Assembly (NCBI RefSeq): GCF_022179465.1
Contig: NZ_BPQV01000008.1
Span: 186,001 to 250,000 of the forward strand
Source: Methylobacterium organophilum
Lineage (GTDB): Bacteria; Pseudomonadota; Alphaproteobacteria; Rhizobiales; Beijerinckiaceae
Reading direction: 5' to 3'
Length of the DNA stretch: 64,000 bases
The position numbers and the translations under genes are program-made. Position 1 is the first letter of the stretch, and every line of letters begins with the position of its first letter. Shown in pieces: positions 1 through 64,000 of the stretch. The notes beneath the pieces were generated by a model, which did not search any database, had not been told where the DNA came from, and worked only from the letters and a program-made list of their open reading frames with translations.

Positions 1-124
1 AGATCGGATTGGCCGCATAGGTCAGGGCGTCGAGGGTGGCGACCTCATGCCCGAGATCCTGCACCAGGTGCAGCACCAGAGCCGAGCCGATGAAGCCGCA
101 ACCGCCTGTCACGATGATACGCAT
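1..124 (-). CDS. rfbB: dTDP-glucose 4,6-dehydratase, N-terminal part (runs off the window)
   Basis: Only the first 41 codons lie in the window, from an ATG at 124. The translation opens with the Rossmann NAD-binding motif TGGCGFIGS (residues 6-14) and continues with an acidic turn and the LTYAANP segment, which matches the LTYAGN signature of RfbB after its second strand. RfbB dehydrates dTDP-glucose to the 4-keto-6-deoxy sugar, the step before RfbC, and rfbC lies just upstream on the same strand. A GalE-type epimerase is the alternative, but LTYA-N and the rfbC neighbour favour RfbB. Confidence 0.8.
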
Positions 125-186
125 CGCTCTCTTTCCCCCCTGAAATCGCGCTGGCCCCGTCGCCGTACCGGCGGGCGATCACCGGC

Positions 187-738
187 CTAGAACACGGTTC
201 CGAGCGCGGCGAGCCGCGGCGCGACCTTGTCTTTGCCCGAGAGGATCGCCTCCGCTTCGGAGACCGGCCAGTCGATGCCGATCTCGGGATCGTTCCAGAA
301 GAGATTCCGGTCGTTCTCGGGGCTGTAGTAAGCATCCACCTTATAGGCGACCATCGTGTTCGGCTCCAGGGTGCAGAAGCCGTGCGCGAAACCGGCTGGC
401 ACGAAGAGCTGTTCGCCACTCTCCGCGTCGAGGCGCACCGCCACATAGCGGCCGAACGTCTCGGACTTGCTCCGGATGTCGACGACCACGTCGAGAATGC
501 TGCCGGCCAAGACGCGGACCAGTTTGGCCTGGGCGGCGGGCGGCGTCTGGAAGTGCAGGCCCCTGACCGTGCCGCGCGGCGCGGAGAAGGACTGATTGTC
601 CTGAACGAAGACGTTGTGAATGCCGGCCTCGGCGAGCTGATCGACCCTGAACGTCTCGGAGAACCAGCCGCGATCGTCACCGAAGCGCTTCGGGATGACC
701 CGCTTCACCGCGGGAATCTCAGTCTCGATGACGCGCAA
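187..738 (-). CDS. rfbC: dTDP-4-dehydrorhamnose 3,5-epimerase
   Basis: This 183-residue cupin enzyme epimerises C3 and C5 of dTDP-4-keto-6-deoxyglucose in dTDP-L-rhamnose synthesis for surface polysaccharide. Visible family marks are DDRGWFSETF (21-30), QDNQS (46-50), the catalytic-His motif RGLHFQ (His62) and VPAGFAHGF. Length is normal for the family. The start that fits the family N-terminus (RVIETEIP) is a TTG at 738, preceded by a GAGAGAG ribosome-binding stretch; no better ATG is seen. It precedes rfbB by 62 bases on the same strand, so the two are probably one operon. Confidence 0.93.
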   Translation of the reverse strand: MRVIETEIPAVKRVIPKRFGDDRGWFSETFRVDQLAEAGIHNVFVQDNQSFSAPRGTVRGLHFQTPPAAQAKLVRVLAGSILDVVVDIRSKSETFGRYVAVRLDAESGEQLFVPAGFAHGFCTLEPNTMVAYKVDAYYSPENDRNLFWNDPEIGIDWPVSEAEAILSGKDKVAPRLAALGTVF

Positions 739-970
739 TAGATTGCTCTCTCGCTCAGCGTTGCCGCATCAGGCCGTGCCGGGCCGGCGATCCGCCCCCC
801 GATGATGCACCGCACCCACTGCCCTTGATCGCCCCAAAGCGGGCGAAGTCAAGGCACAGCGGTTCCGGCACGCGGCCGGCCCAGCCTTGCGGGCCGGAAG
901 CTCGGCGGTCTATCCGGTGGCGAGCCGGCGACCACGTTTCAACAAGGCCGGCCTCGAGGGAGGATGCACC

Positions 971-1405
971 ATGGCCCGCCGCGCCGGAACCGTCGGCCTT
1001 GTCCGTTCCACCGCCGTCGCCCTCTGCCTCGGCCTCTCGGCGGGATCCGCCCTCGCGCAGAAGGCAGCGGATCCCAGCGGCCTCTGGCTCACCGAGACCA
1101 AGGGCTCGCGGGTGAAGATCGCCCCCTGCGGCGCGGGCTATTGCGGCACGCTGGCCAGCATCGGCGGCGGCGAGCTCGACGTGAACAACCCGGATCCGGC
1201 GCTGCGCAGCCGCAAGCTCGTCGGCATCCAGATCCTCGACGCGCGCACCCCCGCCTCGGGCAGCTACGAGGGCAGCCTCTACAACCCGAAGGACGGGAAG
1301 ACCTATTCGGGCAGCCTCACACCCAAGGGACCCGACACCATCGAGGTGGCGGGCTGCGTGCTCGGCGTGCTCTGCAAGCGCCAGACCTGGACCCGGGTGC
1401 GGTAA
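971..1405 (+). CDS. DUF2147 family secreted protein
   Basis: This 144-residue protein starts at the ATG at 971 behind GAGGGAGGA. It has a clear Sec signal peptide (about residues 1-30, ending GSALAQ). The mature part has the DUF2147 layout: a DPSGLWLTE opening, a paired-Cys PCGAGYCG motif, KDGKTYSG in the middle and a closing KRQTWTRV. DUF2147 proteins are small periplasmic beta-rich proteins of unknown function. An in-frame longer start at 887 would lengthen the N-terminus and bury the signal peptide, so it is not preferred. It converges with alaS, 16 bases away. Confidence 0.85.
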   Translation: MARRAGTVGLVRSTAVALCLGLSAGSALAQKAADPSGLWLTETKGSRVKIAPCGAGYCGTLASIGGGELDVNNPDPALRSRKLVGIQILDARTPASGSYEGSLYNPKDGKTYSGSLTPKGPDTIEVAGCVLGVLCKRQTWTRVR

Positions 1406-1421
1406 GCCTCGGCCGGGGCGT

Positions 1422-4100
<2,679 letters not shown>

Positions 4101-4269
4101 CGCTCAGAAAGGTTCGATCTGGATGCCCGGGCCGCGAAAGCCGCCCCGTTTGGGCCCTCATACGGTGCGGGCGGCCCCGAGTCACGGGAGCATTTCCGCA
4201 GAGGCTCCGGCCGCCCCTGTCCCGGGCGCCGGAGCGCCGGCGCGGAACCGTCCGAAGGAGCACGCGCGC

Positions 4270-4566
4270 TCAGCCCTCGTCGCCGGCGATCTCCGCCTTG
4301 GCGTCGGCGACGAGACGGGCGAGGCCGGCATCGACCTCCTCGCCGAGCATGATCTGCTCCGCCCCGGTCAGGTCCGTGGCCCAACGGCCACTGGCGAACC
4401 CCTCCTGACAGCGCGCCCGCTCCGCCTCGATGGCGGCCTCGGTCTCCGGTCCGGCGACCCGCATCGCCTGCACGAAGCCGAACCAGGCGGCGCGCTCCAC
4501 CACGGCGAGGCGGGCGCGCAGGCGGATGGCTGCGGCCTTGTCGAGGCCGATCTCGTCGGAGGACAT
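4270..4566 (-). CDS. Hypothetical protein, 98 residues
   Basis: The family is not recognised. The preferred start is the ATG at 4566 (MSSDEIGLDKAA); in-frame codons further upstream give a Pro/Arg-rich stretch that looks like non-coding sequence. The product is mostly helical, rich in Ala/Glu/Arg, without signal peptide or membrane segment, and ends in an acidic tail (AEIAGDEG). It is followed downstream by alaS and preceded by another small gene on the same strand with a 17-base gap, so a small operon is possible. Codon composition resembles that of its neighbours. Confidence 0.6.
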   Translation of the reverse strand: MSSDEIGLDKAAAIRLRARLAVVERAAWFGFVQAMRVAGPETEAAIEAERARCQEGFASGRWATDLTGAEQIMLGEEVDAGLARLVADAKAEIAGDEG

Positions 4567-4583
4567 CGCGGAGGATCCGGGGC

Positions 4584-4793
4584 TCAGCGGCGCTGTTCGC
4601 AGCGGGTTTTCACGTAGGTCGTCTTGTCCTCGCCATGGCCCGCGCTGGCCGCGAGCACGGGGCCCTGGATCAGGCATTCCTGAAGCGAGTGCGCCGGCCC
4701 CGTGATGACGTCGAGGGCCGTCTCGCGCGAGCAGTCGGGAGCCTGGACGGAGGCGGCGCAGACCAGGGCGACGACGAGGATCGAATTCATCAT
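4584..4793 (-). CDS. Small secreted hypothetical protein, 69 residues
   Basis: Two consecutive ATGs (4793 and 4790) follow an AAGAGGA ribosome-binding site. The N-terminus (MNSILVVALVCAASVQA) is a short Sec signal peptide. The mature part has three Cys residues (DCSRE, QECLI, KTRCEQ) and a GPAHSLQECLIQG core, so it is likely a small disulfide-stabilised periplasmic protein. No function can be assigned. It ends 17 bases before the next small gene on the same strand. Confidence 0.6.
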   Translation of the reverse strand: MMNSILVVALVCAASVQAPDCSRETALDVITGPAHSLQECLIQGPVLAASAGHGEDKTTYVKTRCEQRR

Positions 4794-5038
4794 GCGGCTC
4801 TCATCCTCTTCGGCGAGATCGTTCCGAAGAGGCGCCTGCCACCACGGTCCGTTGCAGGATAACCGGCAAAGCGCCCGCACGGCCCCTGTCTTTCGGCCAT
4901 CCGTTCCTGCGTCACACCACCGCGGACGGATCCGGAGCGGTGTCCGACGCTTCTCGAGGCGCACCGGCACGCTTCGTGCAACATGTTTCCCGCGGGCGAC
5001 TTGTCCTCACGACGCCGCACCGCGCCGGGACCGCCGCC

Positions 5039-5176
5039 ATGCGCATCCGCACGCAGGTCACCTCCGACGGAATCTGGACCGTCTTCGTGGACGAAGATCT
5101 CTGCATCAGCGGCTTGACGGGGCCGGAAGCGGAAGCGTTCCTGGCAGCGTTCAACCGCGTCTCCGCAAGTCACTGA
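5039..5176 (+). CDS. Very small hypothetical protein, 45 residues
   Basis: An ATG at 5039 opens MRIRTQVTSDGIWTVFVDEDLC, a compact alternating pattern typical of a two-strand beta hairpin followed by a helix (GPEAEAFLAAFNRV). The pattern looks coding, but no clear ribosome-binding site is seen, and an in-frame start at 4940 exists with an unconvincing extension. Function unknown. Confidence 0.4.
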   Translation: MRIRTQVTSDGIWTVFVDEDLCISGLTGPEAEAFLAAFNRVSASH

Positions 5177-5265
5177 AATGACACACGAAAGTCATCTGCC
5201 CCAAAAAAGTCGCAAGCCGGGCCTGTCTTCCGCAGCTCATGCAAGGTCGTTGCGAGGAGACGGCG

Positions 5266-5511
5266 ATGTCTTTCGAAGTGATCTTCACGCAGTCCGCCCA
5301 GGAACTGGTCGAAGGCCGCGGTGATCTCCCCGATCTCGAAGAACGGGCCCGAGACGCGATTGCGGAACTGCCTGGAGAAGGACTGGAAGCGCTGGAGCGG
5401 CACCTGTTCCATGCCTTCGCGCTGGATGACGGCACCGAGATCATCTGCTCGCTGACCGGGGCCGGCGCCGTGCGCGTCGATGCCTGCGAGGCGGAAGCGG
5501 AGGCCGCCTAA
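5266..5511 (+). CDS. Hypothetical protein, 81 residues
   Basis: The ATG at 5266 follows GCGAGGAGACGGCG, a good ribosome-binding site. The protein begins MSFEVIFTQSAQELVEGRGDLP and looks like a small alpha/beta fold with an acidic, Ala-rich tail (ACEAEAEAA). The family is not recognised. Its stop codon lies in the loop of a terminator-like hairpin. The next gene starts 74 bases on. Confidence 0.5.
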   Translation: MSFEVIFTQSAQELVEGRGDLPDLEERARDAIAELPGEGLEALERHLFHAFALDDGTEIICSLTGAGAVRVDACEAEAEAA

Positions 5512-5519
5512 GGCGGCCT
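5501..5519 (+). terminator. Hairpin with the stop codon in its loop
   Basis: Eight-base perfect arms (AGGCCGCC at 5501-5508 and GGCGGCCT at 5512-5519) enclose a three-base loop, TAA, which is the stop codon of the 81-residue gene. The stem is followed by TT. This fits a compact rho-independent terminator or attenuator, although the T-tract is very short. Confidence 0.55.
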
Positions 5520-5584
5520 TTGCCGGAACCGGGCGGCCCGCCCCGAGCTTCCTCCGACCGTCGGAAACGAAAACGGAGGAAACG

Positions 5585-5908
5585 ATGTCCGAGGAGACGG
5601 TCGGAGTCTCGGCGGAATTCCCGACCCTTGAGGCCGCGCATGCGGCCCGCGACCGGCTCGTCCGGTCGGGGTTCGCCCGCAACAGCATCACGATCGAGCG
5701 GGACGAGGAGGAGCTCGTCGTCTCGATCCCGGTGCGGCCGGAGAACCGGCGGCGCGCCGCCCGCATCCTGAGGGGCTCCGAGATCCTGGAGACCGTGCGG
5801 CATCGCGGCGGCGAGGCGGCCGGCACCCTCGGCGGCGTGCCGGTGCTGGCCCTGGCGATCGCGGGTCTGGCCGGCTTCGCCCTCTACGGGCTCGCCAACC
5901 GCCGCTGA
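5585..5908 (+). CDS. Hypothetical protein with C-terminal membrane segment, 107 residues
   Basis: The ATG at 5585 follows a strong GGAGGA. The N-terminal 70 residues form an alpha/beta domain (VSAEFPTLEAAHAARDRLVRSGF, given here up to residue 30) that resembles the ferredoxin-like folds of general-stress or SPOR-like small domains. It ends in a Gly/Ala hydrophobic helix (GVPVLALAIAGLAGFALYGLA), so it is probably anchored in the inner membrane with the soluble part in the cytoplasm. No named family was recognised. Confidence 0.6.
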   Translation: MSEETVGVSAEFPTLEAAHAARDRLVRSGFARNSITIERDEEELVVSIPVRPENRRRAARILRGSEILETVRHRGGEAAGTLGGVPVLALAIAGLAGFALYGLANRR

Positions 5909-5942
5909 TCCGCCTCGCCCCCGAAGCGGATTCGGGCCTCGC

Positions 5943-7286
5943 TCACGCGCCCGGCGGGAAGAACCGGTTCGCCGGGCGCGGCAGGCCGAGATGCTCGCGC
6001 AGCGTGTGGCCCTCGTATGCCGTCCGGAACAGGCCGCGGCGCTGCAGTTCCGGCACGACCTGATCGACGAAGGCGTCGAGCCCCTCCGGCACGAAGGGGA
6101 ACATCACGTTGAAGCCGTCGCAGGCCTCGCCCTCCAGCCATTCCTGCATGTGGTCGGCGATCTGGGCGGGGGTGCCGACGAAGCTGAGCCCACCATAGCC
6201 ACCCACGCGCTGGGCGAGCTCGCGCACGGTGGCGCCGGTCTTGCGGGCATAGGCCACGATCTGGGCCTGACCGCTCTTGCTCGCATTCGTCTCCGGAATC
6301 TCCGGCAGCGGCGCGTCGAGGTCGAAGCCGGAGGCATCGGTCCCGAGCCGCACCGAGAGATTGGCGAGCCCGCTCTCCACCGGTACCAGGGCGTCGAGGC
6401 GGGCCTTCTTCTCCTGGGCCTCCGCCTCGCTCACGCCCACCACCACGAAGGCGCCGGGCAGGATCTTGAGATGGGCCGGGTCGCGCCCGGCCCGGGCCAT
6501 GCGGCCCTTCACGTCGGCGTAGTATTCCTGCCCCGCCTCCAGCCGCGAGGCCGAGCCGAACACCATCTCCGCGGTCTCCGCCGCGATCTGCCGCCCGGCC
6601 TCGGAGGCCCCCGCCTGCACGATCACCGGCCAGCCCTGGACCGGCCGGGCCACGTTGAGCGGCCCCTTCACCTTGAGGAATGCGCCCTTGTGGTCGAGGG
6701 TGTGGAGCCTGTCGGGGTCGAAATAGAGCCCCTGCTCCACATCCCGCAGGAAGGCGTCGTCGGCCCAGGAATCCCACAGGCCGGTCACCACGTCGAAGAA
6801 CTCGCGGGCGCGCTGGTAGCGGGTGGCGTGGTCGAGATGGGCGTCGCGCCCGAAATTCAGCGCCTCGTCCGGATTGCCGGAGGTGACGAGGTTCCAGCCC
6901 GCGCGGCCCTTCGAGATATGGTCGAGCGAGGCGAACTTGCGGGCGATGTGATAGGGCTCGTTGTAGGTGGTGGAGGCGGTGGCGATCAGCCCGATCCGCT
7001 CCGTCACCATGGCCAGCGCCGGCAGCAGGGTCAGCGGATCGAAGGAGGTGACGGTCGCCGAGCGCTTCAGGGCCTCGATCGGCATGTTCATCACGGCGAG
7101 GTGGTCGGCCATGAAGAAGGCGTCGAACTTGCCCGATTCCAGCTTGCGCGCGAAGCGCACCAGATGCTCGAGGTTGAAGTTCGCGTCCGGGAAGCCGCCG
7201 GGATAGCGCCACCAGGCGGTGTGGATGCCGATAGGGCGCATGAAGGCGCCGAGATGCAGTCTCTTTCGCTGAGGGCTTGAGTTCAC
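5943..7286 (-). CDS. NtaA/DmoA-type FMN-dependent monooxygenase (LLM class)
   Basis: A 447-residue flavin monooxygenase of the bacterial luciferase-like class, NtaA/SnaA/DszA/DmoA subfamily, which uses FMNH2 from a separate reductase to attack C-N or C-S bonds. Marks are HTAWWRYPGG near the start, KFDAFFMADH, the ASTTYNEPYHIARKFASLDH segment, GRAGWNLVTS and PVIVQAGASEAGR. The start is the GTG at 7286, seven bases after GGAGG; longer starts add low-complexity sequence. The gene stands alone and converges with the small membrane gene at 5585. Substrate unknown; the homologous enzyme at 34054-35436 sits in a transporter operon. Confidence 0.88.
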   Translation of the reverse strand: MNSSPQRKRLHLGAFMRPIGIHTAWWRYPGGFPDANFNLEHLVRFARKLESGKFDAFFMADHLAVMNMPIEALKRSATVTSFDPLTLLPALAMVTERIGLIATASTTYNEPYHIARKFASLDHISKGRAGWNLVTSGNPDEALNFGRDAHLDHATRYQRAREFFDVVTGLWDSWADDAFLRDVEQGLYFDPDRLHTLDHKGAFLKVKGPLNVARPVQGWPVIVQAGASEAGRQIAAETAEMVFGSASRLEAGQEYYADVKGRMARAGRDPAHLKILPGAFVVVGVSEAEAQEKKARLDALVPVESGLANLSVRLGTDASGFDLDAPLPEIPETNASKSGQAQIVAYARKTGATVRELAQRVGGYGGLSFVGTPAQIADHMQEWLEGEACDGFNVMFPFVPEGLDAFVDQVVPELQRRGLFRTAYEGHTLREHLGLPRPANRFFPPGA

Positions 7287-7455
7287 GCTGGCCTCCGGCG
7301 TCCCGATCGCTTCGAGACTTCCGATATGTTGCGCGAAAGGCGGCTGGCCAACCGGGGCCGCGGGCGCGCCCACGCACGGCAGACCTGCGCCGGCCGGGTC
7401 ATGATGCGGCCCCGCCCTGACCGATTTCCGTCCCGAGACCCGTAGGGAGACCCGC

Positions 7456-8433
7456 ATGACAGGCCCCGCCACCGCGCCCCGCGCCACGCAGGACGTGCCC
7501 TATCGCGCACTCAACGGCTGGTGGGCGCTCCTGCTGTCCCTGCCCTGCCTGGCCTTCGGCGCCCTGTTCTTCCTCGGCGGCCTCGGCACGCTGCTCGGGC
7601 GAGGCAGCGGTGGCGTGGCCTTCCTCGGGGTCGCCGTGCTCGCCGGCCTCACCGGCCTGGTGCTGCTCGCCGGGCTCATCACCCTGAAGCCCCGCCAGGC
7701 CGCGGTGCTCACCCTGTTCGGGCGCTATCACGGCACCATCGCCCGGGACGGCTTCTGGTGGCGCAACCCGCTCACCGCGGTCGCCAAGGTCTCCCTGGCG
7801 ACGGAAGCGCAGGAGACCAAGATCATCACGGTCAACGACCTGATGGGCAACCCGATCACCATCGCGGCCGCCGCGATCTGGCGCGTGCAGGACGCGGCGC
7901 GGGCCACCTTCGATGTCGGCAGCTACCGGGACTTCGTCTCGCTCCAGGCGGAGGCGGCCCTGCGCAACATCGCCTCGACCCGGCCCTACGACCACGAGGA
8001 GGCGGAGAATCTCGGCCAGGAGGCCGGCGACGCCAAGCGCCGGCTCGCGGAGAAAGCAACCCGGGTCGCCTCCCTGCGGGCCGATCGCGACGCCATCCAT
8101 GCCGACCTGATCGGCAAGCTCGGCCAGCGGGTCGGCGTGGCGGGCGTCATCGTCGAGGACGTGCGGCTCACCCATCTCGCCTATGCGCCGGAGATCGCCG
8201 GCGCCATGCTCAAGCGCCAGCAGGCGGGCGCCATCATCGCGGCCCGCCGCCAGATCGTGGAGGGCGCGGTCGGCATCGTGCGCGACACCATCGCCCGCCT
8301 GGAGCAGCCGGAGGACGGCCGCCCCGGCATCTCCTTCGACGAGCAGGGCCGCGCCAGCATGGCCCAGACCATGCTGATCATGATCGTCGGCGACCGCGAG
8401 GCCACGCCGGTGGTGAGCGTGGGGAAGGGGTAG
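7456..8433 (+). CDS. SPFH/band 7 domain membrane protein
   Basis: A 325-residue stomatin/prohibitin-like protein. Two membrane helices come first (about residues 24-50 and 56-75), then LKPRQAAVLTLFGRYHGTI, the hallmark entry into the SPFH domain, which continues to about residue 270 (DVRLTHLAYAPEIA near 245). These proteins form large oligomeric rings on the inner membrane, often with FtsH or in lipid domains; no partner NfeD or protease gene is adjacent here. The ATG follows TAGGGAGA. The gene converges with parE, 13 bases away. Confidence 0.85.
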   Translation: MTGPATAPRATQDVPYRALNGWWALLLSLPCLAFGALFFLGGLGTLLGRGSGGVAFLGVAVLAGLTGLVLLAGLITLKPRQAAVLTLFGRYHGTIARDGFWWRNPLTAVAKVSLATEAQETKIITVNDLMGNPITIAAAAIWRVQDAARATFDVGSYRDFVSLQAEAALRNIASTRPYDHEEAENLGQEAGDAKRRLAEKATRVASLRADRDAIHADLIGKLGQRVGVAGVIVEDVRLTHLAYAPEIAGAMLKRQQAGAIIAARRQIVEGAVGIVRDTIARLEQPEDGRPGISFDEQGRASMAQTMLIMIVGDREATPVVSVGKG

Positions 8434-8446
8434 GGCCTGAGCCGTC

Positions 8447-10519
<2,073 letters not shown>

Positions 10520-10769
10520 GCGCGGTCTCCGGGCATCTCGGGTCGATCGTGCTGCATGCGCCTTCATCCTTCTTCTTGTACCGGAACAAACCGGAAACAA
10601 AAAGACCTCCGCCGGGGGAGGCGGAGCTTGTCATCGTCTCGGACCTCGTCCGCGCTCCCCTCGGGAGGGCAGATCCGGTGCTCGCTCGAACGCCGTCTCA
10701 TATCACGGCGCCGGACCCGGCCCAGGCAGGGGAACACATGGGCCGGATGCGGTTTCGGGGCGCCGCGCC

Positions 10770-12446
10770 TCAGGCGGCGCGGACGCTCCCGAGGAAGCGT
10801 GTCATCTCGGCACCGAGATGCTCGGCCTGCTGCGCCAGCGCGGAGGCCGAGGCCAGGACCTGGGTGGCGGCGGACCCGGTCTCCTCGGCCGCGCCCGCGA
10901 CGCCCGCGATGTTGTGCGTCACCTCGCCGGCCCCCATGGCCGCCTGGGCAACGTTGCGCACGATCTCCTGCGTCGCCGCGCCCTGCTGCTCCACCGCGGC
11001 GGCGATGGTGGTCGCCACGCTGCTGATCTCGCGGATGCGCCCGGCAATCCCGCCGATCGCCTCCACCGCCTGGTCGGTCGAGCCCTGGATCTGCGCGATC
11101 TGGCGGCCGATCTCCTCCGTGGCGCGGCCGGTCTGGCTCGCGAGCTCCTTGACCTCGGCGGCGACCACCGCGAAGCCGCGCCCCGCCTCCCCGGCCCGGG
11201 CCGCCTCGATCGTGGCGTTCAGCGCCAGCAGGTTGGTCTGGCCGGCGATGGTCGAGATCAGGCTGACCACGTCGCCGATGCGGGCGGCGGCCTGGGACAA
11301 GTCCTGCACGAGCTGCGCGGTCTGGTTGGCCTCGCCCACGGCGATCCGGGCGAGATCGGCGGAGCTGCCGACCTGGCGGCCGATCTCATCGACGGAGGTG
11401 CCGAGTTCCTCCGCCGCCGCGGCCACCGCGTTGACGTTGGTGGCGGCCTCTTCCGCGGCGGCCGCGACGCTGGTCGATTGCGCCGCCGTCTCCCCCGCCG
11501 TGGCGCTCATGGTCTGGGCGGTGCCCTGCAGATCCCCAGCAGCGGCTCCGAGGCGCGCCACGATTCCGCCCACGGCCGCTTCGAAGCCGTCCGCAAGTTG
11601 TCTCATCCCGGCCTTGCGCTGCTCTTCGGCCGAAGCGCGGGCCGACACGGTCTCGGCCTCCAGCTGCCTGGTATGGAGGAGGTTCTCACGAAAGACCCGG
11701 ATGGCGGCGGACATCTCGCCGATCTCGTCCCTGCGTTGACCGTAGGGGATGTCGAACGCGGTGTCGCCGCCCGCCAGCCGCCGCATCGCCACCGTCATCC
11801 GACCGATCGGACGGGACACGCCCGTGAAGGAATAGGCCGCGGCGCTGAGCGCCGTCAGGAGAGCAAGGGAGAGCATGATCAGCGTCGTGCGCCAGGCGGA
11901 GGCCTGCTCCGAGCGGATCGCGGCATCCGCGGCGCGGCTCGCCGCGAGGTTGATCTCGACGAGCTTCGCAGCCGCAGCGGTGACGGCGAGGTAACGGACC
12001 TGCATCGGCCCGGTGAAGAAGGCCATCGCCTCGGCTTGGCGATCCGCAGGGAAGGCGCGCAGCTCATCCCAATCCGTTTTGACGGCGTTCAGCTTGATCT
12101 GCAGGTCCTCGTAGATCGCCTGTTCCTCGGGCGAGACGATGAGCGCGCGGTAACCGTCGACCTTGGCATTGCGCTCGCGGATCATGTCGGTGACTTTGGC
12201 CGCACTCTGCGTTTTCCCGCTCTCGTCCAGCGCCGTCATGTAGCGGAACTGCCAGAGGCGCGTGCGCACGACGAGGATGTTGATGGCGTTCGCCTCGTTC
12301 ATCGAAGGGATGGTGTTGTCGAGGAGTGCCGTCGTCTGGCCGCCGATCGCCTCCAGCTTCACCAGCGCCATCACACCCTGCGCCACCGACAGCACGAGCA
12401 TGATCGCGAAGAGCCCAATTAGACTCTGCTTCAGCGAGACCTTCAT
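10770..12446 (-). CDS. Methyl-accepting chemotaxis protein
   Basis: A 558-residue transmembrane chemoreceptor. TM1 spans about residues 8-30, a four-helix-bundle-type periplasmic sensor about 31-188, TM2 about 189-211, HAMP about 212-265, and the cytoplasmic signalling domain to the end. The conserved hairpin tip is present ([20 protein letters not shown]), so it should bind CheA/CheW. The ligand cannot be told from sequence. The C-terminus lacks a CheR-docking pentapeptide of NWETF type. ATG at 12446; the upstream region is AT-rich and promoter-like. No che genes are nearby, so it is an orphan receptor. Confidence 0.93.
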
Positions 12447-12750
12447 CGTGAACCATTCGTAAAGAGATAATGCAAATTATCGTGCATTGCGGGAGTTAAC
12501 GGCAATCTAAGATGACAACTCGAACCGGGAGTCGTCTCGCGATCCCCCCCGCGGAGTCGAGCGGCAGACCGTGCGGATGTCGTGGTCCGATGCGGCCCCG
12601 GACACCGTAGGGTCTCATGTCCGGAATGGCGCAGGGCATGGCTAACGAAAGGTTGCCGAGCGGGGGCGTTCAGGAACCTCTCAGGTGTTTGCGCGTTGAA
12701 TCTCCAATGCTTAAGCTTGCGGCCGGCCCGCCAGCCAGGGAGATTCAGCC
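12447..12750. other. Intergenic region between divergent genes
   Basis: About 300 bases without a gene. The part next to the chemoreceptor is AT-rich and holds a short inverted repeat (AATGCA at 12469-12474, TGCATT at 12483-12488), a plausible promoter/operator. The rest is GC-rich with no supported reading frame. Confidence 0.4.
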
Positions 12751-12939
12751 ATGACCTCCGCCGCCGCACATGCGCGTCACCTCTCGCTGCTGCGCTTCGA
12801 GCAGGCGGCCGGCGAAGCCTTCGGCTGTCCGGTGGAGGCCGAGCCCCTGTCCCGGCCCTCGCTGTTCCTGACCCCCACGACTATCGCCTTCGCCACAGTC
12901 GCCACCGCGGTCGTCGCGACGATCGGGTATCTGGTCTGA
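12751..12939 (+). CDS. Small hypothetical membrane protein, 62 residues
   Basis: The ATG at 12751 follows GGGAGATTCAGCC. The N-terminal 38 residues are soluble and helix-forming. The C-terminus is a single hydrophobic helix (TIAFATVATAVVATIGYLV), so it is probably a tail-anchored inner-membrane protein. No family recognised; conservation in relatives would decide whether it is real. Confidence 0.45.
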   Translation: MTSAAAHARHLSLLRFEQAAGEAFGCPVEAEPLSRPSLFLTPTTIAFATVATAVVATIGYLV

Positions 12940-13111
12940 TCGCCCGTTCGTCGCGAGCACGGCAAGCCAAGCGAGGCCGTATCCGAAGAGATATGGCCAG
13001 CCATGCTGCGCAGGCTTTGGGCAGCTGAAGCGTGCACACGAGGACGGTCGCAGGAAACTCGGTGTCATCACCGTCCCGATGACCGTGACCGGCAGGACCT
13101 CTTCCCCTCGC

Positions 13112-14161
13112 TCAGGCCGCCGTCGGCAGGACGCAATCGCGGATGTCGCGGGCCAGGGCATCGACCCGGACGGGATCGGCGTCCCAGGCGAACATGAAGC
13201 GGGCCGCGCCGCCGATGAAGCCATAGAAATGCCAGCCCCGTTCTCGCAGGGCAGCCTGAACCGTCTCGTGTAGGTGGAGGAAGACACCGTTCGCCTCGAC
13301 GGGGGCGGCAAGTTCGACTCCCGGAATGCCTGCCACCGCGTCGGCGAGGCGGCGGGCACAGGCATTGGCGTGGCGCGCATGAGCGAGCCAGGCCCCGCTT
13401 TCCAGCATCCCGACCCAGGGCGCCGCGAGATAGCGCATCTTGGACGCGAGTTGGCCTGATTGCTTGCAGCGATAGTCGAAATCCTCGGCGCGCCGGCGGT
13501 CGAAGAAGATTACCGCCTCGCCCATCCCCATGCCGTTCTTGGTGCCGCCGAAACACAGCACGTCGACCCCCGCCTTCCAGGTCAGCTCCGCCGGGCTCGC
13601 CTCGAGCGCGGCGCAGGCATTGGCGAACCGGGCGCCGTCCATGTGCAGATTGAGTCCGAGGCTGCGGCAGGTCTCCGAGAGCGCCGCCACCTCTTGCACG
13701 CTGTAGACGCGGCCGGTTTCGGTCGATTGGGTGATCGTGACGGCACGGGGCTTCGGAAAGTGGATGTCGCTGCGCTTCCCGGCGATGCCCCGCACGCCAT
13801 CAGGCGTGAGCTTGCCCTCGCTCACGGGGGCAACGAGGAGCTTCGAACCGTTGGAGAAGAATTCCGGCGCACCGCATTCGTCGGTTTCGACATGGGCGGA
13901 TTCGGCGCAAATCACGCTGTGGTAGGACTGGCAGAGCGCGGCGAGCGCCAGCGAATTCGCCGCGGTGCCGTTGAAGACGAAGAAGACCTCGCAATCCGTC
14001 TCGAACAGCGTTCGGAAGCCATCGGTCGCCCGCTGCGTCCAGGGATCGGCACCATAAGCGGGAGCGTGGCCCACATTCGCCTCGGCCATGGCTGCCCAGG
14101 CCTCCGGACAGATTCCGGCATAGTTGTCGCTTGCGAATTGCTGGGCAGTCGAATCCCTCAC
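13112..14161 (-). CDS. Low-specificity L-threonine aldolase (beta-eliminating lyase family)
   Basis: A PLP enzyme of fold type I that cleaves L-threonine/allo-threonine to glycine and acetaldehyde. Family marks are SDNYAG near the start, FNGTAANSLAL, ESAHVETDECGAPE, LHMDGARFANA and the PLP-lysine motif CFGGTKNGMG (Lys208 with this start). Two starts are possible. The GTG at 14161, eight bases after GGAAGG, gives the family-typical short N-terminus (RDSTAQQFASDN). An ATG at 14233 adds 24 residues and has a GAGGAAAG site lying inside a seven-base-pair hairpin (14235-14253). The shorter form (349 residues) is preferred. Confidence 0.88.
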   Translation of the reverse strand: MRDSTAQQFASDNYAGICPEAWAAMAEANVGHAPAYGADPWTQRATDGFRTLFETDCEVFFVFNGTAANSLALAALCQSYHSVICAESAHVETDECGAPEFFSNGSKLLVAPVSEGKLTPDGVRGIAGKRSDIHFPKPRAVTITQSTETGRVYSVQEVAALSETCRSLGLNLHMDGARFANACAALEASPAELTWKAGVDVLCFGGTKNGMGMGEAVIFFDRRRAEDFDYRCKQSGQLASKMRYLAAPWVGMLESGAWLAHARHANACARRLADAVAGIPGVELAAPVEANGVFLHLHETVQAALRERGWHFYGFIGGAARFMFAWDADPVRVDALARDIRDCVLPTAA

Positions 14162-14412
14162 GGCGGCGCCTTCCAGAGTGGGAGCCAAGCGACGCGGATG
14201 CAGAGTTCCCGTTGGTTGCCGGAACGGCCACATCCCCTTTCCTCAAGAAAGGGCGCCACCTTGCCGGGTCGGCAGGTTGGCGTCGAGCGCCGGCTCGACT
14301 CGTGATGTTGTGAGGTCCAGTTATGCCGTCGGCGGTCTCCCGGCAATGGATCGCCGAGGTTGCATCGGGTGACGGGATCCTGTGATTCCGTGATCCAAGG
14401 AGAAGCGCCGCT

Positions 14413-15795
14413 ATGCCCTATCGCCACGTCGTCGGGTCCCACGCTCACGTCTTCGCCGATCTCGGCACCCTGATGGCCAAGGCGAGCCCGATCCGCTCCG
14501 GAGATTGCCTCGCCGGCATCGCCGCGGAATCGGCCGAGGAGAACATGGCGGCCCGCTGGTGCCTCGCCGAGGTGCCGCTGAAGGAGATCCTGGCCCGTCC
14601 GCTGGTCCCTTACGAGGAAGACGACGTCACCCGGCTGATCCTCGACGGGCATGACGCTGCCGCCTTCGCCGAGATCGCCCACCTCACGGTCGGGGACTTC
14701 CGCGAGTTCCTGCTCACCGCCTCGTCGGAGACGCTGGCCCGCATCGCCTCGGGCGTGACGCCGGAAATGGCGGCGGCCGTGTCGAAGATCATGCGCAACC
14801 AGGACCTGATCCTGGTCGCCCGGAAGGCCCGGGTGGTCACCCGTTTCCGCAACACGATCGGGCTCCCCGGCACCATGGCCGTGCGGCTGCAGCCGAACCA
14901 CCCGACGGACGATGCGGCCGGCGTCACCGCCTCGATCCTCGACGGACTGTCCTACGGCTGCGGCGACGCCGTGATCGGCATCAACCCGGTCTCCGATTCC
15001 GTGCAGACGCTGTCCGGGCTGCTGCGGCTGTTCGACGACATCATCACGCGGCTCGGGATCCCGACCCAGGGCTGCGTCCTCACCCATGTCACCACGACGC
15101 TGGAGGCGATGAATCGCGGCCTGCCGGTGGATCTCGTGTTTCAGTCGATCGCGGGCACGCAGAAGGCGAATGCGAGCTTCGGCGTCACCCTGGACATCCT
15201 GAAGGAGGCGCACGAGGCCGCGCTTGCCCTCAAGCGGGGAACGCTCGGGGACAACGTGATGTATTTCGAGACCGGCCAGGGCTCGGCCCTCTCGGCGGAC
15301 GCCCATCACGGCATCGACCAGCAGACCCTGGAAGCGCGCGCCTATGCCGTGGCTCGCGTCTTCCGTCCGCTCCTCGTCAACACCGTGGTCGGCTTCATCG
15401 GCCCGGAATATCTCTACGACGGCAAGGAGATCATCCGCGCCGGGCTGGAGGACCACTTCTGCGGCAAGCTGATGGGCGTGCCGCTCGGCTGCGACGTCTG
15501 CTACACCAACCATGCCGAGGCCGATCAGGACGACATGGACACCCTGCTGACGCTCCTCGGCGCAGCGGGCTGCACCTACGTCATGGGCATTCCCGGGGCT
15601 GACGACGTGATGCTGAACTACCAGTCCACCTCGTTCCACGATTCCCTTTACCTGCGCGAGGTGCTGGGCCTGAAGCGGGCCCCCGAGTTCGAGGAATGGC
15701 TGCAGCGCATCGGACTCACCGACGCGGAGGGCAAGCTGCTGCCCGGCGGCGCCGGCCCGCGGCTGCTCGCCGCCGTGCCCGACCTCGCGGCGTGA
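14413..15795 (+). CDS. eutB: Ethanolamine ammonia-lyase, large subunit
   Basis: The 460-residue TIM-barrel catalytic subunit of the adenosylcobalamin-dependent enzyme that converts ethanolamine to acetaldehyde and ammonia. Typical segments are SGDCLAGIAAES, VARKARVVTRFRNTIGLPGT (up to 20 residues shown), RLQPNHPTDD, YGCGDAVIGINPV, FETGQGSALSADAHHG and CDVCYTNHAEADQDDMD. The ATG follows AAGGAGA at the right spacing. eutC follows 10 bases on, so the two form an operon. No carboxysome-type eut genes are here, so this is the short, cytosolic system; B12 for it could come from the riboswitch-controlled uptake operon at 54-60 kb. Confidence 0.96.
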   Translation: MPYRHVVGSHAHVFADLGTLMAKASPIRSGDCLAGIAAESAEENMAARWCLAEVPLKEILARPLVPYEEDDVTRLILDGHDAAAFAEIAHLTVGDFREFLLTASSETLARIASGVTPEMAAAVSKIMRNQDLILVARKARVVTRFRNTIGLPGTMAVRLQPNHPTDDAAGVTASILDGLSYGCGDAVIGINPVSDSVQTLSGLLRLFDDIITRLGIPTQGCVLTHVTTTLEAMNRGLPVDLVFQSIAGTQKANASFGVTLDILKEAHEAALALKRGTLGDNVMYFETGQGSALSADAHHGIDQQTLEARAYAVARVFRPLLVNTVVGFIGPEYLYDGKEIIRAGLEDHFCGKLMGVPLGCDVCYTNHAEADQDDMDTLLTLLGAAGCTYVMGIPGADDVMLNYQSTSFHDSLYLREVLGLKRAPEFEEWLQRIGLTDAEGKLLPGGAGPRLLAAVPDLAA

Positions 15796-15805
15796 GGGGC
15801 CTGCG

Positions 15806-16603
15806 ATGAGCGACGAGGATCTCTGGCAACGGCTCGCCCGCCTCACACCGGCGCGGATCGGGCTCGGCCGGGTCGGAAGCGGCCTGCCGACACGGGAAGT
15901 GCTGCGCTTCGGGCTCGCCCACGCCCAGGCGCGGGACGCGGTGCACACGCCTCTCGACGCACAGGCCGTGGCCGATGCGATCGCAGCTCTCGGCTTTCCG
16001 ACGGTGCAGGCGGCCTCCTCCGCCCAGGACCGTCCGACCTATCTGCGCCGGCCCGATTACGGCCGGCGGCTTGCCCCGGACGACCGCAGGGCGCTCACGG
16101 CGACGGAAACGGTCGATCTCGCCCTCGTCGTCGCCGATGGGCTCTCCGCCCGTGCCGTGCACGAGGGAGCCGCCAAGATGCTCGCGGCGCTCAAGCCCTA
16201 TCTCGACAAGGCCGGCTGGCGCCTCGCCCCCGTCGTGATCGCCGTGCAGGCGCGGGTCGCGCTCGGGGACGATATCGGCGCGGCCCTGAAGGCCAGGGCG
16301 GTCGTGGTGATGATCGGCGAACGGCCGGGCCTGTCTTCGCCCGACAGCCTCGGCCTCTATCTTACCTTCGGCCCGAGACCCGGACGCTCGGACGCGGAGC
16401 GCAACTGCATCTCGAATGTGCGGCCCGCCGGGCTGTCCTTCGACCTCGCCGCGTTCAAGCTGAACTGGCTGCTCACCCAGGCTTTCGCCCGTGGCCTCTC
16501 GGGCGTGAACCTGAAGGACGAGAGCGACCACGTGCTGGATGCACCGCAGACCCGAGCCGCGATCGCCCCCTCTCAAACCGAAACGCCCGCCAAGCCGGCT
16601 TGA
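15806..16603 (+). CDS. eutC: Ethanolamine ammonia-lyase, small subunit
   Basis: The 265-residue small subunit that binds adenosylcobalamin together with EutB. Visible marks are TPARIGLGRVGSGLPTREVL near the start, YLRRPDYGRRL, VADGLSARAVHEGA, MIGERPGLSSPDSLGLYLTF and ERNCISNVRPAGL. Length is normal, and the ATG follows the eutB stop by 10 bases, so it is cotranscribed with eutB. Confidence 0.95.
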   Translation: MSDEDLWQRLARLTPARIGLGRVGSGLPTREVLRFGLAHAQARDAVHTPLDAQAVADAIAALGFPTVQAASSAQDRPTYLRRPDYGRRLAPDDRRALTATETVDLALVVADGLSARAVHEGAAKMLAALKPYLDKAGWRLAPVVIAVQARVALGDDIGAALKARAVVVMIGERPGLSSPDSLGLYLTFGPRPGRSDAERNCISNVRPAGLSFDLAAFKLNWLLTQAFARGLSGVNLKDESDHVLDAPQTRAAIAPSQTETPAKPA

Positions 16604-16705
16604 TTCCCCACGCGGCCTGTCCCTTCGGCAGAGTGCGCGTCGGAATCGCGATCGAGAGGCGTGCCCGATTGCAACGCGATCGGACACGGATCTAGAAGCC
16701 CATCC

Positions 16706-16918
16706 ATGCCGACCGACACCGAGAGCCGCCTCGACCGCCTGGAGATCCGCCTGACCGAGCAGGAGGCGGTCATCGACGATCTCAACGCTACGATTACCGC
16801 GCAGTGGCGGAAGATCGATCTGCTGGTGCGGCAGGTGCAGAAGCTGACCGAGCAACTGGAAGAGGCTGCGATCCGCGCGCCCTCAGGCCTGCCCGAGCCG
16901 CCGCCACCGCATTATTGA
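16706..16918 (+). CDS. slyX: SlyX family protein
   Basis: A 70-residue coiled-coil protein. The N-terminal heptad pattern (RLDRLEIRLTEQEAVIDDLN) and the C-terminal Pro-rich end LPEPPPPHY are the SlyX signature. Its molecular role is unknown. The ATG at 16706 gives the normal family length; an in-frame ATG at 16661 would add 15 residues of no known family. It converges with purK. Confidence 0.88.
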   Translation: MPTDTESRLDRLEIRLTEQEAVIDDLNATITAQWRKIDLLVRQVQKLTEQLEEAAIRAPSGLPEPPPPHY

Positions 16919-16940
16919 GCGGGGCGGTCGCCCAGCGGGT

Positions 16941-18050
16941 TCAGCCTTCCCGGATCAGCCGGGTCACATGGCCCATCTTGCGGCCGGGACGGGCCTCGCC
17001 CTTGCCGTAGAGATGCAGGGCGGCGCCCGGCTCGGCGAGCAGGGTGGCCCAGGTCTCGGCCTCGTCCCCGATCAGATTGTGCATCTCGACCCGGTGCCCG
17101 GCGGGAATGGCCGTGCCGCCGAGCGGCCAGCCACAGACCGCACGGACAGCCTGGGCGAACTGGGAGGTCTGCGCACCCTCGATGGTCCAATGCCCGGAAT
17201 TGTGCACGCGGGGCGCGATCTCGTTGACGACGAGCCGGTCGCGGCCGGCCGGCCCCTCCACCTCGAACAGCTCCACCGCGAGCACGCCGACATAGTCGAG
17301 GGCCTCGGCGATGGCTTTGGCGATCTCCAGAGCGGCCCGGGTCGTCTCGGGATCGAGCCCCGGCGCCGGCGCCTGCGTCACCGCCAGGATGTGGTTGCGA
17401 TGCTCGTTGGCGACCGGGGCGAAGGCCGCGAAGGCCCCATCGACGCCGCGGGCGGCCACCACCGAGATCTCCCGGCGGAAAGGCACGAAGCCCTCCAGGA
17501 TGCAGGGCGCGCCCTTGAACGCGGCAAGGATATCGGCCGCGTCCTCGCCGGCGCGGATCGTGCGCTGCCCCTTGCCGTCATAGCCGAAGCGGCGCGTCTT
17601 GAGCACGGCCGGCCGGCCGAGGGCCGCGAGCGCCGCCTCGAGATCCGCGACGGTGTCCACCGCCCGGAATGGGGCCGTGGCGATGCCGAGCCCGTTCACG
17701 AAGGTCTTCTCCGTGAGCCGATCCTGGGTGGTGAACAGGGCCCTGGCGCTCGGCCGCACCGGCGCGTGCTCTTCCAGCACAGCGGCGGTCTCGTGCGGGA
17801 TGTTCTCGAACTCGTAGGTGACGACGTCGACCGCATCGGCGAAGGCGGCGAGCGCCTGCGCATCGTCATAGGCCGCGATCGTGCGGGCCGCGGCCACGTC
17901 GAAGGCGGGGCTGTCGGCATCGGGGGCGTAGATATGCGCCTTCAGGCCATAATTCGCGGCCGCCAGGGCGATCATGCGGCCGAGCTGGCCGCCTCCGATG
18001 ATGCCGATCGTGCCGCCGGGCCTCACCGCCGGGGTGCTGTCGCTGCTCAT
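16941..18050 (-). CDS. purK: 5-(carboxyamino)imidazole ribonucleotide synthase
   Basis: A 369-residue ATP-grasp enzyme of de novo purine synthesis that makes N5-CAIR from AIR, bicarbonate and ATP; PurE then rearranges the product. Marks are IGIIGGGQLGRMIALAA, YEFENIP, RRFGYDGKGQRTI in the ATP-grasp core, VNEIAPRVHNSGHWTIEGA and GRKMGHVTRL. It starts 31 bases after purE, giving a purEK operon. Complete. Confidence 0.96.
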   Translation of the reverse strand: MSSDSTPAVRPGGTIGIIGGGQLGRMIALAAANYGLKAHIYAPDADSPAFDVAAARTIAAYDDAQALAAFADAVDVVTYEFENIPHETAAVLEEHAPVRPSARALFTTQDRLTEKTFVNGLGIATAPFRAVDTVADLEAALAALGRPAVLKTRRFGYDGKGQRTIRAGEDAADILAAFKGAPCILEGFVPFRREISVVAARGVDGAFAAFAPVANEHRNHILAVTQAPAPGLDPETTRAALEIAKAIAEALDYVGVLAVELFEVEGPAGRDRLVVNEIAPRVHNSGHWTIEGAQTSQFAQAVRAVCGWPLGGTAIPAGHRVEMHNLIGDEAETWATLLAEPGAALHLYGKGEARPGRKMGHVTRLIREG

Positions 18051-18081
18051 GTCCGTGCCGTCAGTCAGTTCTTGTCCGGCC

Positions 18082-18579
18082 TCACACGACCGAGGTGTCG
18101 GGACGCTCGGCGACGCTCTCGCTCTGCCGGGCGCGCCAGGAATCGAGGCGCTCGGCCAGGGCTGGATCGGTCAGGGCGAGCACGGCGACGGCCATCAGGG
18201 CGGCGTTGACCGCCCCGGCCCGACCGATCGCGAGCGTCCCGACGGGGATACCGGCGGGCATCTGCACGATCGAGAGCAGGCTGTCCTGGCCCGAGAGCGC
18301 CTTCGACTCGACCGGGACGCCGAAGACCGGCAGGGGCGTCATCGCCGCCGCCATGCCCGGCAGATGGGCCGCGCCGCCGGCCCCGGCGATCACCACCTTG
18401 AAGCCCGCCGCCCGCGCCCCCTTCGCGAAGGCGACGAGCCGGTCCGGCGTGCGGTGGGCGGAGACGATGCGCGCGTCGTAGGGAACCTGCAGCGCCTCCA
18501 GCGTCTCCGCGGCGTGCCGCATGGTCGCCCAGTCGGACTGGCTGCCCATGATGATCGCGACCGGGACCGCTCCCGTCAT
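18082..18579 (-). CDS. purE: N5-carboxyaminoimidazole ribonucleotide mutase
   Basis: A class I PurE of 165 residues that converts N5-CAIR to CAIR. Marks are [12 protein letters not shown] near the start, SAHRTPDRL with the catalytic His, [29 protein letters not shown] and [13 protein letters not shown]. The ATG at 18579 gives the family start ([13 protein letters not shown]); longer in-frame starts add an Arg/Pro-rich extension and are rejected. It precedes purK in an operon. Confidence 0.95.
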
Positions 18580-18790
18580 CCTCGTCGATGCCTTCGGTTC
18601 GAGGAAGCCCGGACCGCCGGTTGTCGCGGGGCCGGACCAAAGGCGCCGGATACAGGGGCCGCGCCCGGGCCGCAAGGCGGCGATTTTTTCGTGGCCGGCG
18701 CGCGCCGGCACGGAGCCGGGCGCAGCCTGCCGCGTTGTGGAGCAAACGGCCCGCCTGTGCGGCCGCGCACCCTCCATGGAACCCTACACA

Positions 18791-18967
18791 ATGCCGAGCC
18801 ACGGCCAGCCCCAGACCGCCCCGAAAGCCATCCACATCGACATCTACGACGCGAAGTCGCGCAGCCACTGGGCCGAGACCCTGGGCGTCAGCGACGAGCG
18901 CCTGCGCAAGGCCGTCCGCATGGTCGGCACGCGGCTCTCCAGCGTGACCGCCTATCTGGCGAAGTGA
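18791..18967 (+). CDS. DUF3606 family small protein, 58 residues
   Basis: Matches the DUF3606 pattern: a short strand IDIYDAKSRSHWAETLGVSD, then ERLRKAVRMVGTRLSSVTAYL, a helical motif common in alphaproteobacterial stress-associated small proteins. The function of the family is unknown. The ATG at 18791 is preferred because GGAAC lies upstream; an in-frame ATG at 18776 would add five residues. It is divergent from purE. Confidence 0.7.
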   Translation: MPSHGQPQTAPKAIHIDIYDAKSRSHWAETLGVSDERLRKAVRMVGTRLSSVTAYLAK

Positions 18968-19000
18968 ACGCTCCGAGGGGGCGGTCCGCGCCCCCTCCCC

Positions 19001-19216
19001 TCACGCGATGATGTCGGGCGTGAGCTGGTCCTCGAGATGGGTGATGCGGTCGCGCAGCACGAGCTTGCGCTTCTTCAGCCGCTGGATCTGCAGCTGATCC
19101 CCGGCGACGCTGAGCATCAGCGCCTCGATCGCGTCGTCGAGATCCCGGTGCTCCTCGCGGAGTCGGTTCAGCTCGGCTTCAAGATCGGGGCCGCCATCGT
19201 TCGCAACCTCAACCAT
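19001..19216 (-). CDS. YdcH-like (DUF465) small coiled-coil protein
   Basis: A 71-residue protein with the DUF465 pattern: LREEHRDLDDAIEALM, then IQRLKKRKLVLRDRITHLEDQL, a helical hairpin with a basic KKRKL turn. The role of the family is unknown. The start is an ATG at 19216; a GTG at 19225 is possible. It is divergent from a second DUF465 gene 250 bases away. Confidence 0.8.
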   Translation of the reverse strand: MVEVANDGGPDLEAELNRLREEHRDLDDAIEALMLSVAGDQLQIQRLKKRKLVLRDRITHLEDQLTPDIIA

Positions 19217-19466
19217 GATGTTCACAAGCAGGGCTCTCTCAGGGGTCGCCGGACGGGGCGACCATGCGGCAAGGCCTCGCCCGGAGCAAGGCGGGACAGG
19301 GGCTTACCCCACGACGATGACGCGGCCTTGGGCGGCCCGAAGCGTTGCCGAAAAGACGCGCCGTTCGTGTAACGGAAATCTCAGTCTCGCGGCGGATTGA
19401 TTTCGACAGGAAAGCGAATCCGTGGCACTCTGGGGGCGTCGGAAACGATGACAGGAGACGCCACTC

Positions 19467-19649
19467 ATGTCCTTGCAGACGCATCTGAGCCAGCTCGAAG
19501 CGAAGCACGAAGCTCTCGAAAAAGAGATTCACGACGCCCAGCAAGCCCCGTCCATCGACGACCTCCGCGTCGCCGAGCTCAAGCGCAAGAAGCTGTTCCT
19601 GAAGGACGAGATCGAGCGGCTCAGGCCCGCGAGCCAGACACTTCACTAG
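19467..19649 (+). CDS. YdcH-like (DUF465) small coiled-coil protein
   Basis: A 60-residue DUF465 protein: LEAKHEALEKEIHDAQQAP, then VAELKRKKLFLKDEIERLR. The ATG follows CAGGAGA. It shares the KRKKL turn with the divergent neighbour at 19001-19216, which has an inverted KKRKL. A strong terminator follows. Unknown role, probably a small helical partner protein. Confidence 0.85.
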   Translation: MSLQTHLSQLEAKHEALEKEIHDAQQAPSIDDLRVAELKRKKLFLKDEIERLRPASQTLH

Positions 19650-19677
19650 CGTCTTCAACGGCATAGAGCGTATCGCG

Positions 19678-19711
19678 CGCCGCGCCCGGGCCCTCCCCGG
19701 CGCGGCGTTTT
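19678..19711 (+). terminator. Rho-independent terminator after the DUF465 gene
   Basis: Nine-base perfect arms (CGCCGCGCC at 19678-19686, GGCGCGGCG at 19699-19707) with a 12-base loop, followed directly by TTTT. Confidence 0.8.
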
Positions 19712-19789
19712 CGTTGGGAAGCGGGCGCGAAGGCGCTACATTCCGCGGCAAGAGGCCGGCGCCGACCGGCCCTCCACGGAGGAAACACG

Positions 19790-21748
19790 ATGACGCCGGA
19801 GCCCCGCTCCTACCGGTCCGTCCAGGCCGCCGCGCTCGCCGATCCGGAGAGCTTCTGGTTGAAGGCCGCCGAGGCGCTCGACTGGGACGAGCGCCCGACC
19901 CGCGCCTACGCCTCGGAAGGCCTCGAAGCCGGCTCCGAGGCCGCGGCCCGAGGCTCCGAGGCCGGCCGATGGTTCCCGCGAAGCCGCCTGAATGCCTGCA
20001 CCAACGCCGTCGACCGCCACGTCGCGAACGGCCGCGGCGACCAGGCGGCGATTCTCTACGACTCGCCCGTCACGGGCAGCAAGCGCCGCATCACCTATGC
20101 CGAGTTGCAGAACGAGGTCGCCCGCCTCGCCGCGGTGCTGGAGGATTTCGGCGTCGAGAAAGGCGACCGGGTCGTGCTCTACATGCCGATGGTGCCCGAG
20201 GCCCTGTTCGGCATGCTCGCCTGCGCGCGACTCGGGGCGATCCATTCGGTGGTGTTCGGGGGCTTCGCCGCCAACGAGCTCGCGGCGCGAATCGAGGATG
20301 CGGCGCCCAGGCTGATTCTCGCCGCCTCCTGCGGCATCGAACCGAGCCGCGTCGTCCCCTACAAGCCGCTCCTCGACGCGGCGCTGGCCCGCTCCGCCCA
20401 CAAGCCGGAGGCCTGCCTGATCCTGCAGCGCCCGCAGGCCGAGGCGGCGATGACGGAGGGCCGCGACCACGACTGGCAGGCAACAATCGCCGCCCAGACC
20501 CGCCGGGCCGCGCCGGTGAGCGTGGCCGCCACCGACCCGCTCTACATCCTCTACACCTCGGGCACGACCGGCCGCCCCAAGGGCGTGGTGCGCGACACCG
20601 GCGGCTATTGCGTCGCGCTGACCTGGTCGATGGCCCATCTCTACGGGGTCAGGCCCGGCGAGGTCTATGCCTGCGCCTCCGACATCGGCTGGGTGGTCGG
20701 CCATTCCTACATCGTCTACGCGCCGCTCCTGCACGGCTGCACCACCGTGCTCTACGAGGGCAAGCCGGTGGGCACGCCCGATGCCGGCGCCTTCTGGCGT
20801 CTGGTCGCGGAGCACAAGGCCGCCGTGCTCTTCACCGCGCCGACGGCGCTCCGCGCGATCAAGAAGGAAGACCCCCGCGCCGAGCGGCTGAAGGATTACG
20901 ACCTCTCCGGCTTCCGTGCCCTGTTCCTGGCCGGCGAGCGGGCCGACCCGGACACGGTGGCCTGGGCGGAAAAGGCCCTCGGCCGCCCGGTCATCGACCA
21001 TTGGTGGCAGACCGAGACCGGCTGGGCCATCGCCGGCAACCCGCTCGGCATCGAGCCCCTGCCGGTGAAATACGGCTCCACCGCCCTGCCGATGCCGGGC
21101 TACGACCTGCACGTGCTCGACGAGGCCGGCAAGCCCGTGCCCCCGGGCACCATGGGCACCATCGCCCTCAAGCTGCCCCTGCCCCCGGGCTGCCTGCCGA
21201 CCCTGTGGGGCTCCGACGAGCGCTTCCGCCGGAGCTACCTCGCCACCTATCCCGGCTACTACGACACGGCGGATGCCGGCGTGGTCGACGCGGAGGGCTA
21301 CGTCACCGTGCTGGGGCGGACCGACGACATCATCAACGTGGCCGGCCACCGCCTCTCCACCGGGGGCATGGAGGCGGTGCTCGCCGCCCATCCGGACGTG
21401 GCCGAATGCGCGGTGATCGGCATCCGCGACGCCCTCAAGGGCGAGGCCCCCTGCGGCTTCGTGGTGCTGAAATCCGGCGTGCGGAAGAGCCCGGAGGCGA
21501 TCGAGCAAGAACTCGTCGCCCGCGTCCGCGACGAGATCGGCCCCGTGGCCGCCTTCAAGCTCGCCGTCACCGTGGGCCGCCTCCCCAAGACCCGCTCCGG
21601 CAAGATTCTCAGGGCCACCATGAAGCGCATCGCCGACGGCCAGGATTTTTCCATGCCGCCGACGATCGATGATCCGGCGGCTTTGGAGGAGATTGGGGCG
21701 AGCTTGAAGGAGCGGGGGATTGTCAATCAGCAAACTGAGGAGATCTGA
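19790..21748 (+). CDS. prpE: Propionyl-CoA synthetase-type acyl-CoA synthetase
   Basis: A 652-residue ANL-superfamily ligase that activates short acyl groups (propionate, acetate) to CoA thioesters via an acyl-adenylate. Motifs: YTSGTTGRPKG (255-265), WWQTETGWAIAGNPLG, TDDIINVAGHRLSTGG hinge, and the C-terminal catalytic-lysine motif RSGKIL (Lys605). DIGWVVGHSYIVYAPLLHG and SYLATYPGYYDTADAG favour PrpE over Acs. The ATG follows GGAGGA. Oddities: a Glu/Ala/Gly-rich insertion near residues 44-60 before the NACTNAVDRHV motif, and the stop sits at the exact edge of the AT-rich island. Confidence 0.9.
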   Translation: MTPEPRSYRSVQAAALADPESFWLKAAEALDWDERPTRAYASEGLEAGSEAAARGSEAGRWFPRSRLNACTNAVDRHVANGRGDQAAILYDSPVTGSKRRITYAELQNEVARLAAVLEDFGVEKGDRVVLYMPMVPEALFGMLACARLGAIHSVVFGGFAANELAARIEDAAPRLILAASCGIEPSRVVPYKPLLDAALARSAHKPEACLILQRPQAEAAMTEGRDHDWQATIAAQTRRAAPVSVAATDPLYILYTSGTTGRPKGVVRDTGGYCVALTWSMAHLYGVRPGEVYACASDIGWVVGHSYIVYAPLLHGCTTVLYEGKPVGTPDAGAFWRLVAEHKAAVLFTAPTALRAIKKEDPRAERLKDYDLSGFRALFLAGERADPDTVAWAEKALGRPVIDHWWQTETGWAIAGNPLGIEPLPVKYGSTALPMPGYDLHVLDEAGKPVPPGTMGTIALKLPLPPGCLPTLWGSDERFRRSYLATYPGYYDTADAGVVDAEGYVTVLGRTDDIINVAGHRLSTGGMEAVLAAHPDVAECAVIGIRDALKGEAPCGFVVLKSGVRKSPEAIEQELVARVRDEIGPVAAFKLAVTVGRLPKTRSGKILRATMKRIADGQDFSMPPTIDDPAALEEIGASLKERGIVNQQTEEI

Positions 21749-21757
21749 CAAATCTTA

Positions 21758-23509
21758 CTATTTAATTTGATCTTGGCCATTTATTCCAAAATATTCCCTA
21801 GAAAGATCTACGCCCATTGCATTATAGCCACTGGATTTATATTTTCGGAACTCAAATTTTGAGATGCCATTAAGTTTATTTTTGTAATACTCAAAATTAC
21901 CGGTTTTATTGTGCGCGACTAGCTGTCGAATACAAGAGATCATTCCATTTACAACCGTAGTAGTAAGTAGTCTTCCATCGATTTTTTTATCAGCCGTCCA
22001 TTTATCGCTCGGCAGATTATACTTAGCAGCACTTATAAACATATTTATTTCTGCAACACAATGGGCAATATATTCATCAAGAACAGCTCTATCAAATTTA
22101 TCTTCAGTTATCTTATCTTTTGATTCGTGCGCCCAATTAGCATAAAATCCATCTTCTGATTTTATGCGAACAAGAGGCCTCAGGCCATAGCTGACAACAG
22201 TTGTTGTCTTTATCTTATTATTCTCCCAGAAATATTTCTGAAATTCTTTTGCCAGAGGTCCATTGCTGTTATTTATTTTATTAAGCACAGATCTGGCAAT
22301 CGACTCAGCCGACGATGGCCGGAGTATTAACCCAATTTCTTGTTTCAATTCTGCTTTGGCACTTGATTGATTAGAGTTGATATCAAGAAAAAGCCTGGCT
22401 TCAAAAATCGCCTTGTCTTCATCTGAAGTGCCCAGCGGAAATAATATACCGGTAGCAAGCAAATTTTGTTGCTGCCGAAGAGTTGCAATTTTTGCTTCTT
22501 CAGGCCCTCCTTCATAGTAAGAAAAGACTCGATGCTGCCCATCGACCAATCCAATGGAATTATAGCCGGAACTGATAGAAACTGTCGCTGGTTCTGTCTT
22601 TTTTATAGAAGACACATCAATAGTTTTTCCATTGGCATCTAAGAGATTAGTATTATCAGGAAGAGTAACAATAATATTATTTATGAAAACACCCTTTTTA
22701 TCCAACAGATGCCTTCGGATGGCCTCAACTTTTGCCCTGCTTATCATCCTTTGATAGATATTTCCCTCGGATCTCCATCCGTTGCGCCTGAGCACATATG
22801 CGCGCTCTAAAAGAGTTTCTGGGTCAACATAAAACGACACCACCTTGTATCCAACTGGAAAATGTGAATTAGGCTCCGGAAGGATGGAGCCTTGGAATGC
22901 CGAAGTTGAAATACTCCCAGGCTTAATAGCGCGCTCGCCAAATTCTTTGGCTTGCACCCCCATGAACTCTAAAAGCTCATATTTTGATGATCGCTTTACA
23001 GTCCCAGACACACTCAAAAAGTACTTTAAATACTCGTAATCGAAGTATATCACAGATGTGCATTTCTGCTTAGCCGTCGGCTTAAGTTCGTTACGCGACG
23101 CGTACAGAATAACAACCTTAAAATGATGATTGTCATATTTTTCATGAAAATACGCTTTTACATGGGAGAATTGGTATCGCAGATAAGCTACAAATTTTTC
23201 TTGTGATTTATTTATTTTGCTAAAGGGATAATTCTTTTTTAGAAGATGATCTGCGACATGACTTTCATTACTAGTAGTGTACTCAATCAACACGATTACA
23301 TTTTCATGCACAAAAAAATCATCGAAATCAGTTTCTGCATCTTCAAATTTTAGAATTTTTCCTTCCATTTCAGGGATATGTGAAAAGCCGGCATTGCGAA
23401 AGACCTGTCGAATTTGCCGAATATGCTCACGTTGACGGGCTTTATCTTTTTTCTGCTGAGGAGTAAGTTTAGCTTTTTTTGTTTTTGCAGATTTTTTTTG
23501 GATACTCAC
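21758..23509 (-). CDS. DGQHR-domain protein with possible nuclease-like N-terminus
   Basis: A 583-residue protein. The central DGQHR motif (323-327) and the later INSNQ (377-381) define the ParB/sulfiredoxin-like fold shared with DndB of DNA-phosphorothioation systems. The first 30 residues are Lys-rich. Residues 59-78 show Glu/Asp (E59, D61, D63) about 13 residues before a hydrophobic strand ending E76-Y-T78, resembling a PD-(D/E)XK core with the Lys replaced by Thr; this is an inference. The GTG at 23509 follows GGGAGAGGG. It lies 16 bases after the methyltransferase on the same strand, so the two form one operon. Role probably defence or methylation control; not a named family beyond the domain. 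Confidence 0.75.
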   Translation of the reverse strand: MSIQKKSAKTKKAKLTPQQKKDKARQREHIRQIRQVFRNAGFSHIPEMEGKILKFEDAETDFDDFFVHENVIVLIEYTTSNESHVADHLLKKNYPFSKINKSQEKFVAYLRYQFSHVKAYFHEKYDNHHFKVVILYASRNELKPTAKQKCTSVIYFDYEYLKYFLSVSGTVKRSSKYELLEFMGVQAKEFGERAIKPGSISTSAFQGSILPEPNSHFPVGYKVVSFYVDPETLLERAYVLRRNGWRSEGNIYQRMISRAKVEAIRRHLLDKKGVFINNIIVTLPDNTNLLDANGKTIDVSSIKKTEPATVSISSGYNSIGLVDGQHRVFSYYEGGPEEAKIATLRQQQNLLATGILFPLGTSDEDKAIFEARLFLDINSNQSSAKAELKQEIGLILRPSSAESIARSVLNKINNSNGPLAKEFQKYFWENNKIKTTTVVSYGLRPLVRIKSEDGFYANWAHESKDKITEDKFDRAVLDEYIAHCVAEINMFISAAKYNLPSDKWTADKKIDGRLLTTTVVNGMISCIRQLVAHNKTGNFEYYKNKLNGISKFEFRKYKSSGYNAMGVDLSREYFGINGQDQIK

Positions 23510-23525
23510 AGCAGCCCTCTCCCTA

Positions 23526-24479
23526 TCACACTTTTATGGCTGTCCACTCTTCCGGCACACGAGATACTCTTCCTGAACGACCTGGTTCATATATGGGTTT
23601 TCCTAAAGGCCTTAAACGAAGCTCACCTCGCTCCAGAGCAGTAAGCCGTTGGTTTGATAACTGGATGAACTCAGCATCGTGATCAATGCCAACACCACGT
23701 CGCCCACATTTGGTGGCGGCTATAATACTAGCTCCAGTTCCAACGAACGGATCCAAAATAAGATCATCTTGTTTTGTAAACGCAAGCACACACCGCTCAG
23801 CCAACTCCACCGGAAATTGGCATGGATGCAAAGTTTTTTCCACATGGTTTGCTTTTACATTTGGGATCTCCCAGATCGGATTCTCTAAAAAATCTTTTTT
23901 TGGAGAAAATTCCCAAAAATCAGATGGATTCTTCCCAAGCGGGTTGCCGCTGGGCAATCCAGCCTTACCCTCACCTTTCCTTGATGAATTACGTTTGCCT
24001 GGATAAATCTGAGGCACACGGACATCATCAAGATTGAATACGTATTTATCGGACTTGGTGAACCACAATAAAGTCTCGTATCTTCCTGAGAATCTATGCA
24101 CGGCATTTCGACCGAAATTGAAACGCCAAATAATTCTGTTTCTGAGCTTTAATCCAAATTTTCTAAAAATGTCATAAAACATGCAATCTAGAGGTATCAC
24201 CTCTTGATTTTTATTTGTCCAATTTCCGACCTGCCAGCACAAACTTCCATCTTCAGCAAGCATGGAAACGAGAGTTTCAGCGATTTTGGACTGCCAATCA
24301 ATATACTCCTCAACAGATCTTCTGCTATCCCTTTCGTAAGACTTTCCTATATTGTATGGCGGAGATGTTATAATTAAATTGAAAGGTATTCCCTCTACTT
24401 GCTTAAGTCCACGAAGCACATCAGCATGAATTAGCCTAAAACGCTCCTCGCTTGACGCGAGCTTGAACGGAGCACCCAC
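23526..24479 (-). CDS. Site-specific DNA methyltransferase (N4-cytosine or N6-adenine)
   Basis: A 317-residue amino-methyltransferase. Catalytic motif IV TSPPYN (38-43) precedes the SAM-binding motif I DPFVGTG (243-249), the beta-class order. SPPY is commoner in N4-cytosine enzymes, but N6-adenine enzymes also carry it. Other conserved parts are IIWRFNFGRNAVHRFSGRYE and HPCQFPVELAERCV. The target-recognition region is probably around residues 150-220. The GTG at 24479 follows a GGGGG site. It is the first gene of a two-gene operon with the DGQHR protein; no classical restriction endonuclease is seen nearby. Strongly AT-rich. Confidence 0.88.
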   Translation of the reverse strand: MGAPFKLASSEERFRLIHADVLRGLKQVEGIPFNLIITSPPYNIGKSYERDSRRSVEEYIDWQSKIAETLVSMLAEDGSLCWQVGNWTNKNQEVIPLDCMFYDIFRKFGLKLRNRIIWRFNFGRNAVHRFSGRYETLLWFTKSDKYVFNLDDVRVPQIYPGKRNSSRKGEGKAGLPSGNPLGKNPSDFWEFSPKKDFLENPIWEIPNVKANHVEKTLHPCQFPVELAERCVLAFTKQDDLILDPFVGTGASIIAATKCGRRGVGIDHDAEFIQLSNQRLTALERGELRLRPLGKPIYEPGRSGRVSRVPEEWTAIKV

Positions 24480-24984
24480 GATACCCCCAGAAATTGCCCA
24501 TCATTTTTGATTCGTGACATAATTTCATACCGGAAAACAGCGGACACGCTACCTCTGAAAAGTGATCCACACCTGTTTGAGGCCACAAGTCCATCCCCCT
24601 TCTATCGACAGCATATTCTAGAACGGGAAACGTAGCAACAGCGCCGCTTAATCCCAATTGAATTTTGCGAGCAGGAACCAGATCTGAAATCATTTGAAAA
24701 ATAGCCATAAATATATTTGTTTATTTGGCAAGGTTTTTACTATTATGGAAATAGTTGTCTAAGATATTTATTTATTTTGATTTATAATTGGCACACATTC
24801 TACTTAATCGCGATAAGACATTAATTGATATTTACAGAAATTGTGAGCTAATTTTTCGCCACTTGATTCGACCTTATCCAAAAGCTCGTTCTCATCCGGT
24901 TTTGTTGCCGCCGAACTGGAAGCTCTGCGCGCACTTCCCCAGATACCCCCATACACCGCCTAAACTCCTCAGGATGGAGCCGCC
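24480..24984. promoter_or_regulatory. AT-rich leader upstream of the methyltransferase operon
   Basis: About 500 bases with no convincing gene. The part from 24700 to 24880 is very AT-rich and probably contains the promoter of the minus-strand methyltransferase operon. A 90-codon minus-strand frame (24436-24708) overlaps the methyltransferase start; it has no recognisable domain and no helix-turn-helix, so it is not called. GC rises again from about 24890. Confidence 0.4.
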
Positions 24985-26106
24985 ATGTCCGCCCCGCGCC
25001 TGTTCGAGCCCCTGCGGCTCGACGATCTCGTGCTCGAGAACCGCATCCTCGTCGCGCCGATGTGCCAGTACTCCGCCCGGGACGGGGCGGCGACCGATTG
25101 GCATGTGATGCATCTCGGCCAGCTCGCCGCCTCGGGGGCCGGGCTCCTGACCCTGGAGGCGACGGCGATCAGCCCCGAGGCGCGCATCACCGCCTGGGAT
25201 CTCGGCCTCTACGACGACGCCACCGAGCGGGCGCTCGCCCGGGTGCTCGGCGCGGTGCGGGAATACGCGCCCGTGCCCGTCGCCCTCCAGATCGCCCATG
25301 CCGGGCGCAAGGCCTCGAGCCGGGCCCCCTGGGACGGGGGCGCGCAGATCCCGCCCGAGCATCCCCAGGGCTGGCGCACGGAGGCGCCCTCGGCGATCCC
25401 CCACGGGGCGGGCGAGGTGGCCCCGCACGCCCTCGACCTCTCCGACCTCAAGCGCATCCGCGACGGCTTCGTCGCCACCGCCCGGCGGGCGATGCGCCTC
25501 GGGATCGACGGGGTGGAGCTGCACGGGGCCCATGGCTACCTGCTGCACCAATTCCTCTCGCCGCTCGCCAACACCCGCGGCGACGCCTATGGCGGCGCCC
25601 TGGAGAACCGGATGCGCTTCCCCCTCGAATGCTTCGAGGCGGTGCGCGACGCGGTGCCGGCGGGACGCCCGGTCTGGATGCGCGTCTCGGCCACGGACTG
25701 GGTCGAGGGCGGCTGGGACCTCGAGGGCACCCTCGCCCTGGCCGAGGCCCTGAAGGCCCGGGGCGCCGCGGCGATCCACGTCTCCTCCGGCGGCCTCTCG
25801 ACGGCGCAGACAATCCCCGTGGGGCCGGGCTACCAGGTGCCCTTCGCGGCGCGCATCAAGGCCGAGACCGGGCTTCCCACCATCGCCGTGGGCCTGATCA
25901 CGCAACCCGCCCAGGCCGAGGCGATCCTGCAGAACGGCCAGGCGGATGCGGTCTCCCTCGCCCGCGCCCTGCTCTACGACCTGCGCTGGCCCTGGCACGC
26001 GGCGGCCGAACTCGGGGCGCAGGTGCGCGCGCCCAAGCAATACTGGCGCTCCCAGCCGCACGGCCTGAAGCACCTCTTCACCGACAGCGCCTTCGGCCAG
26101 CGCTGA
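24985..26106 (+). CDS. namA: NADPH:flavin oxidoreductase of the Old Yellow Enzyme family (NamA/YqjM type)
   Basis: A 373-residue FMN TIM-barrel ene-reductase that reduces activated C=C bonds (enones, nitro compounds) with NADPH. Marks: LENRILVAPMCQYSA (the MCQYS Cys is the YqjM-type flavin modulator), QIAHAGRKAS, HGAHGYLLHQFLSPLAN with the substrate His pair, NTRGDAYGGALENRMRFPLE (20 shown) and the C-terminal KQYWRS. The ATG follows AGGATGGAG. It is the first host-like gene after the AT-rich island. Physiological substrate unknown. Confidence 0.9.
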   Translation: MSAPRLFEPLRLDDLVLENRILVAPMCQYSARDGAATDWHVMHLGQLAASGAGLLTLEATAISPEARITAWDLGLYDDATERALARVLGAVREYAPVPVALQIAHAGRKASSRAPWDGGAQIPPEHPQGWRTEAPSAIPHGAGEVAPHALDLSDLKRIRDGFVATARRAMRLGIDGVELHGAHGYLLHQFLSPLANTRGDAYGGALENRMRFPLECFEAVRDAVPAGRPVWMRVSATDWVEGGWDLEGTLALAEALKARGAAAIHVSSGGLSTAQTIPVGPGYQVPFAARIKAETGLPTIAVGLITQPAQAEAILQNGQADAVSLARALLYDLRWPWHAAAELGAQVRAPKQYWRSQPHGLKHLFTDSAFGQR

Positions 26107-26249
26107 CGGGAGGCCCCCGGCGGGCGATCCGTCCCTTGCCGGCGCCGGGCACACGGGCTACCACGAACCCGGTTCCCGTCGCCGTTTCCGTCGCCGACCT
26201 CGCCGCCGACCCCCGGTCTCGGCGCCAAGGCCTTGAGAAGGAACCCAAA

Positions 26250-26322
26250 GGGCCTGTAGCTCAATGGTTAGAGCCGACCGCTCATAACGGTCTGGTTGCA
26301 GGTTCGAGTCCTGCCGGGCCCA
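26250..26322 (+). tRNA. tRNA-Ile2 (CAU anticodon, expected lysidine-modified)
   Basis: A complete cloverleaf: seven-pair acceptor stem (GGGCCTG with CGGGCCC, one G-T pair), D arm TAGCTCAATGGTTAGAGC, anticodon stem GACCG/CGGTC around loop CTCATAA, and T arm GCAGG TTCGAGT CCTGC. CCA is encoded at 26323-26325. The sequence resembles alphaproteobacterial tRNA-Ile2, which reads AUA after TilS changes C34 to lysidine, rather than elongator Met or initiator tRNA (no 1-72 mismatch). Confidence 0.9.
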
Positions 26323-26325
26323 CCA

Positions 26326-26771
26326 TCTCCCTGCCAAGTCGCTGCGAACGCTCAACGCGCATCGACAATCCGGCTTGAAGCTGGGTGTGATGGAACTGGG
26401 AGACGGGCGGAGGACTCGCTCGGCGAAGACTCTTCCGCCCGCAGGCCGCAGCGTCGCATCGAACACGTCCCATGACAGCATGAAGCTCGACCCGCCGATC
26501 AGTGGGCCGCACGCTCACTGGAGCGGTGAGCGTCCGATCAGCGCTTTTCACAGACGCGCCCGGGAACCGGCAAAGCGGGCGCCCCCAGGCCCGCAACAAC
26601 CTCTAGTACAAAAGAATTCGCCCCAACTATTTGTTATAAAAATGTCATAATTTACCCGCTCTTAGGCTTGTCCGAGCCTCGCCGAGACGTAAAAATATTT
26701 TGATCGATAGATGAGAGGTTTGCGCTTATACACGCATTTGCGTGCCAAATCGCTCTCTATTAGGACTTAGT
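26326..26771. other. Intergenic region after the tRNA gene
   Basis: About 450 bases without a supported gene. No repeat of the tRNA 3' end was seen that would mark an integration event. The last 150 bases are AT-rich (around 26600-26740) and probably carry the promoter of the exoD-led cassette. Confidence 0.4.
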
Positions 26772-27443
26772 ATGGGGCCAGCACTTGCAACTGCTGATTT
26801 TGCACCGCCGGCTCTGCGTACGGCTTCATCGCGTAGCCCCGTTCAGGCGAGCGAGCTGACGAAGCTTTTCGAGGCCGTCCTGCGCCGGGGCGATTTGGAA
26901 ACCCTCACGGTCCGCGAGTTGCTCGGTGGGCTGGAGACATCTGCCTTCGGGATTCCCCTTGCCGCCCTGGCCGTTCCCGAGATTATCCCGGTCCCGATTC
27001 CCGGCCTGTCCCTCGTCATCGCCATTCCCACCGCGATGATAGGCGCTCAGATGGTCACCGCCCGAGACCGCGTCTGGCTGCCGGAATCGCTTCTCGACAG
27101 GCGTATCCAGGCTAAGCCGCTCAAGCGCGCGGTGAGGGCCATGCTGCCGCTGCTTCGCAGGATCGACGGCTTCACGCGACCGCGGGGCGCGATCTTCCAC
27201 GGCAAGGCCGGCCAGCGCATGGTGGGTGTCGCCGTCATCATCTTAGCGCTGCTGATCGCCCTGCCGATTCCCGGCACGAACGCGCCCTTGTCGCTCACGG
27301 TCTTCATCCTGGCGATCGGCCTGATCCGGCGGGATGGGCTGCTGATTGCCGCCGGATTGCTTCTTACCGCCGCCTCGGCCGCCCTGATAGCCGGCGCGGC
27401 TCTCGCGCTCACGGAATGGCTCTTCGGAGCCCTCCTCGCCTGA
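26772..27443 (+). CDS. exoD: ExoD family membrane protein
   Basis: A 223-residue inner-membrane protein of the ExoD family, originally linked to exopolysaccharide production and alkali tolerance in rhizobia. Marks are LTVRELLGGLETSAFGIPLAALAVPEIIPVPIPGLSLV (shown in pieces; residues about 45-82), ITAMIGAQM-like segment and RRDGLLIAAG. Four hydrophobic segments can be drawn (about 60-90, 155-175, 177-195, 197-220). The ATG at 26772 follows TTAGGAC; a GTG at 26742 is the alternative. First gene of the metal/membrane cassette. Confidence 0.85.
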   Translation: MGPALATADFAPPALRTASSRSPVQASELTKLFEAVLRRGDLETLTVRELLGGLETSAFGIPLAALAVPEIIPVPIPGLSLVIAIPTAMIGAQMVTARDRVWLPESLLDRRIQAKPLKRAVRAMLPLLRRIDGFTRPRGAIFHGKAGQRMVGVAVIILALLIALPIPGTNAPLSLTVFILAIGLIRRDGLLIAAGLLLTAASAALIAGAALALTEWLFGALLA

Positions 27444-27486
27444 GCGATGTCGCTCGGGACCTCCACCACCTGGGATAGGACCACTG

Positions 27487-27924
27487 ATGAGTTCGTCGAC
27501 TGCCACCGCCGAGGACCCCTTCACGATTCTCGGGGAGACGCTCGAGACTGCTGCCGGCGCCCTCGACGCTCCGACCGTCCATGCGCGCGAATCCGCGCAC
27601 CGAGCCGCAGCGACGACCAAGCGGGTCGTGGGCTCGGGCGTGTATTCGGTCAGCTACGCCCTCGCTTATGGCGCGGTCTTCGCCGCCACTTACGTGCATG
27701 ACCTGTTGCCGGAAGGCAGTGCGGTCCAGCGCGGCCTGTCCGACGGCAGCGATGATGCCCTCTCGTCCCGCTCTCGCCGCCACCTGCTGAAGCAGGCGCC
27801 GACGAGCACGCTTGCTCCGCGCGCGGACGTCCATGCCGGGCACGAGGCGCACGATCACCCCGTGCACAGCGACACCCGGCAGCATGTCGATGCTCTCGCG
27901 GGCAAGTTCGACGGAGAACACTGA
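27487..27924 (+). CDS. Small protein with a membrane-like segment and a His-rich tail, 145 residues
   Basis: No family recognised. The ATG follows GGATAGGA. Residues 1-45 are soluble. A Tyr/Ala/Val-rich hydrophobic segment (VYSVSYALAYGAVFAATYV, about 53-71) could cross or lie on the membrane. The C-terminal third is rich in His (VHAGHEAHDHPVHSD about 114-128), which suggests divalent-metal binding. It sits between exoD and a P-type ATPase. Mycobacterial P1B-ATPases CtpC/CtpG/CtpV are paired with small membrane-anchored PacL metal-binding proteins; this protein may be a functional analogue, but homology is not shown. Confidence 0.65.
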   Translation: MSSSTATAEDPFTILGETLETAAGALDAPTVHARESAHRAAATTKRVVGSGVYSVSYALAYGAVFAATYVHDLLPEGSAVQRGLSDGSDDALSSRSRRHLLKQAPTSTLAPRADVHAGHEAHDHPVHSDTRQHVDALAGKFDGEH

Positions 27925-27985
27925 ACGCATCGCCCGCGAAGGGACGCGAAGTTCAGAACGAAAAATCATTTCCTATCAGTGCGTT

Positions 27986-28024
27986 GCAGCCACACCCGAT
28001 CGTGCTGTGATCGGGCGTGGCTGC
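27986..28024. repeat. Near-perfect 16-bp inverted repeat before the P-type ATPase
   Basis: Arms 27986-28001 and 28009-28024 match over 16 bases with one A/G difference and enclose the loop GTGCTGT. The right arm is followed by AAAAA, not T, so it is not a classic terminator for the plus strand. It ends 29 bases before the ATPase ATG, where it could be an operator or an RNA hairpin controlling translation. Confidence 0.7.
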
Positions 28025-28053
28025 AAAAACACCCAACGAAGCGGTCCGACACG

Positions 28054-30513
28054 ATGTCCTCCCTCTTCACGAGCTCTCTCGCGGATCCGGGAGCCGTCTG
28101 CTTCTCGGTCCGGGTCGTCGGGCCGGACCGGTTCGTTGTGGGGGGAGGCCAGTGGTTCTCCTCGGCCAGCCGCCTGGCCGAGTTTCTGCGCGTGACGCTG
28201 GCCGCGCCATCGGTCCGGTCGGTCACGATCGACCGGCAGCGCCATGAGGTGGATGTCCGGCACGAGCCGGGCGCCCGGAGGAAGGTGGTCGCCACCTACC
28301 GCGCGCGGCCTGCGGACCTGCCCGAACTCGACGTCGACCTTGAGGATGCGGAAGCCGCGCCCCATCGCCGGACCTCGTTCTTCCGCTACGGCCGCCTCAT
28401 CAGCGACTGGATCCGCCAGGATGAAAAGCCCGGCCTCCTTCGGCTGCGTCATCCGGGCCTGCGGTGTCGTCCGGCGGCCTGGGACAGGGTGTCCAAGGCG
28501 CTGGATGATTTGCTCGGGATCGTCGCCTTTCGCGTGGACGGGCTTGGTGGAAGCCTGACCATCCGGTTCGACCCGGCGCTGATCCATGCGCAGCAAATCG
28601 TGCACGGGTTGCACCGGGCGGTTCAAGACAAGAGCAGAGACGCCGTCCGCCCCATCCTGCATCGGCTCGATCTGCCGGTCGCCACCGCTTCGCTCGCGCT
28701 CTCGGGGGGAGCGACCTTCGTAGCCCCCGCCCTCCTGCCGGTCGGCACCGCCCTCATGCTCGCCACGGCCGTGCCGAGCTACCACAGGGCGATCCAGGTC
28801 TTGGTCCAGGAGCGGCGCTTGGGCGTCGACGTCCTCGACAGCATCATCTTCACCACCTGCCTGTTCACCGGCGAGATCTTTGCCGGTGCGATGACTTCCT
28901 TCTTCCTGAGCGTCGGGCGGACCCTGCTGCGCAAGACCCAGGCACAGTCGGCGCGGCTCCTCGTCGACGCCTTGGGCCGACAGCCCAGCATCGTGCGCCT
29001 CGAACGGGCGGACGGCTCGACGGCCGAGGTGCGGATCGAGGACGTGAAGGCGGGCGACGTGGTCGTCGTCCATACCGGCGAGGCGGTTCCCGTCGATGGG
29101 GTCGTCCAGTCCGGCGAGGGCATGCTGGACCAGCAGGCCCTGACCGGCGAGGCGGCGCCCGTCGAGCGCGCCGCCGAAGATTCCGTACTCGCCGCGACCC
29201 TGCTGGTCGCCGGCCAGATCCGGGTGCGGGTCGAGCGGGCAGGCAAGGACACCACGGCTGGCAAGATCGCCGACATTCTCCGCGAGACCGTCTCGCACAA
29301 GCTGAAACTCCAGTCGCGCGGCGAGTCCCTGGCCGATTCGATCGTGGTGCCGGCGCTCGGCGTTTCGGCGCTCGCCGGGGCGATGATCGGGCCGAGCGCG
29401 GCGCTCGCTGTCATCAATTCGGATCTCGGCACCGGCATCCGCATGGCGGCGCCCCTCGCCGTCGTGACTTCGCTCTCGGCCTGCATCCGCTCCGGCATCC
29501 TGGTGAAGCAGGGCCGCGCCCTGGAGACCCTGCCGCAGATCGATACGGTGGTGTTCGACAAGACCGGGACGCTCACCCGCTCGGTGCCCGAGGTCGGGGA
29601 GGTGGTGTCCTGCGGCGCCCACGCGCCCACCGAGATGCTGCGTCTCGCGGCCGCGGCCGAACAGAACTTCTCGCACCCGATCGCGCGGGCCATCGTCGAT
29701 CGCTACCAGGCCACGGACGGTGCGCCTCTGCCGGTGCTCGATGCCTCGCAATACGCCCTTGGCTTCGGCCTCACGGTGATCATCGAGGGCCGTCGCGTCC
29801 GGCTTGGCAGCCGCCGCTTCATGGACCGGGAGGGCCTCGTCTTCCCGGAATCCTTCGATCACGCCATGGCGCCTCGGCGCGATGCCGGTCACACCTTGAT
29901 CTATATGGGCCTCGACGATGAGCCCGCCGGCCTCATCGACCTGCGTCCGTCGCAGCGTCCCGAGGCGGCGGATGCCGTGGAGAGCCTGCGCGCGGGAGGT
30001 ATCAAGGAACTCATCATCCTGTCGGGGGACCATGACAGGCCGACGCGTCAGCTCGCCAACCAGCTCGGAATGGAGCGTTACTTCGCCGAGGTCCTTCCGG
30101 AGGACAAGGCGGCGGTGATCGCCGGACTCCAGCGGGAGGGACGCCGCGTCTGCTTCGTCGGGGACGGCATCAACGACGCCCTCGCCCTTCGCCAAGCCGA
30201 CGTCTCGGTCTCCCTCAGCGGCGCGGCGGGGATCGCCACCGACACCGCGCAGGTGGTCTTCCTGGAGGGCAACCTGCGCCGGATGGGAGAGATGTTCTCG
30301 ATCGCCCGCGAGCTGCACACGAATGTCGGTCAGAGCTGGAACCTGATCCGGGGCGCCAACGGCATCTGCATCGCCGGCGTGTTCCTGGCCGGTTTCAATA
30401 TCTGGCACTCGGTGTTCTTCAACAACGCCTCAGCGCTCGGCGCCCTCGGCAACTCCCTGCGGCCGCTTCAGCGCCGGGCGGGCGCAGCGGGAGTGATGAA
30501 CCTGCTTCGATAA
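28054..30513 (+). CDS. P1B-like P-type ATPase lacking the canonical CPx motif
   Basis: An 820-residue metal-transporter-like ATPase with intact catalysis: TGE in the actuator domain (364-366), DKTGTLT with phospho-Asp502, SHPIARAI in the nucleotide domain and GDGINDA (703-709). In the helix where P1B pumps carry CPC/SPC there is NSDLGTG (455-461), so the metal-coordinating Cys are absent. Two degenerate HMA-like domains (about 15-90 and 130-195) have no CxxC. The start is taken as the ATG at 28054; an in-frame GTG at 27979 would translate through the inverted repeat. Substrate unknown. Part of the exoD cassette. Confidence 0.88.
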   Translation: MSSLFTSSLADPGAVCFSVRVVGPDRFVVGGGQWFSSASRLAEFLRVTLAAPSVRSVTIDRQRHEVDVRHEPGARRKVVATYRARPADLPELDVDLEDAEAAPHRRTSFFRYGRLISDWIRQDEKPGLLRLRHPGLRCRPAAWDRVSKALDDLLGIVAFRVDGLGGSLTIRFDPALIHAQQIVHGLHRAVQDKSRDAVRPILHRLDLPVATASLALSGGATFVAPALLPVGTALMLATAVPSYHRAIQVLVQERRLGVDVLDSIIFTTCLFTGEIFAGAMTSFFLSVGRTLLRKTQAQSARLLVDALGRQPSIVRLERADGSTAEVRIEDVKAGDVVVVHTGEAVPVDGVVQSGEGMLDQQALTGEAAPVERAAEDSVLAATLLVAGQIRVRVERAGKDTTAGKIADILRETVSHKLKLQSRGESLADSIVVPALGVSALAGAMIGPSAALAVINSDLGTGIRMAAPLAVVTSLSACIRSGILVKQGRALETLPQIDTVVFDKTGTLTRSVPEVGEVVSCGAHAPTEMLRLAAAAEQNFSHPIARAIVDRYQATDGAPLPVLDASQYALGFGLTVIIEGRRVRLGSRRFMDREGLVFPESFDHAMAPRRDAGHTLIYMGLDDEPAGLIDLRPSQRPEAADAVESLRAGGIKELIILSGDHDRPTRQLANQLGMERYFAEVLPEDKAAVIAGLQREGRRVCFVGDGINDALALRQADVSVSLSGAAGIATDTAQVVFLEGNLRRMGEMFSIARELHTNVGQSWNLIRGANGICIAGVFLAGFNIWHSVFFNNASALGALGNSLRPLQRRAGAAGVMNLLR

Positions 30514-30561
30514 TGCCCCTGCCGGGGCAGACATCCCTTTACCCGAGAGGACCGACGCGTC

Positions 30562-31440
30562 GTGATCCTGACCTTCGCCCGCGGCGAGACTTGTCTGCAG
30601 CCCCTCGATCACTTTTCGGAGGAGAAGAGGCGTCAGCGACTCGCTCAATCCCTTTGGGTCGATCTCTTGGCCGCCACTCCGGAGGAGAGGGCCCTCGTCT
30701 CGTCGGTGCTGAACGTCGAGCTGTTCAGCCCGGACGAGTTGCACGAGATCGAGGAATCGAGCCGCATCTTCGTGGAGCAGGATGACCTCAACCTGATCTG
30801 CTGGCTGCCGTCCTTCGAGGGTGACGTGGCGGTGAATTTGCCCGTTGGCCTGATCGCCGACCACGAGCGCCTGATCAGCATGCGGCAGGGGAATTTCCCA
30901 GCCTTCCGCAGCTATGCCGAGCCGCGTCGGCGCAGCGGCCTGCCCCGGGTCAACAACTCGGCCGACATGCTCGTCGAGCTCTTCGACACCATCGTCGGCC
31001 AGCTCGCGAGCACCCTGCGGACGGTCGAACAGGACCTCAACGCCCTGACGACCGAGATCTTTTCCGATACGGCGCATCCCCGCAACGGCTTCGCCCGGCC
31101 CATGGGCCTCCGTGGCAAGACCAGCTTCCGGGACCTGAAGGGCATCGTGCAGCGTCTCGGCCGGCGCAACGCGCTGGTCGCCAATCTGCGCGATTCCGCG
31201 GTGACGCTGTCGACACTCATCCCGTTCATCATCGCGAACGGGCGGCACTGGGCCGGCCCCGACACGGTGGCCCAGCTTAAGCTCATCGGCAAGGATATCA
31301 CCTCCCTGCGTGAGTATTGCGGGCAGCTCTCTGCAGAGGTGTCGTTCTTGCTCGACTCGACGATGGGCCTCATCAACATCGACGAGAACCAGAGCATGAA
31401 ATTTCTCGGCTTGGCCGCCCTCGTCGTCGCCTTCATCTGA
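30562..31440 (+). CDS. CorA-like protein ending before the GMN motif (truncated)
   Basis: A 292-residue protein whose cytoplasmic funnel matches CorA Mg2+/divalent channels: an alpha/beta N-terminal domain, then long helices with SFRDLKGIVQRLGRRNALVA and LLDSTMGLINIDENQSMKFLG. In CorA this last segment leads into TM1 and the GMN-loop. Here it stops ten residues into TM1 (LAALVVAFI-stop), so GMN and TM2 are missing. The reading frames just after the stop contain no lost transmembrane or GMN segment, so it is a clean end, not a simple frameshift. GTG start after GAGAGGA. The next gene's ATG begins one base after the stop. Confidence 0.8.
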   Translation: MILTFARGETCLQPLDHFSEEKRRQRLAQSLWVDLLAATPEERALVSSVLNVELFSPDELHEIEESSRIFVEQDDLNLICWLPSFEGDVAVNLPVGLIADHERLISMRQGNFPAFRSYAEPRRRSGLPRVNNSADMLVELFDTIVGQLASTLRTVEQDLNALTTEIFSDTAHPRNGFARPMGLRGKTSFRDLKGIVQRLGRRNALVANLRDSAVTLSTLIPFIIANGRHWAGPDTVAQLKLIGKDITSLREYCGQLSAEVSFLLDSTMGLINIDENQSMKFLGLAALVVAFI

Positions 31441-31441
31441 G

Positions 31442-33289
31442 ATGACGACCGCCGTGCCGACGACTTGGCCGACCCGCGGCGCCCCCGCCGTCGCCCCGCT
31501 CTCTGTCCGCGTGGCGGGGGCCAGCCTCATCCTGACCGGGCCGCTCACGGGCCGCCTCGCCTGTGGCCCGGCCCTGCCAAACTTCCTGAACCGCTGCCTT
31601 CGGATCGAGCGGCTGGAGGGGCTGCGCTTCGATCTCACGGCGGCGCGGATCGAATTGCGGTTCTCCGGTCCGGTCGCAGCCTCGGGCGAGGACATGCACC
31701 ATCTTGCCCGGATCATGCGGGAGGCCGGCCAACGGGAGAGCCTGCGCAGCGCGGCCTTCCTCCGGCACGTCTCGGAGCGCATCTGGGAAGAGCCTGTCAC
31801 CCTGTGGCGGTCTGGCCCATCGCTCTCGACGTGGCGCGTGCATCATCTTGGCAGCGGCCGGGTCCGGTTGAGCCACGGGGTGCTGCGCGACCGGACTGCG
31901 CTTGCGATCGTCGCGAGCTTCCTCAAACGGCGCGGCGCCGTGATCGCAGTGGACCGGCACTCGGCCACGCGTGGCTTCCTCGACCTGCGCTGCGACCCGA
32001 GCGGCCTTCCCCACCTCGTGGCGGAGGCCGAGTCGATCGAGGCCATCCTGCGGCGGCGCGTGGTCACGCCCTTCTCCAACCCGGAGGTCAAGGGCCTGCT
32101 CATCAACGCCAATCTCGCTTTCGCCATCGGGGCGGCAATGGTCCCGGCGCTTATGCCGATCAGTGCCGTGGTACTGGCGGCGGCCTCCTGGCCGACGGCG
32201 CGCCAGGCTCTCCGGCAGCTCAGGCAGCGGAGGGCAGACGCGACAGCAATCCTGACGATCCTGTCTGCGCTCGCCCTCATCAACGGCGATCACCTGCCCG
32301 CCGCGCTGATGTTGTGGCTATTCCGGGTCTGGGACAAGTTGACCCGCCGCAACCTGTGCCGGACGGAGGTCGCCCTGTTCGAGCGCCTCGCCGTCGCCTT
32401 GGGCGGGGACCGGACCGCCCTCCGGGGAGCGGCCGAAGCGGCAGTGACGGTTTTCTCCGAAGCGCCGCGGTCCAAGGCGGCCACGGCCTTTGCGGATGCG
32501 AGCACTCCGCTGATGCTGTGCGTCGGCGCCTCGGCCGCATTCTCGGGGGGTGCGCCGTTGGCACAGGCGGTGCTGCGGCCGGATTTCTTTAGCCCGGTGC
32601 TGGTGCATCGGCGCATCGCCGCGGCCGAGATCGTTCTACGCCTGGCCGATCAGGGCATCGTGGTGCGCAACTTCCGTGCGCTTCTCGAGATTCGCGAGGC
32701 CGACGAGATCCTGCTCGACGACGGGGTGGAGTGGGACACGTCCGGCCTCGGCCCCGGCGAGTTCGGACAGCGCATGGCCAAACTCGGACTGCGCGAGACC
32801 GTCCTCTTCCGCCCGGCGCGGGACGAGGGGCGGGACGACCTCGCCATACGCATCGGCGCCTCGCGCCACTTCGTCCGCAGCGCGGTGCACACGCCCGCGA
32901 GCTATCTCGCCCAGCAGCGACTTCTCGGTCACCGGGTCATCCATTTGCATGCCGTGCACGGGGCCGAGCCCCATGCCAAGTCCGACGTGCCCATCGCGGT
33001 CGGTCCGGCCGCTCTCGCCGACAGCAAGGCGCAGATCGGCCTGCCGGGACCGGACCTCGCCCGGCTCTGCGAGATCGTCGCCTTCGTGCGACGGACGGAG
33101 GGCGAGGAGACGTCGGTCAAGTCGATGACCGTCGCCCTCAACACTGTGCTGATCGGCGCCTGCGTCTATGCCGGCCTGTCGGCCATCGGGGTCGTCGCCG
33201 TCGGGACCCTGGCAACGGCAGGACTATGGCTGGGTCTCGAAAGGCGCCTGGGACGGGTCATGACCCGTCGCCCGGGAGGCAGGATTTGA
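31442..33289 (+). CDS. Degenerate P-type ATPase homologue (pseudo-ATPase)
   Basis: A 615-residue membrane protein that parallels the active ATPase two genes upstream: two N-terminal HMA-like domains without CxxC, helices around 225-260 and 285-310, a helix pair leading to RNFRALLEIREADEILLDD, which lines up with KQGRALETLPQIDTVVFDK, and a C-terminal helix pair. The DKTG of the active enzyme is replaced by DDGV (from Asp426), the TGE actuator domain is reduced to about 30 residues, and GDGIND is replaced by a GAEPHAKSD segment. It cannot be a normal pump. The ATG is coupled to the truncated CorA. Likely a regulatory or structural partner; not a decayed gene, since the frame is intact. Confidence 0.75.
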   Translation: MTTAVPTTWPTRGAPAVAPLSVRVAGASLILTGPLTGRLACGPALPNFLNRCLRIERLEGLRFDLTAARIELRFSGPVAASGEDMHHLARIMREAGQRESLRSAAFLRHVSERIWEEPVTLWRSGPSLSTWRVHHLGSGRVRLSHGVLRDRTALAIVASFLKRRGAVIAVDRHSATRGFLDLRCDPSGLPHLVAEAESIEAILRRRVVTPFSNPEVKGLLINANLAFAIGAAMVPALMPISAVVLAAASWPTARQALRQLRQRRADATAILTILSALALINGDHLPAALMLWLFRVWDKLTRRNLCRTEVALFERLAVALGGDRTALRGAAEAAVTVFSEAPRSKAATAFADASTPLMLCVGASAAFSGGAPLAQAVLRPDFFSPVLVHRRIAAAEIVLRLADQGIVVRNFRALLEIREADEILLDDGVEWDTSGLGPGEFGQRMAKLGLRETVLFRPARDEGRDDLAIRIGASRHFVRSAVHTPASYLAQQRLLGHRVIHLHAVHGAEPHAKSDVPIAVGPAALADSKAQIGLPGPDLARLCEIVAFVRRTEGEETSVKSMTVALNTVLIGACVYAGLSAIGVVAVGTLATAGLWLGLERRLGRVMTRRPGGRI

Positions 33290-33624
33290 GCCGGGAAATT
33301 CTGTGCCGCCTGCCTGTCGCATGGCCGGTTGGTTGTGACCGACGTGCCCTCATCGACGCCCGGCTCGCCCCGCATACCGCCTCATGGGAGGAGCGGCTTT
33401 CGCACGTCCTCATACCCGGGCGACCCGCGGCCACCTGGCTCTCGGATCGGGTACTCGAGGTCCGCGCCGCAAAAGTGACGTTCTGGGCGGTGCTGACAGA
33501 GAAGGAAGTCACCGTGTTTTGGGATGCCCCGCTGGCCATTCGCATGATTATGACACCGAGCAGGCGTGAGGCGATCATCGAAGCGTTGAAAACTGATATG
33601 GGCGCCCTGCCCGCCAGCGCATGA
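33286..33624 (+). CDS. Small hypothetical protein, 112 residues, TTG start overlapping the upstream stop
   Basis: The frame overlaps the pseudo-ATPase stop: TTG at 33286-33288 and TGA at 33287-33289, with GGGAGGCAGGA just upstream, a strong site. The protein (SREILCRLPVAWPVGCDRR at the start, then RLSHVLIPGRPAATWLSDRVL and KVTFWAVLTEKEVTVFWD) has a compact alpha/beta look and no recognised family. The translational coupling suggests that it works with the pseudo-ATPase. Last gene of the cassette. Confidence 0.6.
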   Translation: MSREILCRLPVAWPVGCDRRALIDARLAPHTASWEERLSHVLIPGRPAATWLSDRVLEVRAAKVTFWAVLTEKEVTVFWDAPLAIRMIMTPSRREAIIEALKTDMGALPASA

Positions 33625-34053
33625 TCATCTGTCCGACCGTGAATGACGCGTGCGTGACCCTGCGATGGGCGCCATGCGACCGCCGCGTCACCGCTCTTGA
33701 ATTCGACCCGGCTTGCGGTCCACGGCCCATGCCAGTTCCCGGGCTGTGACAGACGGGTTGGCGAAGGCTCGAAGCGCCAAGCCGCCCAGGGCCGTATGCG
33801 ATCGATCCTCGTTGTCATGGCACCTCCCGTCCTCGAGGCGCTCGCAGGCATCGGTCAGCGACACGAGCCGAACCTGCTTGACGAGAGTCCCTCAACGGAT
33901 GCGGCGTCCTGAGGGGCTATCATCGGCCATCTGCTCGAAGGCAAAATAAATTATTGCAAATCATTCTATAGATAAAATTGAAAATTTTCCCGTCGATGAA
34001 GACGACATCTGAATATATACATCATCCAATATTTTTATTTTTCTCAATTCCGC
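33625..34053. other. Intergenic region with AT-rich end
   Basis: About 430 bases between a plus-strand cassette and a minus-strand operon that converge here. GC-rich with no supported gene up to 33935, then strongly AT-rich (33940-34050), which would suit transcription termination for both units. No clear hairpin was identified. Confidence 0.35.
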
Positions 34054-35436
34054 CTAAGTCGATTCGCCCTTTCGATCACCAAAAGCCCCGCGATAGCGCG
34101 CGGCCGGGTGGCGTGCGTTGAGGCGCGGGCCGCGCCCGGGAAAGAGGCGCTCGCGGTAAGTGCCGGGGCCGTACTCGGTCTGAGCCAAGCCACGGGCCTG
34201 CAGCACCGGCACGACGTGTTCGATGAAGTCGACGAACGAGCCCGGCGTCGTCTGATAGATGACGTTGACCCCATCGATGCCCGCCGCCTGCCAGCGGGCG
34301 AGATCGTCGGCGATGCTCTCTGGCGTGCCGACGATGCGGGTGTTGTAGGCATAGGCATTGCCGAGATCGGCCACCGTCGCCCGCTTGCCGGGATTGGCCT
34401 CCTCGAAGAAGCGCACCAGCCCCTGGACGCCCTGAATGTCGAGTTCGTCGACCGGCTTGTCGGGCGGCAGCAGCCCGAGATCGATGCCGAGGTCGCGGCT
34501 GATATGGGCGAGCAGGCCGTCGGTGCTGCGATACGCGTCGAGGTCGCGCGCCTTGCGCTGCGCCTCCGCCTCGGTGCTGCCGACGACGAAGGACAGGCCC
34601 TGGATGAACAGGAGGTCGCTCGGGTCGCGCCCGGCGGCGGCGACCTGGGCGCGCATCTCCTGCACCAGCCGCCGCGCACCCTCCGGCGTGAGGCTGGCGA
34701 TGAAGGTGCCCTCGGCGTTGCGCGCGGCGAAGGCGCGGCCCGCCTGGGACGAGCCGGCCTGGAACAGCACCGGCGTGCGCTGGCGCGAGGGCTGCGACAG
34801 GTGCGGGCCGAGCACCCGGTAGCGCGCGCTCTCATGGTGGATGCGGTGAACCCGGCTCGGATCGGCGTAGCGGCCGCCCTTCCTGTCGTTGAGCACCGCA
34901 TCGTCGTCCCAGGAGCCCTCCCAGAGCTTGTAGGCGACGTCGACATATTCGTCGGCCCAGCGGTAGCGCTCGTCATGCGGGACGATGCGGTCGAAGCCGT
35001 AATTCTGCGCCGCGTTGTGGCTGACGCTGGTGACGATGTTCCAGCCGATGCGGCCGCGGCTGAGATGGTCGAGGGTCGAGACCTTGTGGGCGAAGTTGAA
35101 CGGGTGCTCCTGAAGGATCGAGCTGGTGAAGGTCAGCCCGAGATGCTCCGTCGCCCCGATCAGGGCGGCGATGAGAGCGCCGGAATCGTTGATCGGGATC
35201 TGCACCGCCTCTTCGAGATAGGTGTCCCAGCTGCCCTTGTAGGCCGGATCGACGCCGATCACGTCGGCCACGAACAAGGCGTCGAAGCGGCCCTTCTCCA
35301 GGAGCTTGGCGAGTTCGACCCAAGGAGCGAGATCGTTGAACGCGGTCTGGCGCGTGTCCTCGCGGCGCCAGAGGCCGTGATAGACGTGGGAGACGGCGTT
35401 CATCGAGAAGCCGTTGAGGATGAGGCGCTTGGTCAT
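34054..35436 (-). CDS. NtaA/SnaA/DmoA-type FMN-dependent monooxygenase
   Basis: A 460-residue luciferase-like monooxygenase. Marks: MTKRLILNGFSMNAVSHVYHGLW at the start (first 20: MTKRLILNGFSMNAVSHVYH), RFDALFVADVIGVD, FTSSILQEHPFNFAHKVSTLDH, GRIGWNIVTS and PVLFQAGSSQAGRAFAARNAE. It needs reduced FMN from an unseen reductase. The ATG at 35436 follows TGAGG and is 11 bases after the permease stop, so it is cotranscribed with the RbsABC-type transporter and should act on the imported compound. By family, C-S or C-N bond cleavage is likely. Confidence 0.88.
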   Translation of the reverse strand: MTKRLILNGFSMNAVSHVYHGLWRREDTRQTAFNDLAPWVELAKLLEKGRFDALFVADVIGVDPAYKGSWDTYLEEAVQIPINDSGALIAALIGATEHLGLTFTSSILQEHPFNFAHKVSTLDHLSRGRIGWNIVTSVSHNAAQNYGFDRIVPHDERYRWADEYVDVAYKLWEGSWDDDAVLNDRKGGRYADPSRVHRIHHESARYRVLGPHLSQPSRQRTPVLFQAGSSQAGRAFAARNAEGTFIASLTPEGARRLVQEMRAQVAAAGRDPSDLLFIQGLSFVVGSTEAEAQRKARDLDAYRSTDGLLAHISRDLGIDLGLLPPDKPVDELDIQGVQGLVRFFEEANPGKRATVADLGNAYAYNTRIVGTPESIADDLARWQAAGIDGVNVIYQTTPGSFVDFIEHVVPVLQARGLAQTEYGPGTYRERLFPGRGPRLNARHPAARYRGAFGDRKGEST

Positions 35437-35447
35437 GGCGGGTCGCC

Positions 35448-36446
35448 TCACTTCACGAGGGCGGCCAGGGAGCGCTCGCGGCTCACCAGCACCGCGGCGA
35501 TGACGACAGCGCCCTTCACGACCATCTGCGAATACTGGCTCACCCCCATCAGGTTGAGGCCGTTGTCGATGATGGTGATGATGAGCACGCCGATCAGGGT
35601 GCGGTGCGGGCCGCCGACGCCCCCCGCCAGCGAGGTGCCGCCGACCACGATCGCCGCGAGACTGCTCAGCAGCAGATCCTGCCCGACCGAGGGACCGGCG
35701 GCGCCGAGGCGGGCCACGATCAGGATCGCGCCGATGCCGGTGAGCAGGCCCGCCAGGGCGAAGGCGTAGATCTTGTAGCGCCGCACCGGGATGCCGGCAA
35801 TGCGCGCCACCGTCTCGCCGCCGCCGATCAGGGCCATGTAGCGGCCGAAGCGCGTGCGGTTCGCGACCAGGACCGCGCCGCCCCAGGCGAGCAGCGCGCA
35901 CAGGGCGATGTTGGGCAGGCGCGGGACGAGCTGGCCGATGGCGATCTCCTCGAAACCCGGCAGATCGAACTGGATGGCGCGGCCCTGGAGGATCTGCAGG
36001 GCAAGCCCGCTGAAGATCGACAACGTGCCGAGGGTCACGACGAAGGACGGAACCCGGCCGACCGCGTAGACGAGGCCGTTGACGAGGCCGAGACCCGCGC
36101 CGATGGCGGCGGCGACGAAGAAGATCCCGCCGCCGATCTCGGTGTGGTTGAGGATCTGCACGCTGGCGGCGGCGACGAACAGCACGATCGCGCCGACCGA
36201 AAGGTCGATGCTGCCCATCAGGATGATGAAGCTGCCCCCGAGGCAGACGATCAGCAGGGCGCCGGCCTGACCACTCAGCGCGGTGAAGTTGCGCCAGGTC
36301 GCGAAGGATTCGGTCGCGAGGGAGAAGAAAGTCACGAGCAGCACGACCACGGCGATCGGCAGCCCCACGCTCCTGTCGACCTTTGGAAGGGACAGCCACC
36401 TCCGGGACGCGGGCGCAGTCAGACGGACGGTCTCGGCGGTCATCAT
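35448..36446 (-). CDS. RbsC-type ABC transporter permease
   Basis: A 332-residue permease of the carbohydrate-uptake class 2 (RbsC/BPD_transp_2) family with about eight to ten helices. Marks are GGSFIILMGSIDLSVGAIV, near the N-terminal third, and SLAAIVVGGTSLAGGVGGPHRTLIG near residue 265, the family's cytoplasmic EAA-like loop. Two ATGs (36446, 36443) are possible. It lies between the ATPase and the flavin monooxygenase; probably forms a homodimer channel with the RbsA-like ATPase. Confidence 0.9.
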   Translation of the reverse strand: MMTAETVRLTAPASRRWLSLPKVDRSVGLPIAVVVLLVTFFSLATESFATWRNFTALSGQAGALLIVCLGGSFIILMGSIDLSVGAIVLFVAAASVQILNHTEIGGGIFFVAAAIGAGLGLVNGLVYAVGRVPSFVVTLGTLSIFSGLALQILQGRAIQFDLPGFEEIAIGQLVPRLPNIALCALLAWGGAVLVANRTRFGRYMALIGGGETVARIAGIPVRRYKIYAFALAGLLTGIGAILIVARLGAAGPSVGQDLLLSSLAAIVVGGTSLAGGVGGPHRTLIGVLIITIIDNGLNLMGVSQYSQMVVKGAVVIAAVLVSRERSLAALVK

Positions 36447-36467
36447 GGGTCTCCGGATCAGCCGGTG

Positions 36468-38048
36468 TCAGGCGGCGAAGGCGGGCGCGTCGCCGCTCTG
36501 CGGCAGCATCAGCGCGACGAGATCCTGCTCCCGGGGCTTGGCCTCGGCCGGGGCCGGCAGGTCGGCGACGAGCCGCCCGCGCTGCAGGATCAGGATGCGG
36601 TTCGACAGCCCGATCAGTTCGAGCAGTTCGTCGGTGATCAGCACGATCCCGACACCGCGCTCGGCGAGATCCCGGATCAGCCGGTAGATCTCCTCCTTGG
36701 CGCCGGCATCGACGCCGCGGGTCGGATTGTCGAGCACCAGCACCTTGAGGGAGCGGCAGAGCCAGCGGGCGAGCACGACCTTCTGCTGGTTGCCGCCGGA
36801 GAGGCTCGCGGTCCTGGCATCCGGCGTGGCGGAGCGGATGGCGAGGCCGCGCACATGCCGCTGCGCCGTCTCCACCTCCCGGCGGCGCCGCCACCAGCCG
36901 AGGGCATTGGCGAAGAGATCGCCCCCGCTCGCGAGCGAGATGTTCCAGGCCACGCTCGCCGAGGGGATGATCCCCTCCACCAGCCGCTCCGCCGGGACGT
37001 AGCCGAGGCCGTCACGGACGAAGCGCCCGATCTCCGCCGCGCTGGCGGGCGCGTCCCCGAGCGCGACGGTGCCCGCATCGGCCGAATCGATACCGGCGAT
37101 CGCCTTGCCAAGCGCACCCTTCCCGGAATCGAGCAGGCCGCCGATGCCGACGACCTCGCCCGGGCGGACCCGCAGGTCGATGGGCGCGAAGGCGCCGGCC
37201 CGTTCGAGCGCCCGCACCGTGAGAACCGGCTTCTCCGCCTCCGAAACCACCCGCTGGCGGTGCTCGTGATAATAGTCGGCCACCCGCGCCCGCCCGACCA
37301 TCAGGCTGTGCAGTTCGGCCTCGCTCGTCGCGCGGGGATCGCGTTTCGCCACCAGCTTCCCGTCCTTGAGGACGTAGATGATGTCGGAGACGCCGAGCAC
37401 CTCGGTCAGCCGGTGGGACACGAAGAGCAGCGAGCCGCGCTTCCGGACGCGATCGACGAGGCGGAAGAACGCCTCCTCGTCGCGGCGGTCGAGGGCGGAG
37501 GTCGGCTCGTCGAGGAGGACCAGGGGCGTCTCGACCCCGCCGAGAAGACGGCCCGCCAAGCAGGCCCGCGCGATCTCGATCGACTGGCGCTTCGAGAAAT
37601 CGTAGGCGCCGGTGCGGCGGCGGACATCGATGTCGAGATCCGCCTCCTCGGCGATCCGTTCGGCCGCGGCGATCATCGCGCCCCGGTCGAGGAATTGGCC
37701 GGCCCGTGCGAAGCCCGCCTCCCAACCGAGGAGCAGGTTCTCGTAGACCGGCACGTTGAGGACGAGCGACTGCTCCTGGAACACGCGGGATACGCCGAGC
37801 CGGGCGGCCCGGCCGTAATCCCGCGGTGCGTAGGGGAGGCCGGCGAGGCGCATCGTCCCGTGCTGGGCGGCGGTGATCCCGCTCAGGATGTTGAACAGCG
37901 TCGACTTGCCGGCGCCGTTCTCGCCCACGAAGGTCACGACCGCGTTGCGCGGGATATCGAATTCGATGCCGTCGAGCACCGGAACGGGCCCGTAGCGCAT
38001 GGAAAGCCCCCGAGCCTCGAACAGCGGCCCGGCGCGTCGATCGTTCAT
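36468..38048 (-). CDS. RbsA-type ABC transporter ATP-binding protein (two NBDs)
   Basis: A 526-residue tandem ATPase. The first NBD has a full Walker A (GENGAGKST) and VLLDEPTSALD, with a weak signature (YDFSKRQSIEIARA). The second has the degenerate Walker A (GLLDSGKGALG) usual for this family, with a perfect LSGGNQQKVVLARWL signature and VLDNPTRGVD. This pattern defines the ribose/galactoside CUT2 class. It energises the adjacent permease. The 21 bases between the two genes fit an operon. Confidence 0.92.
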   Translation of the reverse strand: MNDRRAGPLFEARGLSMRYGPVPVLDGIEFDIPRNAVVTFVGENGAGKSTLFNILSGITAAQHGTMRLAGLPYAPRDYGRAARLGVSRVFQEQSLVLNVPVYENLLLGWEAGFARAGQFLDRGAMIAAAERIAEEADLDIDVRRRTGAYDFSKRQSIEIARACLAGRLLGGVETPLVLLDEPTSALDRRDEEAFFRLVDRVRKRGSLLFVSHRLTEVLGVSDIIYVLKDGKLVAKRDPRATSEAELHSLMVGRARVADYYHEHRQRVVSEAEKPVLTVRALERAGAFAPIDLRVRPGEVVGIGGLLDSGKGALGKAIAGIDSADAGTVALGDAPASAAEIGRFVRDGLGYVPAERLVEGIIPSASVAWNISLASGGDLFANALGWWRRRREVETAQRHVRGLAIRSATPDARTASLSGGNQQKVVLARWLCRSLKVLVLDNPTRGVDAGAKEEIYRLIRDLAERGVGIVLITDELLELIGLSNRILILQRGRLVADLPAPAEAKPREQDLVALMLPQSGDAPAFAA

Positions 38049-38143
38049 GATCCCGTCGTCTTCCTGTCGTTCGAGCGCCGCTCACGTCCCGAGCCCATCG
38101 CGCGCCTCGGGGTTCCGGTCAGAGGCCCGTCCCCGGGCGGCGG

Positions 38144-39457
38144 TCAGGCCTTGCGGTTGGGCGAGGGGCCGTCGAACTTGATCTTGTTGCGGTCGGCATA
38201 CTCCGCCTTCACCGCCTCCAGCTCGCCCCGCGCCTTGGCCTCGGCATAGGCCTTGGGCAGCGTCCAGCCGTCGGGCTTGGGATAGCCGCGCCAATGGTGC
38301 TCCACGTCGATCGGGTAGAGATCGGCCTGCGGATCCCAGTCGTTCGGGTGCAGGACATGCGACAGCTTGCGATAGTCGAACGGCTCGACATCCTTGTTGT
38401 CGACGTAGCGGTCGATATAACTGTCGATATTGTCCCGGGTGACCGTGAGCGCGCGCCAGTAGAGCTGCCGCTCGGCCGCCCGCGGCTGCCAGCCATGGGT
38501 CACGTCGAAGATGCGGGCGGCGAAGAGCGCGCCGGTATAGACCGGGCTGTTGCCGCTCGTGGCGGTCTGCAGGCCGCGCTTGATCGCCTGTGAGCCGAGC
38601 GAGGTCCCGTCGGCACCGCCGACGAAGATATCCTTGCCCGGCTTGATGCCGGCATTGCGCAGGGCCGCGAGCGCCCCCTGCGCCTCGTCGTCGTTCTGCG
38701 TGATGATGCCGACGATGTTCTTGTTGCGCGACAGCAGATCCTCCGTCGCCCGCAGGGATTCCTCCCGCAGCCACTTGCCGGGAAGCGTGTCGACGAGCCT
38801 GGTCTTCGGGAAATCCTTGAAGGCGTCGTCGCGCCCGCGGTTGCGCGCCGCCTCGCACCAATTGCCCGGCGTGCCGGTGAGGGCCACGACGTCGCCGCCG
38901 CCGAATTTTTCGGTGACCGCCTTCAGAACCTCTGCCGAGACGCGCCGATGCGCGTCGTCCTCCTCGGGCACGGCGTAGAGCGTGTAGTAATCGCCCGCGT
39001 CGAACGGCGTGTACCAGGCCACGCTGTCCCAGATCGCGCCGAAATAGGTCTTCGTGTCCTCGGCGACCTTCGAGACCCGGCGCAGCGCACTGCCGTCGAG
39101 GATGTTGAAGAAGCCACCGGCGGCGCGGGTCGTCGTCAGCTGCTCGAACTGGTTGAGTTGGCGGGTGCTGTCGATCTGGCCGTCGAGGAAGACGTAATTC
39201 TGGCCGAGCGCCTTCGAGGCGGCTTCGGCGCCCTTGCTGACGAGCTGGTTGTATTCGGTGCTGGCACTCCAGGCGAGATAGGCGATCTTGCCGGAGGGAT
39301 CGGCCACCGCGACGCTCGGCAGGCCGAGGGCCGTCGCCGCGGCGCCGGCCGACAGGCCGGCCGAGGCGAGGGCCAGGAAGTCGCGGCGCGACACGCCCCG
39401 CGTATCGAGCCGGTCCATGTAGCGGTCGACGACCTTCCGGTCCTCGAAATCGGGCAT
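38144..39457 (-). CDS. Tat-exported periplasmic binding protein of the RbsB type
   Basis: A 437-residue substrate-binding protein with a twin-arginine signal (VSRRDFLALASAGLSAGAA about residues 22-40), which is unusual for this class: most RbsB homologues use Sec. The mature part has the periplasmic-binding fold with TEYNQLVSKGAEAASKALG, IITQNDDEAQGALAALRNAG and VGGADGTS. The ligand is unknown; the following flavin monooxygenase suggests a C-S or C-N compound rather than a sugar. The ATG at 39457 fits the usual short N-region; a GTG at 39502 is possible. Confidence 0.85.
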   Translation of the reverse strand: MPDFEDRKVVDRYMDRLDTRGVSRRDFLALASAGLSAGAAATALGLPSVAVADPSGKIAYLAWSASTEYNQLVSKGAEAASKALGQNYVFLDGQIDSTRQLNQFEQLTTTRAAGGFFNILDGSALRRVSKVAEDTKTYFGAIWDSVAWYTPFDAGDYYTLYAVPEEDDAHRRVSAEVLKAVTEKFGGGDVVALTGTPGNWCEAARNRGRDDAFKDFPKTRLVDTLPGKWLREESLRATEDLLSRNKNIVGIITQNDDEAQGALAALRNAGIKPGKDIFVGGADGTSLGSQAIKRGLQTATSGNSPVYTGALFAARIFDVTHGWQPRAAERQLYWRALTVTRDNIDSYIDRYVDNKDVEPFDYRKLSHVLHPNDWDPQADLYPIDVEHHWRGYPKPDGWTLPKAYAEAKARGELEAVKAEYADRNKIKFDGPSPNRKA

Positions 39458-39597
39458 CGAGCGATGACGGCGGCTTGTCACTTGAGAGGTCTCCACCTTC
39501 ACGGACCGCGCATCCCGAGCGGCCTGTCACGGCGCTTTCCGGCCGCCGCATCCGCGCGCACGAAGCGACGCGGCCGGCTCGTCGTGCAGAGGACTGA

Positions 39598-39622
39598 CAA
39601 GCATCGTTTCAACCGATGCTTG
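39598..39622. repeat. Inverted repeat, probable operator
   Basis: CAAGCATCG (39598-39606) and CGATGCTTG (39614-39622) are perfect reverse complements with a seven-base spacer. The size suits a dimeric regulator. Confidence 0.6.
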
Positions 39623-39688
39623 GATCTGCATACGATATTCTGGAGAAAGCTTGAGCAATAATCTCGGCCGCGCGAATTTCAGTCAATA

Positions 39689-39709
39689 GAAATATTTACC
39701 TTATATTTC
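39689..39709. repeat. Inverted repeat, probable operator
   Basis: GAAATAT (39689-39695) and ATATTTC (39703-39709) are perfect reverse complements with a seven-base spacer TTACCTT. A T-N-A type palindrome like this would suit a LysR-type regulator such as the CysB/Cbl group, but none is encoded nearby. Confidence 0.5.
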
Positions 39710-40127
39710 GGCTCATGCGGAACATGCATTCGAACACGCAGACGATTTCGCAGGTTTGCTTCTCCGCTCCGGATCGCAACCATCGAATGCCTGCCTGGGC
39801 GGCACGTTGAAGGGGCAACACCGCCGCGGCGCCGCATCGCGTCTGAGGAAGAGCCGAGGCGCGCAGCCTCGGCCGGGTCCGTGCCTTCTCGAAGCTCTTC
39901 CTTTGAAGAGAGGCGGCACCGAGAATGTCGTTTTCGTTGATCCTGATGAAAAAGGACAACAAACTTCATCGATCTCCCACCAAAGAAAGATCTTTCAAAA
40001 TCGCGTGCGTGCGCCGCAATCCGGATGGTTTGTCTTGAGCTTGCGGCGAGAATTGCCGATTTCGTTGCCCTTCCGCGCCCGATGGCCGCCCTGGCGGTTC
40101 GGGCGGGCAGCAGAGGACAACCGGACG

Positions 40128-41351
40128 ATGTCGCAGATCGATGCGGGCTGGGGGGCCGGCCCGAGCGGACGCTACGAGGAGCTCGCGGCGCGCTTCCGGC
40201 CGGTCTTCGCCGAGATCCGCGCCGGCGCCGTCGCACGGGACGCCGAGCGTCGCCGGCCCCATGCCGAGCTCGGCTGGCTCAAGGAAGCTGGCTTCACCAC
40301 CCTGCGCGTCCCCGCCGAAGCGGGCGGGATCGGCGCGAGCCTGCCCGAACTCTTCAATCTGCTGATCGAACTCTCGGCGGCCGATTCCAACGTCACCAAC
40401 GCGCTGCGCGCGCATTTCGGCTTCACCGAGGACGTGCTGACCGCCGCCTCGCCCGAATGGCGGACCCGCTGGATCGCCCGGCTCGCGGCGGGCGACACGG
40501 TCGGCAGCGGCGTGTCGGAGACGGGACCGGCCAAGGTCGGGCAGTTCGACACGGTCCTGCGCCACCGCGGCGGCGAGCGGGTGCTGGACGGCAGGAAATT
40601 CTACACGACGGGCTCGCTGTTTGCCGACTGGATCCACCTGTCGGCGCAGGACGAGGACGGCGCGCCCGTGGTCGCGGCGGTGCCGACCCGCGCCCCCGGC
40701 GTCACCATCGAAGACGACTGGGACGGCTTCGGACAGGCGCTCACCGCGAGCGGCACCGCCCGCTTCGAGGGCGTCGTGCTGGCGCCGGAGCTGATCAAGC
40801 CGGAGGCGGCGCGCTTTCCCTACGCGATGGCCTTCTTCCAGCTCGTGCATCTGGCCACGCTGACCGGGATCGGCCGGGCGGCGGCGGAGGATGCGGCCCG
40901 GCTCGTCGCGGCCCGGACCCGGGTCTACAGTCACGGCAATGCCGGGCGCACGGCCGACGACCCGCAGGTGCAGGCGGTGGTCGGCCGGGTGCGCGGGAAC
41001 GCCTACGCCGCGGGCGCCATCGTGCTGAAGGCGGCCGAGAGCGTGCAGCGCGCCTTCGAGGCGGCCCAGGCCCAGGGGCGGGACGCGGCCGAACCGGCCG
41101 CTGCCCTGGCCGATATCGAGGTCAACCAGGCCGTCACCGTGGTGACGAACCTCGTCCTGGAAGCCACCACCGTGCTGTTCGACGCGCTCGGCGCCTCCGC
41201 CGTGAAGGCCGAGCACGGGCTCGACCGCCACTGGCGCAACGCCCGCACGCTGACCTCGCACAACCCGCGGATCTACCGCGAGCGCAGCGTCGGTGCCTTC
41301 GCCCTCAACGGCACCCGGCCGCCCCGCGAGTACCGCGTCGGCACGGCCTGA
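40128..41351 (+). CDS. sfnB: SfnB/DszC-like acyl-CoA-dehydrogenase-family monooxygenase
   Basis: A 407-residue flavoenzyme with the acyl-CoA dehydrogenase fold. Marks: GRYEELAARFRPVFAEIR near the start, GVSETGPAKVGQF, GRKFYTTGSLFADWI and RNARTLTSHNPRIYRERSVG (20) at the C-terminus. SfnB and DszC-type members oxidise organosulfur compounds with reduced flavin. The ATG at 40128 follows AGAGGACAA; an open frame runs upstream to 39756 but is not coding. It is convergent with an SfnG-like gene and divergent from the Rbs-type operon, placing it in a sulfur-scavenging neighbourhood. Exact substrate unknown. Confidence 0.85.
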   Translation: MSQIDAGWGAGPSGRYEELAARFRPVFAEIRAGAVARDAERRRPHAELGWLKEAGFTTLRVPAEAGGIGASLPELFNLLIELSAADSNVTNALRAHFGFTEDVLTAASPEWRTRWIARLAAGDTVGSGVSETGPAKVGQFDTVLRHRGGERVLDGRKFYTTGSLFADWIHLSAQDEDGAPVVAAVPTRAPGVTIEDDWDGFGQALTASGTARFEGVVLAPELIKPEAARFPYAMAFFQLVHLATLTGIGRAAAEDAARLVAARTRVYSHGNAGRTADDPQVQAVVGRVRGNAYAAGAIVLKAAESVQRAFEAAQAQGRDAAEPAAALADIEVNQAVTVVTNLVLEATTVLFDALGASAVKAEHGLDRHWRNARTLTSHNPRIYRERSVGAFALNGTRPPREYRVGTA

Positions 41352-41405
41352 GGGCGCGGGGTCTCGCGCCGAAGGCCACGATCGGATCCGGCCCTTCCCG
41401 CCGCC

Positions 41406-42464
41406 TCAGCCCCGCACCCGCGGAAGCACCTCGGCGGCGAAGCGGCGCATCTCGGCCTCGAAGGGCTGGAACTGCAGCATGAACAGCTCGATCCCCGCCG
41501 CGTGAAAGGCGCGGATGCGCGCGGCCACCGCCGCGTAGCTGCCCACCAGCCCGGCGGCGGTGCCGCCATTGGTGCCGACATGGTGGGCGGCCGCCGCATC
41601 CGTCTTGGCGAACATCACGCTCGCCGCATCGGTTCGCGCCCGGGTCTCGGCCCGCAGGCCCTCGTCGCGGCGGCTGAGAGCCAGCAGCCGGGCGAACTCG
41701 GCCTGTGCCGCCTCGTCCGTCTCCCGCGCGATCACGAAGGCCGAGAGGCCGTAGCGCAGGCGGCCCGCCGCCGCCGGCCGCCGCGCCAGGTCGGCGATGA
41801 GGTCGGCGACCGCCTCGAGGGGCTGGCCGTTGATGAACCAGACGTCGCCGTGATCGGCCACCAGCGCGCGGGCCGGCTCGGATTCGCCCCCGACATAGAT
41901 CGTGGGCCGCGCCCGATAGGTGCCGGCGGGCTTGAGCTGATAGTCCTCCACCCGGAAATGCCGCCCCTCGAAGCGCACGCGCTCGCCGCGCATCAGCCGG
42001 TCGACCAGGGCGATCCATTCGCGGCCATAGGCATAGCGCTCGTCATGGTCCGGGAACGGCAGGCCGGCCCGCTCGAATTCGGCACGGTTCCAGGCATTGA
42101 CGAGGTTCAGGCCGAAGCGGCCGGCGCTGACATGCTCGATCTGGAGCGCCATCTTGGCGAGCACGACCGGGTGGTAGAGCCCCGGCTTGATGGCGCCGAT
42201 GATCTCGATCCGCCGCGTCACGGCGGCGAGGGCGGCGCAGGCCGTCCAGGCTTCCAGCTGATCGCGGGTCTCGTCGTAGGGGTTCACCGTGTGCTGGGCG
42301 ACGAGCACGGAATCGTAGCCCAGCGCCTCCGCTTCCAGCACGAGGGCGCGGTTGCGCGCCCAGGAGGCGTCGTGCGGCTCGTCGGGATCGTGGCGGGCGG
42401 CGCGCGAGCCGTGGACGGGGGCCCAGATCCCGAAGCGGAGGGGAGGCGTCGTCGCCTGCGGCAT
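41406..42464 (-). CDS. SfnG/SsuD-like FMN-dependent monooxygenase
   Basis: A 352-residue luciferase-class enzyme related to alkanesulfonate (SsuD) and dimethyl-sulfone (SfnG) monooxygenases. Marks: LRFGIWAPVHG at the start, AIKPGLYHPVVLAKMALQIE, GRFGLNLVNAWNRAEFERAG, HDERYAYGREWI, IYVGGESEPARALVADHGDVWF and FVIARETDEA. The AWNRAEFERAG segment matches the SfnG GWFKGEFTAIG position. It would release sulfite from a sulfonate or methanesulfinate from a sulfone. It starts three bases after the SsuA-like gene stop, so it is the last gene of the Sox operon. Confidence 0.87.
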   Translation of the reverse strand: MPQATTPPLRFGIWAPVHGSRAARHDPDEPHDASWARNRALVLEAEALGYDSVLVAQHTVNPYDETRDQLEAWTACAALAAVTRRIEIIGAIKPGLYHPVVLAKMALQIEHVSAGRFGLNLVNAWNRAEFERAGLPFPDHDERYAYGREWIALVDRLMRGERVRFEGRHFRVEDYQLKPAGTYRARPTIYVGGESEPARALVADHGDVWFINGQPLEAVADLIADLARRPAAAGRLRYGLSAFVIARETDEAAQAEFARLLALSRRDEGLRAETRARTDAASVMFAKTDAAAAHHVGTNGGTAAGLVGSYAAVAARIRAFHAAGIELFMLQFQPFEAEMRRFAAEVLPRVRG

Positions 42465-42467
42465 GGC

Positions 42468-43424
42468 TCAGCCCCGCCCCGCCGGCGGCTGCCAGATCCG
42501 GACCGCGGCGGTGTCGAGCCGCCGCGGGATCAGCCCGGCTTCCAGGAAGGTGTCGGCGATGGCCTGCTGCTCGGAGAGCGCCGCCCGATCGACCGCCGTG
42601 ACCCGATAGCTGCGCCGCGCATTCACCGTGGCCACGACCTCCGGCGGCAGGTCGCCCCAGAGCGGGGCGAGCAGGGCGACGGCCTCCTTCGGGTTGGCTT
42701 TCACCCATTCCCCGGCCTCGACCAGGGCGGAGAAGACCGTGGCGACGACCTCCGGATGGGCGGCGGCGAAGCCGTCGGTGACCGTGTAGTAGCGGTTGTA
42801 GCTCGACAGGCCGGTCGCATCGGCGAGCACCCGCACCGGGCGCTTGGCCTGCACGATCGCCAGGAACGGGTCCCAGATCACCCAGGCGTCGAGGTCGCCC
42901 TGGGCGAAGGCCGCCGCGCCGTCCGCCGCCTCCAGATAGGCCGGCCTGATGTCGGAGAAACTCAGGCCCGCCCGCTTGAGGGCGGCGGCGAGGATGAAGT
43001 GGCAGCCGGAGCCCTTCGAGACGCCGACCACGCGCCCCTTCAGATCGGCGATCGAGCGGATCGGGGATTCGTCGGGCACGATGATCGCCTCGGCCCGGGG
43101 CGAGCCCGCCTCCATCGCGTAGAAGGTCAGCGGGGCATGGGCCGATTGCGTGAAGATCGGCACGGCGTCCGCGACATCCGCGTGGAGATCGACGGCGCCG
43201 GTGTTCATCGGCTCGATCACCTTGGTGAACTGGTGCCAGCTCACCCCGAAGCCCTGCGCGCCGAGGCGCTCTTCGAGGATGCCCTTCACCTTGAGCACGG
43301 TGAGCAGGGTCGAGGAGCGCTGGAAGCTCACGCGCACGGTCTGCCTGGCCCGGGCCGGGCGCAGGGATCCGAGGGAGAGGCCGGCGGCGAGCGCCGTCGC
43401 GAAGGTCCGTCTGGTCAGGGTCAT
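42468..43424 (-). CDS. SsuA-like aliphatic-sulfonate-type binding protein
   Basis: A 318-residue periplasmic binding protein with a signal peptide with a twin-Arg start (TRRTFATALAAGLSLGSL). The fold follows SsuA/TauA: VRVSFQRSSTLLTVLKVKG near the start, GAVDLHADVADAVPIFTQ, IADLKGRVVGVSKGSGCHF and DAWVIWDPFLAIVQAK. It probably binds a sulfonate or related anion. No SsuB/SsuC permease or ATPase is in this operon, so it must use another transporter. Upstream gene is soxD. Confidence 0.88.
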   Translation of the reverse strand: MTLTRRTFATALAAGLSLGSLRPARARQTVRVSFQRSSTLLTVLKVKGILEERLGAQGFGVSWHQFTKVIEPMNTGAVDLHADVADAVPIFTQSAHAPLTFYAMEAGSPRAEAIIVPDESPIRSIADLKGRVVGVSKGSGCHFILAAALKRAGLSFSDIRPAYLEAADGAAAFAQGDLDAWVIWDPFLAIVQAKRPVRVLADATGLSSYNRYYTVTDGFAAAHPEVVATVFSALVEAGEWVKANPKEAVALLAPLWGDLPPEVVATVNARRSYRVTAVDRAALSEQQAIADTFLEAGLIPRRLDTAAVRIWQPPAGRG

Positions 43425-43451
43425 GGCGATCGTGGGGTTCGTCGGGAAACG

Positions 43452-43994
43452 TCAGCGGCCGGCCGGCACGTCCGGGCGCGGATCGGCGGTGAAGCCGCCG
43501 CGGTTCGGCATGGCGACCTTCGGCAGGCTCGCCGCATCGAGGCTCGCCTCCTCCGGCAGCAGGCCGTTGAGGTGCAGCACGTAGGCGCTCACCGCGTAGG
43601 TCTCGCCGGCGGACAGCGATTGCGGCGCGTCGAAGGGCATGGCGCGGCGCACGTAGTCGAAGAGCGTCGTGGCGTAGGGCCAGAAGCTGCCGACCGTGCG
43701 CAGCGGCTTGGCCGTGGCGAGGCTGCCCTGCCCGCCCGCGAGGGCGTCCGCTGGGCCGCCCTCGCCGCGGGCGCCGTGGCAGCCGGCGCAACGCGCTGCG
43801 AAGAGGCTCGCCCCCTCCCGCACGCTGCCGCGCCCGGGGGGCAGGCCCTGCCCGTCGGGGCGCGCCTCGATGTCCCAGGCGGCGATCTGCTCCGGGCTCG
43901 CCGGATGGCCGAGGCCGAGCGGGCCGGCGGGCTCGGCGAGGGCCGGTCGGCCGAGTACGAGGCCGAACAGGAGGGCCAGGAACTCACGCCGCAT
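43452..43994 (-). CDS. soxD: Short SoxD-like c-type cytochrome
   Basis: A 180-residue periplasmic monohaem cytochrome. The signal peptide is residues 1-20 (ending RPALA), the haem motif CAGCH is at 69-73, and a likely Met ligand lies in the MPFDAPQSLSAGE segment. The IAAWDIEARPDGQGLPPGRG opening resembles the haem domain of SoxD and SorB. Classical SoxD is about twice as long and dihaem, so this is a short form. Its ATG overlaps the soxC stop by 11 bases, which indicates obligatory coupling. It should take electrons from SoxC. Confidence 0.85.
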   Translation of the reverse strand: MRREFLALLFGLVLGRPALAEPAGPLGLGHPASPEQIAAWDIEARPDGQGLPPGRGSVREGASLFAARCAGCHGARGEGGPADALAGGQGSLATAKPLRTVGSFWPYATTLFDYVRRAMPFDAPQSLSAGETYAVSAYVLHLNGLLPEEASLDAASLPKVAMPNRGGFTADPRPDVPAGR

Positions 43995-45204
43995 GGGTGA
44001 CCGCGCCCCCTTGCGCGACGCTCCAGCCGAACACGGCGTTGTTGTGATAGTAGGAGCGCGTGCCCCGCACGGAGACGAGGGCGTCCCGGCTCGGCTGCAC
44101 GTAGCCGGTCTCGTCCCGCGCCCGGCTGAGGAGCCGGGCGGGGCCGCCCTCCCAGCGCCAGGGCAAGCGGAAGCGCGTGAAGCAGCGCGGCCGCACCGGC
44201 CCTTCGAGGGAGGCCGGACGCCAGGAGGCCCCTCCATCCGTCGAGACGTCGACGCCGGCGATCTTCCCCCGCCCGGTCCAGGCGAGGCCGCGGATCTCGT
44301 GGAAGCCGGGGGCGCGCAGACGCTGGCCGCCGGAGGGCGCCGTGATGACGGATTTCGCCTCCATCACGAAGGTGAACTGGCGTGCGCTGCCGTCCGGCAT
44401 CAGGTCGGTGTATTTCGAGGTCTCCTCGCGCGTCTGGAACGGCTGGTCGCCGACCTTCAGGCGGCGCAGCCACTTGATGCTCAGGTTTCCTTCGAGACCG
44501 GGCAGGAACAGGCGCAGGGGATAGCCCTGCTCCGGCCGCAGGCGCTCGCCGTTCTGGGCATAGGCCAGGATCGCCCCGTCGAGCGCGGCCTCGAGCGGGA
44601 TCGACCGGCTCATGGCGCAGGCATCCGCCCCCTCGGCGAGGATCCAGGCCGCTCCCGGCTTCACCCCCACCTCGGCGAGCACCGTCGCCAGTTCGACGCC
44701 GGTCCATTCCGCGCAGGACATGAGGCCGTGGCTGTCCTGCACCGTCCAATCGGGCCTGGCCCCGAGCCAGGGCGTGTTGCCGGAGCATTCGAGGAAATGC
44801 AGCCGCGACACGGCGGGGAAGCGGACGAGGTCGTCCATCGTCAGGACGAGAGGCCGCTCCACCAGCCCGTGGACCACGAGGCGATGCCGGTCGGGGTCGA
44901 CCGCCGGGATGCCGGCATGGTGGCGCTCGTAATGCAGGCCGTTCGGCGTGATGATGCCGTGCAGCCCCTGCAGGGGCGTCACCGTGGCGACCGCGCCCGG
45001 AAAGGCCGGCGGAAGCCTCGGATAGCGGGCGAGGGCCTCGCCCGGGGCGGGGCGGCCATAGCCGGGGGCGGTCGCTCCCTGCTCCTTCGTCCAGGACGGA
45101 ACCTCCAGGGGCCCCTCGCCCTCGGCGAACGCCCGTGTCGCGGCGCCCGCTCCGGCGAGCGTGCCGCCGGCCATGCGCAGGAAGGCGCGCCGGTTCTCTC
45201 GCAT
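43984..45204 (-). CDS. soxC: Sulfane/sulfite dehydrogenase molybdopterin subunit (SoxC-like)
   Basis: A 406-residue molybdoenzyme of the sulfite oxidase family with a Tat signal (RRAFLRMAGGTLAGAGA). The molybdenum-ligand Cys is Cys140 in FLECSGN. ITPNGLHYERHHAGIPAVDP, KWLRRLKVGDQPFQTREETS and YTDLMPDGSARQFTFVMEAK (20) match SoxC more closely than SorA. SoxC oxidises the sulfane sulfur or sulfite and passes electrons to SoxD. SoxXYZAB are absent here, so it probably acts on sulfite released by the operon's monooxygenase. The ATG at 45204 is usual. Confidence 0.92.
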   Translation of the reverse strand: MRENRRAFLRMAGGTLAGAGAATRAFAEGEGPLEVPSWTKEQGATAPGYGRPAPGEALARYPRLPPAFPGAVATVTPLQGLHGIITPNGLHYERHHAGIPAVDPDRHRLVVHGLVERPLVLTMDDLVRFPAVSRLHFLECSGNTPWLGARPDWTVQDSHGLMSCAEWTGVELATVLAEVGVKPGAAWILAEGADACAMSRSIPLEAALDGAILAYAQNGERLRPEQGYPLRLFLPGLEGNLSIKWLRRLKVGDQPFQTREETSKYTDLMPDGSARQFTFVMEAKSVITAPSGGQRLRAPGFHEIRGLAWTGRGKIAGVDVSTDGGASWRPASLEGPVRPRCFTRFRLPWRWEGGPARLLSRARDETGYVQPSRDALVSVRGTRSYYHNNAVFGWSVAQGGAVTHAA

Positions 45205-45216
45205 CCTGTGCGATCC

Positions 45217-46245
45217 CTATTTCGCGACCGCTTCGGCCTGCGTCGCCTCGAAGAAGCGCGCGTCGAACAGGCCGTCGGTGGAGGGCGTCTTCTCGGTGAT
45301 GCCCAGCGTCGTCTGGAAGGCGAGCATCGCCCGCGTGGCGTCCACGATCGCCCGCGGATCGGCCACGTACTGCGTCGCCGGCGAGGCCAGCGCCTTGGCG
45401 AAGACCGCCTGGCTCACGATGCCCTTGCCGAGGGCGGCCTCGACCGCCGGCAGCGCCCGGGCCGGCTCCCGCTTGAGCAGATCCACCGCCCGCACGATCG
45501 CCAAGACGAGGCGGCGCACGGCCTCAGGGTGCTGCTCCAGGAAGGCGCCGCGCACGGCGACCACGGTGCCCGGCTGCCCGGGGAAGAGGTCGTTGCCGCC
45601 GGCGACCAGCCGGAGATCGGGGTTGCGCTCCCGGATGATGGTGAGGCCCGGCTCGCGCACCGTCGCGGCATCGACCGCGCCCGACAGGATCGCCTGCTGG
45701 GCCGCATCGATTCCGAGGGTGACGACCTGCACGTCCGCGGGATCGACCTTGTGGATCTCCCGCAGCCAGAAGCTCAGATTCGTGTGGGGGATCGAGCCGA
45801 GGGGCTGCGTGGCGATCTTGGCCGGCCGGCCATTCTCCTCCCGGAAACGCCGGAAGGCCGCGGCGGGCGCTGCCCCCTCGGACAGCCACTTGCCGAGCTT
45901 CGCGCCGGCGACGAGCACGTTCTCGCCGGTCGCGGTCGCGGCCACGACGCGCAGATCGACGCCGCGCTCCCGGCCGATCGCCACCGGGGTGACGCCGGCC
46001 ACGTAGATGTCGACGGTGCCGCTGGCCGCGGCCTGAACCGCGTTCGGCCCGGAATCGAACAGGGTGATGGTGGGCTTGAGCCCGCCGGCGCTCAGCCAGC
46101 CCTCCCGCTCGGCCACGTAGAGCGGCGCCGCGCCGAGAACCGGGATCGCCCCGATCCGCACCGCCAGGTCCTGCGCCCGCGCGGCCACGGAGAATCCCAG
46201 CACACCGAAAAGAAGAATTGCCCACCGGAGCGGTCGAGACGACAT
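45217..46245 (-). CDS. SsuA-like ABC transporter substrate-binding protein
   Basis: A 342-residue periplasmic binding protein with a Sec signal (about residues 1-24, ending AARAQ). The fold is SsuA/NitT-type: VRIGAIPVLGAAPLYVAEREGW, GTVDIYVAGVTPVAI and GAVDAATVREPGLTI. It is the first gene of the Sox operon; soxC follows in the same orientation. The ligand is unknown, but it differs enough from the SsuA-like protein at 42468 to suggest a second substrate. No permease or ATPase is adjacent. Confidence 0.87.
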   Translation of the reverse strand: MSSRPLRWAILLFGVLGFSVAARAQDLAVRIGAIPVLGAAPLYVAEREGWLSAGGLKPTITLFDSGPNAVQAAASGTVDIYVAGVTPVAIGRERGVDLRVVAATATGENVLVAGAKLGKWLSEGAAPAAAFRRFREENGRPAKIATQPLGSIPHTNLSFWLREIHKVDPADVQVVTLGIDAAQQAILSGAVDAATVREPGLTIIRERNPDLRLVAGGNDLFPGQPGTVVAVRGAFLEQHPEAVRRLVLAIVRAVDLLKREPARALPAVEAALGKGIVSQAVFAKALASPATQYVADPRAIVDATRAMLAFQTTLGITEKTPSTDGLFDARFFEATQAEAVAK

Positions 46246-46387
46246 GATCGTTCTTTATTTTAGAGAAATGCCGAAAGATCTGTTTAGATCTACTTGTAGT
46301 ATGAACATGTCATGCGGCGGCGCAAGACTTCTCCGCCGAAGACCGCTATAGCGCCGGCAAAGACCTCTTGGACGAGAACCGGACACG
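46246..46387. promoter_or_regulatory. Divergent promoter region with an AGATCT inverted repeat
   Basis: This AT-rich 142-base gap separates the leftward Sox operon from the rightward DUF3604 gene. AGATCT occurs at 46276-46281 and 46286-46291, spaced by GTTT, forming a perfect 16-base inverted repeat. It overlaps GAAAGATCT (46273-46281), which recurs upstream of other genes in this window. Confidence 0.5.
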
Positions 46388-48802
46388 ATGCGGGACGAGG
46401 GCGAAGGCAGGGCGCGGCTGGGCGAGCATGTGGCGCCGGCCGGGCTCTACGCGGCGATCAAGGCGCGGCCCTTCCTGGGCAGCGTCCATTGCAGCCACGA
46501 CACCCTGGTGGCGGGGAGCTGGCACGAGGTGGTGCTGACCTACGAGGTCGGCGCCTGCGGCATCGCCGACGGGGCCACCTTCAAGGCGACCTTCAAGTTC
46601 TACTCGGACTGGGCCCTGTTCCAGACGGCGGATCCGGCCGCCGCCAACTATGTCAGCGCCGAATACGAGGCCGGCCCGCTCGCCCCCGGGCAATCCCCCG
46701 CCACCGTCCAGTCGCTCAGCGTGCGCTTCGACCAGAAGGGGCACGAGCGGCCCTTCCAGAAGGCGGTGATCGTCGACGTGGTCGACGGCTATCTCAATGC
46801 CGGCGACCGCATCGTCCTCCGCCTCGGCGACCGGCGGGCCGGCGGCCCCGGCACCCGGGTCCAGACCTTCGTCGAGGACGGTTTCCGCTTCCGCTGCTAC
46901 GTCGATCCGCTCGGCACCTCCCGCTACGTCGCGGTGCCGGGCGACCCGGTGGTGCGGATCGTCGCCGGGCCGCCGGAGCGGCTGCAGCTTGCCGCGCCCC
47001 GCTTCGTGGCGGAGGGGGTGGTGCCGTCCCTCACGGTCGCGCTGCTCGACCGCTGGGGCAACATCGCCCGCGACCAGGGCGGCCGCCTCGACGTGACGGC
47101 CGCGCTCGGGGACCGCATCGTCTCCAAACAGAGCCATGCGGTGCCCGCGGAAGGGTGGGCCGCCCTCCGGATCGAGGACCTGCCGCCGGTCTCCGGCACG
47201 ATGCGCCTCCGCGTCGTCCGCCCCGGCACCCGCGACCCGCTGGAGGGCGAGGCCTTCGTCTCGGGGCTCGCCGACGCCCCGGTGCCGCGGGCGCTCTACG
47301 GCGATCTCCACGTCCATGCCCATGACACGGTCGGCACCAACAGCCCGGCCTACAACGCCGCCTATGCCCGCGACGTGGCCGGCGTCGACGTCTACGGCTA
47401 CACCGCCAACGACTTCCAGATCACCGACGAGGCCTGGCGCCAGGGCGTCGCGGTGGTGAGCGCCTTCGACGCGCCCGGCCGGTTCGTGGCCTATGCCGTG
47501 CAGGAATGGTGCGGCAGCTCGACCGCGGGCGGCGACCACCAAGTGCTCTTCCTCGGGGAGGATCCGCCCGGCTTCCCGTTCAACGGGCGCGGCGAGCACA
47601 ACCGCACCTTCCTCTGGAACGAGAGCATGCAGGGCACGGGCGTCGAGGTCGGGCGCTGGCCGGTCGAGGATCTCTGGGCGGCCTATATCGACGACCCGGA
47701 GAACCACCTCGTCATCCCCCATGTCGGCGGCCGGCGCTACATCCCGGACTGGCATCATCCGGAGCTGGAGCGCCTCGTCGAGATCGCCTCCGCCTGGGGG
47801 CAGTTCGACTGGCTCTACCGGGACGTGATCGCGCGGGGCTACCGGCTCGGCGTCTGCGCCAACGGCGACGAGCATCGCGGGCGGCCCGGCGGCGGCGTGC
47901 CGGGCGTGCAGGTCTTCGGCGTGCGCGGCGGCCTGACCGGCATCCTGTCGGACAGCCTGGACCGCCGCTCCGTCGGCAGGGCCTTGCGGGCCCGGCGCAC
48001 CTTCGCCACGACGGGGGAGCGCAGCGCTCTCCTCGTGCGCTGCGGCGACCATCTCCAGGGCGACGCCTTCGTGCAGGATGGCCCGGCGCGGCTCGATTAC
48101 CGCTTCCTCGGCGAGGCCGGCTGGGAGGAGCTGACGGCCCACGACCAGACCGGCCCGATCTGGCGGCGCGACCTGCACGCCGAGCTCGGCTACTCCGAGC
48201 GCCTCGTGCGCCTGCGCTGGGGCGGCGCGCGCATCCGCGACCGCTATCGCTGGGCGAGCTGGGAAGGCCGCATCCGCATCCTCAACGGCACGATCCGCCG
48301 TCTCACGCCCCAGGGCTTCGAGCATGCCGAGGAGACGGCGTGGCGGGCCGGCCCCACCGAGATCGCCTTCCGCTCCGAGACCTATGGCGACAGCGACGCC
48401 ATCGAGATCGACATCGGCAACCTGGACCAGTGCCGCTTCGTCATCGAGGGGACCATCGGCGGCTTCGTGAAGGTCGGCGACCCGCGCCGGCCCGCCCCCT
48501 TCGTGCACGCGCCGGATTTTCATTGGGAATGCAGCGGGCGCGACTTGCTGGAGCAGGGTGCCCTGCGGCGCGAGCTCGGCGGCACGGAGCTGTTCCTGGC
48601 GCTGGAGCGGCTGACCGAGCGGCCGCTGCCCCGCGACGTGGCCGGCCACATCGTCGTGGCGCCGGAGAACGCCCCCTTCGGCTTCCGCCCGGTCTATTTC
48701 TCCGGCCGCCAGCGCGACGGAAGCCGGGTCTGGTCCTCGGCCCAGTTCATCACCTTCGCGGGGACGGCGCCCGTCAGCCCTTCCCCAGGTGAGGCCGGAT
48801 GA
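46388..48802 (+). CDS. DUF3604 family (PHP-like metal-dependent hydrolase)
   Basis: An 804-residue protein of the DUF3604 family. An N-terminal beta-sandwich-like region (about 1-300) precedes a PHP-type metal-binding core that opens with GDLHVHAHDT (His308, His310, His312, Asp313) and continues with IPHVGGRRYIPDWHHPELE, CANGDEHRGRPG and RRTFATTGERSALLVRCG. The PHP fold suggests a di/tri-metal phosphoesterase or related hydrolase; substrate unknown. No signal peptide, so it is cytoplasmic. The 3' end overlaps the convergent SCO1 gene by 29 bases. No clear ribosome-binding site was seen ahead of the ATG. Confidence 0.82.
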   Translation: MRDEGEGRARLGEHVAPAGLYAAIKARPFLGSVHCSHDTLVAGSWHEVVLTYEVGACGIADGATFKATFKFYSDWALFQTADPAAANYVSAEYEAGPLAPGQSPATVQSLSVRFDQKGHERPFQKAVIVDVVDGYLNAGDRIVLRLGDRRAGGPGTRVQTFVEDGFRFRCYVDPLGTSRYVAVPGDPVVRIVAGPPERLQLAAPRFVAEGVVPSLTVALLDRWGNIARDQGGRLDVTAALGDRIVSKQSHAVPAEGWAALRIEDLPPVSGTMRLRVVRPGTRDPLEGEAFVSGLADAPVPRALYGDLHVHAHDTVGTNSPAYNAAYARDVAGVDVYGYTANDFQITDEAWRQGVAVVSAFDAPGRFVAYAVQEWCGSSTAGGDHQVLFLGEDPPGFPFNGRGEHNRTFLWNESMQGTGVEVGRWPVEDLWAAYIDDPENHLVIPHVGGRRYIPDWHHPELERLVEIASAWGQFDWLYRDVIARGYRLGVCANGDEHRGRPGGGVPGVQVFGVRGGLTGILSDSLDRRSVGRALRARRTFATTGERSALLVRCGDHLQGDAFVQDGPARLDYRFLGEAGWEELTAHDQTGPIWRRDLHAELGYSERLVRLRWGGARIRDRYRWASWEGRIRILNGTIRRLTPQGFEHAEETAWRAGPTEIAFRSETYGDSDAIEIDIGNLDQCRFVIEGTIGGFVKVGDPRRPAPFVHAPDFHWECSGRDLLEQGALRRELGGTELFLALERLTERPLPRDVAGHIVVAPENAPFGFRPVYFSGRQRDGSRVWSSAQFITFAGTAPVSPSPGEAG

Positions 48803-49391
48803 TGGTGAGCATGCGCTCGGCGGAGGTGCCGGGCGGGAAGAAGCCGAGATAGCCGCCCGCGCGGTCCATCAGGTAGATGAAGGCGGAATGGTCGATGGCG
48901 TCCTCGCCGCCCGGCCGCGCCACCCGCTCGTAGAACACCTTGTAGGCCTCCGCCGCCTGCCGGATCGCCGCCGCGCTCCCCGTCAGGCCGATCAGGCGGG
49001 GATGGAAGCTCGGCAGGTACTCCGCGAGATGGGCGGGCGTGTCGCGCGCGGGGTCGAGGGTGACGAAGACCGGCTGGATCGCCTCCGCCGCGTCGCCGAG
49101 CAGGGTCAGAGCACGGGCGATCTCCATGAGATCGGTCGGGCACACGTCGGGGCAGCCGGTGTAACCGAAATAGACGATCCGCAGCTTGCCGCGGAAATCG
49201 GCCTCCGTGCGCGGGCGCCCGTCCTGGTCGACGAGGGCGAAGGGCCCGCCGACCGGCTCCCGGTTCCACATCAGCACGTCCATCAGCTCCGCCGCCGAGC
49301 GACGCGGCGCCTCCTCGGCCCGGGCCGGAAGGGCCGGCGCACCGCAGAGCGGGCCGAGCAGGAGGAGCGCCCGGAGCCCGGCCCTACGCAC
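48774..49391 (-). CDS. SCO1/SenC family copper-chaperone-like protein
   Basis: A 205-residue thioredoxin-fold protein with a signal peptide (1-25). The SCO metal site is complete: CPDVC (Cys80, Cys84) and a distal His168 in DHSAF. These proteins deliver copper to cytochrome oxidase CuA or act as thiol reductases. The GTG at 49391 overlaps the stop of the metallo-beta-lactamase gene by eight bases, so the two are coupled. No oxidase genes are nearby, so the target is uncertain. The 3' end overlaps the DUF3604 gene. Confidence 0.9.
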   Translation of the reverse strand: MRRAGLRALLLLGPLCGAPALPARAEEAPRRSAAELMDVLMWNREPVGGPFALVDQDGRPRTEADFRGKLRIVYFGYTGCPDVCPTDLMEIARALTLLGDAAEAIQPVFVTLDPARDTPAHLAEYLPSFHPRLIGLTGSAAAIRQAAEAYKVFYERVARPGGEDAIDHSAFIYLMDRAGGYLGFFPPGTSAERMLTIIRPHLGKG

Positions 49392-50502
49392 CGAAGGTCA
49401 GCCGGCTGCCCGTGGTCGGCACGATGACGTGGTCGGGCAATTGCGCCTGCGCTTCGAGGGCGAAGTTCAGGCCGCTGCAATGCATCGGGATGACGACGTC
49501 GGGTTGGAGCTTGGCGATCTCGGCGACGACTTGGCTCAGATACTCCTTCGGCGCCGGGCCGAGATGGAAGCCGCCGACGATGGCGTGGACCTTCTCGATG
49601 CCGGACACCGCCTGCGCCTGCCGCACCGAATTGACGATGCCGACATGGCCGCAGGAGCTGATCACCACCAGGCCCTTGCCGCGGACGTTGAAGCAGGTCG
49701 CGTGCTCGTGGACATGCTCGTCGGGGATGATCGTCCCCTGGAGCTCCGCCGGCGCATAGTGGCTCGCGTCGCAGCCGAGCCCGTCCTTGATGCCGCGCTC
49801 GACGAAGGTGTTGGGCAGGATGCGCTCGATCGAGGCGCGCTTGATGGGGCCCGTGGTGAAGGCGTGGCCGGCCACCACCGTCGGCGTCTCGCACAGCACG
49901 GTCGCGATCCTCTGCGCGGCGAGTTCGCGCCGGTCGAGCTGACCGAAATCCGTGAACTGGCCCTGCACGCCGCTGGGGCTGAGGCGGTGGCAGAAATTGT
50001 CCTCGCCGCCGGCATAGAGCTTCAGGTCGGGCGCGAGGCGGCTGCGGTATCTGTCGAGAAATCCGGTCAGGCCGCCGTAATGATCGTGATGGCCGTGGCT
50101 GACGATCAGCGCATCGACCCGGGTCGGGTCGACCTTCAGGATCTCGATATTGTTGAGCAGCGCCTCGGGGCTGTAGCCGAAATCGAGGAGGATGGTGCGG
50201 GCCTCGTCGCCGGCCTTCGATTCCGCGAAGAGCGAGAGGCCCCACTGGTTGTGCAGCACCTTGCGGTAGTCGCTGCCGCGCCCGCTGCCCGGCGGCTGAT
50301 GGAACACGCCCTGCACGGTCGAGGGTTTCAGGAACTGGTCGTGGGCGGAATCGATCAGGACGCGGAGGGAGAGCGTGTCGACGGTCGGCACCGCGATCGG
50401 CCCGGCCCGCGCGATCTCGATGCAGGCGAAGCCGGCCGAGGCGCCGGCGGCGAAGGCCGCCGATGCCTTCAGGAAGCCGCGCCGATCCATGCTCCCGACC
50501 AT
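49384..50502 (-). CDS. Tat-exported metallo-beta-lactamase-fold hydrolase
   Basis: A 372-residue MBL-fold protein with a twin-Arg signal (DRRGFLKASAAFAAGASAG). The metal motif HGHHDH is at His136-His141, and later His include GHVGIVN and MHCSG. The pattern LLDFGYSPEALLNN fits the family related to the archaeal dihydropteroate-synthase-like MBL group. Substrate unknown. The ATG at 50502 follows GAGG; 50490 is possible. It is coupled to the SCO1 gene. The upstream region carries the GAAAGATCT word. Confidence 0.83.
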   Translation of the reverse strand: MVGSMDRRGFLKASAAFAAGASAGFACIEIARAGPIAVPTVDTLSLRVLIDSAHDQFLKPSTVQGVFHQPPGSGRGSDYRKVLHNQWGLSLFAESKAGDEARTILLDFGYSPEALLNNIEILKVDPTRVDALIVSHGHHDHYGGLTGFLDRYRSRLAPDLKLYAGGEDNFCHRLSPSGVQGQFTDFGQLDRRELAAQRIATVLCETPTVVAGHAFTTGPIKRASIERILPNTFVERGIKDGLGCDASHYAPAELQGTIIPDEHVHEHATCFNVRGKGLVVISSCGHVGIVNSVRQAQAVSGIEKVHAIVGGFHLGPAPKEYLSQVVAEIAKLQPDVVIPMHCSGLNFALEAQAQLPDHVIVPTTGSRLTFGA

Positions 50503-51085
50503 CGCGTCAACCTCATCGCATCATGTATGCGATTGATGTATTTGAGATCTTTCAGAATTGTGTCCCTTATTTTTCCAAGAACATAGAAGATTGACCTAGC
50601 CGGCATTTTGGACCGGACCGATCGAAAGTCTCCTGCATGGCGGTGGCCATGCGTCGCTGGAACGCCAGATCCTGGACGGCGATGAGCGCGGGCGGCCGGT
50701 AACCCAGCGACGCGTGAGACCGGATGCGCTTGCCGGTGCTCTGCCAAAGACCGATCACGGTTTGCGCCTCTTACCGCGCGCAAAAGATCGGTTGTCGTAG
50801 GCACCCGCCGCGCAACTGACCGTCGACACTCTCGCCGCGCCCGTCTCCCACGGTGAACCTGGGGCGATGGACGGGATCGGCGCCCCGTCTTGGCGACTCA
50901 GCGGCAGCCCGGTGACGCGGCAAGATCCGTAGCGTCCCTGTCCGGCCGCCGGGGCGATGACGACGCGGCTCCGGATATCCCCGTCGACCGGCACGGTCGG
51001 CACGTAACGCCGCGTGCCGCAGTGCCGGCCGACGATAGGACGGCACGTCGCTGCGTCTGTCCCGTCGGCCGTTGACGCAGCGGGC
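50503..51085. other. Intergenic region with transposase remnant
   Basis: About 580 bases. The part near 50510-50580 is AT-rich and probably holds the promoter of the metallo-beta-lactamase gene. A transposase relic lies at about 50660-50755. A 134-codon minus-strand frame (50755-51159) with a Cys-containing sequence overlaps the end of the lipoprotein gene; it is too uncertain to call. Confidence 0.45.
50660..50755 (-). pseudogene. IS3/IS481-type transposase C-terminal remnant
   Basis: The short frame ends with RSHASLGYRPPALIAVQDLAF, and RSHASLGYRPPA (50687-50722) matches the conserved HSSLGYRPPA end of IS3/IS481 integrase-core transposases. The rest of the transposase and the inverted repeats are missing. 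It marks an old insertion. Confidence 0.55.
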
Positions 51086-51481
51086 TTATCGGGCGCGACA
51101 ATTCGGTCCGGCCCAGGTTCCGCTTTGAACGTCGAGGCCGCCGCCGCTTCCGGCGCCACAGACCGGAAAACTCTTGTCGCCGGATCGCTGCTGGCTCAGG
51201 GCGCGGTAGAGCGCGCGCCGGCGCTCGTCCTCTTGGTTCTGGGCGCTGATGCGGGCCTGCCGTGCCAGTTGCTCGTTCTGCCGAAGGGCGTCTCGTTGCT
51301 GGGACACCCCCATCATGCATTGCGCGAACGCATCCGTCCCGGCCTCGAAGCCGAACCCGACACATTTGTCCTGATCCATGGCCCGCTGCTCCTTGGCCGA
51401 CACGCAGGCGGACAATGTCAGCGCACAGGCCCCAACGAGGACAAGTCCCACGAAGCCGGCGCCGGAACGCCGCGGCCCCAT
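51086..51481 (-). CDS. Small lipoprotein, 131 residues
   Basis: The ATG at 51481 opens a signal peptide with a lipobox (LTLSAC, Cys at about residue 25). The mature part has DQDKCVGFGFEAGTDAFAQC, a Cys-rich conserved motif, then a Gln/Arg-rich helical stretch. It should be anchored to the outer membrane. No function known. Longer starts up to 51733 are not convincing. It is divergent from the outer-membrane barrel gene. Confidence 0.75.
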   Translation of the reverse strand: MGPRRSGAGFVGLVLVGACALTLSACVSAKEQRAMDQDKCVGFGFEAGTDAFAQCMMGVSQQRDALRQNEQLARQARISAQNQEDERRRALYRALSQQRSGDKSFPVCGAGSGGGLDVQSGTWAGPNCRAR

Positions 51482-51848
51482 CTCACCGTTTTCCGAACGG
51501 CGATGGTTGAACGCAATGGGTGACGACATCGGCATCGAGGGTCCCTCATCTACGGCTTGCAGGAACAGCACCGAAGCCCCTGACAAAATCATGAAAAATT
51601 GCGATGAATGATAATTTACGGTGTGTAGGCCGGGGCAAGGTGAGTGCCGCACCCGCGGCGCAGAACCGCCGACCAGACATGGACTTCCGAGACAAGAGCA
51701 GGCGCCTGGGTCGCCGCTCCTCTTGCGTCCCAAAAGATATCCCCAGAATCCCAGGCCGTCGCCCTCAATTGCGACGTTGCCTGGATGCTACAGACTTTCC
51801 GCAGTCGGTCTGACATTCGATCTGTGCTGAAAAAACAGGGCACAGTCG
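51482..51848. promoter_or_regulatory. Divergent promoter region of lipoprotein and OMP genes
   Basis: About 370 bases without a supported gene. It must hold promoters for the leftward lipoprotein and the rightward outer-membrane protein. AT-rich spots lie at 51560-51620 and 51800-51850. No clear operator was identified. Confidence 0.35.
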
Positions 51849-52697
51849 ATGTATAAATACGGTTTTATCTCCGCATCTGCTGCAATCGTTGCTTGCGGAT
51901 CCGCCTTCGCGGCCGATCTGCCGCGTCGCGCTGCTCCGCCGGCGCCGGTCTTCACCCCGGTCCCGGTGTTCACCTGGACGGGGTTCTACCTCGGCGGCAA
52001 TGCCGGCTACGCCTTCACCACCCGTGAGAGCAGCAAGCGGAACGCCGCCTTCCTGATCGACGATTCCGATATCGGCACCGTCGGGGGCACCTTCAGCTTC
52101 AACAACCGCGGCCAGAACGGCTTCACCGGCGGTCTGCAGGTCGGCGCCAACTACCAGTTCACCCCCGGCAGCGGCTTCGTGGTCGGCGTCGAGGCGGACG
52201 CGCAGTATCTCGCCGCCGGTCGCCGCTACTCCGGCGTGCTCGCCGGTCCCGGCACCGTCCTGAACCCGAACACGGTCTTCTTCGATCCGCGGGCCACGGC
52301 GGGCATGGAGTATTTCGGGACCGTGCGCGGCCGCCTCGGCTACGCCTTCGACCGCACCCTCGTCTACGCCACCGGCGGCTATGCCTATGGCGGCGGCAAC
52401 GAGAAGCGCTACTTCGGCTTCACCGACAACGGCCAGATGCGGACCGGCTGGGCCGTGGGCGGCGGCGTCGAATACGCCCTCCCGACCGACTCCTTCCTGA
52501 ACTTCTTCAAGTCCTCCGCCGTGACCCTGAAGGTGGAAGGCCTCTACGTGAACGTCCAGCGCAACCAGGGCACCGCCCTCCTCGCCGTCAACACCGTGAC
52601 GGGCGACCTCTACCTGCGCACCCCCGACCGACGCTCCCTCGGCGACGACTTCGCCGTCGTGCGCGCTGGCGTAAACTACAAGTTCGGAAGCTACTGA
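51849..52697 (+). CDS. Outer-membrane beta-barrel protein (Omp25/RopB-like)
   Basis: A 282-residue porin-like protein. The signal peptide is residues 1-21 (ending AFAADL). The mature start ADLPRRAAPPAPVFTPVPVF (20) and the W-TGFYLGGNAGYAF motif define the alphaproteobacterial Omp25/RopB family, an eight-stranded barrel. Alternating strands end with VRAGVNYKFGSY and a terminal Tyr. It stabilises the outer membrane and may interact with LPS. It is followed by a strong terminator. Confidence 0.93.
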   Translation: MYKYGFISASAAIVACGSAFAADLPRRAAPPAPVFTPVPVFTWTGFYLGGNAGYAFTTRESSKRNAAFLIDDSDIGTVGGTFSFNNRGQNGFTGGLQVGANYQFTPGSGFVVGVEADAQYLAAGRRYSGVLAGPGTVLNPNTVFFDPRATAGMEYFGTVRGRLGYAFDRTLVYATGGYAYGGGNEKRYFGFTDNGQMRTGWAVGGGVEYALPTDSFLNFFKSSAVTLKVEGLYVNVQRNQGTALLAVNTVTGDLYLRTPDRRSLGDDFAVVRAGVNYKFGSY

Positions 52698-52766
52698 GCC
52701 GAACCGGCTCGACAGCCTTCGGCGAAAGCGTCCCCAGCCCCGATCACCTGGCCGCTGAACCGAAAG

Positions 52767-52792
52767 ACGTCCCGGGCTCACGCCCGGGACGT
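52767..52792 (+). terminator. Hairpin terminator after the OMP gene
   Basis: Eleven-base perfect arms (ACGTCCCGGGC at 52767-52777 and GCCCGGGACGT at 52782-52792) with a TCAC loop, followed by TCGTTC. The T-tail is weak, but the stem is very stable. Confidence 0.7.
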
Positions 52793-52852
52793 TCGTTCAT
52801 GTCACGGATCCGCCGAGCATCGGTGCCGATCCGCGAGCGGCTCCGCCGCCGC

Positions 52853-53893
52853 TCACAGATTCTCGATCCAGCTCCGCAGAACGGGCATGCCGGCCCGGCG
52901 GTCGTCGAGCCCCAGATGGTAGCCGCTGGTCTCGCTGGGCATGAAGCCGAAGCGACGCCGGAAGGCCCGCCGGAACGTCTTGTCGTCCGAAAAGCCGACC
53001 GTGTAGGCGAGCTGCGAGATCCGCAGCGGGCGCCCCCCCTCCCCTCGGACGAGGATCCGCATCGCCCGCATGAGGCGACGGTCGCGGATATAGGCGAGGA
53101 CGCCGCCGCTCTCCGTGAAGAGGCGATACAGGGTCGAGCGCGACAGGCCCAGATGCGCTGCGATCATCGCCGGGCCCAGATCGAAATTGTGAAGCTCCCG
53201 CTCGATGAAGCGCCGGACCTTGATGCTCGCTTCGAGCTTCTGGGGAGGCGGGCTCCCGTCGCGTCCGCGCAGATAGGTCCCGCAGAGCTGCGCGATCGCC
53301 CGCGCCGCGGTGGCCGCCTCATGCGGCTGAAGCAGATCGCCACAAGCCACGACATTGGCGAGGAATGCGTGCAGCAGCCGCGCGAACGAGTCGTCGCCAT
53401 GGTCGAAGGCATGGCCGTGCAGGCCATCCAGTCGGCAGCCCTGATCCTCCAGGAGGGCGCGGGGAATGACGAGGTTCGTGGCATCGACGGGATCGGCGAC
53501 GATGCGAACGGGCTGGGCGAGATCGAAGACGACGCATTGCGTCTCCGTGACCAACTCGATCCGGTCGCGGGTCTCGACCCGGCTCTGTCCGCGCCGGTAG
53601 AACTGCAACAGGATGTGATCGAGCCCCTGCCGCTCGATCATCTCGGCCGAGCGCTCCAGGACATGGGCCGGCGCGATCACGTCTCCGACGATGAGTTCGC
53701 CCAGATGGTAGCTGCGCATCCCGATCGGGATCGACAGATCGGTCTCCGGCCCCCAACTGACCGCGAAGACCGGGGCGATGTGCTCACGCCAGGCAAGCCC
53801 CAACGCATCCGGATCGGCCCCTATGGGCGGGTCGAAGCGGTGACAGAGAACGCTCGAACCATCCCCGAATCCGTTCTCGATCGTCCCATTCAT
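52853..53893 (-). CDS. AraC-family transcriptional regulator
   Basis: A 346-residue regulator. The C-terminal third is an AraC/XylS DNA-binding domain with two helix-turn-helix units (MIAAHLGLSRSTLYRLF and LRISQLAYTVGFSDDKTFRRAF) ending in GFMPSETSG. The N-terminal region (about 1-200) resembles the cupin-like sensor of AraC homologues; no ligand can be inferred. The ATG at 53893 is preferred over a TTG at 53941. It is convergent with the OMP gene. Confidence 0.87.
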   Translation of the reverse strand: MNGTIENGFGDGSSVLCHRFDPPIGADPDALGLAWREHIAPVFAVSWGPETDLSIPIGMRSYHLGELIVGDVIAPAHVLERSAEMIERQGLDHILLQFYRRGQSRVETRDRIELVTETQCVVFDLAQPVRIVADPVDATNLVIPRALLEDQGCRLDGLHGHAFDHGDDSFARLLHAFLANVVACGDLLQPHEAATAARAIAQLCGTYLRGRDGSPPPQKLEASIKVRRFIERELHNFDLGPAMIAAHLGLSRSTLYRLFTESGGVLAYIRDRRLMRAMRILVRGEGGRPLRISQLAYTVGFSDDKTFRRAFRRRFGFMPSETSGYHLGLDDRRAGMPVLRSWIENL

Positions 53894-54243
53894 TGTGGAA
53901 GTGTCTACGCCGACGATACTTGCGCGGATGCATAGCACCAAGCTGCGAAGCGATCATCTCCACATAGGAGTACCATCCCCGCGAGCATGAAAATCTGCGC
54001 GCTCGTTGCGTAATTGTTACGCTAACGATTCCAATGACTTTCAAGACCAAAATCGGGGCAGCCCGTCTCAAAATTTCTTCCTGCCGGATGGGAAGGCCGC
54101 GACGCAAACCTGACTTTCGAGACCGCGCTCGTGCCTCGAGCCTGAAAGGGACTCTTGGCGCGATCGGCCTGCCTAGGCTGCACCGGGTGAAGGAGCCGGT
54201 CGCGTTCGGGCGTGAACCGCCCTCCCCTTCGGCGGAGGGCGCT
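53894..54243. other. Intergenic region
   Basis: About 350 bases between the AraC gene and the end of the B12 operon. An AT-rich spot around 53980-54060 may hold the araC promoter. No gene or hairpin could be supported. Confidence 0.35.
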
Positions 54244-55203
54244 CTAACCGGCGCCGTTTTCGTCCTCGTCGGTGTCGGCGGCGCCCTCGATGATCTCCCC
54301 CCGCAGGGAGCGCGCCTGGGCCTCGGCCACGCGCCGCGCGGCCTGCGCGTGGCGGCTCGACACGGGGCTGTCCGGGCCGAGAACGCCACCGCGCTTGACC
54401 GCGAGAAGCTCCGGATCGCCCCAACGGTCGAGCAGGATCTGAAAGGCCGCGTGCCGGGCCGCGTCGAAGGCGATCCGCCGGCCCAGCATGTCCTTGTAGG
54501 TGTGGGCCGGGTGGAGGCCGGCGCAGGGGACGAAGCCCGCGGGGATCGGCGTCGCCGCCGCATGCGTGCGGCCGCTCCGCAGGAGCTTCGGGAGAACGTG
54601 GGTGTGCGGTCCCTCGGGGCTGATGCCGCCAGGGCCCGGGATCGGGGCATAGACCTCGATGCGACCGACCCGGGCGAGGAACACCCGGTGGGGGCTCATC
54701 GCGACGAGCTGGCGTCCGATCGGGTTGGCGGGGTCGAACAGGGGCTGCCCGACGCTCGACCGGAGGCAGGCGATGGCGTGCGCGTCGTTCGTGCGCACAC
54801 AGGCATCGACCGCGAGCAGGTCGAGGCCGAGATCGAACAGGATGGCGTCGCGGTCCTGGAGGCGGGCCGCCTCCCGGTCGGGACCGAGCTCCGTCACCAC
54901 GCGCCGCCGGCTCATGGCGCAGGCCGCCTCCGGCAGGCACAGGGCGATCGCCTGGTTCCAGCCCGACGCGACCGCGGTCTCGTAGGCCACCGGGCGCAGG
55001 CCGGGGCAGGCGGTCAGGGCGATGGCGCCGCGCTCCGTCGCCAGGCCCATGCGGTCGTCCGGCAGGGCCGTCACCGCCTCGTCCGGATCGCGCATGAACT
55101 CGGCGATGGCCCCGAAGCTGCCGAGGCTCCAGGCGGTGCCGGGATCGGCCAGGGCCTCGCGCAGGAGGGCGGTGACCGCCTCAGCCTGGGATGATGGCGT
55201 CAT
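54244..55203 (-). CDS. Uncharacterised protein at the end of the B12 uptake operon, 319 residues
   Basis: Not recognised as a named enzyme family. The N-terminal half is helical (AWSLGSFGAIAEFMRDPDEA, 20), and the middle has three conserved-looking blocks: CAMSRRRVVTELGPDREAAR, FDLGLDLLAVDACVR, and the His-rich GPGGISPEGPHTHVLPKLLR to CAGLHPAHTYKDMLG. The two His/Cys clusters could bind metal or corrinoid; this is inference. No signal peptide or membrane helix, so it is cytoplasmic. Its ATG lies 23 bases inside btuD, so it is translated with the B12 transporter and is probably linked to cobalamin handling. Confidence 0.75.
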   Translation of the reverse strand: MTPSSQAEAVTALLREALADPGTAWSLGSFGAIAEFMRDPDEAVTALPDDRMGLATERGAIALTACPGLRPVAYETAVASGWNQAIALCLPEAACAMSRRRVVTELGPDREAARLQDRDAILFDLGLDLLAVDACVRTNDAHAIACLRSSVGQPLFDPANPIGRQLVAMSPHRVFLARVGRIEVYAPIPGPGGISPEGPHTHVLPKLLRSGRTHAAATPIPAGFVPCAGLHPAHTYKDMLGRRIAFDAARHAAFQILLDRWGDPELLAVKRGGVLGPDSPVSSRHAQAARRVAEAQARSLRGEIIEGAADTDEDENGAG

Positions 55204-56011
55204 CGCTCGTCCCCCTGGTGGCCCCGGACCGCGCCCAGGGCAGGATGTATCGGGTTCCGTCCGCGGCCCGGCCCCGCTCCGCCGTCACGCCGAACACGCG
55301 GGCGAGCAGGGCATCGGTCAGGGCCTCCTCCGGCCGGCCGTCCGCGACGAGCCGGCCGGAGGACAGCACCACGATCCGGTCGCAGAACCGGGCGGCCAGG
55401 GCGAGGTCGTGCAGGACGGCGACCACGCCCGCGCCGTCGCGCGCTGCGGCGCGCAGCAGCGCCATGGCGTCGAGCTGGTGAGCCGGGTCGAGGGCCGTGA
55501 CCGGCTCGTCGACGAGGAGCCACGCGGCCTCGACCGCGAGCGCCCGGGCGAGCAGCGCGCGCATGCGCTCGCCGGAGGACAGGGTCGGCTCGGGCCGACC
55601 GGCGAGGTGCCCGACATCGGTGCGCGCCATGGCCCGCGCGATGGCGGCCTCGTCGGCCTCGGAGAGGGCGGCGAAGGCGCGGCGATGCGGCAGCCGGCCG
55701 AGGGCCACGATCTCGCGCACGCTCATCGGCCACCCGACGCCGGCGCCCTGGAACAGGGCCGCGACGCGGCGGGCGCGTTCGTCGCGGCTCATGCCAGCCA
55801 GCGCCCGACCCTCCAGGGTGACGCGGCCTTCCGCCGGGGCGATCAGCGCCGCCAGGACCCGCAGGAGCGTGGTCTTGCCGGCGCCGTTCGGGCCGACCAG
55901 CCCGACGAATTGCCCGCGCTCCAGGGCGAAATCGATCTCCGACAGGATCGTCCGACCCTCGAGCGTCACCCGGATAGCGTGCGCGGAGAGGCTCGTGACG
56001 GACAGGCTCAT
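55181..56011 (-). CDS. btuD: Cobalamin ABC transporter ATP-binding protein
   Basis: A 276-residue ATPase of the FecE/BtuD class. Marks: Walker A GPNGAGKTT, signature LSSGERMRALLARAL, Walker B LLVDEPVTALD, and the C-terminal switch His (VLHDLALAARF). It energises BtuC. Its ATG overlaps the btuC stop (ATGA), and it overlaps the next gene by 23 bases. Substrate assignment rests on the riboswitch and the TonB receptor. Confidence 0.9.
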   Translation of the reverse strand: MSLSVTSLSAHAIRVTLEGRTILSEIDFALERGQFVGLVGPNGAGKTTLLRVLAALIAPAEGRVTLEGRALAGMSRDERARRVAALFQGAGVGWPMSVREIVALGRLPHRRAFAALSEADEAAIARAMARTDVGHLAGRPEPTLSSGERMRALLARALAVEAAWLLVDEPVTALDPAHQLDAMALLRAAARDGAGVVAVLHDLALAARFCDRIVVLSSGRLVADGRPEEALTDALLARVFGVTAERGRAADGTRYILPWARSGATRGTSDDAIIPG

Positions 56012-57054
56012 GCCCCCCTCCCGCGGTTCCTCAGGAGCAGCCCGATCAGGAAAGGCGCGCCGATCAGGGCCGTCACCACCCCGAGCTTGAGCTCTGGCCG
56101 GGTGGCGAGCAGGCGCACCCCGATATCCGCGGCCAGGACCAGGACGGCCCCGGCGAGCCCGCTCGGCAACAGGCCGGCGCCGGGCCGCGCCCCGACCAAC
56201 GGCCGCATCAGGTGAGGCACGACGAGGCCGACGAAGCCGATGGCGCCGGACACCGCCACCCCGCTGCCCACGGCGAGCGCCGCCCCGGTGACGAGGCGCA
56301 GGCGCACCGAGAGGAGGCCGAAGCCGAGGCTCGCAGCGGTATCCTCGCCGAGGGTGAGGGCGTCGAGGGCGGAGCCGGTGGACAACATCAGGCCCCAGCC
56401 GACCGCCATCAGGGGCAGGCAGAGGAGGACGTGATCCATGCTGCGGTCACCGAGCGAGCCCATCAGCCAGAACACGATCTCCAGGGCGGCATAGGGGTTC
56501 GGCGACAGGTTGAGGGCGAGCGCGGTGAGCGCCCCGGCGAGGCTCGACAGGCCGATTCCGGCCAGGATCAGGCCGAGCGTGCTGCTGCCGCGGGCGGCGA
56601 GGGCGCTCAGGAGAAGGGCCGCGACGGCCGCCCCGGCGATACCGCCGAGGGGCAGGGCGAGGCTCAGGGACGCGGTGAGGCCGCCATAGAACACGATCAC
56701 GGCGCCGAGCGCGGCGGCCGAGGAGATGCCGAGGATGCCGGGATCGGCGAGGGGGTTGCGCAGGTAGCCCTGCATCGCCGCACCGGTCAGGCCGAGGCTG
56801 AACCCGACGAGGCCGCCGAGCAGGGCGCGCGGGATCCGCAGCTCCCACAGCACCAGGGCCGGGAGCGTGGTCCGGCCCGCGACGAGATCCGCGAAGGCGG
56901 CGGTCATGTCGAAGGGCGCGTAGCCGATGGCGATCGAGGCGCAGGTCAGGGCGAGGACGGCGAGGCCGAGGAGAGCGATGACCGCCCGACGGGCACGCGG
57001 CATGCCGAGTCGCGGCGGGGCGGCATGGGCGAGGTTCACGACAGGCGCGTTCAT
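56008..57054 (-). CDS. btuC: Cobalamin ABC transporter permease
   Basis: A 348-residue FecCD/BtuC-type permease with about ten helices. Marks: ELRIPRALLGGLVGFSLGLTGAAMQ (first 20: ELRIPRALLGGLVGFSLGLT), RNPLADPGILGISSAAALGA, GSGVAVSGAIGFVGLVVPH and LVGARPGAGLLPS. The ATG at 57054 overlaps the btuF stop as ATGA. The open frame continues upstream within btuF but is not coding. Confidence 0.92.
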   Translation of the reverse strand: MNAPVVNLAHAAPPRLGMPRARRAVIALLGLAVLALTCASIAIGYAPFDMTAAFADLVAGRTTLPALVLWELRIPRALLGGLVGFSLGLTGAAMQGYLRNPLADPGILGISSAAALGAVIVFYGGLTASLSLALPLGGIAGAAVAALLLSALAARGSSTLGLILAGIGLSSLAGALTALALNLSPNPYAALEIVFWLMGSLGDRSMDHVLLCLPLMAVGWGLMLSTGSALDALTLGEDTAASLGFGLLSVRLRLVTGAALAVGSGVAVSGAIGFVGLVVPHLMRPLVGARPGAGLLPSGLAGAVLVLAADIGVRLLATRPELKLGVVTALIGAPFLIGLLLRNRGRGA

Positions 57055-57896
57055 GGGCGGGCGGCCTGCGCGTTCGCGGCGGCGGCCAGCCGCGCCACGA
57101 CCTCCGCCACCTGGGGGCCGGGGCAGGTCCAGAAGCGGTTCGGGATGGCGACCACCCGCTGCGTGCGTGCGAGGGCCCGGAACACGGGATGCTGCAGGAG
57201 CGCGTCGGCGAGCGAGGGCGCGCCCGTGCCTGTCTCGTCGACCACGATCAGGTCCGCCTTCGCGAGCACGGCCGCTTCGAGGGGGACCTGACCGAAGCGG
57301 TCGCGACCGATCTCGCCCGCCACGTTGACGAGGCCGGCGGCGCGGATGAGCGCGTCGCCGAGGCCGCCGGGCGCGACCGTGAAGGCGTTCGGCCGCATGA
57401 CCAGGGCCCGCAGGGGACGGGTGGCCGGTGGGACGGAGGCGAGCCGGGCATCGAGCGCCGCGACCATCGCCTCGCCCCGCTCGGGATGGCCTACGGCCGC
57501 CGCCACCTGCCGAACCTGCGCACGCACCCCGTCGAGATCGGCCGGCACGCCGAGCTCGAGCACCGGCGCGCCGACGCGCTTGAGCATGGCGACCGTCGCG
57601 CGCGTGGTGAAGGCGCCGGCGATGACGCGGTCGGGCCGGAGGGCGACGACCTCCTCGGTCAGGCCGCGCGCCACCGGCAGCCCGGCGGCCTCGGCCGCCA
57701 CCGTCGAGCCGCGCGGATCGGCGGCCAGAACGGTGACCGCCAGGACCTGCTCGCGGTCGGCCAGCCGCAGGACGAGCTCGTCCGCGCACAGGTTCATCGA
57801 GACCACGCGCAAAGGCGCTGCCGCCGCACCCGCGGCGCGCGCCGCGGGCAGGGCGGCCAGGCAGGCCGCGAGCAGAAGCGCGCTGCGTGACGGCAT
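57051..57896 (-). CDS. btuF: Cobalamin-binding periplasmic protein
   Basis: A 281-residue class III binding protein with a Sec signal (about residues 1-22). The fold matches BtuF: RVVSMNLCADELVLRLADRE near the start, GLTEEVVALRPDRVIAGAF and the C-terminal RFWTCPGPQVAEVVARLA. The ATG at 57896 follows GAGGTGA; the in-frame GTG at 57902 is less likely. It passes B12 to BtuCD. Confidence 0.9.
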   Translation of the reverse strand: MPSRSALLLAACLAALPAARAAGAAAAPLRVVSMNLCADELVLRLADREQVLAVTVLAADPRGSTVAAEAAGLPVARGLTEEVVALRPDRVIAGAFTTRATVAMLKRVGAPVLELGVPADLDGVRAQVRQVAAAVGHPERGEAMVAALDARLASVPPATRPLRALVMRPNAFTVAPGGLGDALIRAAGLVNVAGEIGRDRFGQVPLEAAVLAKADLIVVDETGTGAPSLADALLQHPVFRALARTQRVVAIPNRFWTCPGPQVAEVVARLAAAANAQAARP

Positions 57897-57903
57897 CGTC
57901 ACC

Positions 57904-59874
57904 TCAGAAGCTGGTCAGGCGCACGCCACCGTAGACGGCGAGGCCCGGCCCGAGGAAGCCGGTCGGGTTCTCGTAGCGGCGGTCGAACAGGTTATCGATC
58001 CGCCCGAACACGCTCACGCCCTCGCTGACGTCGTAGCTGACGGCGAGATTGACGAGGGTGAAGCCGGGATTCTTCAGCCGCGGCACGGAGAAGTCCCGGT
58101 TGCCGTCGACGAAGTGGCCGAGCACGATCACCGTGCCGCTGACGGTCAGACCCGGCAGGGGCGTCCACGTGGCGGTGGCGCTGCCCTTGTGGCGGGGCCG
58201 GCGCAGCAGTTCCTGGCCGGTGATCTCGTTCTTGGTAACCGTGTTCGTGTAATCGACGCGGCCCGAGAGCGTTTCGGAGAACCGGACCGAGACGAAGGCT
58301 TCCGCACCGTAGGACTCGGCCTTCCCGACGTTCTCGTTGGACGTGAAGCTGGCATTCGTCGTGATGAGATTGGTGAAGTCGTTGCGGTAGTAGGTCGCGC
58401 CGACCAGGACCCGGTCGCCGAGCGGCTGCTCGATGCCGGCATCGTAGCCGAGGCTCTCCTCGGGCTTCAGGTTCGGATTGCCGAAGAAGTTGAAGGCCGG
58501 GAAGTCCTGGTAGAGCTGGCTCAGGGTCGGCGCCTTGAAGCCGGTCCCGACGCTTCCCTTCAGGCGCGTCTCGGTGAGGGGCAGAATGTAGCTCGGCGCC
58601 ACCCGGAAGGTCGTGGCCGCGCCGAACTGGTCGTTCTCGTCGTGGCGGATATTGGCAACGAGGAAGGCGCGCGCGAAGGGCGTCAGCTGCGCCTCCCCAT
58701 AGCCCGCCGTGTTGCCGTTCCGCGCGCGCAGGGAATCCGGGACGGAACCCGGTGTGGTCGTGAACAGGTGTTCCTCGTCGCGCTGCACCCCGAACAGCAG
58801 CAGGTTGCCGGGGGAGAGCAGAACATCGCCGCGATACTCGTAGCGCGTGCGCTCCCCGAGCCCCGTGGTCGCGTCGGGGGTCGCGAGCGGGTCCAGCGGC
58901 CCCTGCTGGCGGTTGAACAGGTTCGAGTAGTTAATGGCGAAGAGGTTGTGGAAGCCGGCGAACGGCGTCCACTCGGCCTCGTTGCGGGTGAAGATCTGCT
59001 GGACGGCGGCCTCGCTGCGGAACGCGGCCGGTGCCGATGGGAAGGTGCTGAGATCGTCGCCCGTGAACAGCAGACGCCCATTGATGAAGCGCGTCACCGA
59101 ATTGATGCGGAACGTGTCGGTGAACTGGTAGCCGAGCTTCGCCGAGACGGTCTCGTTGTCGTAGAAATTCGGATGGACCGGGCGCCCAAGCGGCACCAGG
59201 TCCCGCGGCGTGACGGGGGTCGCGGCGGCTCGGACATGCGCGATCGTGACCGCGTAGTCGAAGCCGTTCTCCGAGCCGCTGATCCGGCCGCTCTGGTTGA
59301 AGGTACCGAAGGAACCGCCCTCCACCCGAAGCGAGGTGCGGGCCGGCCCCTCCCCGCGCTTCGTCGTGAAGGCGATCACGCCGCCGATGGCGTCCGAGCC
59401 GTAGAGGCCGCTCTGCGGCCCGCGCAGCACCTCGATGCGCGCGAGGTCGTCGGTGAGGAGCTGGCCGAAGTCGAAGGAGCCGTTGCCGTTCGACGGATCG
59501 GTGGCGTCGATGCCGTCGATGAGCACCTTCGTGTGGTTGGAATTGGCGCCGCGGATGAAGACGGAGGTCTGGCCGCCGGGGCCGCCCGTCTGCACGACGT
59601 TGAGGCCCGGCACCTGCTGGAGCGCATCCGGCACGGTGCGGCGCTGCTGCTGTTCCAGCATCGGCGATGTCAGCACGGTCACGCTCGATCCGACCTGCGC
59701 CGTCGGTGTCGGCACGCCGGTGGCGCTGACGGAGATCTCTTCGAGGGCGGCAGCGGCCGGCGCATCGGCGAAGGGCGTCGCGCTCTGCTGGGCGAGGGCG
59801 GGCGCGGTCGAGAGGGCGGACAGCGCGCAGGACAGGGCCAACGCGCTCCGGAGCGCGGAAGGAAGGGACAACAC
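57904..59874 (-). CDS. btuB: TonB-dependent cobalamin receptor
   Basis: A 656-residue outer-membrane receptor. The signal peptide is about 1-28, a TonB box lies in EEISVSATG, the plug contains VPDALQQVPGLNVVQ, FIRGANSNHTKVLIDGID and IEVLRGPQSGLYGSDAIGGV, and the 22-strand barrel ends in a terminal Phe (YGGVRLTSF). The SNHTKVLIDG loop is BtuB-like. The start is a GTG at 59874. It is the first gene behind the cobalamin riboswitch, which is strong evidence for the substrate. Confidence 0.93.
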   Translation of the reverse strand: MLSLPSALRSALALSCALSALSTAPALAQQSATPFADAPAAAALEEISVSATGVPTPTAQVGSSVTVLTSPMLEQQQRRTVPDALQQVPGLNVVQTGGPGGQTSVFIRGANSNHTKVLIDGIDATDPSNGNGSFDFGQLLTDDLARIEVLRGPQSGLYGSDAIGGVIAFTTKRGEGPARTSLRVEGGSFGTFNQSGRISGSENGFDYAVTIAHVRAAATPVTPRDLVPLGRPVHPNFYDNETVSAKLGYQFTDTFRINSVTRFINGRLLFTGDDLSTFPSAPAAFRSEAAVQQIFTRNEAEWTPFAGFHNLFAINYSNLFNRQQGPLDPLATPDATTGLGERTRYEYRGDVLLSPGNLLLFGVQRDEEHLFTTTPGSVPDSLRARNGNTAGYGEAQLTPFARAFLVANIRHDENDQFGAATTFRVAPSYILPLTETRLKGSVGTGFKAPTLSQLYQDFPAFNFFGNPNLKPEESLGYDAGIEQPLGDRVLVGATYYRNDFTNLITTNASFTSNENVGKAESYGAEAFVSVRFSETLSGRVDYTNTVTKNEITGQELLRRPRHKGSATATWTPLPGLTVSGTVIVLGHFVDGNRDFSVPRLKNPGFTLVNLAVSYDVSEGVSVFGRIDNLFDRRYENPTGFLGPGLAVYGGVRLTSF

Positions 59875-60011
59875 GGGACGGCAGCCTCGGGCAACGGCAG
59901 TGGCACGTCACCGCGAACGAGGCCTCGGGTCACCGCCTCCTCGCAGGAATGGCGGACCTTCGACACCCGCCAGGACACCCCGCCCGGCGCGCTTCGCGTG
60001 TGACCACGACT

Positions 60012-60180
60012 GACGGCAGGTCTCCTGGCTCGCGGGTCGCTGCCCTCTCACCGTCTTCCCGGGCGGATCACCCAGTGACATAGTGGCGGAAGGCTCGCCG
60101 CTCACAGTTGCGGGGGCAGCCGCGGCTTCAGAGCGAACCCCTCACCGCGTTCCCTTTTGATCCCCGAGGGGAACCGTCGC
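60012..60180 (-). ncRNA. Cobalamin riboswitch
   Basis: On the minus strand upstream of btuB: GGGAACGCGGTGAGGGG near 60155, GGCTGCCCCCGCAACTGTGA (the B12-box region) near 60110, GCCACT near 60088, GGGAAGACGG near 60065 and GCCAGGAGACCTGCCGTCA near 60025. These elements and their order match the cobalamin riboswitch (Rfam RF00174). The 5' end is approximate. When B12 binds, it should shut down expression of the downstream btuB operon. Confidence 0.93.
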
Positions 60181-60319
60181 CCCATTCCTCTCACCGTGGC
60201 CAGGGGCGGTCAATCAGGCCGGGATGGGAACGGCACAGCTGTTGCCGTCTCGCCTCAGCAAGGACTCTCGCCGCGTCCGGTCATGCCAGCCGGCACCGCC
60301 GCAGGACCCGGGAACGGTG

Positions 60320-60553
60320 CTATCGCGCCGGACGCTCGACGGAACCCCGCGCCCGGACGGAATCGGCGCCCTTGACGATCGGGTCGCGGGGATTCGCGGC
60401 AGGCGAGGAGGCGAGGAAATCCCAGGCCTTCTGGCCCTGAAGGGTCGGAGCGGCGGCGCGCATCCGAGATTCCGCGGCGGCGCCCTGCGCCAGAGCGGGG
60501 CTTGCCGTTGCCGCCGTCACGGTGAGGGCGGCAAGCACGATCCGTATGCTCAT
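60320..60553 (-). CDS. Small secreted hypothetical protein, 77 residues
   Basis: The ATG at 60553 opens a Sec signal peptide (SIRIVLAALTVTAATASPALA, cut at about residue 23, ALAQ). The mature 54 residues contain AAAPTLQGQKAWDFLAS and a basic C-terminus. No family recognised. The upstream GAAAGA is a weak ribosome-binding site; the same stretch is the recurring word GAAAGATCT. It lies just upstream of the riboswitch on the same strand, but the spacing suggests separate transcription. Confidence 0.55.
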   Translation of the reverse strand: MSIRIVLAALTVTAATASPALAQGAAAESRMRAAAPTLQGQKAWDFLASSPAANPRDPIVKGADSVRARGSVERPAR

Positions 60554-60734
60554 GGTCGAGATCTTTCGCGTGGGCTGCATTCGATGGAAGAATGCCACCG
60601 CAACGAGAGCAATCAAGAACAAAAGTGTGCTCTTGCGTTCCCGACGAAGACCGATTCCCGGGCCCTCTCGCCTTGGACGAAGCGGGATCGCGCGCGCGGC
60701 GAGGCCCCCGATCGGGCGACGCGGCGCTTCGGTA

Positions 60735-61391
60735 TCAGGGGCGCGTCCGGCCCGCAGGAGTCCGCTTCTCCCCATGGAGCGAGGCCACATGGCAGCCCGG
60801 AAGCGCGGCCCGGGCGCTGTCGAGCATGACGCGGGCGATCGTATCCGCCGGGGCGATCCGCAGGCTGGCGGGCAGGATCGGATCGAGCGCACCGAAGACG
60901 AGCGCGGCGATCTGCTCGCCGAGACGGGGCTGGGCACGCTGTCCGCCGATCAGGCCGGGGCGGACCAGCGTCAGGGAGGGGAAGCCCAGCCGTTCGATGT
61001 CGTGCTCCAGTTCGCCCTTCACCCGGGGATAGAAGAAGCGTGAAGCGGGATTGGCGCCGAGGGCCGAGTTGAGGACGAAGCACGGCGTGCCGTGGGCGCG
61101 GGCCAGCCGGGCAGCCGCCAGGGGATAGCCGTGGTCGATCCGCCGGAAGGCCTCCTCTGAGCCTGCCACGCGCATCGTCGTGCCGAAGGCGCAGAGGGCG
61201 GCGTCGGCTTGCCACCAGCTGGCGGCCTCCGGCAGCGCCTCGAAGTCCACGAGGGGCGCCCGCAGCTTGGGATGCGGGGGGAGCGTGCGCCGCCCCGGAG
61301 CGGTGACCTCCGTCACCCGCGGATCGGCCAGCGCCCGCTCCAGGACATGGCGGCCGACGAGCCCCGTCGCGCCGAGCAGCAGCACTCTCAT
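60735..61391 (-). CDS. NAD(P)H-binding Rossmann-fold protein (HTATIP2/YwnB-like)
   Basis: A 218-residue atypical short-chain dehydrogenase. The N-terminal nucleotide motif is GATGLVGRHVL (residues 7-17), followed by LCAFGTTMRVAGSEEAFRRID and NSALGANPASRFFYPRVKGE, with the YPRVKGE segment in the catalytic YxxxK-like position. Such proteins are putative NADP-dependent oxidoreductases; substrate unknown. ATG at 61391, 39 bases after the methyltransferase gene; probably one operon. Confidence 0.8.
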   Translation of the reverse strand: MRVLLLGATGLVGRHVLERALADPRVTEVTAPGRRTLPPHPKLRAPLVDFEALPEAASWWQADAALCAFGTTMRVAGSEEAFRRIDHGYPLAAARLARAHGTPCFVLNSALGANPASRFFYPRVKGELEHDIERLGFPSLTLVRPGLIGGQRAQPRLGEQIAALVFGALDPILPASLRIAPADTIARVMLDSARAALPGCHVASLHGEKRTPAGRTRP

Positions 61392-61430
61392 TCCCGAACG
61401 ATCCCCGCGCCCACCGCGATGCCCCGCGCT

Positions 61431-62072
61431 TCAGTCGAAGGCCGGCGCCCCGCCCGCGAGGGGCTTGCGCCGGGTGATCTTGTAGACCGCCGCGGGCGGC
61501 ACGTTCGAGACCGTCGCGCCGATCCGCCGGGCCTTGAGGCCGAGGCGGTCGAGGATCGGCCGCGGCACGGGGCAGCGCGGCCCGTAGGTGAACTGGTAGA
61601 AGGCGCCCTGGCTGCGCAGGAGGGCGAAGGCGCCCGCCAGAATCGCGAAGACCTTGCGCGGCGGCATCGAGAGCAGCGGCAGGCCGCTGACGACGGCGCC
61701 GAATTCCTGCCCCTCGAAGGCGGCGTTGCCCCTGATCTGCGCCGCATCCATCCAGAGCACCCGGGCCTCGGGAAAGCGCAGCTGCAGGGTCCGCGCGAAA
61801 TCGGAACCGAATTCCACGAGGGTAAGGTCGCTCTCGGCCAGGCCGCGGTCGAGCAGCGCGCGCGTGAACACCCCGGTCCCCGGCCCCAGTTCGAGGACCG
61901 GCGCGTCCTTGGCGGACAGCTCCGCGGTCATGAGGCGGGCCAGGGCCTCGCCGGACGGGGCGACGGCGGCGACGCGCAAGGGGGCCGCCACCCAGGACCG
62001 GAAGAAATGCACGTAATCGGCGAAGCCGCCTGCCGCGACAGCCCCCGCCTCCGAACGCATCAGCCAGACCAT
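61431..62072 (-). CDS. Class I SAM-dependent methyltransferase (PmtA/rRNA-adenine-type fold)
   Basis: A 213-residue methyltransferase with motif I ELGPGTGVFTRALL (about residues 61-74), an acidic strand (TLVEFGSDFARTLQLRFPEA) and post-I/II motifs (GLPLLSMPPRKVFAILAGAF). The pattern resembles alphaproteobacterial phospholipid N-methyltransferase PmtA, which makes phosphatidylcholine. The ATG at 62072 follows GGAG at 11 bases; 62060 is an alternative. A membrane or lipid role is inferred. Confidence 0.78.
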   Translation of the reverse strand: MVWLMRSEAGAVAAGGFADYVHFFRSWVAAPLRVAAVAPSGEALARLMTAELSAKDAPVLELGPGTGVFTRALLDRGLAESDLTLVEFGSDFARTLQLRFPEARVLWMDAAQIRGNAAFEGQEFGAVVSGLPLLSMPPRKVFAILAGAFALLRSQGAFYQFTYGPRCPVPRPILDRLGLKARRIGATVSNVPPAAVYKITRRKPLAGGAPAFD

Positions 62073-62220
62073 GACGCAAAGCTCCGATCGGCCCGCGCCC
62101 GGCGGCGCGGCCATGGGATTGAGGGAGAGGAATGAGGCCGAGGCGGAGGCCGTCTGCCGGCCCTCCGGCCCCGGATCGCGGGGCGGACCCGGGCCGGAGG
62201 CCGGGTCCGCCCGAGGCCCG

Positions 62221-63069
62221 TCAGGCGCTGAAGCTGTGCCGGGTCGACTGCCCCTGCGCCGCGTTGGAGACCGCCTCCCAGGCTTCCCAGGTGGCGAGGC
62301 GCTCCGCATAGGCCGCCCGGGCGACCGGCAGGCCTTCGGTGCCCAGGAAGAAGCGCAGCGGCGGGGTCTCGGCGTCGACGATCCGGAAGAGCGCCTCCGC
62401 CGTGGCCCGGGGATCGCCGAATTCGACATGGGCGGCGCCGGCGAAGATCTGGGCCCGCAGCGGCGCATAGGCCTCGATCCCGGCGGCGAGCTTCAGGGAG
62501 GACGGCCCGGCGAATTCGGTGGCGTAGGCGCCCGGCTCGATCAGCGTGACCTTGATGCCGAAGCCCTTCACCTCGTGGGCCAGGCTCTCGTGGAGCGCTT
62601 CGACCGCCCATTTCGAGGCGTGGTAGAAGCCGATGACCGGGCTGGCGACGAGCCCAGCGACGCTCGACACGCCGAGGATGTGGCCGCTGCCCTGCGCCCG
62701 CAGGTAGGGCAGCACCGCCTGCAGGACGCGCAGCGCGCCGAAGACGTTGGTCTCGAACTCGGCCCGGACATCCGCCTCGGACGTCTCCTCGATGGCCCCG
62801 ACCAGGGCGTAGCCGGCATTGTTGACCACCACGTCGAGCCGCCCGAAGCGCTCATGCGCCCGCGCGACGGCCCGGCCGACCTGGTCCGGATCCGTCACGT
62901 CGAGGGCCAGCGGCAGCACGGCGTCGCCGTAGCGCTCCGCGAGATCGGCGACGCTCGCCGCCGAGCGGGCGGTGGCCGCCACCTTGTCGCCGCGCGCGAG
63001 CGCCGCCTCGGCCCAGACGCGGCCGAAGCCGCGGGAGGCACCGGTGATGAGCCAGACTTTCTCGGTCAT
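62221..63069 (-). CDS. Short-chain dehydrogenase/reductase (classical SDR)
   Basis: A 282-residue SDR. The cofactor motif TGASRGFG (10-17), NNAGYAL and the catalytic YHASK (Tyr-x-x-x-Lys, about 150) are all present. The ATG at 63069 follows GGGAGTTCCC. The C-terminal region has the long insertion of the DltE/YusZ-type SDRs. Substrate unknown; the AraC gene next to it may control it. Confidence 0.9.
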   Translation of the reverse strand: MTEKVWLITGASRGFGRVWAEAALARGDKVAATARSAASVADLAERYGDAVLPLALDVTDPDQVGRAVARAHERFGRLDVVVNNAGYALVGAIEETSEADVRAEFETNVFGALRVLQAVLPYLRAQGSGHILGVSSVAGLVASPVIGFYHASKWAVEALHESLAHEVKGFGIKVTLIEPGAYATEFAGPSSLKLAAGIEAYAPLRAQIFAGAAHVEFGDPRATAEALFRIVDAETPPLRFFLGTEGLPVARAAYAERLATWEAWEAVSNAAQGQSTRHSFSA

Positions 63070-63247
63070 GGGAACTCCCTGTTCCAACCTGTTCGCAGAA
63101 GGGCAGCGGAAGGATCTGCAGGGTCAGGGATAGGCCGCCGGCCCGCCCTTGAGAGTGACGGCGGGCGCCAGTTGTCTGGCGGAGAGCGCCAATGAGGGGC
63201 TCCCCCGCCATGGGACGGTTCCGTGGGGACTACCCCGGGCCGTCCCC

Positions 63248-64000
63248 TCAGTGGAGGGCGTGCGGCCGCCCCGGCCCGGCGCCGCCTCGGCCGTTCAGCT
63301 CGCGCCAGCGGCTCGGCGTCACGCCCTCCCAGTCCCGGAAGGCCCGGTAGAACGAGCTGGTATCCTGGTAGCCGAGCAGGCAGGCGACCTCGTCGATATC
63401 GGTGGCCGGATCGGCCAGGAGCTGGCGCCCGAGTTCCTGCCGGGCCTCGACCAGCATCTCGCGGAAGGTGCGGCCCTCCTCGGTGATGCGCCGCTGCAGG
63501 GTGCGCTCGCTCGTGCCCAGCTCGCGGGCCACGTCGGCGAGCTCCGGCCGCCCGCTGGCCAGGCTGCGCTTGAGCACGATCTTGACCTGCGCGCAGAGGG
63601 AGCTGCGGGCCTCCAGCTCGCCCAGGGCCGAGGCCAGGCTCGGCGTGAGCATGTCGAGGAGCTCCGGGTTGTGACCCGGGAAGGGGCGATCGAGGTCGGC
63701 CCCCTTGAGAAGCAGCGCGTTGCGCGGCGCGCCGTAGCGGATCTCGCAGCCGAAATACTGCCGATGCGCGTCATGGCCGGGGCCGGGGCGCTGGAGGTCG
63801 AGCCGCAGGGGCGTCAGGTGCAGGCCGGTGCCGCGGCGGCCGAGCTCGACCAGGGTGGCGAAGGCCACGTCCGTCGCGATCGCCGGCTCGGGCTCGGTGG
63901 CGTAGAACCAGGCATTCGTGATCAGGCATTCGCCGGCGCCCTCGACGATGTGGAACTGCTCCGGCGTGCACAGGCGCTTGAAGCGGGCGAGCCGGTGCAG
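63248..64000 (-). CDS. AraC-family regulator, 3' part (runs off the window)
   Basis: The frame is open to 64000, so the start is outside. The visible 250 residues comprise an arabinose-binding-domain-type N-terminal half (with FYATEPEPAIATDVAFATLV and HRQYFGCEIRYGAPRNALLL) and a C-terminal AraC helix-turn-helix domain (LADVARELGTSERTLQRRI, IDEVACLLGYQDTSSFYRAF, then GVTPSRWREL). The pattern fits the OruR/ArgR-type AraC group. It lies upstream of the SDR on the same strand. Confidence 0.9.
   Translation of the reverse strand: MHRLARFKRLCTPEQFHIVEGAGECLITNAWFYATEPEPAIATDVAFATLVELGRRGTGLHLTPLRLDLQRPGPGHDAHRQYFGCEIRYGAPRNALLLKGADLDRPFPGHNPELLDMLTPSLASALGELEARSSLCAQVKIVLKRSLASGRPELADVARELGTSERTLQRRITEEGRTFREMLVEARQELGRQLLADPATDIDEVACLLGYQDTSSFYRAFRDWEGVTPSRWRELNGRGGAGPGRPHALH

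Follow-up and report, generated by a model that had tools for sequence, protein, structure and literature searches.

The window analysed here is a 64,000-nucleotide stretch of the Methylobacterium organophilum genome (contig NZ_BPQV01000008.1, positions 186,001 to 250,000), and all coordinates for this genome refer to it. Between 26742 and 33624, the plus strand carries a six-gene cassette that encodes an ExoD-family membrane protein, a small protein, an active P1B-type ATPase, a CorA-like protein, a catalytically dead paralogue of the ATPase and a 112-residue open reading frame (ORF; Table 1). A single base separates the stop codon of the CorA-like gene from the ATG of the dead copy, and the stop codon of the latter is overlapped by the 112-residue ORF, which starts with TTG at 33286. 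This ORF has no match in a Pfam search; its relatives are found at 64–66% in two other loci (L016 and L017) and at 71% in the plasmid pMRAD05, where it is an annotated CDS.

Table 1. Genes of the cassette and neighbouring features in the window.
Feature	Position	Strand	Basis
582-residue protein, weakly DndB/DpdB-like, with adjoining N6/N4 DNA methyltransferase	21758..24479	-	Pfam PF14072, PADLOC DpdB
tRNA-Met gene	26250..26325	+	Rfam
ExoD-family membrane protein, cassette gene 1	26742..27443	+	Pfam ExoD, E 9.8e-46
Small protein, putative platform/scaffold (role inferred)	27487..27924	+	
Active P1B-type ATPase, 819 aa	28054..30513	+	TIGR01525, E1-E2_ATPase, Hydrolase
CorA-like cytoplasmic domain	30562..31440	+	Pfam CorA, E 3.3e-15
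Catalytically dead P-type ATPase paralogue, 615 aa	31442..33289	+	homology, motif table, dN/dS
112-residue ORF, no assigned family, TTG start	33286..33624	+	

The cassette begins about 420 bases downstream of the tRNA-Met gene, which could be an insertion site for a mobile element of this kind; in an Rfam scan of 24000–37000, a tRNA alone reached the gathering score of its family. A consensus scan of 26200–34000 returned one promoter-like site, with 0.7 expected from shuffles, and zero terminator-like sites, with 3.9 expected. Further upstream, the minus-strand gene for the 582-residue protein (PF14072 E 2.4e-4, under the cut-off of this family; PADLOC DpdB 6.7e-6) and the adjoining DNA methyltransferase gene form a candidate defence or restriction-modification pair.

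The frame of the active ATPase runs from the ATG at 28054 to a TAA ending at 30513, and the encoded protein contains LTGEAAP, DKTGT, SHP and GDGIND. It scores 423 bits against TIGR01525, over the curated cut-off of 346, matches the Pfam families E1-E2_ATPase and Hydrolase, and in a sequence search matched copper and zinc ATPase structures; in these features and in the completeness of its catalytic motifs, it resembles pumps such as CopA and ZntA. P1B-type ATPases typically carry CPC, SPC or TPC in TM4. Here, in contrast, TM4 is NSDLGTGIRMAAP, with DLGTGIR in place of any of these motifs (INSDLGTGIRMAAP), and CxxC is absent from the protein, including its N-terminal region. The cassette also differs from these pumps in its extra dead paralogue, none being known for the classical P1B-type pumps (CopA/ZntA).

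The earlier note, made from the letters of the window alone, had described the dead copy as a complete frame, tightly coupled to its neighbours and with the domain order of the active ATPase. All of this is borne out. The frame extends from the ATG at 31442 to the TGA at 33287–33289, and the protein consists of N-terminal domains, TM1-2, an actuator stub, TM3-TM4 with RPD, a degenerate P domain with DD, and TM5-6. The two sequences alone align by BLASTP with E 3e-7 over 207 positions, with a second collinear HSP at 5e-5. In hhalign, an eight-row profile of dead copies (A5) aligns to a four-row profile of active copies (A3) over 756 columns with Prob 100 and E 3e-48; a narrow dead profile restricted to Methylobacterium gives Prob 87 and E 3.6e-6 over 163 columns, covering the N-terminal/TM1-2 part only. 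The PDB yielded no match to the single dead-copy sequence, whereas the eight-row profile matched structures of P1B ATPases (best E 3e-19). The dead copy does not align to an unrelated family, an outcome that would have refuted the reading of the earlier note. The family profile search that the earlier note had proposed for both proteins identified the active one but not its partner: neither Pfam nor NCBIfam recognises the Methylobacterium dead copy as a P-type ATPase. A search of this genome with PF19991 (HMA_2) at E 0.01 was negative, although relatives from Gloeothece and Deinococcus carry this domain. At the level of sequence, these alignments show that the dead gene descends from a P-type ATPase, with collinearity over the N-terminal domains, the membrane core and the P domain. 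An AlphaFold model of the dead protein built with three sequences is poor (mean pLDDT 40) and, at this low confidence, begins with two strand-helix units in the N-terminal part, followed by helices, then by strands alternating with helices around DD, and ends with two helices; the order agrees with the domain reading, an agreement to which we attach little weight.

To follow the loss of catalysis, ten active and ten dead sequences were aligned with three outgroup sequences in MAFFT; an eleventh pair, from the genome G429 of a second family of the order, was left out (its frames are broken and the genome is 88% complete). All ten active rows keep TGE, DKTG, HP, GxG, (T/S)GD, PxxK and GDGxND, whereas TGE, DKTG, HP, TGD and the ND of GDGxND are missing at the aligned positions in all ten dead rows; one dead copy (G135) has the letters TGE at another place. 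In the dead copy of the window, LLDDGVEW occupies the place of DKTG, the actuator domain is reduced to about 30 residues (311–340) that lack TGE, and GDGxND is absent, in agreement with the DDGV, the shortened actuator and the missing GDGIND of the earlier note. Most of the actuator and N domains is lost in the Methylobacterium dead copies. Degeneration is uneven across the set: five second-family dead copies retain GDG as well as the Lys of PxxK, both lost in the four Methylobacterium copies, and the first D of DKTG is kept (as DD or DE) in 9/10 dead copies, the Gloeothece copy being the one without it. An Asp in TM4 is kept in all ten (IRPD, LRPD or LPLD), aligned with the D of the active DLGTGIR, and RPD is found in TM4 of each of the nine alphaproteobacterial dead copies. 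The alignment thus shows a predicted protein that is devoid of the phosphorylation, dephosphorylation and nucleotide-binding motifs.

The dead gene is nevertheless under purifying selection, as the earlier note had supposed in arguing for selection rather than decay, and the constraint peaks at TM3-TM4. Across six pairs of the four Methylobacterium copies, all with open frames, its dN/dS (Nei-Gojobori) is 0.22–0.39 at dS 0.36–0.98; the corresponding ranges for its neighbours, six pairs each, are 0.11–0.19 (active ATPase), 0.16–0.25 (CorA-like gene) and 0.20–0.43 (small gene). With region limits chosen by us, dN/dS of the dead gene is lowest in TM3 (0.13) and around TM4 (0.09), and higher elsewhere, at 0.23 for TM1-2, 0.27 for the P-like part, 0.30 for TM5-6, and 0.36 and 0.30 for the N-terminal domains. 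Relative to the window, the other Methylobacterium cassettes show about 69% identity in the dead gene, 84–85% in the active gene and 79–84% in the CorA-like gene.

The pairing of the two ATPases emphasised in the earlier note stands insofar as both belong to one cassette, but they are not adjacent: the CorA-like gene, overlooked there, lies between them. As in the CorA Mg2+ channel, the cytoplasmic domain is recognised in this gene, with the Pfam match reaching model position 243 of 292; unlike the channel, the protein stops close to where TM1 begins, extending 12 residues beyond the final residue that aligns with the CorA chain 5n77 (PDB). The C-terminal end, MKFLGxAALxVAFx, is found at the same place in all four Methylobacterium genomes, none of which has the GMN motif, and TM2 is absent as well. 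Because of this shared early end and the lack of GMN, the protein, judged from its sequence, is a pore-less CorA, unless it is inserted unusually. In pMRAD05, this gene is annotated as a divalent cation transporter. Relatives of the CorA-like gene (searched at E 1) and of the 112-residue ORF were not found in the second-family loci.

A segment GSGxYSxSYAxAYGxVFAATY is conserved in the small protein, whose C-terminal tail in this genome is rich in His, Asp and Glu. It is encoded in all four Methylobacterium cassettes and has relatives (38–43%) in the second family; among 297 genomes in a sample of the order, which may omit the carriers G417 and G429, it was found in five, all of which have the ATPase pair. 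Two different copies lie near the ATPases in five of the six second-family genomes (L018, L019, L021, L022 and L037), in some loci on opposite strands, and two more are encoded in G290 at a distance from its ATPase. The AlphaFold model of the small protein (three sequences) consists of helices only and is poor (pLDDT 47). The ExoD-family gene is syntenic in the three other Methylobacterium cassettes, and in 6/6 second-family genomes an ExoD relative (26–29%) and a small-protein relative are encoded near the active ATPase.

Within Methylobacterium, both ATPase genes are present in four of 112 genomes and neither in the other 108, as determined with a fragment of the active gene that detects the dead gene too; a dead-gene query in 60 Methylobacterium genomes recovered the same four carriers. 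Apart from this genome, these are M. radiotolerans JCM 2831, M. phyllostachyos BL47 and Methylobacterium sp. J-026. In M. radiotolerans, the cassette is syntenic on the 36 kb plasmid pMRAD05, where the dead gene is annotated as "hypothetical protein" and adjoins a "CorA family divalent cation transporter" and a "heavy metal translocating P-type ATPase". In the second family of the order, 6/18 genomes have both genes and 12 neither; the six carriers all belong to one genus (g41; both genes in six of 13 genomes, neither in seven), and neither gene was found in any of the five other genomes of the family. When 397 genomes of the order were searched with a profile, five additional genomes, all of genus g41, proved to have dead copies, and a protein search of the order sample recovered these five and a sixth (7/397 counting this genome); these counts are lower bounds, the profile search having overlooked one carrier (G324) that the protein search recovered. 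The pair is therefore not unique to this genome, nor is the dead copy the wreck of a single genome that the earlier note had considered: carriers exist in Methylobacterium, in the second family and, as described below, on a cyanobacterial plasmid. Side-by-side conservation, the survey proposed in that note, holds in Methylobacterium, where the cassettes are syntenic, and in five of the six second-family genomes, where the pair lies within about 7 kb, but not in G290, where 1.36 Mb of a single contig separates the two genes, both of which are kept.

The pair is rare. In a phylum sample it was found in 1/398 genomes, namely this one, and a TM4-region query of a class sample returned 2/289, this genome and G1072, from another family of the class. 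The P1B-type ATPase of G1072 (L055 8901–11141, minus strand) has the TM4 sequence TADFGASMR and lacks a dead copy within 19 kb, and the annotated 10 kb around an active relative with a similar TM4 in Deinococcus peraridilitoris contain no dead copy either. Among 72,556 plasmids, the dead protein of the window matches one record and a second-family dead protein none at E 1e-50; the active protein matches 424 records, one of them covering 80%. The dead protein of Gloeothece matches four plasmid records, with only itself covering 80%, and the Gloeothece TM4 region matches two. Scans of genome contigs gave no locus with the single protein and two with the alignment. Without exception so far, the dead gene occurs in the genomes searched only where the active paralogue occurs.

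A further pair is encoded on plasmid NC_014533 of the cyanobacterium Gloeothece verrucosa PCC 7822, where an active ATPase (TM4 LDFGTGIR) is followed by three genes and then by a 522-residue "HMA2 domain-containing protein" with FAAKSFF for DKTGT and IDNTTGDD for GDGIND. This cluster resembles the Methylobacterium cassette in having an active ATPase near a dead paralogue and a small protein; it differs in the apparently separate loss of activity, in the presence of DUF1345 and in the lack of an annotated ExoD, and its DUF5132 protein has no detectable homology to the small protein of the cassette. In the phylogenetic tree, the Gloeothece dead copy joins its own active neighbour (support 100/98), apart from the alphaproteobacterial dead copies, and its placement did not move when either alphaproteobacterial dead group was left out. 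A single clade of the ten dead copies of the motif alignment is rejected (p-AU 0.00036), and the clade formed by the nine alphaproteobacterial active genes contains none of the dead lineages. Compared by hhalign, the profile of Methylobacterium dead copies and the dead protein of Gloeothece gave no significant match (Prob 1.7), a result that fits separate origins but also low power. The tree has long branches, of which the program warned, adding that the two alphaproteobacterial dead groups may be joined falsely; we therefore regard two origins of the dead copies as likely rather than proven.

Two known types of system invite comparison. FezB is a P1B-6 ATPase of ferrosome systems. In Rhodopseudomonas palustris CGA009, ferrosomes are reported to be formed from six fez genes (PMC11334425, PMC12016538), and the cassette shares with fez clusters a putative metal transporter grouped with other membrane proteins (PMC11334425, PMC12574912, PMC12016538); the accessible portion of PMC12748827 does not mention fez genes. 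PacL of Mycobacterium tuberculosis is a small membrane protein that carries a metal-binding tail and gathers P1B pumps into clusters (PMC9374683, PMC13043812). By analogy with the PacL-Ctp effluxosomes, the cassette encodes a small protein with an acidic/His tail beside a P1B ATPase, with the platform itself demonstrated in the mycobacterial system only; in contrast to PacL, the cassette protein has no match to DUF1490 (27487–27924, searched at E 1), and the accessible text of the same two papers describes no dead ATPase. Our literature search, which covered titles and the openings of abstracts and left most subscription journals outside its range, found no bacterial pair of dead and active P-type ATPases.

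A dead copy that evolution has kept alongside a live pump suggests a partner that the pump needs, not a broken gene. We lean towards the view that the dead protein acts as a dedicated non-catalytic subunit in a P1B-type pump for transition metals; in the best reading, it would serve as a non-catalytic membrane subunit or gate, in a platform with the small tailed protein and ExoD. We propose that the active and dead proteins meet in the membrane, where the active ATPase would burn ATP and move a divalent transition metal, both the metal and the direction of transport being presumptive. The dead protein would contribute its TM3-TM4 pair and its N-terminal domains, probably of a ferredoxin-like fold, and could thereby provide a docking site, a sensor of the metal or a gate. 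The membrane platform could consist of the small tailed protein and ExoD, and in Methylobacterium the pore-less CorA domain might add sensing of Mg2+ or another divalent ion. Against the subunit reading stand the rarity of the pair (1/398 in the phylum sample) and the fact that the cyanobacterial case is one record. A partner may also not be generally needed, because the ATPases of G1072 (19 kb) and D. peraridilitoris (10 kb) have no dead copy nearby, and the co-occurrence within Methylobacterium may reflect the transfer of one linked cassette. Only tentatively do we advance the broader, rather doubtful proposal of a heteromeric class of P-type ATPases in which a dead paralogue would be required and supply a second TM3-TM4 cation site or gate, with at least two bacterial origins, a membrane platform and, in Methylobacterium, a pore-less CorA ion sensor.

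Alternatively, the dead protein could be a negative regulator or decoy that titrates the active pump or a metal chaperone at low metal, not a standing subunit. Such a role would suit a protein that has lost the ATP-handling motifs while remaining collinear with the pump through the N-terminal domains and TM1-TM4; we consider it fairly unlikely, as the dead copy is present in every genome found to carry the pump, in the same tight cassette, which a stoichiometric subunit fits at least equally well. The concentration of constraint in TM3-TM4, with RPD in 9/9 alphaproteobacterial copies, and the wide separation of the two genes in one genome would also be in line with an independent passive ion path, channel or metal-binding scaffold, for which the active ATPase would be a mere pathway neighbour. 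This is distinctly unlikely given that, in the genomes searched, the dead protein never occurs without its active paralogue. A ferrosome-like iron-storage system, with the dead ATPase as one of the organelle proteins, is brought to mind by the Asp and the lack of CPC in the active TM4. P1B6 ATPases, however, have an HN motif in TM6 (PMC9374683), in place of which the active copies have FNN in Methylobacterium (FNV in two of the four) and FNQ in the second family, and no cassette gene has a FezC-like (DUF4405) Pfam match, so we judge this possibility quite improbable. Finally, that the second gene is a functionless decaying duplicate, as its fast evolution (about 69% identity versus 85% for the active gene) and the largely missing actuator and N domains of the Methylobacterium copies might hint, is highly improbable and, barring a dN/dS artefact of GC-rich coding, contradicted in these genomes by the four open frames, by dN/dS over the whole gene (0.22–0.39) and by region (near 0.1 in TM3-TM4), and by the position of the dead lineages outside the clade of active genes.

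The reading of the dead protein as a non-catalytic partner of the pump is open to a ready genetic test because, in M. radiotolerans JCM 2831, the pair resides on a 36 kb plasmid. P1B-type metal pumps are regarded as self-sufficient catalytic chains. The retention of a dead paralogue with a live pump in two bacterial families, and in one further, apparently independent cyanobacterial case, would imply that some of these pumps work as catalytic/non-catalytic pairs, like pseudoenzyme systems elsewhere, and a function would be suggested for proteins that are annotated as "hypothetical" or "HMA2 domain-containing".
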